From: Cyclobacteriaceae bacterium
Lineage (GTDB): Bacteria > Bacteroidota > Bacteroidia > Cytophagales > Cyclobacteriaceae
Reading direction: 5' to 3'
DNA: 34,862 nucleotides
Assembly (NCBI GenBank): GCA_021604845.1
Contig: BQJT01000018.1
Span: forward strand, 1 to 34,862
Shown here: one piece after another, positions 1 through 34,862 of the stretch
How the letters are laid out: every line of letters starts with the position of its first letter
Position numbering within the stretch: position 1 is the stretch's first letter
The notes under the pieces: model-generated
Told to the model about the DNA's origin: nothing
The model's input: the letters and a program-made list of their open reading frames with translations, nothing else
Databases searched by the model: none
Translations under genes and position numbers: made by a program

Positions 1-690
1 TGCCATGGTGTGCGGGACATATAAGAAAAACGGTTTTGCTTGATTTCTACGAATAAAATCTACTGCTTTTTCGGTATACCGTGTGGTCAATTGATCCTGT
101 TGATCCATGGTGGTAATCAGCTCCAGCGTTTCGTTTCCTTCAATTAATGGCAAAGGTGGGTGGCGCGATTTTCTATGGGTGGAATCAGTTGCCTTCGTGC
201 CATTGTAATGAACCGGCCACATGTCATTGGAATACGGCAACCCGAAATATTCATCGAATCCATGCTGTAGCGGTAGAAACTGCTTATGATGTCCCAGATG
301 CCACTTACCAAAAACGCCGGTGGCATAGCCAACCGACTTCATCAGTTCGGCCAAAGTAAGTTCTTCATCTGCCAGTCCGTGGTCAGCCCAAGGCATTAAC
401 GCTCCGGTAATGCCAATCCGGTTTGGGTAACATCCCGTCATCAAACCGGCTCTGGAAGCGCTGCAAACTGCCTGGGCAGCATAAAAATGAGTGAATCGCA
501 TGCCGTTTGCGGCCATTTTGTCCAGATGTGGGGTTGAAAAACCGGTAGCGCCAAAACTTCCCAGATCTCCATAACCCTGATCATCGGTAAAAATTACCAC
601 TACATTGGGCTTGTCTGCCGGTAGCTTAGCTTGTTGACCACAGGAGATTAAACAGAAAAAGAATCCCAGATAGAAAGGGAGAACGCTCAT
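1..690 (-). CDS. S1-family sulfatase lipoprotein, 3' end outside window
   Basis: This is the N-terminal 230 residues of a type I (formylglycine) sulfatase, which hydrolyses sulfate esters, probably from a sulfated sugar in the periplasm or on the cell surface. Seen directly: a short hydrophobic leader with lipobox L-I-S-C (Cys17), the metal-binding pair D36-D37 in the motif T-D-D-Q-G-Y-G-D-L, and the modification motif C76-S-A-S-R followed by A-G-L-M-T-G. Cys (not Ser) in this motif, with Ala at position 3, is compatible with FGE or anSME maturation. A G-K-W-H-L-G-H motif follows. I chose the start at 690. An in-frame ATG at 708 would add MPIDFK, but position 690 lies one base after the stop of the sulfatase remnant upstream and gives a cleaner signal peptide. 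The gene is open at the left edge of the window. Confidence 0.93.
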   Translation of the reverse strand, partial: MSVLPFYLGFFFCLISCGQQAKLPADKPNVVVIFTDDQGYGDLGSFGATGFSTPHLDKMAANGMRFTHFYAAQAVCSASRAGLMTGCYPNRIGITGALMPWADHGLADEELTLAELMKSVGYATGVFGKWHLGHHKQFLPLQHGFDEYFGLPYSNDMWPVHYNGTKATDSTHRKSRHPPLPLIEGNETLELITTMDQQDQLTTRYTEKAVDFIRRNQAKPFFLYVPHTMA

Positions 691-691
691 T

Positions 692-826
692 TTAAAGTCG
701 ATTGGCATTAAAATTCCATTCATCAATTTGTGAATCCGACCGGCTGTTCATGATCAATCGCATCTCTTCCACTAAATCCGGGTGTTCATCAGCCACATCT
801 TTCATTGGTTTGCTGGACCTCGGCAG
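692..826 (-). pseudogene. Remnant of a second sulfatase (C-terminal tail only)
   Basis: The strand opposite the ROK gene carries about 45 in-frame codons reading LPRSSKPMKDVADEHPDLV and continuing through V-E-E-M-R-L-I-M-N-S-R-S to a TAA at 692-694. The pattern 'V-A-D-E-H-P-(D/E)-(L/V)-V-E-x-M, I-M-x-x-(A/S)-R' near a terminal W-N-F is typical of the last 40 residues of S1 sulfatases. The frame is closed by TAA at 827-829, and no sulfatase sequence was recognised further upstream. It therefore looks like the tail of a deleted tandem sulfatase. The TAA is one base from the ATG of the intact sulfatase, so the two were probably co-translated once. The family assignment rests on by-eye similarity. 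Confidence 0.6.
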
Positions 827-1033
827 TTATTCCAATTTGCCGCACCGATTTACGCCGGGTAAGTTTGCATGAAATTACTCCATAGTCACATTTATTATCT
901 CAACGGCACATTTTTGTCGCTGAACAACTTTCTCTACAGATTGTGGTATAAAAGCATAAGAACATGACTGTTCGGCTAAAATTTTTTGCGGCTGCTCGTC
1001 TTTGGTTTAAATTCGAAGCGAAACCAAGTAAGA

Positions 1034-2008
1034 ATGTATCTCGGAATTGACATAGGAGGGACCACCACCAAGTTGGGCCTGGCAGATTCGTCTGGCAGAT
1101 TCATATCGGAAAATTCGTTTTCAACTGCCTCCTACTCTAGTGTCAGTCAGTTCCTTTCAGCGCTGGATGGAGAGATAATCAGAATGGTATCTTTGGTTGG
1201 TGATCAACTGGAAGGTATAGGAGTTGGAGCGCCCAGTGCTAACTACAGGACAGGAGTAATAGAAAATGCTGCGAATCTTGGATGGAAAGGACAGCTGAAT
1301 ATAAAGGGTCATTTAGAGGAAATTATGAAATGCCCGGTGATGGTGACCAACGATGCAAACCTGCCGGCAATTGGTGAGATGACCTATGGTGCTGCTCAGG
1401 TTATGGAGAATTTTGTGACCATAAGTCTGGGTACAGGATTGGGCTGTGGTATCGTTGCAAATGGCATGCTGGTGGGTGGACATCATGGGATGGCAGGTGA
1501 ATTGGGGCACGTAAACGTAAAGCGCGATGGAAGGTTGTGTGGGTGTGGGCGCAGGGGATGCCTGGAAACTTATGTTTCAGCTACCGGACTTAAAAGAACG
1601 CTTTTTAAGCTGTTAGCAGATTATAATGGCGGACAGAGTGAACTGGAAGAATGTACTTACGAATCCCTAAGCGCAGACCAGATAACCGAAGCTGCTTTAA
1701 GAGGAGATCAGCTGGCAGTAGAGACTTTTAAGTATACAGGCAAGGTACTTGGCCGCACGCTGGCAGACCTTTTATTGATCACCGATCCGGAAGCGATATT
1801 TCTGGTCGGAGGAATGGCCAGAGCGGGCGATCTCTTGTTCGGACCGACAACAGCAGCCCTGAACGAGAGTAAGATGACAACTTATGAAAACAAGGCCGAA
1901 ATACTGCCCAGCAGCCTGCCTCCGGAAAAAGTCTCAATACTTGGGGCCTGTGGATTGATTCAGCATTTAAATCAGCCCAAGGAGAAAATAAACAGACAAC
2001 TACACTAA
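1034..2008 (+). CDS. ROK-family sugar kinase (hexose or amino-sugar kinase)
   Basis: A 324-residue ATP-dependent cytosolic sugar kinase of the ROK family. It has the N-terminal phosphate loop D-I-G-G-T-T-T-K (residues 6-13), the catalytic-site motif T-N-D-A-N-L (Asp107), S-L-G-T-G-L-G near 131-137, and the ROK zinc site E-L-G-H159 with C169-G-C171-G-R-R-G-C176-L-E. The reading frame can be extended upstream to a TTG at 986. The ATG at 1034 puts the ATP loop at residue 6, as is usual for the family, and follows an A-rich leader. The next gene, a NagB-like fusion, begins 10 bp downstream, so a GlcNAc, ManNAc or glucosamine substrate is the best guess. Glucokinase activity cannot be excluded from sequence alone. 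Confidence 0.88.
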   Translation: MYLGIDIGGTTTKLGLADSSGRFISENSFSTASYSSVSQFLSALDGEIIRMVSLVGDQLEGIGVGAPSANYRTGVIENAANLGWKGQLNIKGHLEEIMKCPVMVTNDANLPAIGEMTYGAAQVMENFVTISLGTGLGCGIVANGMLVGGHHGMAGELGHVNVKRDGRLCGCGRRGCLETYVSATGLKRTLFKLLADYNGGQSELEECTYESLSADQITEAALRGDQLAVETFKYTGKVLGRTLADLLLITDPEAIFLVGGMARAGDLLFGPTTAALNESKMTTYENKAEILPSSLPPEKVSILGACGLIQHLNQPKEKINRQLH

Positions 2009-2018
2009 AGATTCTAAT

Positions 2019-3983
2019 ATGGAAAAGGTATTAATGGATAAGGCAACCTCGATTCGAAATATAAAATATAAAGAAGTTGGCAGGGACGAATCAACCCGGT
2101 TCGAGAGGATTCACACTGAAATATTTGAAAGTTCATCAGATGCATCATTGGCCATTGCAGGAGAAATAGCCCTGCTTATCAGGGAAAAGGCTGCGAAAGG
2201 AGAAAAATGTGTGCTGGGACTAGCTACCGGCTCTTCACCTTTGGGTGTATACAAGGAGTTGGTGCGATTGCATAAAGAAGAAGGGCTGAGTTTTGCCAAT
2301 GTGGTTACCTTCAACCTGGATGAATACTACCCCATGGACCCCAAGGCATTGCAAAGCTATATCCGGTTTATGGGTGAAAATCTTTTTAATCATATTGATA
2401 TTTTAGAAGAGAATATTAACATTCCCGACGGTACATTGGATCAGGATCTGGTTTCCGTTTTCTGTGCTGATTACGAAAAAAAGATCGATGATTACGGAGG
2501 ACTTGACTTGCAGATACTGGGTATAGGACGAACCGGGCATATTGGATTTAATGAACCGGGCTCTCATTATAATTCTCTAACCAGAATGGTGACACTGGAT
2601 CATCTGACGAAAACTGATGCTGCCAGTGATTTCTTTGGAATGGATAATGTGCCTCGGCGTGCTATTACCATGGGGGTAGGTACCATATTCAAAGCGAAAC
2701 GGATTTTGCTGATGGCATGGGGAGAAGGCAAGTCGGCGATAATCAGGGAGACTATCGAAGAAAAAATAAGTGATGCTGTCCCCGCCAGCTACCTACAGAA
2801 CCATCCTAAAACTACTATCGTTCTTGACACCGCTGCTGCAGCGGAACTGGTTAGGATAAAAACACCCTGGAGAGTTGGTTCATGTACATGGGATGATCCA
2901 TTGTTAAAACAGGCGGTGATCTGGCTCAGCCAAAAATTACAGAAGCCAATTTTGAAGTTAACCGACCGTGATTATATGGACAACGGTATGGATGAACTGA
3001 TTGCAGAGCACGGTCCTGCATACAATATTAATATAAAGATGTTCAATGTGCTTCAGCACACCATTACCGGCTGGCCAGGAGGCAAACCAGGCGCGGATGA
3101 CACCTATCGACCTGAGCGGGCAGACCCGGCGAAGAAAAGAGTAGTGATATTCAGCCCGCATCCTGATGATGATGTGATTTCAATGGGCGGGACTTTTATC
3201 AGGCTGGTGGATCAGGGGCATGATGTTCATGTTGCCTATCAGACGTCTGGAAACATTGCGGTGTTCGATGAGGATGTAGTGCGTTTTGCAGACTTCTTTA
3301 AAGATTTTAACGCCGTATACAGCGCAGGAAACCGTGAAAGTAAGCGGTTTTATGAGGAGGTAGTAAGCAACGTAAGTAACAAACAACCCGGAGATATTGA
3401 CACTCCGGTAGTGCAGAAGATCAAGGGTTTGATACGTAGGGGAGAAGCCAAGGCGGCCTGCCGCTATATTGGCATTGGTGATGATAACGTGCATTTCATG
3501 GATATGCCGTTCTACGAAACAGGATTGATTCAAAAGCAGCCTATTGGGGAGGAAGATGTAAAGATTGTGATGGATTTACTGCAGGAGGTAAAACCACATC
3601 AGATCTATGCCGCAGGTGATTTGTCAGATCCACACGGAACTCACAGGGTATGTCTGGATGCCATTTTTCAGGCAGTTGAACGTTTGAAACCGCAAAGCTG
3701 GATGCAGGATTGCTGGTTGTGGCTATATCGTGGAGCCTGGCAGGAATGGGGTATTGAAGAAATTGAAATGGCAGTTCCTTTAAGTCCTGGGGAGTTAATG
3801 CGAAAGAGAAAAGCCATCTTCAAGCACCAGTCTCAAAAGGACTCAGCGTTATTCCCGGGAACAGATATGAGGGAATTTTGGCAAAGGGCGGAAGACAGGA
3901 ACAGAAGCACTGCGGGGATTTATGATAAGCTGGGACTTCCGGAGTATGAGGCCATGGAAGCATTTAAGCGATGGCACTTTTAG
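2019..3983 (+). CDS. NagB-like glucosamine-6-phosphate deaminase fused to PIG-L/LmbE deacetylase domain
   Basis: A 654-residue two-domain protein, against about 260-270 residues for ordinary NagB. Residues about 30-290 are NagB-like: A-T-G-S-S-P phosphate loop (69-74), N-L-D-E-Y-Y with Asp101, and G-I-G-R-T-G-H-I-G-F-N-E-P (168-180). In classical NagB this last motif reads G-x-G-x-D-G-H-I; here the catalytic Asp is Thr172, while His174 and Glu179 remain. Residues about 373-600 are PIG-L/LmbE-like, with zinc motif H381-P-D-D-D and a second H539-G-T-H542. The PIG-L family removes N-acetyl groups from GlcNAc-type substrates. Long NagB-like fusions of this type are known in Bacteroides. The gene is probably an operon partner of the ROK kinase and ends at a strong hairpin. 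Deaminase activity is uncertain because of the Thr substitution; the deacetylase site looks intact. Confidence 0.88.
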   Translation: MEKVLMDKATSIRNIKYKEVGRDESTRFERIHTEIFESSSDASLAIAGEIALLIREKAAKGEKCVLGLATGSSPLGVYKELVRLHKEEGLSFANVVTFNLDEYYPMDPKALQSYIRFMGENLFNHIDILEENINIPDGTLDQDLVSVFCADYEKKIDDYGGLDLQILGIGRTGHIGFNEPGSHYNSLTRMVTLDHLTKTDAASDFFGMDNVPRRAITMGVGTIFKAKRILLMAWGEGKSAIIRETIEEKISDAVPASYLQNHPKTTIVLDTAAAAELVRIKTPWRVGSCTWDDPLLKQAVIWLSQKLQKPILKLTDRDYMDNGMDELIAEHGPAYNINIKMFNVLQHTITGWPGGKPGADDTYRPERADPAKKRVVIFSPHPDDDVISMGGTFIRLVDQGHDVHVAYQTSGNIAVFDEDVVRFADFFKDFNAVYSAGNRESKRFYEEVVSNVSNKQPGDIDTPVVQKIKGLIRRGEAKAACRYIGIGDDNVHFMDMPFYETGLIQKQPIGEEDVKIVMDLLQEVKPHQIYAAGDLSDPHGTHRVCLDAIFQAVERLKPQSWMQDCWLWLYRGAWQEWGIEEIEMAVPLSPGELMRKRKAIFKHQSQKDSALFPGTDMREFWQRAEDRNRSTAGIYDKLGLPEYEAMEAFKRWHF

Positions 3984-4022
3984 GGAACTTTGAGTTTTGA
4001 ATTTTTAGTTGGTCAGGCCCTA

Positions 4023-4050
4023 ACTAAAAACTAAAAACTAAAAACTAAAA
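4023..4050. repeat. Four perfect tandem copies of a 7-bp unit (ACTAAAA)
   Basis: Four head-to-tail copies of ACTAAAA lie at 4023-4029, 4030-4036, 4037-4043 and 4044-4050, directly against the terminator hairpin. Read on the minus strand the array is T-rich and supplies the U-rich tail after the hairpin that ends the LytTR gene. Confidence 0.85.
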
Positions 4051-4074
4051 GCCAATGCCTAAGCATTGGCTTTT
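4047..4074. terminator. Bidirectional hairpin terminator shared by the NagB and LytTR operons
   Basis: A perfect 12-bp stem (AAAAGCCAATGC at 4047-4058 and GCATTGGCTTTT at 4063-4074) with a 4-base loop. On both strands the stem ends in a T run, so it can stop transcription from the left (NagB fusion) and from the right (LytTR). The minus-strand half encodes the last residues of the LytTR protein, and its TAG stop (4059-4061) lies in the loop. Confidence 0.88.
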
Positions 4075-4781
4075 AATATGTGTTCCTTTACCTCCTTGCG
4101 GAAGTTCCTGCCAATAGGCAGTAGTTTGCTGGCAATTTCAACGCAGTTTCCTTCTATTGATTTTACCTTGTTTACGGATATGGTATAAGATTTATGGATA
4201 CGGATAAAGCTTTCAGAGGGCAGGATTTTGGCCATGCCATTTAAGTTCTGATGGGTTATGAGGTCTTCGTAAACCGTTCTCACTTTCACATAGTCTTTCA
4301 AGCTTTCTATATAAAGTATTTCATCCAGGTACACTTTTACCATCTTTTTATCCACTTTCAGGAATACGAAAGATTTTGCGTTTTCGGGTATGGTCACCAC
4401 CGACTGTTTAGGGGCATTTTTTTCACGCAGTGCCGCATTTACTTTGTCCATTGCTTTTAGAAACCTTTGGAAGGAGATTGGTTTAACCAGGTAATCCAGG
4501 ACATTCAGCTCAAACCCCTCTGCTGCGTAGTCGCGGTACGCGCTGGTAATAATTACCAGGGGGGGATCTTTTAAGCTTTTTAGGAAATCAAGTCCGTTTA
4601 GCGTTGGCATATTTATGTCCAGGAACAACAGATCAACCGGGTTCTCGGAAATAAACGAGAACGCCTCCATGGCATTTTCACAACTGCTTAGCACTTCGGC
4701 TGACTTAAATTGTTCAAGAAATTTCTTGATCACATTGATGGCCAGCGGTTCATCATCAACTATTTGACATCGAATTTTCAT
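4059..4781 (-). CDS. LytTR-family response regulator
   Basis: A 240-residue cytoplasmic DNA-binding response regulator of the LytR/AlgR type. The receiver domain (1-115) has acidic pocket D9-D10, phospho-acceptor D55 (L-F-L-D-I-N-M-P), T79-S80 and K100-P. A LytTR DNA-binding domain follows at about 140-236, with the typical Y-I-E-S-L-K-D-Y-V, F-I-R-I-H-K-S-Y and G-R-N-F-R-K-E-V elements. Its start lies inside the end of the sensor kinase gene (26-bp overlap), so the pair is translationally coupled. The stop codon sits in the loop of the shared terminator. The pair is divergent from the SusCD operon 0.3 kb away, making that operon a plausible but unproven target. Confidence 0.93.
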   Translation of the reverse strand: MKIRCQIVDDEPLAINVIKKFLEQFKSAEVLSSCENAMEAFSFISENPVDLLFLDINMPTLNGLDFLKSLKDPPLVIITSAYRDYAAEGFELNVLDYLVKPISFQRFLKAMDKVNAALREKNAPKQSVVTIPENAKSFVFLKVDKKMVKVYLDEILYIESLKDYVKVRTVYEDLITHQNLNGMAKILPSESFIRIHKSYTISVNKVKSIEGNCVEIASKLLPIGRNFRKEVKEHILKANA

Positions 4782-5868
4782 AGGCTGGGATCTTTAAAGT
4801 AACTGTATAAAGCTCGGGTTCATCTTGTATATTCAAATGGTAGTTTCTTCCATATATTAGTTTTAGCCGGCGTTTAATATTTTCTATACCTACACCATTG
4901 TGGCCCTCGTGGTGGTATGGGTTTGGTGATGACGCATTCAGCTGATCATACTTTTGATTCTGGACGGTAAAAGTTATCAGACTATCGTCAATGTCAAGCC
5001 TGATATTTATTTTTATTTCTTCTATTCCGTCACCACATCCATGTTTAAAACTGTTTTCAATAAAAGGCAGCAGCAACAGCGGAGGGACATTGTGACTGCT
5101 AACTTGTCCACTTATTTTAAAACAGATGTTCAATCGCTTTCCGAATCGAAGTTTTTCCAGATCGAGGTAGTTTTGAATATAACTTACTTCCTTAGAAAGA
5201 TGTACTTTCCGCTGCTTCCCTTCATAAATTACATAACTCATTAATTCAGAAAGCTTCAATACTGTTTCCGGGGCCAGGTCTGATTTGTCCAGAGTTAACG
5301 AATACAAATTATTGAGGGTATTGAAGAAGAAATGAGGTTGTATCTGCGATCGCAGAAATGCCAACTCTGTCTTATAATTGGTTCGTTCTAGCTGTCGCAT
5401 TTTTTTTTGACTTTTGCCCCAGTCCAGTAGAAATTTAAAGGCGGTGATAAACCCCTGAACGTAAACCTCTCCGATTACCAGCTCCAGCACATACTGCTTG
5501 ATCGGAAGCGTATGGTTGGGACTGACTTCGAAAAAGTTTTCCAGCATTATTCTTCCCCCCACTGCCATTAGAATACCAACAGAGACTATTAAAAAGTATG
5601 GCACGAGCTTTTTGGGCAAATACCTGGGGATCAGGTAGTAAATGTTTAAGTAGGCCAGCCCCATGTGCATGGGAAACTCAATTAGGTTATTATAAAAGGC
5701 AGAGATGTAGTCCTGATTATAACTTCCCCAGCGAATTACGTTAAATATAAAGTAGAGGGTCCAGAAAAGACCGTGGTAAACCAGTGGCTTATCCAGGTGG
5801 CTAATAATCTGGTTACCCCTGAATTTAGTGGGAAGGATTGCTGATAATTTAAAACCACTGGTATTCAT
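4756..5868 (-). CDS. LytS-type membrane sensor histidine kinase
   Basis: A 370-residue inner-membrane kinase. Four hydrophobic segments are visible at about 31-46, 62-80, 90-107 and 128-148. The HisKA_7TM/LytS-type kinase core (His_kinase, PF06580) follows: L-R-S-Q-I-Q-P-H179-F-F-F-N-T-L-N-N-L with the phospho-accepting His179, then the N box L-L-P-F-I-E-N-S-F-K-H-G, and the G box G-V-G-I-E-N-I-K-R-R-L. No large extracytoplasmic sensor domain is present, so the signal is probably sensed in the membrane or through another protein. It is transcribed with and overlaps the LytTR regulator, its likely partner. Confidence 0.93.
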   Translation of the reverse strand: MNTSGFKLSAILPTKFRGNQIISHLDKPLVYHGLFWTLYFIFNVIRWGSYNQDYISAFYNNLIEFPMHMGLAYLNIYYLIPRYLPKKLVPYFLIVSVGILMAVGGRIMLENFFEVSPNHTLPIKQYVLELVIGEVYVQGFITAFKFLLDWGKSQKKMRQLERTNYKTELAFLRSQIQPHFFFNTLNNLYSLTLDKSDLAPETVLKLSELMSYVIYEGKQRKVHLSKEVSYIQNYLDLEKLRFGKRLNICFKISGQVSSHNVPPLLLLPFIENSFKHGCGDGIEEIKINIRLDIDDSLITFTVQNQKYDQLNASSPNPYHHEGHNGVGIENIKRRLKLIYGRNYHLNIQDEPELYTVTLKIPAYENSMSNS

Positions 5869-6193
5869 AGCAAATACAATTTAATAATAACCTGACAAAT
5901 TGAGTTGCTATTTATCTAAACAACTTATTTTAGTCGCTGAACCGTCCAGATTCATCGCTCTAATGGCATTACGTAGAAAAGCGATGGTTTTTAGCATCTT
6001 AGATAATTTATTTCAAATGATCAAGTATTGATATTAATTAGTATCATAAAGAGTACCTTTAGTGAATTAAACATTGGCAAGCAACCGTGTAAATACAGCT
6101 TCCTCCTGAAACTGACCTTCAAATGTTGGATTCAGGAGTGCAGCTTATTTAATATAACCATGCAATTATAAATTCTAATTAAACTGTTAACAT
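5869..6193. promoter_or_regulatory. 325-bp divergent intergenic region, kinase/regulator versus SusC
   Basis: This gene-free spacer must hold promoters for the minus-strand kinase operon and the plus-strand SusCD operon. A loose match to the Bacteroidota -7 element (TAnnTTTG) is TACCTTTA at 6054-6061 on the plus strand, with a TTG at 6028-6030, but the spacing is longer than usual. No clear LytTR direct repeat was found. The SusC leader also contains the hairpin listed separately. There is no Shine-Dalgarno sequence before ATG 6194, as is normal in this phylum. Confidence 0.4.
6103..6138 (+). other. Inverted repeat in the SusC 5' leader
   Basis: CTCCTGAA at 6103-6110 and TTCAGGAG at 6131-6138 form a perfect 8-bp stem with a 20-base loop, 55 bp before the SusC start. 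CAGCTT also occurs twice, at 6096-6101 and 6141-6146. It could be an mRNA leader structure or an operator half-site pair. No T tract follows, so it does not look like a terminator. Confidence 0.4.
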
Positions 6194-9100
6194 ATGAGAA
6201 AGCTATTACTACTTTTAGTTTGTATGTCTTTCGCGCTAACATCAGTACTTTGGGCGCAGGACAGAGTTGTAACCGGTAAGATAACCTCGGAGACCGGCGA
6301 GGCATTACCCGGTGTAAACGTGCTCATCCAGGGTACCACTCAGGGTACTACTACGGATGTGGACGGTAATTATTCATTGAATGTCCCATCAGACGCTGCC
6401 AATTTGATCTATTCATTTGTCGGTTATCGCAGTCAGGTGATCGCCATCGGAAACCGGTCGGTCATTGACATTGGATTGCAAGAGGATATCGCTGCTTTGG
6501 ATGAGATCGTAGTGACGGCTTTTGGAGTAGAACGTGACAAAAAGGCCATTACTTACGCTGCTCAGAATGTTAATGTGGATGATATAGCAAAAGCCAGGGA
6601 AACCAATGTGGTTAACTCTCTTGCCGGTAAAGTGGCAGGGCTTGATCTGGTAAAATCCAGCGCAGGAGTTGGTTCCGCATCCAGAGTTATATTACGAGGT
6701 AATCGTTCTGTAGCCGGAAACAACCAGCCGCTGTACATCGTTGATGGAGTTCCTGTTAATAACAGTTCCCAAGGCAATCCGAGCGCTGAAGGTGGAGGTG
6801 TACAAGGCGGGGATGGAATCAGCAACATTAACCCTGATGACATCGAGTCGGTTACGGTATTGAAAGGTCCTAACGCTACTGCGTTGTACGGATCAAGAGC
6901 TGCTAACGGTGCTATTGTCATTACTACTAAAACAGGAACACTGGGCCAGGGGATTGGTGTTGAGTTCAATACCAATGCATCTATTGACAAAGCCTACGTT
7001 CTGACGAACTTTCAAAACGTTTATGGTCAGGGTAGTAAAGGTACTTATGTAAAGAATGGAGAGCTTGCCTGGGGTCCACGTATGGATGGTCAGCTAGTAG
7101 ACCACTGGTCACCAAATCCCAACTTCGAAGGACCGGCGCAATACGCTTTTTCTCCACACAACAATTTTGAAGACTTCTTTCGTACAGGTTCAAACTTAGC
7201 CAATACTTTAACCTTGACCGGTGGGTCGGATGATGTAAGAGGATATTTTTCCTATACCAATACCCTCACCAAGGGGATTGTGCCAACCAACGATCTGCAG
7301 AGGAATAATGTAAACGTCAGGGTTGACGGTAAATTATCTGAGAAGCTATCTTTTGATGCCAAAATTACCTATTTCAACCAGAAGGTAGATAATAGACTAG
7401 CCACGGGTGATTCATATTTCAACCCAATGAGGGCATTATATCGACAACCAAGTAATATTTCACTGGACCAAGCCAGAGATTTCGAGTATATCGACGAAAC
7501 TGGAACTCCCCGGCAGCATTATTGGAACCCGAATACCAACGGGGGAGAAAATGTATATTGGATGATTAATCGAACCAGTGCCGAAGAGATCCGGAACAGG
7601 GTTATTGGGTTAGCGTCACTTCGGTATCAATTTACTGACAATATTAGCCTTCAGGTACGTAGTTCTGTCGATCAGATTTATGAAAATACCGAAGGAAAGC
7701 AGTATCATGACACCTACACCATTGCTGATGCTGGTAACTATCAGTTGAGGCAAACTCATTGGACCGAAATGAATAACGACTTTTTGTTGAATTACAATAA
7801 TATGAGCATGTTCGGCAGTGATTTGTGGTCACTGGATGTTTCGGTTGGAGGTAACCTGCTCTATCAAAAGTATGAGTATCTGGAGACCAGAACCGACCGG
7901 CTACTTAAGCCGAATTTGTTTGTGATTAACAACACTAGTAGTATCCGAGCCACTCAGGATTTTAACGAGAAAAGGGTTCATTCACTCTATGCCTACGCTT
8001 CAGTAGGATATAATGGGTTCCTGTTCCTGGATATAACCGGAAGAAATGACTGGTCATCGACCTTACCACAAGACAACTGGTCTTATTTCTATCCTTCAGT
8101 AGGTCTCACCTGGGTACTAACCGATATGATGGATAACCCTCCAAGTTTCCTGACCTATGCTAAATTGCGAGGAAACTATGCGGAGGTAGGTAATGATACC
8201 AGTCCTTATCAACTTCAGTCGGTATTTAATTTTGCTGCAGGAGGTAACCTTGGCTATGCCGGTAGAGGAGGAAGTTTGCCAGCTGAAAGTTTAGAGCCTG
8301 AAAACACCAAGTCCTGGGAGTTTGGATTTGATACAAAATTCCTGGATAACAGATTAGGCCTGAATTTTACCTGGTATAAAACCAATACATTCAACCAGCT
8401 GTTGCAAATACCGCTTCCAAGAGCTTCAGGATTTACCAGTAAATTTATCAATGCGGGTAACATTCAGAATAATGGAATTGAGCTGGTATTGACAGCCACG
8501 CCGGTAACCAACGCGAACTTTACTTGGGATATGATGTTCAATTATGCGATGAATGACAGTGAAGTGATTGAACTGACCGACGAACTGACCGAGTATACTA
8601 CCAGGGGTCGTAGCTGGATGACTACCATTAAAGTTGTGGAAGGACAGCCATACGGTCAAATATTTACCAGAGCGTTTGTACGAAATGATGCCGGACGGGT
8701 GCTTATCAATGACTTAGGATTGCCGGTTACCACTCCTGGTCAGACCGTACCAATGGGTAATTATAATCCCGATTGGTTTGGTGGTATCACCAATAATTTC
8801 ACCTTCAAGGGAGTACGTCTTGATGTGGTTATCGACATGCGAATGGGTGGAGATATATTTTCATTCACCGAGTCCAACCTGGCTAGTGACGGATTTTCTG
8901 ACTATACCCTGGAAGGTAGAGATGGCTTCATAGTGGACGGTGTCAAAGAATCTGACGGTAGTGAGAATGACATAGAAGTGACTGCGGAAGAGTACTGGTT
9001 ATCTCTTGGTGGCAGAAATTCTCCCACCGGAGAACCGTTTAGATACGATGCGTCTTTCGTTCGTCTGAGAGAAGTGGTATTGGGTTACACTCTTAATTTT

Positions 9101-9289
9101 GAGAGTTCGCCAATTAGAAGTATCGATCTTTCGTTATACGGTCGTAACCTGGGATTCCTTTATAACGCTTCAGAAGTGGTTGATCCTAATATGAACGTTG
9201 GAACAGGTAACAACAATGCTTTAGGTCTTGAAGGCTTCGGCATTCCTTCTACCAACACCTATGGGATAAACGCCAGATTTAAGTTTTAA
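6194..9289 (+). CDS. SusC/RagA-family TonB-dependent outer-membrane transporter
   Basis: A 1031-residue importer for oligosaccharides or similar ligands that works with the SusD partner encoded next. It has a signal peptide with likely cleavage after W-A21, a carboxypeptidase-regulatory-like domain (25-98: V-V-T-G-K-I-T, then G-V-N-V-L-I-Q-G-T-T), and a TonB-box-like L-D-E-I-V-V-T-A (102-109). The plug domain carries the family signature L-Y-I-V-D-G-V-P-V and is followed by A-L-Y-G-S-R-A-A-N-G-A-I. The beta-barrel runs to a terminal Phe (A-R-F-K-F), as expected for outer-membrane barrels. The length is normal. There is no N-terminal FecR-interacting signalling extension, so regulation by an ECF sigma/anti-sigma pair is unlikely. 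The divergent LytS/LytTR pair is an alternative. Confidence 0.97.
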   Translation: MRKLLLLLVCMSFALTSVLWAQDRVVTGKITSETGEALPGVNVLIQGTTQGTTTDVDGNYSLNVPSDAANLIYSFVGYRSQVIAIGNRSVIDIGLQEDIAALDEIVVTAFGVERDKKAITYAAQNVNVDDIAKARETNVVNSLAGKVAGLDLVKSSAGVGSASRVILRGNRSVAGNNQPLYIVDGVPVNNSSQGNPSAEGGGVQGGDGISNINPDDIESVTVLKGPNATALYGSRAANGAIVITTKTGTLGQGIGVEFNTNASIDKAYVLTNFQNVYGQGSKGTYVKNGELAWGPRMDGQLVDHWSPNPNFEGPAQYAFSPHNNFEDFFRTGSNLANTLTLTGGSDDVRGYFSYTNTLTKGIVPTNDLQRNNVNVRVDGKLSEKLSFDAKITYFNQKVDNRLATGDSYFNPMRALYRQPSNISLDQARDFEYIDETGTPRQHYWNPNTNGGENVYWMINRTSAEEIRNRVIGLASLRYQFTDNISLQVRSSVDQIYENTEGKQYHDTYTIADAGNYQLRQTHWTEMNNDFLLNYNNMSMFGSDLWSLDVSVGGNLLYQKYEYLETRTDRLLKPNLFVINNTSSIRATQDFNEKRVHSLYAYASVGYNGFLFLDITGRNDWSSTLPQDNWSYFYPSVGLTWVLTDMMDNPPSFLTYAKLRGNYAEVGNDTSPYQLQSVFNFAAGGNLGYAGRGGSLPAESLEPENTKSWEFGFDTKFLDNRLGLNFTWYKTNTFNQLLQIPLPRASGFTSKFINAGNIQNNGIELVLTATPVTNANFTWDMMFNYAMNDSEVIELTDELTEYTTRGRSWMTTIKVVEGQPYGQIFTRAFVRNDAGRVLINDLGLPVTTPGQTVPMGNYNPDWFGGITNNFTFKGVRLDVVIDMRMGGDIFSFTESNLASDGFSDYTLEGRDGFIVDGVKESDGSENDIEVTAEEYWLSLGGRNSPTGEPFRYDASFVRLREVVLGYTLNFESSPIRSIDLSLYGRNLGFLYNASEVVDPNMNVGTGNNNALGLEGFGIPSTNTYGINARFKF

Positions 9290-9307
9290 TTAAGTATGAG
9301 GATTATT

Positions 9308-10846
9308 ATGAAAACATATAAATTTTTAAAAGTAATAGGAGTTGTACTGCTCGCTACGGTGACTTTTGTTGGTTGTACAGATGATTTTCTGGACACCAAC
9401 ACTGACCCGCTGGTGCTGACAGAATTGGATGCTTCATTAATAGGTAATATTTACGCTAGAACTCAGTATCAGGGATTTGATATAGATTACCATCAGACCT
9501 CCCAGAACCTGTTCGCAGATCATTACTGCCAATATTACGCCAATACGCAGAACGCTTTCCCATCGGATCGTTATGTGTTAGTTGGAGGTTGGCTGAATGG
9601 TGCCTGGAACGCGTTTTACGGAGAAATACCCAATAATCTGAGTGTGGTATTGGATGCTACGGATCCAGCGGTAAATCCTGGCTTTGAAACATTGCATGCG
9701 CTGGCTCAAATTTGGAAGGTGATCGTTTATGAACGTAAAACCAACTACTGGGGACCAGTACCCTATTTCTCTGTCAATAACGGTGAATCATCTGTACCCT
9801 ATGATAGTGAAAGGGATATTTACATGGATTTCTTTAGCACCCTGGATAATGCGGTGGCAACATTAAATGCCAACCAGGGAGGGAATGCTTTTGGAGCACA
9901 TGATCAGATTTATGGTGGTGATATAGATCAATGGATACGCTTTGCAAATACCTTGCGATTGCGTATTGCAATGAGAGTATCAGCAGTTGAACCTGGTATT
10001 GCCCAACAAGAAGCCGAGAAGGCGGTGGCAGCCGGTGTGATGACGGATAATAGTCATGATGCCGATTTCCAAACTACCTCAAATTCCATCCATGGTATGA
10101 ATCGTTATACACCCTGGAACGAATTCCGAATGAGTGCCTCCATGGAGAGTGTGCTTAATGGCTACAACGATCCTCGAAGGGAGCATTTCTTCCGTCCGGC
10201 GGTGACCGATGGAGCGTTTAGAGGATTGAGGAACGGCTATGAAATTGTCGATCTTCAAGGCCTTGCGGTATTGGATGTTAACAACCTCTCCGCCATTGGA
10301 CCGAGGTGGGCGGATGTAGCAGCCGCGGATTTTAATCCGTATGAGATTATGCAATCTGCAGAGGCGTATTTCCTTCGAGCCGAAGGCGCTTTAAATGGCT
10401 GGAACATGGGTGGTACTGCCGAGGAGTTTTATAACCTGGGAATTGAGAAAAGCTTAATACACTGGGGCATCACTGATGTTGCTACCATTACTGCTTATCA
10501 GCAAAGTACCAATACTCCGGTAGCTACTCATGATGCACCTGCACCACTTACCACGGTCCCGGTTAAATTTGATCCAGCCAATGCGTTGGAGCAAATACAT
10601 ACCCAGAAGTGGTTGGGTCTATTCCCTGACGGTTGGGAAGCCTGGGCTGAACAACGACGAACCGGATTTCCTAAAAGGTATGCTATTATGGCCTCCGAGA
10701 ATCCGGATGTGGGGGTAAATGAGACTATGCGACGGGCTCAATTTGTCAGTGGAGAATATGAGACAAATGGAGCTGCTGTAAATGATGCCATCACCAAACT
10801 TGGCGGACCTGATTTAGGTAGTACCCGTCTATGGTGGAATCCATAA
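9308..10846 (+). CDS. SusD/RagB-family surface lipoprotein (SusD-like_2 type)
   Basis: A 512-residue nutrient-binding lipoprotein that forms the lid over the SusC barrel. Signal peptide with lipobox F-V-G-C23, followed by T-D-D-F-L-D-T-N-T-D-P, the usual start of the SusD-like_2 (PF12771) group. Helical TPR-like regions include R-F-A-N-T-L-R-L-R-I-A-M-R, and Q-K-W-L-G-L-F-P-D-G-W-E-A-W-A-E near the C-terminus is a strong SusD-like hallmark. An in-frame ATG 12 bp upstream (9296) is possible. I prefer 9308 because it gives a basic N-terminus (M-K-T-Y-K). The gene is 18 bp after SusC in the same operon, and a hairpin terminator follows. Confidence 0.95.
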   Translation: MKTYKFLKVIGVVLLATVTFVGCTDDFLDTNTDPLVLTELDASLIGNIYARTQYQGFDIDYHQTSQNLFADHYCQYYANTQNAFPSDRYVLVGGWLNGAWNAFYGEIPNNLSVVLDATDPAVNPGFETLHALAQIWKVIVYERKTNYWGPVPYFSVNNGESSVPYDSERDIYMDFFSTLDNAVATLNANQGGNAFGAHDQIYGGDIDQWIRFANTLRLRIAMRVSAVEPGIAQQEAEKAVAAGVMTDNSHDADFQTTSNSIHGMNRYTPWNEFRMSASMESVLNGYNDPRREHFFRPAVTDGAFRGLRNGYEIVDLQGLAVLDVNNLSAIGPRWADVAAADFNPYEIMQSAEAYFLRAEGALNGWNMGGTAEEFYNLGIEKSLIHWGITDVATITAYQQSTNTPVATHDAPAPLTTVPVKFDPANALEQIHTQKWLGLFPDGWEAWAEQRRTGFPKRYAIMASENPDVGVNETMRRAQFVSGEYETNGAAVNDAITKLGGPDLGSTRLWWNP

Positions 10847-10863
10847 TAATATAATTAATATTC

Positions 10864-10900
10864 AAAAAAGAAGGCTGCCCGGAATGGCGGCCTTCTTTTT
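10864..10900 (+). terminator. Rho-independent terminator after SusD
   Basis: GAAGGCTGCC (10870-10879) pairs with GGCGGCCTTC (10886-10895), with one G-U pair and a 6-base loop. An A run precedes it and five T residues follow. It closes the SusCD transcript 24 bp after the SusD stop. Confidence 0.9.
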
Positions 10901-10939
10901 AAAATGACAATGGAGGATTGAGTTTACAATTATGATTTT

Positions 10940-11761
10940 ATGGTGAAACAATATAGTAGGCAGATAGCTGTTTGGTTTGTACCAATTTCACTGTTACTCC
11001 TCTATTCTTGCGGTAAACCGAAGCCGGCCGACACCTCACTTTCATTAGACAATTACCTTGATCTTGGCCTACCGGACCCTGAAAATGTCTGGGGTTTTGA
11101 TCAATTCAACCAGGCCTTCAGCACCCTTACGAGATTAAAAATAGACAGTCCTTTTGCATTGCCTTTAAAAACCAGTGCCCGGTCGGGGATGATCTATGAC
11201 AGGATGGTAAGTATTGATAATCTTTCATTCCTACAGGATACCTCGATATCACTCAGCACGAAAGCACATACGGTCAAGAATTTTTTGAGGGTTTATTCGG
11301 ACCTGATGAATCTGTACACCAACGTCCTGATGGAAAAACAATATTATCATCGGGAAATAATAGGAGTCCACCTGTTCGGATTGGAAGTATCGGAAAAAAT
11401 GTTGACCCTGGCGGATCGAATAAATCAATCAAATAGCCCGGAGGACGTTGCATTACAATCCGGATATGCATCAATTCAGGGAATCTATTATTCGGTGCTT
11501 CAGAATCTGCTAGAGGCCCAGAAGAATACGGAATTGTATATGCCAGAGGATCTCGAGCTTTTATCTGATCGTATCAAATCGTCGATTACAACCAACCAAG
11601 GTTTTATTGGTAAAGAGTCGGCAGAGGGTATGGTACTGGCGATGAAAGAAATTACTGAGCTGTTACCGTCCGGCCAGATTAAGGGTAACTATGAGCAGTT
11701 AATCGTATTACTCGAGAAAATTGAAAACAACAAATCAAAAGCAGAGTCTTTTGTAAATTAG
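10940..11761 (+). CDS. Lipoprotein of unknown function
   Basis: A 273-residue protein I do not recognise. The start gives a basic, hydrophobic leader with lipobox L-Y-S-C24, so it is a predicted lipoprotein. The mature part is mostly alpha-helical in appearance, with leucine-rich amphipathic stretches and few glycines or prolines. No catalytic motif is visible. It lies between a SusD terminator and its own hairpin, so it is probably a single-gene transcript. Position between SusCD and the FG-GAP/UnbV lipoprotein suggests a role in the same cell-surface uptake assembly; that is inference from context only. Confidence 0.8.
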   Translation: MVKQYSRQIAVWFVPISLLLLYSCGKPKPADTSLSLDNYLDLGLPDPENVWGFDQFNQAFSTLTRLKIDSPFALPLKTSARSGMIYDRMVSIDNLSFLQDTSISLSTKAHTVKNFLRVYSDLMNLYTNVLMEKQYYHREIIGVHLFGLEVSEKMLTLADRINQSNSPEDVALQSGYASIQGIYYSVLQNLLEAQKNTELYMPEDLELLSDRIKSSITTNQGFIGKESAEGMVLAMKEITELLPSGQIKGNYEQLIVLLEKIENNKSKAESFVN

Positions 11762-11785
11762 TAAATATGTGTACCCTTAGGATTT

Positions 11786-11820
11786 AAAAGTGCCGGGTTT
11801 ACACTGGCACTTTTCTTTTA
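11786..11820 (+). terminator. Hairpin terminator after the small lipoprotein gene
   Basis: AAAAGTGCC (11786-11794) pairs perfectly with GGCACTTTT (11806-11814) across an 11-base loop, followed by more T-rich sequence. It lies 24 bp after the lipoprotein stop and 30 bp before the next start, so the downstream gene probably needs its own promoter or read-through. Confidence 0.82.
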
Positions 11821-11849
11821 TCTTTACTTACACTCAAAATACGTGACGT

Positions 11850-14800
11850 ATGGTAAAATGGTCATGCCTGCTACTTATTAGTACATTGATTGGTACATCC
11901 TGCCGGGAAAATGAGCCGGAGACACTGTTTTCACTACTTCCCAGTAAGGAAACCAACATCGATTTCCAAAACCTGGTTAAGGAAACCGAAGTTTTTAATG
12001 TACTGGAATACGGCTATTTCTACAATGGTGGAGGAGTTGCAATAGGCGATATTAATAATGATGGACTACCTGATATCTACTTCACCGGTAATATGGTGGC
12101 CAGTCATTTGTATTTAAACAAAGGAAATTGGGAATTTGAGGAAATAGCAGAACGCGCCGGGGTGGCTGCCTCCGGGCTTTGGAATACCGGTACTACCATG
12201 GCGGATGTCAATGGTGACGGGTACCTGGATATTTATGTTTGCAGGTCTGCTGCAGCCAGTGCGGCAAACAGGAAGAATCTACTTTTTATAAACAATCGAG
12301 ACCTGACCTTTTCAGAGCAGGCTGCCTCCAAAGGGCTGGCGGATCCCGGGTATTCAACTCAGGCGGCATTCTTTGACTACGACCAGGATGGAGATCTGGA
12401 TATGTACCTGCTCAATCACAGTGTCCAGGAGTATGCAGGATTTAGTAACCTCACCCATACTTTGAAAACCCGGAATAATCGAGACCACGGTGATAAGTTA
12501 TTTCGCAACGACGGCTCGCAGTTCACCAATGTTACCCAGACTGCCGGTATTAAAACAAATGTTTTGGGTTTCGGCCTGGGCATTGGGATATCGGATGTAA
12601 ATGATGATGGCTGGCCTGATGTTTATGTATCGAACGATTACAACGAAGAGGATTATCTCTACATTAACCAACAGGATGGCACTTTTACCGACCAACTGAA
12701 AGATTACATGGCACACGTGTCCCTGTTTTCCATGGGCTCGGATATTGCTGACTTTAATAATGACGGTTACCCGGATATAATGACTCTTGATATGCTTCCT
12801 GAAGATAACTACCGGCAAAAGCTGGTTTCCGGACCGGACAACTATGATAAATATCAAAGGCTTATCACTTCAGGGTTTTATCACCAGTCAATGCGAAATA
12901 TGCTTCAATTGAACCATCAGGGGTTGGGATTTAGTGAAATCGGGCAGTTTGCCGGAGTTTCCAATACCGATTGGAGCTGGTCTTCTCTGTTTGCTGATTT
13001 TGATAACGACGGATTTAAGGATCTTTTTATTACAAATGGTTATCAACGGGACTATACCAATATGGATTTTATGAATTTCCTGGTAAGCGAAACGCTTAGA
13101 GAGCAAGCCGGGGGGGAGGCACTGGCCACTATGGAAACCATTGAGCAAATGCCCTCCATTTTGGTACCAAATTACATATATCAGAATCAGGGGGATCTAA
13201 CTTTTGAAAAGAAAACTGAAGCATGGGGGATGAATCAACCCTCTTTATCCAACGGTGCCGCCTATGCTGATTTAGATAACGATGGAGACCTGGACCTGGT
13301 AGTAAATAATGTAAATGAGCAAGCTTTTATCTATCGCAACAACGCCAGGGAGCTGAATCAGAACAACTACATCACTATCAAATTAGTGGGGAACGACTTA
13401 AATACCCGGGGTGTGGGAAGCAAAGTAACTGTTCACTGCAATGATGATCAGTATGTACAGGAACTGATGCCAACCCGCGGCTACCAGTCAGCGGTTGATC
13501 ACACTCTGGTTTTTGGCCTTGGTTCCTGCCAGTTAGTTGATAGTATTACAGTGATATGGCCTAACGGGATGCAACAGCTAATTTCCGGGCAACCTGTGAA
13601 TCAATCCATCACTATTGATCAATCCCAGGCAGTTGACAAGCCACTTAATACTAAAGAACCGGCCAGTCCAAAGCTACTTTCTGAAATTCCAGTTAACATC
13701 TATAAACATATCGAAAACCCCTATATCGATTTTAAAAAACAGCAGTTATTGCCTCACAAATTGTCCACCATGGGCCCCCGTATAGCAGTTACGGATTTAA
13801 ACGGGGATAAGCTTGATGACCTGTACATTGGCGGTTCCAAAGGCTATTCTGGTCAGGTCCTGCAACAGTTGCCTTCAGGTGAGTTTAATATATATTTGGA
13901 GACTGACCCGGAATTTGAAGATGTAGGAAGCTTGTTTTTCGATGCTGATCAGGATGGAGACATGGATCTGTATATAGTTAGTGGAGGAGAAGATTTTCTG
14001 GCAGGAGATTCCTTGCTGCAAGACCGGCTATACAGAAACCAGGGTCAGGGTAACCTGGTTCGAGATCATCTCGCGCTACCTGAAATGAGGGTGTCCGGCT
14101 CTTCTGTATCTGCAGCTGATTACGACCAGGATGGTGACCTTGATTTATTTGTGGGAGGTCGTTTAATACCAGGTGCATACCCGGAATCGCCGCGAAGTTA
14201 TTTGCTTCAAAACGATGGACAGGGCAAATTTACGGATGTAACCGAGCAGGTAAATGCACAGCTAATGCATCCCGGGTTGGTTACGGATGTTCTATGGTCA
14301 GATTATAATGGCGATCAATGGGAAGATTTAATACTAGTAGGAGAATGGATGCCCGTCAGGATTTTTCAGAATAACCAGGGTAATCTGGATGAAGTGTCAT
14401 CCAGTGCTGGAACGGATCTTCTCAGTGGATGGTGGAACCGGGTTCAGGAATACGACCTGGATCAGGATGGCGATGCCGATTACCTGCTGGGCAACTTTGG
14501 ATGGAACTCTCAAATTACAGCTTCACAACAACGTCCCGTAACCCTCCATACCAAGGATTTCGACGGGAATGGTCAACTGGATCCTATTTTGTGCTACTAC
14601 GTAGGAGAAAAAAGTTACCCGGCATTCTCCAAAGATGATTTGGAAAAGCAGCTCCCACTAATTAAGAAAAAGTATCTCAAATACGCCGATTACGCCGATC
14701 AAACCATAACGGATATATTCACACCTGAAGAGTTGGAAGGAGTTCATGTACTGGAAGCAAGAGAGCTATCATCAGGTTATCTCCGGAACCTGGGCGAAGG

Positions 14801-15137
14801 AAAATTCCGGTTTGAAGCGTTTCCAGCAGTTTCACAACTTGCACCGGTGTATGCTATAATGGTGGATCACCTGGATGCCGACGATATACCGGATATAGTT
14901 TTAGCGGGAAATTTCATGGGTAGCCGGGTGAAATTTGGTAGCTACGATGCCAGTATGGGAACCGTGTTAAAGGGAGTTGGCAATGGAAGTTTTCAGGTTC
15001 TTTCACCTTCTATCAGTGGGTTAATGGTGAAAGGTGAAGTAAGAGATATTGCCATGATCAATACTGCAAGTAATAGTCGCTGGGTGCTGTTCGGCAGAAA
15101 CAATGAAACGGTAAGTGTTTTCAAGGTAAACAAATAG
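11850..15137 (+). CDS. FG-GAP/VCBS-repeat lipoprotein with ASPIC/UnbV domain
   Basis: A 1095-residue exported lipoprotein (lipobox I-G-T-S-C18). The N-terminal half is a beta-propeller-type array of FG-GAP/VCBS repeats with calcium-binding D-x-(D/N)-x-D-G loops near residues 67, 119, 176, 249, 301, 383 and 474. An ASPIC/UnbV-like segment follows at about 523-590 (V-G-S-K-V-T-V, G-Y-Q-S-A-V-D-H-T-L-V-F-G-L-G, V-I-W-P-N-G). A second set of repeats runs from about 640 to near the C-terminus. Proteins like this are common beside SusCD pairs in Bacteroidota and are thought to bind ligands or act in adhesion at the surface, but their biochemical role is not settled. There is no catalytic signature. 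It is preceded by a terminator and followed by a 120-bp gap. Confidence 0.92.
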   Translation: MVKWSCLLLISTLIGTSCRENEPETLFSLLPSKETNIDFQNLVKETEVFNVLEYGYFYNGGGVAIGDINNDGLPDIYFTGNMVASHLYLNKGNWEFEEIAERAGVAASGLWNTGTTMADVNGDGYLDIYVCRSAAASAANRKNLLFINNRDLTFSEQAASKGLADPGYSTQAAFFDYDQDGDLDMYLLNHSVQEYAGFSNLTHTLKTRNNRDHGDKLFRNDGSQFTNVTQTAGIKTNVLGFGLGIGISDVNDDGWPDVYVSNDYNEEDYLYINQQDGTFTDQLKDYMAHVSLFSMGSDIADFNNDGYPDIMTLDMLPEDNYRQKLVSGPDNYDKYQRLITSGFYHQSMRNMLQLNHQGLGFSEIGQFAGVSNTDWSWSSLFADFDNDGFKDLFITNGYQRDYTNMDFMNFLVSETLREQAGGEALATMETIEQMPSILVPNYIYQNQGDLTFEKKTEAWGMNQPSLSNGAAYADLDNDGDLDLVVNNVNEQAFIYRNNARELNQNNYITIKLVGNDLNTRGVGSKVTVHCNDDQYVQELMPTRGYQSAVDHTLVFGLGSCQLVDSITVIWPNGMQQLISGQPVNQSITIDQSQAVDKPLNTKEPASPKLLSEIPVNIYKHIENPYIDFKKQQLLPHKLSTMGPRIAVTDLNGDKLDDLYIGGSKGYSGQVLQQLPSGEFNIYLETDPEFEDVGSLFFDADQDGDMDLYIVSGGEDFLAGDSLLQDRLYRNQGQGNLVRDHLALPEMRVSGSSVSAADYDQDGDLDLFVGGRLIPGAYPESPRSYLLQNDGQGKFTDVTEQVNAQLMHPGLVTDVLWSDYNGDQWEDLILVGEWMPVRIFQNNQGNLDEVSSSAGTDLLSGWWNRVQEYDLDQDGDADYLLGNFGWNSQITASQQRPVTLHTKDFDGNGQLDPILCYYVGEKSYPAFSKDDLEKQLPLIKKKYLKYADYADQTITDIFTPEELEGVHVLEARELSSGYLRNLGEGKFRFEAFPAVSQLAPVYAIMVDHLDADDIPDIVLAGNFMGSRVKFGSYDASMGTVLKGVGNGSFQVLSPSISGLMVKGEVRDIAMINTASNSRWVLFGRNNETVSVFKVNK

Positions 15138-15257
15138 AAGCAGGTTCGGTTGTCTTATTTAATGAAACTCGAATGACTTTGTTTAAATTGTTTTGGTTAT
15201 ATAAGCTATTTTTAGCTTTTTCAATCACTTCAGATTATTCAAAACTAAAAGATCTCT

Positions 15258-18200
15258 ATGGGGTTAAGAATTTTAAAAACTGGGTTGCTAATATGTTTGC
15301 TATTTGCTACTAGCTATGGGCAACAAGTCACAATATCTGAACAATCTCAATTGTTTAAAACATATTCGTTCGGGGACCCTAACCCGATACCTGTATTAAC
15401 CTCTAACACCAAAATTTATCCCTATCATAAGTTCGACGGTTATGACACCCAGGCTAAGGATGCATCCTGGAAAGTTGTTACCCTGGAGAACGACTATATC
15501 CAGGTATTTGTGCTGCCAGAAGTTGGAGGGAAAGTGTGGGGAGGGATCGATAAATCTACCGGACAGGAGTTTATTTACAGGAATGAAGTGATGAAATTTC
15601 GTAATATTTCTATGCGAGGACCATGGACCTCCGGCGGTATTGAATTCAATTTTGGGATTATCGGGCATCACCCATCCACTGCCACTCCAGTAGATTATCT
15701 TATTCGGGAAAATGAAGATGGTAGCGTTAGTTGCATTGTTGGAAATATAGACCTTCCTTCAAGAACGCAGTGGAGAGTAAATATCACGCTCTTACCAGAT
15801 AAGTCTTATTTCGAAACCAAAGCGTTGTGGTACAACCCCACTCCGAATACCCAGAGTTACTACAACTGGATGACCGCTGCTGCCTTTGCTACTGAAGACC
15901 TGGAATTTTTTACACCGGGCAACCAATACTTGATGCATAGTGGAGAGGCCAAATCATGGCCCTATGATAACGAACGGCATAATCTGGCCAAATATTCAGA
16001 GAATAATTTTGGAGGGAGCAAATCCTATCACGTTGTAGGCGAGTACAATGACTTTTTTGGAGGTTATTTCCATAATGACAAATACGGGTTCGGACACTGG
16101 TCTACTTATGAGGAAATGCCAGGACAAAAACTTTGGATATGGGCGTTGTCCAGGTCAGGGGGAATTTGGGAGGATTTATTAACTGACAATGATGGTCAAT
16201 ATATAGAATTCCAGGCGGGCCGTCTTCTTGATCAGTATAGTCCTGGCAACCATAAAAATCCCATCACTCAAGTGCCTTTCGGTTCATATTATACCGACAG
16301 TTGGCGAGAATTATGGTTTCCCTATAACGAAATTGGAGGTTTGTCAGAAGTTAGTCCTGTAGCGGCCATGCACGTGGTGCGTACAAACGGAACGGTTACC
16401 ATCGGAATTAACGGACTAGCCAATGTCAGTGGTACCCTAATAGCTAAAACCGCTGATAAAGAACTGTTAAGAAAGGAGATTACCCTGACCCCATCCGAAG
16501 TCCTGTTGGAAACCATATCCCTGCCATATTCAACAGAGATTGAGGTAATGGTAAAAGAAATGGATCTTCACTACAAAAGTGGCGCCACTGAAAATAACCT
16601 GAAGAGGCCCTTTGAGTACCCTGAATTCACACAGGTCAATGCTTCAACTGAACTTTATAGCCAGGGGTTGGAAGATCTGCAGTTTCGTGAATTCAGAAAG
16701 GCACGTATTGCTTTTGAACAGTGCCTGGAGCTGGATCCGACGCATGTTGAAGCGCGTGCAGCATTGGCAGAAATTTTCTTTAGAAATGCTGAATACGATT
16801 TCGCATTGGAACAGGTGAATACGGCGCTTCAACTGGATACCTACAGACCCTATAGCAATTATGTTGCTGGTAACATCTACCGGGCCCAGGGGGATTACTC
16901 AAATGCCATGGAATCATTTGGTTGGGCTGCGCGCTCATTGGACTTTCGATCGGCAGCTTATACCCAAATGTCGGAACTCGCATTCGCAAAGGGCAGGGTA
17001 TTGGAAGCCGAGGATCTTGCAAATAAGGCATTGAGTTTTAATACCGCAAACATAAGTGCACTACAGTTGTTAACCGTGTTATATCGGCGAACAAACCGCC
17101 CGGATAAGGCGAAGAACACATTGTCCAGGTTAATGGAGATCGACCCGCTAAACCATCTGGGACATTTTGAGCTGTCGAAATATCATACGGATTACCATCT
17201 GGAAGAACATTTTCGCAGTGAATTGGTTGAACAAACTTACCTGGAGCTGGCAATTAGTTACTTTAATATGGGTCAATACCCGGAAGCCAAAGAGATTCTA
17301 TCAGGAACAGATCATGTTGTGGCCTGGTTGTGGATGGCATATTTGGAACGAGACAACCAGGATGAATCAACCCGCTGGTTGGAGCAGGTTAAAAAAAGTA
17401 AGGTTGAGTTCGTATTCCCGTTTAGGAGAGAAACAATAGCAGTATTGGAATGGGCAGAACGTACCGATAACCACTGGAAGTTCAAGTATTATTTGGGTTT
17501 GGTTTATTGGGGGAAAGACCGCTTATCGGAAGCCGCCCGATTGATGAACATGTACCGGTTTAATCCGGATGAAGTAGTTTTCTATCTGTCCAGGGCCTTA
17601 TTGCTAAACGAATTTGATGGCACAGACCAGTTGCAGGACCTCGAGAAAGCCATGAACCTTGATTCTGATAATTGGCGTGTCTGGAGTAATATGGTGGAAT
17701 ATTATTCAAAACAGGGGAACTACGAAAAGGAGTTGGAGCTGGCAGATATGGCATTTAAGAAGTGGCCTGAAAATTACGACCTTGGATTGTCTTATGCCAG
17801 ATCACTGCTTCATAATAAGCAGTATAGTAAGTGTATAAGCCAATTGAAAAAATTCCAGATTTTGCCATTTGAAGGCGCTGGAGGCAGCAGGGTTATTTAC
17901 GAACGGGCTTATCTTGGCGAAGCTATGAGAGTGATGGAGCGTGGTCAATATAATAAGGCCATAACGCTGCTGGAGGATGCCAAGAAGTGGCCTGAAAATC
18001 TGGGAGTAGGTAAGCCTTATGCTCCTGAGCAAAGACAGATTGATTATTTACAAGGAATTTGTTACCAACAACTGGGTCAAACTTCCAATCAGGTGGTAAG
18101 TGAAAGGGCCCTGGAGGAGTATACTTTAAAGTATTACAAAAATGGCCACCCAGCTAATATTTTGGGAATATTGAGTCTTAGCTCAAACAACAAAGCTAAA

Positions 18201-18368
18201 GCTGATGCCATCATTAGTGAACTTGAAGATTCTGATAACCTGTCCAACCAGTGGGTTGTCGCCCAGTATAAATCGGATGAAACTGAAATCATGCGTCTGT
18301 CACCGGAAATAAATAGAAATGATCCCACCGGTTATGAGTTGTTAAAACAAATGCTTCAACTAAAGTAA
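15258..18368 (+). CDS. Secreted DUF5107 and TPR-repeat protein
   Basis: A 1036-residue protein with a signal peptide (likely cleavage after S-Y-G21, before Q-Q) and no lipobox, so probably periplasmic. Residues about 45-330 match DUF5107, a beta-rich region rich in aromatic residues (V-L-P-E-V-G-G-K-V-W-G-G near 86-96, then G-G-I-E-F-N-F-G, G-F-G-H-W-S-T). It resembles a galactose-mutarotase-like sugar-binding fold. From about 465 to the end there are tetratricopeptide repeats (Y-S-Q-G-L-E-D-L-Q-F-R-E-F-R-K-A and later copies), a protein-interaction scaffold. It starts the long catabolic operon; the RraA gene begins 4 bp after its stop. No enzyme activity can be assigned from the sequence. 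Carbohydrate binding or isomerisation is plausible. Confidence 0.88.
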   Translation: MGLRILKTGLLICLLFATSYGQQVTISEQSQLFKTYSFGDPNPIPVLTSNTKIYPYHKFDGYDTQAKDASWKVVTLENDYIQVFVLPEVGGKVWGGIDKSTGQEFIYRNEVMKFRNISMRGPWTSGGIEFNFGIIGHHPSTATPVDYLIRENEDGSVSCIVGNIDLPSRTQWRVNITLLPDKSYFETKALWYNPTPNTQSYYNWMTAAAFATEDLEFFTPGNQYLMHSGEAKSWPYDNERHNLAKYSENNFGGSKSYHVVGEYNDFFGGYFHNDKYGFGHWSTYEEMPGQKLWIWALSRSGGIWEDLLTDNDGQYIEFQAGRLLDQYSPGNHKNPITQVPFGSYYTDSWRELWFPYNEIGGLSEVSPVAAMHVVRTNGTVTIGINGLANVSGTLIAKTADKELLRKEITLTPSEVLLETISLPYSTEIEVMVKEMDLHYKSGATENNLKRPFEYPEFTQVNASTELYSQGLEDLQFREFRKARIAFEQCLELDPTHVEARAALAEIFFRNAEYDFALEQVNTALQLDTYRPYSNYVAGNIYRAQGDYSNAMESFGWAARSLDFRSAAYTQMSELAFAKGRVLEAEDLANKALSFNTANISALQLLTVLYRRTNRPDKAKNTLSRLMEIDPLNHLGHFELSKYHTDYHLEEHFRSELVEQTYLELAISYFNMGQYPEAKEILSGTDHVVAWLWMAYLERDNQDESTRWLEQVKKSKVEFVFPFRRETIAVLEWAERTDNHWKFKYYLGLVYWGKDRLSEAARLMNMYRFNPDEVVFYLSRALLLNEFDGTDQLQDLEKAMNLDSDNWRVWSNMVEYYSKQGNYEKELELADMAFKKWPENYDLGLSYARSLLHNKQYSKCISQLKKFQILPFEGAGGSRVIYERAYLGEAMRVMERGQYNKAITLLEDAKKWPENLGVGKPYAPEQRQIDYLQGICYQQLGQTSNQVVSERALEEYTLKYYKNGHPANILGILSLSSNNKAKADAIISELEDSDNLSNQWVVAQYKSDETEIMRLSPEINRNDPTGYELLKQMLQLK

Positions 18369-18372
18369 GTGT

Positions 18373-19053
18373 ATGGATAAGATTTGGGACTCAAACTCAC
18401 AACTATTTGAATCCATAAAAAAGAATTTGTTTTCTGCGGTAATAGGAGACGTTATGGACAAAATCGGCCTACGTCATCAATTTCTACCTGCTAGAATCCA
18501 ACCTTTGTCAGATCAGATGGTAGTAGTGGGCAGTGCAATGCCGGTTTTAGTTGAAAACACCGAATATGATCCTGACATGCCTGTCGACCAGGCGTATGGC
18601 TTGCTTTTTAGTGCACTGGACGACCTGAAAGCTGATGAGGTTTACCTGTGTACCGGAGCCGATCCCAGCTATGCACTTTGGGGAGAATTGATGAGTACCC
18701 GTGCTATTCAACTAAAAGCGGCTGGGGCAGTGGTGGATGGATATACCAGAGATACTCCGGGAATTTTAAAACTTAATTTCCCTACTTTTTCATACGGTAG
18801 GTATGCGCAAGACCAGGCGTTTCGGGGAAAGGTGGTTGACTTTCGTACTTCAATTAATATTCAAGGAGTAGCGGTACAGCCAGGCGATATAGTATTTGGT
18901 GACCTGGAAGGCGTCTGTATAATTCCTCATACCCATAAACAAGAGGTCATCGAGTTGGCATTGGAAAAGGTGAAGGGCGAACATCTGGTTAGAAAAGCAC
19001 TGGAATCAGGAATGAGCGCTTCGGAAGCTTTTAAAAACTTTGGTATTATGTAA
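18373..19053 (+). CDS. RraA-family (HMG/CHA aldolase-like) protein, probable 2-keto acid aldolase
   Basis: A 226-residue cytosolic protein of the RraA/4-hydroxy-4-methyl-2-oxoglutarate aldolase family. The hallmark block is complete: G104-E-L-M-S-T-R-A, then A-A-G-A-V-V-D122-G-Y-T-R126-D127. In the aldolases of this family the R-D pair binds the 2-keto acid and a divalent metal, and it is intact here, unlike a pure RNase E inhibitor role would require. G-D-L-E-G-V-C-I-I-P near 176-185 is also typical. It sits 4 bp after the DUF5107 gene and overlaps the SDR gene by one base. With two dehydrogenases and a dehydratase in the same operon, cleavage of a 2-keto-3-deoxy or diketo sugar acid to pyruvate is the most likely role; the substrate is inferred. 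Confidence 0.88.
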   Translation: MDKIWDSNSQLFESIKKNLFSAVIGDVMDKIGLRHQFLPARIQPLSDQMVVVGSAMPVLVENTEYDPDMPVDQAYGLLFSALDDLKADEVYLCTGADPSYALWGELMSTRAIQLKAAGAVVDGYTRDTPGILKLNFPTFSYGRYAQDQAFRGKVVDFRTSINIQGVAVQPGDIVFGDLEGVCIIPHTHKQEVIELALEKVKGEHLVRKALESGMSASEAFKNFGIM

Positions 19054-19847
19054 TGGAAGACCTTAGAGGGAAAAAAATTCTGGTTACCGGTGCGGGCGGA
19101 GTTGGTGTAGGTGGAGGTATATGCCAGGCGCTGGATCGATTTGGTGCAACAATCATTGTAAATGAGATTAACTTAGATAAGGCTGTATCTGCAGCTGGTA
19201 AATATACCAATGCTATCCCTGTTCAGGCAGATATTGGTGATGGCGGGCAGATCGAGTCTATGTTCCAAAAAATTGCCGGTGAAGTTGGGATTATCGATGG
19301 ATTGGTGAATAATGCGGGCGTAGGGCTCAGCAAAGTGGCCCATGAAGCCAGTGAGGATGACTTTGACCGGTTGTATGACATTGATATCAAGGGAGTCTGG
19401 CAAGTATCCAAAGCCTTTGTTAACCAATTGTTAAAAGCAGGTAAAAGGGGTAATATCGTCAATATCTCTTCTGTAAATGCCCTGGCTACCATGTCAAGGT
19501 ATGCCCTCTATGCCAGTGCCAAATCTGCAGTGGAAGGATTAACCACGGGTATGGCAGTAGAGTTGGGTACGCACAATATAAGGGTAAACGCCGTAGCCCC
19601 TGGCTTGGTTAAAGCAGAGCAGAATTATGATCTGGTTAAAACATGGTCTGACCATCCCGATCAATGGATGAAGGAGTTTCCTTATGATCAGCAGGCTATA
19701 CCCGAGGACATTAATCCGGTTGAAGTAGGAAATGCGGTGGCTTTTCTACTTTCAGAAATGAGTAGTGCCGTAACTGGACAGACCTTGTATGTTGACAAAG
19801 GAACAACCAGTTTGATATTCAATAGATTTAGCACAGAAAGGAAATAG
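19053..19847 (+). CDS. SDR-family NAD(P)-dependent dehydrogenase
   Basis: A 264-residue classical short-chain dehydrogenase/reductase, cytosolic. The dinucleotide loop reads T12-G-A-G-G-V-G-V-G-G-G-I, slightly longer in glycines than the usual T-G-x-x-x-G-I-G. N-N-A-G is at 86-89, and the catalytic triad S140, Y153 and K157 (Y-A-S-A-K) is complete. The C-terminus (V-T-G-Q-T-L-Y-V-D-K-G) is typical. Its ATG overlaps the TAA of the RraA gene (TAATG), so the two are co-translated. The likely job is oxidation of a sugar, sugar acid or keto-deoxy acid. The cofactor cannot be fixed with confidence. Confidence 0.93.
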   Translation: MEDLRGKKILVTGAGGVGVGGGICQALDRFGATIIVNEINLDKAVSAAGKYTNAIPVQADIGDGGQIESMFQKIAGEVGIIDGLVNNAGVGLSKVAHEASEDDFDRLYDIDIKGVWQVSKAFVNQLLKAGKRGNIVNISSVNALATMSRYALYASAKSAVEGLTTGMAVELGTHNIRVNAVAPGLVKAEQNYDLVKTWSDHPDQWMKEFPYDQQAIPEDINPVEVGNAVAFLLSEMSSAVTGQTLYVDKGTTSLIFNRFSTERK

Positions 19848-19860
19848 AAGTTAGCAAATA

Positions 19861-20991
19861 TTGAAGATAAAACACATAACATGCTTTGAGGTGATAGTAC
19901 CCGCTAAGCCAGGAACTATATCCAGTAAGGGCCTTGACAAGCCACTTCATATGCTTCCGGTGGGAGCAAAATCGGGGTGGAGCGTCCAGTTTGATCAGCT
20001 TCCGAAGATTGTACTAAGACTTGAGTTATCAAACGGGGTGGTTGGTTGGGGTGAGCTCTATCGCGATCATGACTGGCGGCGAGTTGAAGATATTATCGGT
20101 GTTTTACTGGGAAGAGAGTTAACAGATCTTACCCTTCAACAATTACCTTTCACTTTTTGCCGGGAATACGACGGGTTCGAATGCGCAATCTGGGATGCTT
20201 ATGCAAAGGCCCACAATATGCGGGTAGTTGATTTATTAGGCGGGCCTGTGAGAGACCAGGTAAAAGTAGGTGCCTGGTCCAGCCACCGGGAAGCAGATGA
20301 TGTGGCGAAACTGGTGACTGGTTTTTTAGACCAGGGTTTTGGGTGTATTAAATTTAAAAGCGATTTGGAAGATGATGTAATTAGCTGGTGCCGGACTATT
20401 GATGAAAAAGCTCCGGGAATGCAGGTAATTATTGACCCGAATCAAAGGTGGGAAAATGCCTTCGAGGTACGTAAGCGCCTGGATGAGTTAAAAGAGATTG
20501 GGAATGTACTGTGTCTGGAGGACCCTATTCCTCGCTGGCAACTCAGTGAGTACGCCGCATTAAGACAATATAGCGCGGTACCCATTGTCCGGCACATATC
20601 TATGCCATATGTTCTTCAGGGACAAAGGATTGAAGACGCTATACAATGCATCCAGCTATCAGCAGTTGACGGTTTTAACTTTAATGGAGGCCTGGCTAAT
20701 TTCCAGAAGCTGGACCATATTGCCGATGCTGCTGGCCTGTCGTGCTGGCATGGTTCGGAAATCGATCTGGGAATACTGGAAGCCATGTATGTACATTCTT
20801 CAGCAGCCGCGGCCTCCTGCACCTGGCCCGGTGATATCTTTGGGAGCATGATCCGGGAGCATGACCTGTTATCTAAACCACTGAATATTCAACCCCCGTT
20901 TGTGAGCCTGCCTGCAGGAACGGGTCTTGGGGTAGAACCTGACTTAGCGGCAATCGAACATTACCTTATTGGTAAAAAAGAATATAAATAA
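19861..20991 (+). CDS. Enolase-superfamily (mandelate racemase/muconate lactonizing) acid-sugar dehydratase-like enzyme
   Basis: A 376-residue cytosolic enzyme of the MR/MLE branch. Members abstract the alpha-proton of a carboxylate, commonly dehydrating sugar acids to 2-keto-3-deoxy acids. Visible active-site residues, spaced much as in mandelate racemase, are K164-F-K166, metal ligands D192 (I-I-D-P-N-Q) and E220 (C-L-E-D-P-I), and the D270/H297 dyad. The third metal position, normally G-E or D-E after the V-P-I strand, reads P-I-V-R-H245-I-S, so the acidic ligand is absent. The start is TTG (19861). The next in-frame ATG is at residue 31, inside the first strand region, so TTG is preferred. 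The gene is 13 bp after the SDR gene. It is more probably a dehydratase than a racemase, from context. Confidence 0.87.
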   Translation: MKIKHITCFEVIVPAKPGTISSKGLDKPLHMLPVGAKSGWSVQFDQLPKIVLRLELSNGVVGWGELYRDHDWRRVEDIIGVLLGRELTDLTLQQLPFTFCREYDGFECAIWDAYAKAHNMRVVDLLGGPVRDQVKVGAWSSHREADDVAKLVTGFLDQGFGCIKFKSDLEDDVISWCRTIDEKAPGMQVIIDPNQRWENAFEVRKRLDELKEIGNVLCLEDPIPRWQLSEYAALRQYSAVPIVRHISMPYVLQGQRIEDAIQCIQLSAVDGFNFNGGLANFQKLDHIADAAGLSCWHGSEIDLGILEAMYVHSSAAAASCTWPGDIFGSMIREHDLLSKPLNIQPPFVSLPAGTGLGVEPDLAAIEHYLIGKKEYK

Positions 20992-20998
20992 GCGAACC

Positions 20999-21868
20999 AT
21001 GAAAACAAACCCCTTCTCCGATACTGACCGCCGGGCTATTTGGGAAATGCTGGTGGAGAGAGATATTAAGGCCTTTATTGCCGCTGACTGGAGTATGGTG
21101 GCCGATGATTTTATTGAACAGAACTTCATGGGCATTGACGGAGGTAAGCAGGGTAACCCGGATGGTTGGGTGCTGAACTTTCCGGATTTGGAATCATATA
21201 AAATTGAATGGTTACGCCAGTCCAGGGAGTTTGGAGAAACAAAATGGGGGGAAGATGTTGAAACCGCTCTTTTCAGAGTTACTCATTTAAGAGATATTGA
21301 GGTTGTTGATAATTCTGCGCTGGTTCACAAGAAATTCATCGGCAAGATTACTAAACTCAATGGCGAAGATGTACTTTTTGAATGGCAGACCCTCTACAGG
21401 TGCCGTAAACTGGAAGGTGTCTGGAAAATAGCAGGATTTACAGGTTATATCCCTAATTTTTCTGGTAATGCAAATGCTTCTCTGCAAAAAATTACCGTAC
21501 CGGAAAACGCATCCCAGCATAAAACGGCCGGACCGTATTCGCCGGTTTTAGAGATAAACACCGGCAAACTTGTGGTTATCTCCGGCCAGGCCGCATTGGA
21601 TCCTGCTGGTAAGTTGATAGGCGATACTATCGAGGAACAAACTACCGCAACCATGGAAAACTGCCGGGCGCAACTAGTGACTGCCGGTTGCAGTTTGGAT
21701 GATGTGTTTAAAGTAAACGTCTATCTAACAGACCTTAAAAACTGGCCGCGTTTTAATGTAGTGTATAAGGATTTCTTTACTAAAACGCTTCCGGTAAGGA
21801 CAGCAGTGGGTACGGATCTTATCGAAGGGTTATTAGTTGAGATTGAAATGTGGGCAGTTAAATCATGA
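20999..21868 (+). CDS. Fusion of SnoaL-like (NTF2 fold) domain and RidA domain
   Basis: A 289-residue protein with two recognisable parts. Residues about 8-153 look like a SnoaL/NTF2-type alpha+beta barrel (D-W-S-M-V-A-D-D-F early; W-Q-T-L-Y-R-C-R and G-V-W-K-I-A-G-F near the end, as in DUF4440/SnoaL domains). Residues about 164-289 are a RidA/YjgF domain with P-V-R267-T-A-V-G and E281, matching the Arg105 and Glu120 that RidA uses to hydrolyse enamines and imines to keto acids; V-N-V-Y-L-T-D is also typical. The frame can extend upstream to a TTG at 20969 inside the dehydratase gene. ATG 20999 is preferred, 7 bp after that stop. It overlaps the creatininase-like gene by 4 bp (ATGA). Confidence 0.85.
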   Translation: MKTNPFSDTDRRAIWEMLVERDIKAFIAADWSMVADDFIEQNFMGIDGGKQGNPDGWVLNFPDLESYKIEWLRQSREFGETKWGEDVETALFRVTHLRDIEVVDNSALVHKKFIGKITKLNGEDVLFEWQTLYRCRKLEGVWKIAGFTGYIPNFSGNANASLQKITVPENASQHKTAGPYSPVLEINTGKLVVISGQAALDPAGKLIGDTIEEQTTATMENCRAQLVTAGCSLDDVFKVNVYLTDLKNWPRFNVVYKDFFTKTLPVRTAVGTDLIEGLLVEIEMWAVKS

Positions 21869-22620
21869 TCTGGGACCAGCTTACTTCCGAAAATATCAAA
21901 GGCTTGGATCACAGTATTCCTGCAATTTTACCAGTGGCTGCCACTGAACAACATGGGGCCCATCTCCCGGTGGCTACTGACCGGTTGATTGCCGAGCATT
22001 TCGCTTTTCAAACGCATACCGCTGTTCCCGAGCAGGTTTTGATTCTGCCTTGCGTAGGTATTGGTTGTTCCAATCACCATATGGATTTTAGTGGGACTCT
22101 AACCCTGACACACCATACTTTCCTTAAGCAGGTCGAAGAAATTATCCAATCGGTGTTTCATCATGGTTTCACCAAAATCATAATATTGAACAGCCATGGA
22201 GGTAATCAGGGGGCAGGGCAGGTATTGGTTGAAAAACTGGGCCATCAATATCCCGATTGTGATGTGATTATGACGTCCTGGTGGCAGATTGCCAGAAATG
22301 AATTGATGGATATTACCGAAACAGGCTTTGGAGGTGTCGGTCATGCAGGGGAGTTTGAAACATCTCTGATGATGCTGATAGCCCCTGAGTTGGTTCATCA
22401 TCAGAAGATCACCTCTGGTAAGAATCAGTCAGTTTATAATTGGGCGAAGGCGGACCTGTTACACGGACCTGCTGCATCCTGGTATCGCAGTATGAAACAG
22501 CTTACACCAAATGGGATATTTGGTGAACCTGGTGCGGCTTCTGTGGAAAAAGGAAAACACATCACTGAAACAGTGGTTAGAAATATATTAAACATTATAC
22601 AAGACCTGCAACCCAGGTAA
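21865..22620 (+). CDS. Creatininase-family metal-dependent amidohydrolase/hydrolase
   Basis: A 251-residue cytosolic protein of the creatininase family (PF02633). The metal-binding residues are all visible: P-V-A-A-T-E28-Q-H30-G-A-H-L-P, D39, N-S-H111-G-G-N, and G-H-A-G-E163-F-E-T-S. The family opens cyclic amides (creatinine) and includes FAPy deformylase and MftE, so the chemistry is hydrolysis of a C-N bond or a similar ring. In this operon it could open a lactam or lactone formed by the first SDR; this is inference. It is translationally coupled to the SnoaL-RidA gene through ATGA and ends 21 bp before the second SDR. Confidence 0.9.
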   Translation: MIWDQLTSENIKGLDHSIPAILPVAATEQHGAHLPVATDRLIAEHFAFQTHTAVPEQVLILPCVGIGCSNHHMDFSGTLTLTHHTFLKQVEEIIQSVFHHGFTKIIILNSHGGNQGAGQVLVEKLGHQYPDCDVIMTSWWQIARNELMDITETGFGGVGHAGEFETSLMMLIAPELVHHQKITSGKNQSVYNWAKADLLHGPAASWYRSMKQLTPNGIFGEPGAASVEKGKHITETVVRNILNIIQDLQPR

Positions 22621-22641
22621 AGCTTATAAATATTAGAATAA

Positions 22642-23403
22642 ATGAATATTGACCACAGATTTAAAGGGCAGATAGCCATAGTTGCGGGAGGTGCACGAGG
22701 TATCGGCGGTGCAATTGCCTCCAGATTAGCTGCTGAAGGCGCCCGGGTAGCAATTCTTGACATAAACCAGGAGGCACTTAGGCGGCAGGTGGAAGAGATA
22801 AATCGCCAGGGAAATCAGGCATTTGGCTTTGATTTGGATTTAACCGACCAGGAGGCATTGGTGGAATGTTTACAGACTGTATTTAATTGGCATCAGCGAA
22901 TAGATGTGCTGGTAAATTGTGTTGGAATAATTGGACCAACGGGGATGTCCATCGTGGATTATCCCCTGGACCAGTTTGAACTGGTGATGAAAGTCAATGT
23001 AAACAGTGCTTTTTTACTTACTAAATACACCATCCCTTATATGCAGTCACGCATGTACGGACGGATTTTGCACGTGGCAAGCATAGGCGGCAAGGATGGC
23101 AATCCTAACATGGTTGGCTACGCTGCCAGTAAGTCTGGGTTGATTGGATTGATTAAGGGTGTCGGAAAGGAATTTGCACAATCGGGGATTACCATTAATG
23201 GTTTGGCTCCTGCAGTAATTGTCACGGAAATGAATAAAGACACAGCCCCTGAGGTGTTGAATTACATGAAAGATAAAATCCCGATGAAGCGCTTGGGTAC
23301 CGTAGAAGAAGCCGCCGCAATATCCTGCTGGATCGTTTCACAAGAGGCCAGCTTCAACACCGGTTTCGTGTTCGATCTTTCAGGAGGAAGGGCGGTTTAT
23401 TAA
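22642..23403 (+). CDS. SDR-family oxidoreductase (second dehydrogenase of the operon)
   Basis: A 253-residue classical SDR. It has A-G-G-A-R-G-I-G-G-A-I (15-25), D40 at the end of the second strand (favouring NAD over NADP), N92-C-V-G in place of N-N-A-G, and the catalytic S147, Y160 and K164 (Y-A-A-S-K). The C-terminus F-V-F-D-L-S-G-G-R-A-V-Y is of the 'D-x-S-G-G-R' type that I associate with SDRs in sugar-acid clusters. It may oxidise the 2-keto-3-deoxy acid before aldol cleavage, or the sugar at the start of the pathway; the order of the two SDRs cannot be told from the sequence. A 98-bp gap follows, the longest inside this operon. Confidence 0.93.
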   Translation: MNIDHRFKGQIAIVAGGARGIGGAIASRLAAEGARVAILDINQEALRRQVEEINRQGNQAFGFDLDLTDQEALVECLQTVFNWHQRIDVLVNCVGIIGPTGMSIVDYPLDQFELVMKVNVNSAFLLTKYTIPYMQSRMYGRILHVASIGGKDGNPNMVGYAASKSGLIGLIKGVGKEFAQSGITINGLAPAVIVTEMNKDTAPEVLNYMKDKIPMKRLGTVEEAAAISCWIVSQEASFNTGFVFDLSGGRAVY

Positions 23404-23501
23404 TGGCATTTTTTTGAATGGTATTAATTTCAGTATTTGGGATTATTCCTGAACGACAGGGTGAATGACCAGGTTATTTAATTTTAATTTTACTTAAAAA
23501 G

Positions 23502-24299
23502 TTGGCCAAAATATACTACGTAGGTGATTGGGCGGTACTTACCGGTCCGGTGTTCGCTGAAACTCCCTTTCATTATTCAGCTAAAGGTCTCGATATTTTC
23601 AATTACGGTAAATGGTTGAAAGAGGCACTGGAAGCTACTGATGAACATCAGGTTACTTCAGTGTCCGCCTGGGATTTTTACAACAAACTAGGCCCGGGGG
23701 ATTACGAGCGAATCTTGCAGGAATACCAGATATTAATATTTAGTGATGTAGATGCAAAACTATTCCAGCTGGCCCCGTCCTTTTTCAATCGCGATAAATT
23801 TGGCTCAAAGGTGTTGACCTTTCCTGACCGCATTCGACTAACGGTGGAGGCCGCACAATCAGGAGTTAATTTTATGTTTCTGGGAGGCTGGTATTCATTC
23901 ACCGGAGAACTGGGCAAAGGAGGGTGGGGGAGAACCAGGTTAAAAGAAGTGCTACCGGTGCAGTGCCTGATCACCGAGGATTTAGTGGAAAGTACCGAAG
24001 GGTTTAACCTGGAGACCACAGAGGCAGGCAAGAAACTGTTTTCGGGGCTTGATTTTGCCAACTGTCCCCCGATATTAGGATATAACCAAACCAGGGAAAT
24101 TCCGGAAGGGGAGGTCCTGCTTAGATTCCGGGAAACGGATGATCCGGCGCTGATTATACGCAAAACGGGTAAAGGCAAGGTACTTGCATACACTTCCGAC
24201 CCTGCCCCGCATTGGGCGGTTAATTTTATCAATTGGGAAGGATACGGGGATTTCTGGCGAAAGTGTGCTGAAATTGTTTGTGAGAACCGCGGATTTTAA
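23502..24299 (+). CDS. GATase1-like (PF07090-type) protein lacking a catalytic cysteine
   Basis: A 265-residue protein resembling the putative glutamine amidotransferase family PF07090 (class I GATase-like flavodoxin-type fold). It has S-D-V-D-A at 81-85 and the elbow segment F-M-F-L-G-G-W130-Y-S-F, where a true amidotransferase would have Gly-x-Cys-x-Gly. No Cys is present there, so amidotransferase activity is unlikely; a ligand-binding or ThuA-like sugar role is more plausible. The start is TTG (23502): no ATG lies upstream before the in-frame stop TGA at 23466, and the family N-terminus (K-I-Y-Y-V-G-D-W) begins there. No signal peptide. Its function is unknown. Confidence 0.78.
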   Translation: MAKIYYVGDWAVLTGPVFAETPFHYSAKGLDIFNYGKWLKEALEATDEHQVTSVSAWDFYNKLGPGDYERILQEYQILIFSDVDAKLFQLAPSFFNRDKFGSKVLTFPDRIRLTVEAAQSGVNFMFLGGWYSFTGELGKGGWGRTRLKEVLPVQCLITEDLVESTEGFNLETTEAGKKLFSGLDFANCPPILGYNQTREIPEGEVLLRFRETDDPALIIRKTGKGKVLAYTSDPAPHWAVNFINWEGYGDFWRKCAEIVCENRGF

Positions 24300-24352
24300 A
24301 CAGGACAAATTTATTGGTATTTTTGAAGAGTTGATTTTGTTGATCTAAAAAC

Positions 24353-27300
24353 GTGTTAAAATCTCAGTCTACAAAAAGGGCTATTGTTTTGCTGGTAGTT
24401 TGCCTGCTGATAACGTCGTGTTCGGTAGATATCCCGTCACCGGTGTCCAAGGCTTATGAAGAACTGCCTGAGCGGGTAGACTTTAACTTTGACGTAAGGC
24501 CAATTTTGTCTGATCGTTGTTTCTCCTGTCATGGACCAGATGAGGAGGCCAGGAAGGCGGAACTTCGGCTGGACTTGCCGGAAGGTGCTGAAAAAGTTAT
24601 TAAGGCCGGTAATTTGACCCGCAGTAGTTTTGTTCATCGGATTCTCTCTGATGATCCCGAAGAAATGATGCCCCCACCTGAATCGAATTTAGCGCTGACT
24701 GATAAGGAACGGGCTATTTTGATTAAATGGGTAAAGCAAGGTGCTACTTGGAAGAATCACTGGGCCTTTGTGGCTCCCGAGGCGGTAGACCCGCCGGATT
24801 TAGTGAATCCTCAATGGACGGTGCACAATGAAATTGACCGGTTTATTTTTAAGCGGCTGGAATCCGAAGGGTTGGCGCCGAGTCCTGAAGCAGATAAGGA
24901 GCGGCTGTTGCGCAGGGTTACCCTGGATTTAACCGGGCTCCCACCTACACTCGACGAGATCGATGCGTTTTTAGCCGACCAACAGGTAAATGCTTATGAA
25001 AAAGTGGTAGACCGGCTGCTTCAGTCAAGCGCATGTGCCGAAAGACTTACCATGGATTGGCTTGACGTTTCGCGGTATGCCGATTCGCATGGAATGCACG
25101 CGGACGGATGGCGTGAAATGTGGCCCTGGCGTGATTGGGTAATCAGCGCTTTTGAAGAGAATATGCCTTATGATCAGTTTGTCACCTGGCAGTTAGCTGG
25201 AGATCTTCTTCCAGATGCCAGTAAGGATCAAATACTTGCAACCGCATTTAACAGGAACCACCCGATGACTGCTGAGGGTGGGATTATTGATGAGGAGTTC
25301 CGGTTAAATTACGTGTTTGATCGTACAGAAACTGCCGGAACGGCTTTTTTGGGATTAACCATGAATTGTGCCCGCTGCCACGATCATAAGTTTGATCCTA
25401 TAAAGCAGAAAGATTATTACCAGCTTACCGGCTTCTTTAACAATATTAAGGAATTGGGAATGACCGGAGATGACGGCAATTTCGGTCCTATGCTATCCCT
25501 TATGGATGGGGAGACCGAGGACATTCTCGCCAGCCTTGAAGAACGTATTGCCGAAACCAATCAACAGATAGAAGCTGTAACTGACGAACTGCAGACTAAA
25601 TCTCCGGAATCCGTAACAGAAAGATGGTCACATCTTAATTCCAGAGTGGGATACTTTCCGCTGGAAACCATCCGTGACCGGCGCCAGACGGACTTAGAGG
25701 AACCTCAAAAACAGGAAACACCGGTAAAAGGAAAGATACTGGATGACAACAAATATTGCTATTCTCCTGGTACCCCCCAACTGGTTGAGGGCAAGGTAGG
25801 GAAAGGATTAAAATTCAGCGGGGAGTACGATGAGTTATACATTACCAATTTTCCAAATCTGGAATGGACAGAAGCATTTTCCGGTGGCATGTGGATGAAT
25901 ACCACTAAGAAGGTAAAGGATAAAACCCAGACTTTGATGGGTACCTCTGGACAAAAGAATAATTTCTGGCGTGGCTGGGATATTTATTTGGACCAATCCA
26001 ACCGGCTTAACTTCAGGTTTATCCACTCTTTGCCCCACAATTACATTCATATCGTCTCACAGGATTCTCTCAATACCGACCAGTGGTACCATGTTTTTTT
26101 TACTTATGATGGTTCCGGTAATGCTGCCGGCGCCAGGCTGTATATAAACGGAATTCCCATAACCAATAATGTGCGGTTTGACCGATTATATAAGTCAGCC
26201 AAAACGGTTGATTATGGATCTGATAAACCGAACGAGCGGGCCATACGGGTTGCCAAGAGTTACCGGGCTTTCACCGGGGAAGACGGTGTTTTTAAGGGAG
26301 TTATCGATGAGATCGATCTCTATAATACGGATTTAACTCCGTTAGAAGTAGCTAAGCTCTTTCAGGTTCGTTCCGGAGATGAAATCAAGCAGGCGAATTG
26401 GGCTGCATTGAACAGGAACCACTGGGTGTATCGTCAGCCGGCAATGAAGGCATTGCGCGAACAATTAAAAGAATTGCGAAATAGCTGGCTGGAGAACATC
26501 AACCCGGTGGTGGAGGTTATGGTTATGGAGGAATTGTCCAAGCCAAGAAGCACTTACGCCTACAGGAGAGGTATTTACAGCAACCCGATGTATCAGGTGG
26601 ATCCGGGGACCCCTGAAATTCTGGGAAAATTTCCGGATGAATTTCCCAGGAACCGCCTGGGTCTGGCACAATGGCTGTTTAGCCAGAAAAACCCACTAAC
26701 TGCCAGGGTAACAGTAAATAGGTATTGGCAGTTACTTTTTGGCAACGGACTGGTTAAAACTCCTCAGGATTTTGGAGTACAGGGGGCCTTGCCTTCCCAT
26801 CCTGAACTATTGGATTGGTTGGCTGTGCATCTGCGAAATAATCAATGGGATATCAAAGGCTTGCTGAAAGTCATGGTAATGTCACATACTTACCGGCAAT
26901 CCAGCAGCGTATCGCCCCAACAATTGGAGCGCGATCCTGATAATGTTCTATTAGCAAGGGGAGCCAGCTATCGGCTATCAGCCGAAATGATCAGGGATAA
27001 TGCCTTGGCATCCAGTGGTTTATTGGTTCATCAGTTAGGAGGGATGAGCGTGCGTCCTTATCAGCCTGAAGGGCTTTGGATTGATAAGGGTAATTTTTCA
27101 CAAAAGCTGCTTCGCTACAAAGTTACTCCCGGAGACAGCCTTTATCGAAGAAGTATGTATACCTTCATTAAAAGAACCTCGCCCCATCCTGCTATGATCG
27201 CATTTGATGCGCCTAACAGGGATGTTTGCACGGTTCAGCGGGAACGGACCAATACGCCGTTACAGGCGCTGGTGTTGATGAATGATCCGCAATTTGTAGA

Positions 27301-27601
27301 GTGTTCCAGAGTACTAGCTGAACGGATCCAGTTGGAGTTCGAAGATTCATTAGAGAATCAGATCGTACAGGCTTTCAGACTGGTGACAGGAAGAAAACCG
27401 GAATCAGAAGAAGTTGACATCTTTGAGGATCTGTATCATGGGCAACTTAAGAAGTTCCAGCAGCACCCGAATTTTGCCGACAGTTTATTGGCGGTTGGAC
27501 AATATCCTAATAACCCAACCTTGAGCAAGACCCGGACCGCAGCGCTGACAGTAGTTGCCAGTACCATGATCAATCACGATGAGGCCTATATGAAGAGATA
27601 G
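24353..27601 (+). CDS. PSCyt1-DUF1549-LamG-DUF1553 lipoprotein with CxxCH motifs
   Basis: A 1082-residue exported lipoprotein (lipobox I-T-S-C23), with a GTG start at 24353. Domains in order: planctomycete-type cytochrome C (PSCyt1, about 44-130) with C56-F-S-C59-H and M105-M-P-P-P, which could supply an axial Met; DUF1549/PSCyt2 (about 160-370), with a second C339-A-R-C342-H in the context D-H-K-F-D-P; a LamG/concanavalin-like insertion (about 430-665); and DUF1553/PSD1 (about 740-1075), ending with the conserved T-N-T-P-L-Q-A-L-V-L-M-N-D-P segment. It is paired with DUF1501, as is usual in Planctomycetes and Verrucomicrobia. It probably acts outside the cytoplasm in an oxidation or glycan-related step, but the family's activity is not established. 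Confidence 0.92.
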   Translation: MLKSQSTKRAIVLLVVCLLITSCSVDIPSPVSKAYEELPERVDFNFDVRPILSDRCFSCHGPDEEARKAELRLDLPEGAEKVIKAGNLTRSSFVHRILSDDPEEMMPPPESNLALTDKERAILIKWVKQGATWKNHWAFVAPEAVDPPDLVNPQWTVHNEIDRFIFKRLESEGLAPSPEADKERLLRRVTLDLTGLPPTLDEIDAFLADQQVNAYEKVVDRLLQSSACAERLTMDWLDVSRYADSHGMHADGWREMWPWRDWVISAFEENMPYDQFVTWQLAGDLLPDASKDQILATAFNRNHPMTAEGGIIDEEFRLNYVFDRTETAGTAFLGLTMNCARCHDHKFDPIKQKDYYQLTGFFNNIKELGMTGDDGNFGPMLSLMDGETEDILASLEERIAETNQQIEAVTDELQTKSPESVTERWSHLNSRVGYFPLETIRDRRQTDLEEPQKQETPVKGKILDDNKYCYSPGTPQLVEGKVGKGLKFSGEYDELYITNFPNLEWTEAFSGGMWMNTTKKVKDKTQTLMGTSGQKNNFWRGWDIYLDQSNRLNFRFIHSLPHNYIHIVSQDSLNTDQWYHVFFTYDGSGNAAGARLYINGIPITNNVRFDRLYKSAKTVDYGSDKPNERAIRVAKSYRAFTGEDGVFKGVIDEIDLYNTDLTPLEVAKLFQVRSGDEIKQANWAALNRNHWVYRQPAMKALREQLKELRNSWLENINPVVEVMVMEELSKPRSTYAYRRGIYSNPMYQVDPGTPEILGKFPDEFPRNRLGLAQWLFSQKNPLTARVTVNRYWQLLFGNGLVKTPQDFGVQGALPSHPELLDWLAVHLRNNQWDIKGLLKVMVMSHTYRQSSSVSPQQLERDPDNVLLARGASYRLSAEMIRDNALASSGLLVHQLGGMSVRPYQPEGLWIDKGNFSQKLLRYKVTPGDSLYRRSMYTFIKRTSPHPAMIAFDAPNRDVCTVQRERTNTPLQALVLMNDPQFVECSRVLAERIQLEFEDSLENQIVQAFRLVTGRKPESEEVDIFEDLYHGQLKKFQQHPNFADSLLAVGQYPNNPTLSKTRTAALTVVASTMINHDEAYMKR

Positions 27602-27617
27602 TTATAAGTTTTGAATT

Positions 27618-29066
27618 ATGCACTGCGATCACCAGGATAAAAACTATACCCGCCGGGATTTTCTCACCAGAACCAGCTTAGGACTGGGAGCTGTAGCCAT
27701 GGGTTCCTTTCTAGACCCGATGGGACTGTTTGGGAAATCCACTGACCCCGGAAACAAAGGTATATTAGGCGGCCCGCATTTTTCTCCAAAAGCAAAAAGG
27801 GTAATCTACCTATTCCAAAGCGGGGGGCCATCCCATCTTGACTTGTTTGATTACAAACCGTTGCTTAATAAGATGAATGGGGAGGATCTGCCTGAGAGTG
27901 TAAGGCAAGGGCAGCGGCTGACCGGTATGACTTCCGGTCAGGCTTCATTTCCATTGGCTGGTTCTCAATTTGGGTTTAAGCAGTACGGGGAATCAGGCGC
28001 CTGGGTAAGTGAATTGATGCCACATACGGCCAGGATTGTTGACGAGCTATGTTTTATCAAATCCATGTATACCGAGGCTATCAATCACGATCCTGCGGTT
28101 ACCTTTATTCAAACCGGTTCCGAGCTGCCAGGCAGACCCTCCATTGGATCCTGGTTTAGCTATGGTTTGGGGTCGGATAATGAAAACCTGCCGGCATTTG
28201 TGGTACTGGTAACCAAAAATAAATTCGGGCAGCCGCTTTATGCACGGCTGTGGGGAAACGGATTTTTGCCTTCTCAGCATCAGGGGGTACAATTTAGGGC
28301 AGGTAAAAACCCCGTTCTCTACCTGAACAACCCTCCCGGTGTAACTGAATCGGTTAGAAGAGACCAATTGGACCATTTACAGCAGCTAGAGCAGTTAAAT
28401 TTCAAGGATGTGGGTGATCCTGAAATTATGGCTCGTATGTCCCAATATGAAATGGCCTACCGCATGCAGACTTCGGTTCCTGAAATTATGGATACCAGTT
28501 CCGAACCGGACCGCATATATGATATGTATGGGCCGGACAGTAGAAACCCCGGAACCTATGCCGCTAATTGTTTGCTGGCCAGAAGGCTGGCTGAGCGGGA
28601 TGTTAAGTTTATCCAGTTATATCATCAAGGCTGGGACCAGCATGGAAACCTGCCTAAGGCTATAGGAACCCAATGCCTTGAAACCGATCAGGCTACTGCA
28701 GCGTTAATCACGGACCTGAAGCAAAGGGGATTGCTGGAAGATACACTGGTTATTTGGGGTGGGGAGTTCGGGCGGACCAGCTATTCTCAAGGTCAGTTAA
28801 CCAGCACCAATTATGGCCGGGATCATCACCCTAGGTGTTTTACGGTTTTTATGGCCGGGGCTGGTGTTAAAAAAGGCTATATACTGGGGGAAACTGATGA
28901 CTTCGGTTACAGTATTATTAAGGACCCCGTACACGTTCACGATTTTCAGGCCACCCTGATGCATCTGCTGGGGATTGATCATGAAAGATTAACTTTTAAA
29001 TTTCAGGGCAGGCGATACAGGCTGACAGATGTACATGGAGAACTGGTGAAGCAAATTCTCGCATAG
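27618..29066 (+). CDS. DUF1501 protein with Tat signal
   Basis: A 482-residue protein with a twin-arginine signal (T-R12-R13-D-F-L, then a hydrophobic stretch), so it is exported folded. The DUF1501 family lies in the alkaline phosphatase/sulfatase-like superfamily. Metal-site-like segments are visible: Q-S-G-G-P-S-H-L-D-L-F-D near the N-terminus, H-Q-G-W-D-Q-H-G-N near 337-345, and W-G-G-E-F-G-R-T followed by N-Y-G-R-D-H-H-P-R. It starts 16 bp after the DUF1553 lipoprotein and ends 16 bp from the convergent glpD gene. The pair probably works as a unit in the periplasm; the reaction is unknown. No clear terminator hairpin was seen in the short gap. Confidence 0.92.
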   Translation: MHCDHQDKNYTRRDFLTRTSLGLGAVAMGSFLDPMGLFGKSTDPGNKGILGGPHFSPKAKRVIYLFQSGGPSHLDLFDYKPLLNKMNGEDLPESVRQGQRLTGMTSGQASFPLAGSQFGFKQYGESGAWVSELMPHTARIVDELCFIKSMYTEAINHDPAVTFIQTGSELPGRPSIGSWFSYGLGSDNENLPAFVVLVTKNKFGQPLYARLWGNGFLPSQHQGVQFRAGKNPVLYLNNPPGVTESVRRDQLDHLQQLEQLNFKDVGDPEIMARMSQYEMAYRMQTSVPEIMDTSSEPDRIYDMYGPDSRNPGTYAANCLLARRLAERDVKFIQLYHQGWDQHGNLPKAIGTQCLETDQATAALITDLKQRGLLEDTLVIWGGEFGRTSYSQGQLTSTNYGRDHHPRCFTVFMAGAGVKKGYILGETDDFGYSIIKDPVHVHDFQATLMHLLGIDHERLTFKFQGRRYRLTDVHGELVKQILA

Positions 29067-29082
29067 AATACACTGTCATTTA

Positions 29083-30648
29083 CTATTCCAAAACATAGTT
29101 TTCAGCCACTGCTTTATATTGTTCAAGTTGGTCTTTAATCCATTCCTCACTTTTATCTAATTCACCAGCCATGATTTTTGCAACATCGGGTGCCATCTCC
29201 AGGCTGGCCCTTGCATCCAGAAATAGCGCCCTGGTACGCCTGGCCAAAACATCTTCTACAGTTCTGGCCATTTCTTCTTTCACTGCCCAAACCACTTCGG
29301 CTGTGGTGTACTCTAAATTTGGGTGAAGTGTTTTGTTTAGTATTGAATTTTCTTCAATCAACTGCAGAATGGCCACCCGGTCTGATCCGTAAATTTGCAA
29401 ATGGTCGTCGGAGCGCATATTATGGGCATATCCATGGATGGGCATATTCTTGGTAATACAAGGTCGCTCGTCAAATCCTCCCACTAAAATTGCTTTATCA
29501 ACCGTATCCTCTCCCATTTTTCGGTAGGTAGTCCATTTACCTCCGCTAACGGTGATTAATCCTGATAATGAAACGGTTATTTGATGATTACGGGAAACTT
29601 CTTTGGTTGACTCCTGATCATTTCCATCATAAGCCAACGGACGTAATCCAGCAAACACACTTAATACATCAGAACGCTTCGGTGCGCGGGTTAGATACCG
29701 TCCTGCAGTGTTGAGAATGAACTCAATTTCCGAATCAAGTGCCCTGGGTTCAAGTTCCGGTTTGTCCTTGGGTGTATCCGTAGTACCGACAATTACCCTT
29801 TGATGCCATGGAACCGCAAACAACACTCTGTCATCGTCGGTTTTGGGTATCATAATTGCTGAATCTCCTTTCAGGAACTCAGCCGGTAGTACCAGGTGAA
29901 CACCTTGACTAGGTCTGATGGTTCGGGCATGCTCGGGATCGTCCATTCCCCTTATTTTATCCGCGAACACCCCGGTTGCATTTACCACAGCTCTGGCTTT
30001 GATTGAGTATGCTACCCCGGATTCCAGGTCAACCGCCTCAACTCCGTGAATTAAAGAATCCTTCTTTATTAATCCGGTCACCTTGAAATAGTTAGACAAG
30101 ATTCCGTTATTCTTGCTGAAGGTCTGAGCAAGGTTGATCGCCAATCTTGAATCGTCAAACTGACCGTCGTAATAAATTACGCCTCCTCGTAATCCCTCGG
30201 TTTTAATATTAGGTATGGCTTCAACGGTTTCTTCTTTGGAAATCATTTCCGACGGTCCCAGACCAAGTTTCCCTGCCATCATATCATACACCTTCATACC
30301 AACCGCATAGAACGGCCCCCGCCACCACTCGTAATTAGGGATCACGAATGCCAGATTTTTTACTAAATGAGGGGCATTTTGCCTTAACAACCCACGTTCA
30401 TGAAGCGCTTCAAGCACTAACGACACATCACCCTGGGCAAGATACCGGACCCCACCGTGCACTAATTTGGTACTTCTGCTGGATGTACCTTTGGCAAAGT
30501 CCGCCTGCTCTAACAGCAGGGTACTATACCCTCTGGTGGTGGCATCGACAGCAGCACCTAAGCCGGTAGCGCCGCCACCAATTATGACCAGGTCCCATAT
30601 TTTATCGGGGTCTTCATTGATCGCCCTGATCATATATTCTCTTTTCAT
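29083..30648 (-). CDS. glpD: FAD-dependent glycerol-3-phosphate dehydrogenase
   Basis: A 521-residue enzyme that oxidises glycerol-3-phosphate to dihydroxyacetone phosphate at the inner membrane and passes electrons to quinone. Evidence: the FAD-binding G24-G-G-A-T-G29, then the GlpD signature S-S-R-S-T-K-L-V-H-G-G-V-R-Y-L near 56-70, F-D-D-S-R-L-A, F-A-V-P-W, G-T-T-D-T-P, A-G-L-R-P-L and G-G-K-W-T-T-Y-R. The C-terminal helical domain is present. The frame extends to TTG 30654, but the ATG at 30648 gives M-K-R-E-Y. The gene follows the hydrolase gene on the same strand by 47 bp and may share its transcript. It is a central-metabolism gene and not obviously part of the catabolic cluster. Confidence 0.95.
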   Translation of the reverse strand: MKREYMIRAINEDPDKIWDLVIIGGGATGLGAAVDATTRGYSTLLLEQADFAKGTSSRSTKLVHGGVRYLAQGDVSLVLEALHERGLLRQNAPHLVKNLAFVIPNYEWWRGPFYAVGMKVYDMMAGKLGLGPSEMISKEETVEAIPNIKTEGLRGGVIYYDGQFDDSRLAINLAQTFSKNNGILSNYFKVTGLIKKDSLIHGVEAVDLESGVAYSIKARAVVNATGVFADKIRGMDDPEHARTIRPSQGVHLVLPAEFLKGDSAIMIPKTDDDRVLFAVPWHQRVIVGTTDTPKDKPELEPRALDSEIEFILNTAGRYLTRAPKRSDVLSVFAGLRPLAYDGNDQESTKEVSRNHQITVSLSGLITVSGGKWTTYRKMGEDTVDKAILVGGFDERPCITKNMPIHGYAHNMRSDDHLQIYGSDRVAILQLIEENSILNKTLHPNLEYTTAEVVWAVKEEMARTVEDVLARRTRALFLDARASLEMAPDVAKIMAGELDKSEEWIKDQLEQYKAVAENYVLE

Positions 30649-30695
30649 AGGCAAGTTATTGTGGGTTCAATTTTAAAACCTGAGTTACGCATGAA

Positions 30696-32735
30696 CTATT
30701 CAAGTTTAATCTCTCTGATCATCTCTTTATGACCGATGGATTCAGCAACATCTAATGACCACTGATAGCTATTTGGAATTTCACCTGATACTAAAGTTTC
30801 GGTAGGATAAATTAACCCCGGCAGCTGGTTTACATCGGTAATTCTCAAGCAATTAAGCATCTCAATGGCGTCACCTCTTCCATCGCTGTTGCTGGCTGCA
30901 TTCTGCGTTTCGGGTGGTTCCTGGATGATCACGGTCTTGCAGTTTCCGTCAAGCAGTGCGCCATACATTGCTACCACACTCATTTCACCCCGGCCTGCAA
31001 CTCCAATCCTTGCGGAATCAACACCGGGTAAGGTCCTGATAAAATCCATGAAACGCAACAAGTCATAAACCCTCATAGATGCGATGGTCCTGCCGGTCCA
31101 GGCTGATGCACGACGTATGTGCCATTGCAAATCAGCAGACCAACCTGATTCACCAACACCACGTACATCCACAATGGCAATGTTCCAAAGGTCGCTTAAT
31201 CCGTTTGAAAACCGTTCTGATTCATTTTTAGCCTCATTCGGATTTCTTAGGATTATCATCATTGGTTTTTTCTGATCCTTAGGCTGTCTCCAGTATATGT
31301 TTGCTTTAAGCCGCCAGCCTTTTTCGGTATTTATATAATACTTTTCCCCACCGAATTCTGCAGAATCATCGGTTCTGAAAATTTGTTCAGGATTCAAAGC
31401 ACAGTCGCTATCAGGAAAATGATTAAAGGTTCGTTTCATTAGGGATTCCCTAACCTGGTCTCTGAATTTAATCAGTTGATCTACATTACTTATCCTGGGT
31501 GGCGATGCCAGGTCAACGAAGGAGTCCTGAATGGTGGTGGTTATATCATCTGGCGGTGGACCATCCTCATATGCCGCTAAATCGTCCACCGAAAGTAGAG
31601 CAGCCTCATCGATATCTCCGGCCTTTTCAGGGCTGACTTCAACTTCTTTCAGGTGTTTCAAAAAGAAAGAAAAAATACCTTCCCGGCTGTTCTTATGGTA
31701 GGAGTGCCCCCCCGGGGTTTCGATAAAGCTGATATTTTCGGGGTGTCCCAACATTTGGTAAAATGACTTTAAGTCGTGATAAATTTCCTGCGCCGATTCA
31801 ATTTGATTTAATCCGTCGCGGTCGGATTGAGCTATCAGCAATGGGCGTGGGGCAATTAAAGCGCCAATATCCTTGGTATCCCAGCCATAGGTATTGATAC
31901 ACATCATACAATCACAATGACCGTCGATAGTACGGGTAGTAACATGGCCATCTATGGTGCTAATTCCGCAAACAGGTGCGACTGCCTTGATCCTTGAGTC
32001 CACAGCACCCAGGAACCAACTGATGGCTCCGCCACCTGAAATGCCGGTGGTACCCATGCGGGCAGTATCAACTTCTGGCATGGCGCTTAGCAAATCAAGC
32101 CCGCGAACGGCATTCCATACCTCAACTCCGGCCGGTGTATATCCTCTGCTATACCAGTTAAACCATCCGTTTGCATAGCATCCCCAGTGCTCTCCTTTTA
32201 CCTCCCCATATTGTATGGTTTCCGGGATCAGGCAAACGAAACCCAATTGAGCAAATTTTCGGGGGTGTGCCTGGTAACTGACTTTCTGAGTTTGGGTATG
32301 CCCGCAAACATAGACAATTGCGGCAGTAGGTGATTCAATATTATCAGGTACATACAAATTCGCCGCAACATACAGACCCGGTAAAGATTCGTAATAAAGT
32401 TTGTCAATCCTGTATCCATCTTGCTGAATACTTCCGGTAACAGTTACTTTAGGAGCCGCTCGTTCCATATTCATCGGCAGGTCGGCCAAACTGACCATTT
32501 CAATAAACTGCTGGTATTTCAGTGGCTTATTTTTTTCCCAAACATCAGCACTTGTATATTCCTCAAGACTGCCTTTGGTAATATCCCCGGCGGTGGTAGT
32601 AAGATAATGACGGATGTTATTGCTTGGAATGTCTACTGCTTCAGGGATGACTCCCACAGAGGGTGAATCACTGCAATTACAAAGTATAAAGATAGCTGCA
32701 GCTAGACAGGCAGGCAGGCGTAAGTTATAGCCCAT
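30696..32735 (-). CDS. Lipoprotein with two alpha/beta-hydrolase modules, second one apparently inactive
   Basis: A 679-residue predicted lipoprotein (leader ending in L-C-N-C21). Module 1 (about 95-365) resembles acetylxylan esterase/dienelactone-type hydrolases: nucleophile elbow G231-I-S233-G-G-G, Asp305 in Q-S-D-R-D, and His344 in P-G-G-H-S-Y-H give a full triad. Module 2 (about 415-679) repeats the architecture. The two elbows align well: module 1 has D-T-A-R-M-G-T-T-G-I-S-G, module 2 has D-S-A-R-I-G-V-A-G-R-G-E. This puts Gly583 where the serine should be, so module 2 probably has a structural or binding role. The likely activity is a carbohydrate esterase removing acetyl or similar groups outside the cytoplasm. 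It is divergent from galK, and glpD follows on the same strand. Confidence 0.87.
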   Translation of the reverse strand: MGYNLRLPACLAAAIFILCNCSDSPSVGVIPEAVDIPSNNIRHYLTTTAGDITKGSLEEYTSADVWEKNKPLKYQQFIEMVSLADLPMNMERAAPKVTVTGSIQQDGYRIDKLYYESLPGLYVAANLYVPDNIESPTAAIVYVCGHTQTQKVSYQAHPRKFAQLGFVCLIPETIQYGEVKGEHWGCYANGWFNWYSRGYTPAGVEVWNAVRGLDLLSAMPEVDTARMGTTGISGGGAISWFLGAVDSRIKAVAPVCGISTIDGHVTTRTIDGHCDCMMCINTYGWDTKDIGALIAPRPLLIAQSDRDGLNQIESAQEIYHDLKSFYQMLGHPENISFIETPGGHSYHKNSREGIFSFFLKHLKEVEVSPEKAGDIDEAALLSVDDLAAYEDGPPPDDITTTIQDSFVDLASPPRISNVDQLIKFRDQVRESLMKRTFNHFPDSDCALNPEQIFRTDDSAEFGGEKYYINTEKGWRLKANIYWRQPKDQKKPMMIILRNPNEAKNESERFSNGLSDLWNIAIVDVRGVGESGWSADLQWHIRRASAWTGRTIASMRVYDLLRFMDFIRTLPGVDSARIGVAGRGEMSVVAMYGALLDGNCKTVIIQEPPETQNAASNSDGRGDAIEMLNCLRITDVNQLPGLIYPTETLVSGEIPNSYQWSLDVAESIGHKEMIREIKLE

Positions 32736-32926
32736 AGTTTCGGATGCGGGTTCCGAACAAGTTAATGAGTTCGTCTAACAAATACCAGTTTAACAACAGG
32801 CATACTATAATCAAGGTTGTTTACCGGTATTAAAATCGAATGAATTTGCTTTGCACATGCCAAATAATCCCTATATTTCAATACTTTACATTTTAATTCC
32901 TGCCCAACAGAACGCTGGTAAAGTAT

Positions 32927-34090
32927 ATGGATTGGAGTAAACTTCAAAGTATACATCATAAGTTCATCGAGCTGTATAACTCAAATCCAATTGCAGTACG
33001 ATCCCCGGGTAGAATAAACCTGATTGGCGAGCATACAGATTACAATCAAGGTTTTGTATTGCCCGCGGCCATCGACAGGGAAATTACACTATGCATTGGT
33101 TTGAACCAAAGTGCCTCTTGCAACCTGTTTTCATGGGATTTGCAGGAGCACCATTCCTTTAAAATGGATAAACTGGTGCCATCGCAAAGAAACTGGGCCA
33201 ATTACATAATAGGCGTGGTGCAACAGCTCCAGTTACATGGTCATGAAGTTACCGGGTTCGATTGTGTGTTCGGAGGAGATATCCCAATAGGCGCAGGGTT
33301 GTCATCATCTGCCGCACTGGAATGTGGTATGGCCTTTGGATTGAGTAATTTATTGGGACTCAATTTGTCAAAAATTGAAATTGCCAGGCTGTCCCAGGCA
33401 GCTGAGAATGATTTTGTGGGAATGCAATGTGGTTTAATGGACCAGTACGCCAACATGTTTGGCAAGGAAGGGAAGTTGATACAATTGGATTGCCGGACTG
33501 AAACACATGAAGAAATAGCCGTAGACCTAAAAGAGTACGGGCTTTGGCTGTTTAATACCAACGTTAAACATCAATTGGATGATTCAGAGTACAATGTGAG
33601 AAGGAGGGAATGCGAAGCCGGGGTGAAACTGATCCGTAGAAAGTTTCATCAGGTGAGCAGTCTGCGGGATTGTGAATTATCCATGTTAACCAATATTGAA
33701 GACACTACCTTAAAAAACAGGTGCCAGTTTGTGATTGAAGAAAACGCCCGGGTTGTTGAAGGAAGCAAGGATCTGCAGTGCGGAGATCTTCAGGGTTTTG
33801 GACAGAAAATGTATTTAAGTCACCACGGGCTTAGCAAAATGTATCAGGTTAGCTGCCCGGAGTTAGACCTTTTGGTGGAGTACACCCGGGATGAGCCTTC
33901 CATATTAGGAGCCCGGATGATGGGTGGTGGTTTTGGTGGATGTACAATTAATCTTATTGATCAAGAGAATGTTGAATCGATAAATTCAAAATATTCCGCA
34001 GCCTATTTTCATGCAACTGGAAAAAGAATGAGCATATACCCGGTAAATATTGCCAACGGGACCTCCCTAACTGCTCTCAACCTTAATTGA
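32927..34090 (+). CDS. galK: Galactokinase
   Basis: A 387-residue GHMP-superfamily kinase that phosphorylates galactose at C1 in the cytosol, the entry step of the Leloir pathway. The family signatures are all present: P-G-R29-I-N-L-I-G-E35-H-T-D-Y (galactokinase motif with catalytic Arg), the ATP loop P-I-G-A-G-L-S-S-S-A-A-L-E (120-132), M-D172-Q-Y-A with the catalytic Asp, and M-M-G-G-G-F-G-G-C. The length is normal. It is divergent from the hydrolase lipoprotein gene, and a DUF5009-type gene starts 9 bp after its stop. No mutarotase, GalT or GalE is within the window. Confidence 0.97.
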   Translation: MDWSKLQSIHHKFIELYNSNPIAVRSPGRINLIGEHTDYNQGFVLPAAIDREITLCIGLNQSASCNLFSWDLQEHHSFKMDKLVPSQRNWANYIIGVVQQLQLHGHEVTGFDCVFGGDIPIGAGLSSSAALECGMAFGLSNLLGLNLSKIEIARLSQAAENDFVGMQCGLMDQYANMFGKEGKLIQLDCRTETHEEIAVDLKEYGLWLFNTNVKHQLDDSEYNVRRRECEAGVKLIRRKFHQVSSLRDCELSMLTNIEDTTLKNRCQFVIEENARVVEGSKDLQCGDLQGFGQKMYLSHHGLSKMYQVSCPELDLLVEYTRDEPSILGARMMGGGFGGCTINLIDQENVESINSKYSAAYFHATGKRMSIYPVNIANGTSLTALNLN

Positions 34091-34099
34091 AATTTAAAA

Positions 34100-34862
34100 A
34101 TGACAACTTCACTGCCTACTAACCGACTGATTTCACTGGATGCCTACCGGGGTCTGACCATGTTCTTACTGGTAGCGGAATCCGCTTATGTCTATCATTC
34201 ATTGGATACCCTGGTTCCGGAAAACAGTTTCGCGCACTCGCTAGTTGAGCAGTTTCATCATCATCCATGGAATGGGCTTCGTTTCTGGGACCTGATTCAA
34301 CCGTTTTTCATGTTTATTGTAGGTGTGGCCATGCCGTTTTCGCTGCGTGGCAGGATGGCTAAAGGAGCCAGTTGGAACGATGCATTCAAACATATTCTTA
34401 TAAGATGCTTTCTGCTGTTTGCTTTTGGTACTGGATTGCACTGTGTTTATAGTGGAAAAATGGTTTGGGAATTATGGAATGTACTAACTCAGCTTAGTTT
34501 TACCATACTGGTTACCTTTCTATTGATGCGAACAAGCATTAGGAATCAATTATTGGCTTCACTGTTTTTGCTGGCCCTGACGGAAATTATGTACCGGGCA
34601 TACGATCCGGGAGCACCTTTTGTAAAGGATCTGAACTTTGGATCCTTTATGGACATGATCCTGATGGGGAAAATTAATCCTGGAGGCGGGTGGGTGACTA
34701 TAAATTGCATTCCCACCGCCGCCCATACCATATGGGGAGCAATTTGTGGTAGTCTACTAATATCCGGGCAGGAAAACCCGGCCAAAGTGATAAAGACTTT
34801 TCTAGTTGCAGGTTTAATAGGGTTGATCGTTGGATACAGCCTGGATTGGACCGGAATTACCC
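34100..34862 (+). CDS. DUF5009/HGSNAT-like multi-pass membrane protein, 3' end outside window
   Basis: The first 254 residues of a membrane protein related to heparan-alpha-glucosaminide N-acetyltransferase (NagX/DUF5009). The N-terminus has the family-type R-L-I-S-L-D-A-Y-R-G-L-T-M-F. At least six hydrophobic segments are visible, including F-F-M-F-I-V-G-V-A-M-P-F, L-L-F-A-F-G-T-G-L-H, and one in the last 25 residues. Related proteins move an acetyl group across the membrane to an amino sugar, which would fit the amino-sugar genes on the left of the window, but activity is not established for the bacterial group. The gene starts 9 bp after galK in an A-rich context (A-A-T-T-T-A-A-A-A then ATG), so it is probably co-transcribed. 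Confidence 0.85.
   Translation, partial: MTTSLPTNRLISLDAYRGLTMFLLVAESAYVYHSLDTLVPENSFAHSLVEQFHHHPWNGLRFWDLIQPFFMFIVGVAMPFSLRGRMAKGASWNDAFKHILIRCFLLFAFGTGLHCVYSGKMVWELWNVLTQLSFTILVTFLLMRTSIRNQLLASLFLLALTEIMYRAYDPGAPFVKDLNFGSFMDMILMGKINPGGGWVTINCIPTAAHTIWGAICGSLLISGQENPAKVIKTFLVAGLIGLIVGYSLDWTGIT

Follow-up and report, generated by a model that had tools for sequence, protein, structure and literature searches.

A RidA domain fused to a predicted NTF2-fold domain in a conserved operon, with a possible role in amino-sugar-acid catabolism

RidA proteins are usually regarded as a general clean-up of reactive imines. Some are covalently extended, as in the tandem RidA fusion (3x-RidA), in which the partner is another RidA domain; the available part of the same paper ties the RidA arginine to imine hydrolysis (PMC4433059). 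RidA also appears in a defined pathway. The ong cluster, which serves N-acetylglucosaminate in oxidative chitin use, comprises RpiR, GH20, a sodium-solute symporter, a fold-III PLP deaminase and a RidA protein (PMC9537276). In this route, as far as the available text describes it, OngB deacetylates and the fold-III PLP enzyme OngC deaminates to 2-keto-3-deoxygluconate. The RidA protein OngD is essential in vivo for growth on N-acetylglucosaminate, its role being stated there as unknown, and in vitro GlcN1A is deaminated by OngC and not by OngD alone (PMC9537276). In related chemistry, glucosaminate-6-phosphate elimination goes via an enamine/imine, a mutant releases the enamine, and RidA-type toxicity is discussed in the available part of that work (PMC9529869).

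Here we describe a gene in the window, a 34,862-nucleotide stretch of Cyclobacteriaceae DNA, whose product, like the tandem fusions, is a covalently extended RidA, but whose partner domain is of an unrelated fold. The gene at 20999–21868 (+) translates as a single frame of 289 residues with zero internal stops, and the opposite strand has many stops. Its ATG at 20999 agrees with the starts of homologues, an alternative TTG at 20969 adding 10 residues. The protein consists of an N-terminal domain of a family without a name (residues 1–153, 20999..21457, +), with an NTF2 fold predicted from an AlphaFold2 model, fold matches and conservation; a linker (residues 154–174, 21458..21520, +), which is variable in the alignment and modelled at low confidence; and a RidA (PF01042) domain (residues 175–287, 21521..21859, +). 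The uninterrupted frame bears out an earlier, sequence-only reading, which had placed an NTF2-fold half and a RidA half in one frame. That reading had also raised the possibility of a sequencing error joining two genes. An uninterrupted frame encoding this fusion occurs in 14 genomes or records spanning Bacteroidota, Verrucomicrobiota and Actinomycetota (G000, G001, G002, G013, G020, G227, G473, G495, G502, G530, G540 and G1168; an Opitutales MAG, L013; and Embleya sp. NBC_00888, an actinomycete, at 49.7% over residues 2–287), and this recurrence rules out sequencing error, chance fusion and assembly artefact. No published description of an NTF2-fold plus RidA fusion was found among the literature matches listed, which does not imply that none is in print.

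The RidA half is complete, as had been claimed. PF01042 matches residues 175–287 with an E-value of 6.6e-27 and 94.4 bits (cut-off 27.3), covering profile positions 6–120 of 121. The domain belongs to the RidA superfamily, as it scores above the curated cut-off over its whole length and has both R267 and E281, which pair in an alignment with the conserved arginine and glutamate of P. horikoshii PH0854. In the alignments, the R267 codon (21797..21799, +) is the counterpart of the RidA catalytic arginine (Arg105 in E. coli TdcF numbering) and the E281 codon (21839..21841, +) that of the conserved RidA glutamate, both residues being discussed in the available part of PMC4433059. All 13 fused RidA domains aligned invariantly carry Y180, R267 and E281; the 14th copy (G1168) was found later and left out of this alignment and of the tree. 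Structure comparison matches the RidA fold with a Z-score of 16.6. The fusion therefore has the same C-terminal fold and keeps the same catalytic Arg, Glu and Tyr as the Rid imine deaminases, but it differs from them in its NTF2-fold partner, in its score against TIGR00004, the NCBIfam RidA subfamily (84.2 bits, below the cut-off of 106.25), and in its phylogeny: the fused domains group in a single clade, separate from the 12 unfused RidAs compared (support 100/99, in a tree with long-branch warnings).

The N-terminal half is assigned at the fold level. No Pfam family matches it in the window protein taken as a single sequence, even at E ≤ 10. Among 12 relatives scanned singly, SnoaL_3 matches one (8.2e-5) and DUF4440 three (best 4.1e-4); these are weak matches to what we take to be NTF2-like families. 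A PDB profile search gave E-values of 0.12 and 0.35 only, to a designed cortisol binder and a ‘putative ketosteroid isomerase’ entry. The full-length AlphaFold2 model is the weaker one, with a pLDDT of 72.7 and a pTM of 0.57; its pLDDT drops below 50 at residues 152–181, so that the model does not fix how the two domains sit relative to each other. Because the full-length model returned RidA alone among the fold matches listed, we modelled the N-domain separately from 12 sequences (pLDDT 90.6, pTM 0.85). With this model, Foldseek returned first SgcJ and SgcE6, both enediyne-cluster proteins, then the CaMKII hub and NTF2-like proteins (best E-value 1.5e-6), and VIA-align gave a best Z-score of 13.1 with an rmsd of 3.2 Å over 126 residues (3rob). 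Ketosteroid-isomerase-like proteins and scytalone dehydratase are also among the fold matches, as are the two PDB profile matches, the cortisol binder in the fold search and the putative ketosteroid isomerase in VIA-align. We rejected the reading that the N-terminal half has no NTF2 similarity: sequence searches are empty or weak, yet the fold search gave NTF2-type matches. The earlier label ‘SnoaL-like’ thus stands for the predicted fold and falls for the sequence, since the window protein matches no SnoaL model and the profile support comes from relatives. Residues 1–153 are predicted to share the fold of the SnoaL/NTF2-like superfamily (ketosteroid isomerase-like proteins, scytalone dehydratase, SgcJ and the CaMKII hub), but differ in having no Pfam match and only 8–18% identity to the solved structures listed. 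The N-domain is a separate family without a name, for which a predicted fold and a likely metabolic area can now be given.

The fusion lies inside a run of genes from 15258 to 23403 spaced −4 to 21 bases apart, in the order DUF5107-TPR, RraA, SDR1, ENO, fusion, creatininase and SDR2. Upstream are an RraA/aldolase-like gene for a putative 4-hydroxy-2-oxo-acid aldolase (18373..19053, +; PF03737), the short-chain dehydrogenase gene SDR1 (19053..19847, +; PF13561) and ENO, encoding an enolase-superfamily (MR/MLE) protein and putative sugar-acid dehydratase/epimerase (19861..20991, +; PF13378 and PF02746), which ends 7 bp before the fusion. Downstream, a gene for a creatininase-family metallo-amidohydrolase (21865..22620, +; PF02633, E-value 6.8e-63) overlaps the fusion stop with its start by 4 bp and so directly adjoins it, as previously noted; it is followed by a second short-chain dehydrogenase gene, SDR2 (22642..23403, +; PF13561), which varies among relatives and is present in L027, L028, L029 and L053. 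In a promoter scan of the operon, promoter-like sites were no more numerous than in shuffles (17 versus 18.9). The operon is followed at 24353–29066 by a PSCyt1/PSCyt2/PSD1 plus DUF1501 gene pair, likewise in L027 and L053. Elsewhere in the window, at 2019–3983, one frame combines a glucosamine-6-phosphate isomerase domain with a PIG-L de-N-acetylase domain, adjoining a ROK kinase.

A search for further fusions and their neighbours, suggested by the sequence-only reading, started from the fusion or N-domain sequence and not from the operon. Creatininase lies on one side and ENO on the other in 14 of 14 fusions, and ENO is complete in 13. The five-gene core RraA-SDR1-ENO-fusion-creatininase recurs in three phyla, being found together in L013, L027, L028, L029, L051, L052, L060 and Embleya L043, the last with the order of SDR1 and RraA swapped. 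No RraA match was found within the stretch seen in G013 and G502. SDR1 is seen in part, followed by ENO and creatininase, in both G473, where the contig stops shortly before ENO, and G530, where the stretch read was short. Sodium-solute symporter genes flank the operon in L027 and L013. G227 has all five genes with ENO cut to its first 111 residues, in frame with the fusion. At L024:4599-5810 (G227 C70), ENO residues 1–111 join fusion residues 13–289 at a shared Ala-Ile-Trp stretch, and no second close ENO was found in that genome; the join reflects either a deletion between like codons or a misassembly. The N-domain as such is rare, occurring in 3 of 395 genomes in a phylum sample, 11 of 295 in a family sample, 3 of 395 in a class sample and 2 of 201 within G316's family; these samples overlap.

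In the converse search, a close ENO (E ≤ 1e-60) is present in 12 of 295 family genomes and the fusion in 10 of these; G004, where ENO is a piece at a contig end, is not judgeable. In G498 (L055:2211-5663), RraA and SDR1 are present and ENO is followed by creatininase, but the fusion gene that would separate the two is absent, and the gene is therefore not indispensable there. The link between ENO and the fusion is strong, yet the gene can be lost. The window's genome also has a second, distant creatininase and ENO pair without RidA (L056:3893-6886, G000 C2). A decayed N-domain fragment with stops lies at L026:9582-9785 (G000 C2:54578), where the next frame by eye resembles an integrase piece.

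The fusion is thus real, conserved and operon-bound. It could still be a general housekeeping RidA with a chance N-terminal domain and no dedicated role in the operon, as RidA proteins accept a wide range of imines (PMC4433059, available part) and G498 does without the gene. We consider this very improbable, given that all 14 copies, from three phyla, have ENO and creatininase as neighbours, that the fused domains form a separate clade and that the window's genome has at least three other RidA-domain loci. The core operon in three phyla and these further loci support the earlier proposal of a dedicated rather than housekeeping role. Its more specific parts go beyond this, and we infer only that the N-domain may bind a small molecule and that the RidA domain may hydrolyse the imine of one intermediate.

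RraA, SDR, ENO and creatininase proteins typically belong to sugar-acid or inositol routes. The operon might accordingly break down oxidised inositol or a sugar acid without nitrogen, and the fusion would then be a keto-enol tautomerase in which the NTF2 fold works like ketosteroid isomerase and RidA serves enol chemistry. The creatininase-family protein also scores against IolN (74.5 bits), which suits such a route, as does the content of the operon itself: among ten genes of the region scanned by Pfam there is no GH20, RpiR, PLP enzyme or amino-sugar-specific gene, and of the ong-type set of four the operon has RidA alone. We nevertheless judge this possibility unlikely, since all 13 fused copies aligned retain the arginine and glutamate of RidA and amino-sugar genes surround the standalone N-domains described below. 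The nearest solved relatives of ENO by sequence are chloromuconate cycloisomerases and, more weakly, N-acylamino-acid racemases; an acylated-amine substrate would fit these relatives, which is no proof of one.

The N-domain also occurs without RidA fusion. A scan of genome contigs found 7 N-domain loci, of which 6 encode standalone proteins of ~155 residues in Alphaproteobacteria, and a plasmid collection holds 248 records, mostly from Rhizobium and Sinorhizobium, with the N-domain labelled ‘hypothetical protein’ or not annotated as a gene among the matches listed. Neighbours were read from annotation in 7 of the 248 plasmid records, which were opened along with Embleya (no annotation there). 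A divergently oriented RidA gene directly adjoins the standalone N-domain gene in Maritalea, Xaviernesmea, R. etli, S. meliloti and Qingshengfaniella, and lies ~7 kb away in Nitratireductor. We tried the rhizobial RidA as an orthologue of the fused RidA and found no support, the two falling in separate clades of a tree with long branches. Other neighbours in rhizobia and relatives are GH20 hexosaminidase, MurR/RpiR, SDR, M81, D-TA-type PLP enzymes and sugar transporters. Less closely related N-domains (~30–44% identity to the Xaviernesmea protein) lie beside N-acetylglucosamine kinase in three cases, with nagA in one of these. In Rhizobium sp. T136, an N-domain homologue appears split over two frames beside N-acetylglucosamine kinase (L046:10001-10441) and is probably a pseudogene.

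In two families of Bacteroidota, the N-domain gene sits between NeuB and a gene that we take to be PseG-like, Pfam giving it a weak Epimerase_2 match only (G316, G792 and G685). Each of these N-domain genes (L025:7497-7967, L049:2030-2521 and L061:6086-6556) overlaps NeuB by one base; NeuB was identified by Pfam in G316 and by similarity to the G316 protein in the other two. Such loci are of the nonulosonic-acid cluster type with an extra protein. No RidA was found in the fetched stretch of L016-L019, L025, L045, L046, L048 and L049, so the N-domain is not always partnered with RidA. Recurrence among the standalone loci, as distinct from a comparison with random genes, suggests N-acetylated amino sugars as their common thread.

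These loci also bear on whether the N-domain is a mere scaffold, one that oligomerises RidA in the manner of the CaMKII hub or tethers a partner enzyme and has no substrate of its own. CaMKII hubs are among the best fold matches and the linker is long and variable, as a scaffold would allow. However, the N-domain requires a function of its own because it stands alone in many loci with no RidA nearby, and many tryptophan, tyrosine, aspartate and lysine residues are invariant over 27 members. Fifteen positions are identical in 27 of 27, including W15, D22, W31, F43, W57, Y67, W71, K111, W129, W142, G146 and F147. This alignment joins 13 fused and 14 standalone members chosen to span the set; the split L046, the decayed L023 and the later finds G792 and G1168 stand outside it. 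We regard a pure scaffold as distinctly improbable.

Comparison with the ong cluster links the two kinds of locus. RpiR, GH20, RidA and a D-TA/D-serine-dehydratase-type PLP enzyme are common to ong and the rhizobial standalone loci, and the set of RpiR, GH20, RidA and fold-III PLP enzyme is complete in L014, L041 and L047, although the L041 annotation gives just ‘putative transcriptional regulator’ for the regulator and ‘putative amino acid processing protein’ for the PLP gene. In the stretch seen, L044 lacks GH20 and L042 the PLP gene. Relatives of the window operon share the sodium-solute symporter with ong. Unlike the N-domain loci, ong has no NTF2-fold protein named in the available text of PMC9537276. 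M81 or creatininase would here take the place of OngB, and in the fused operon ENO would take that of the PLP enzyme OngC.

Taken together, these observations favour, at a probability of roughly 0.45, a fusion that is a pathway-dedicated enzyme for a nitrogen-removing step in amino-sugar-acid catabolism. The substrate would be an amino sugar, judging from the neighbours of relatives, and by analogy with the ong, glucosaminate-6-phosphate and RidA-arginine papers (PMC9537276, PMC9529869 and PMC4433059, available parts) the fusion may act on the enamine/imine of an amino-sugar acid. We hypothesize the following order of steps. SDR1 would oxidise the amino sugar or its acid, and the creatininase-family enzyme would open a lactone or remove an N-acyl group. 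ENO would dehydrate the amino-sugar acid, a reaction we infer for this enolase-superfamily member, to a 2-enamine/2-imine. The NTF2-fold domain would hold this sugar-derived intermediate, most likely speed its enamine-to-imine (or enol-to-keto) tautomerisation and pass it on to the RidA domain. Hydrolysis of the imine there would release ammonia and leave a 2-keto-3-deoxy acid for RraA to cleave.

A dedicated amino-sugar role is supported by the 14 fused copies adjoining creatininase and ENO, by a RidA clade that keeps Arg, Glu and Tyr, by the company of standalone N-domains (RidA/GH20/PLP, N-acetylglucosamine kinase, nagA and NeuB/PseG-like genes) and by the ong precedent. Against it stand the fused operon without a PLP enzyme or amino-sugar-specific gene, the G498 operon without the fusion, the paralogous ENO and creatininase of G000 without RidA, and the N-domain loci with no RidA in the fetched stretch. 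A caveat to this model is that in ong, according to the available text of PMC9537276, RidA is not needed for product formation in vitro. A wider reading, speculative and on balance unlikely, is that the N-domain founds a new NTF2-fold enzyme family (tautomerase, epimerase or anomerase of N-acetyl-hexosamine-type intermediates) serving both catabolism and nonulosonic-acid synthesis, and that in the fused operon it would form with RidA a bifunctional enamine-isomerase/imine-hydrolase, through which an enolase-type dehydratase could deaminate amino-sugar acids without PLP.

If RidA truly works inside a fixed operon with a conserved partner domain, this would be a dedicated catalytic use and not clean-up. 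The fusion may also offer a handle on the role of the essential ong RidA, OngD, which is left open in the available text of PMC9537276. Finally, a predicted fold and a likely metabolic context can be assigned to the N-domain, which many plasmid records of Rhizobium and Sinorhizobium list as a ‘hypothetical protein’.
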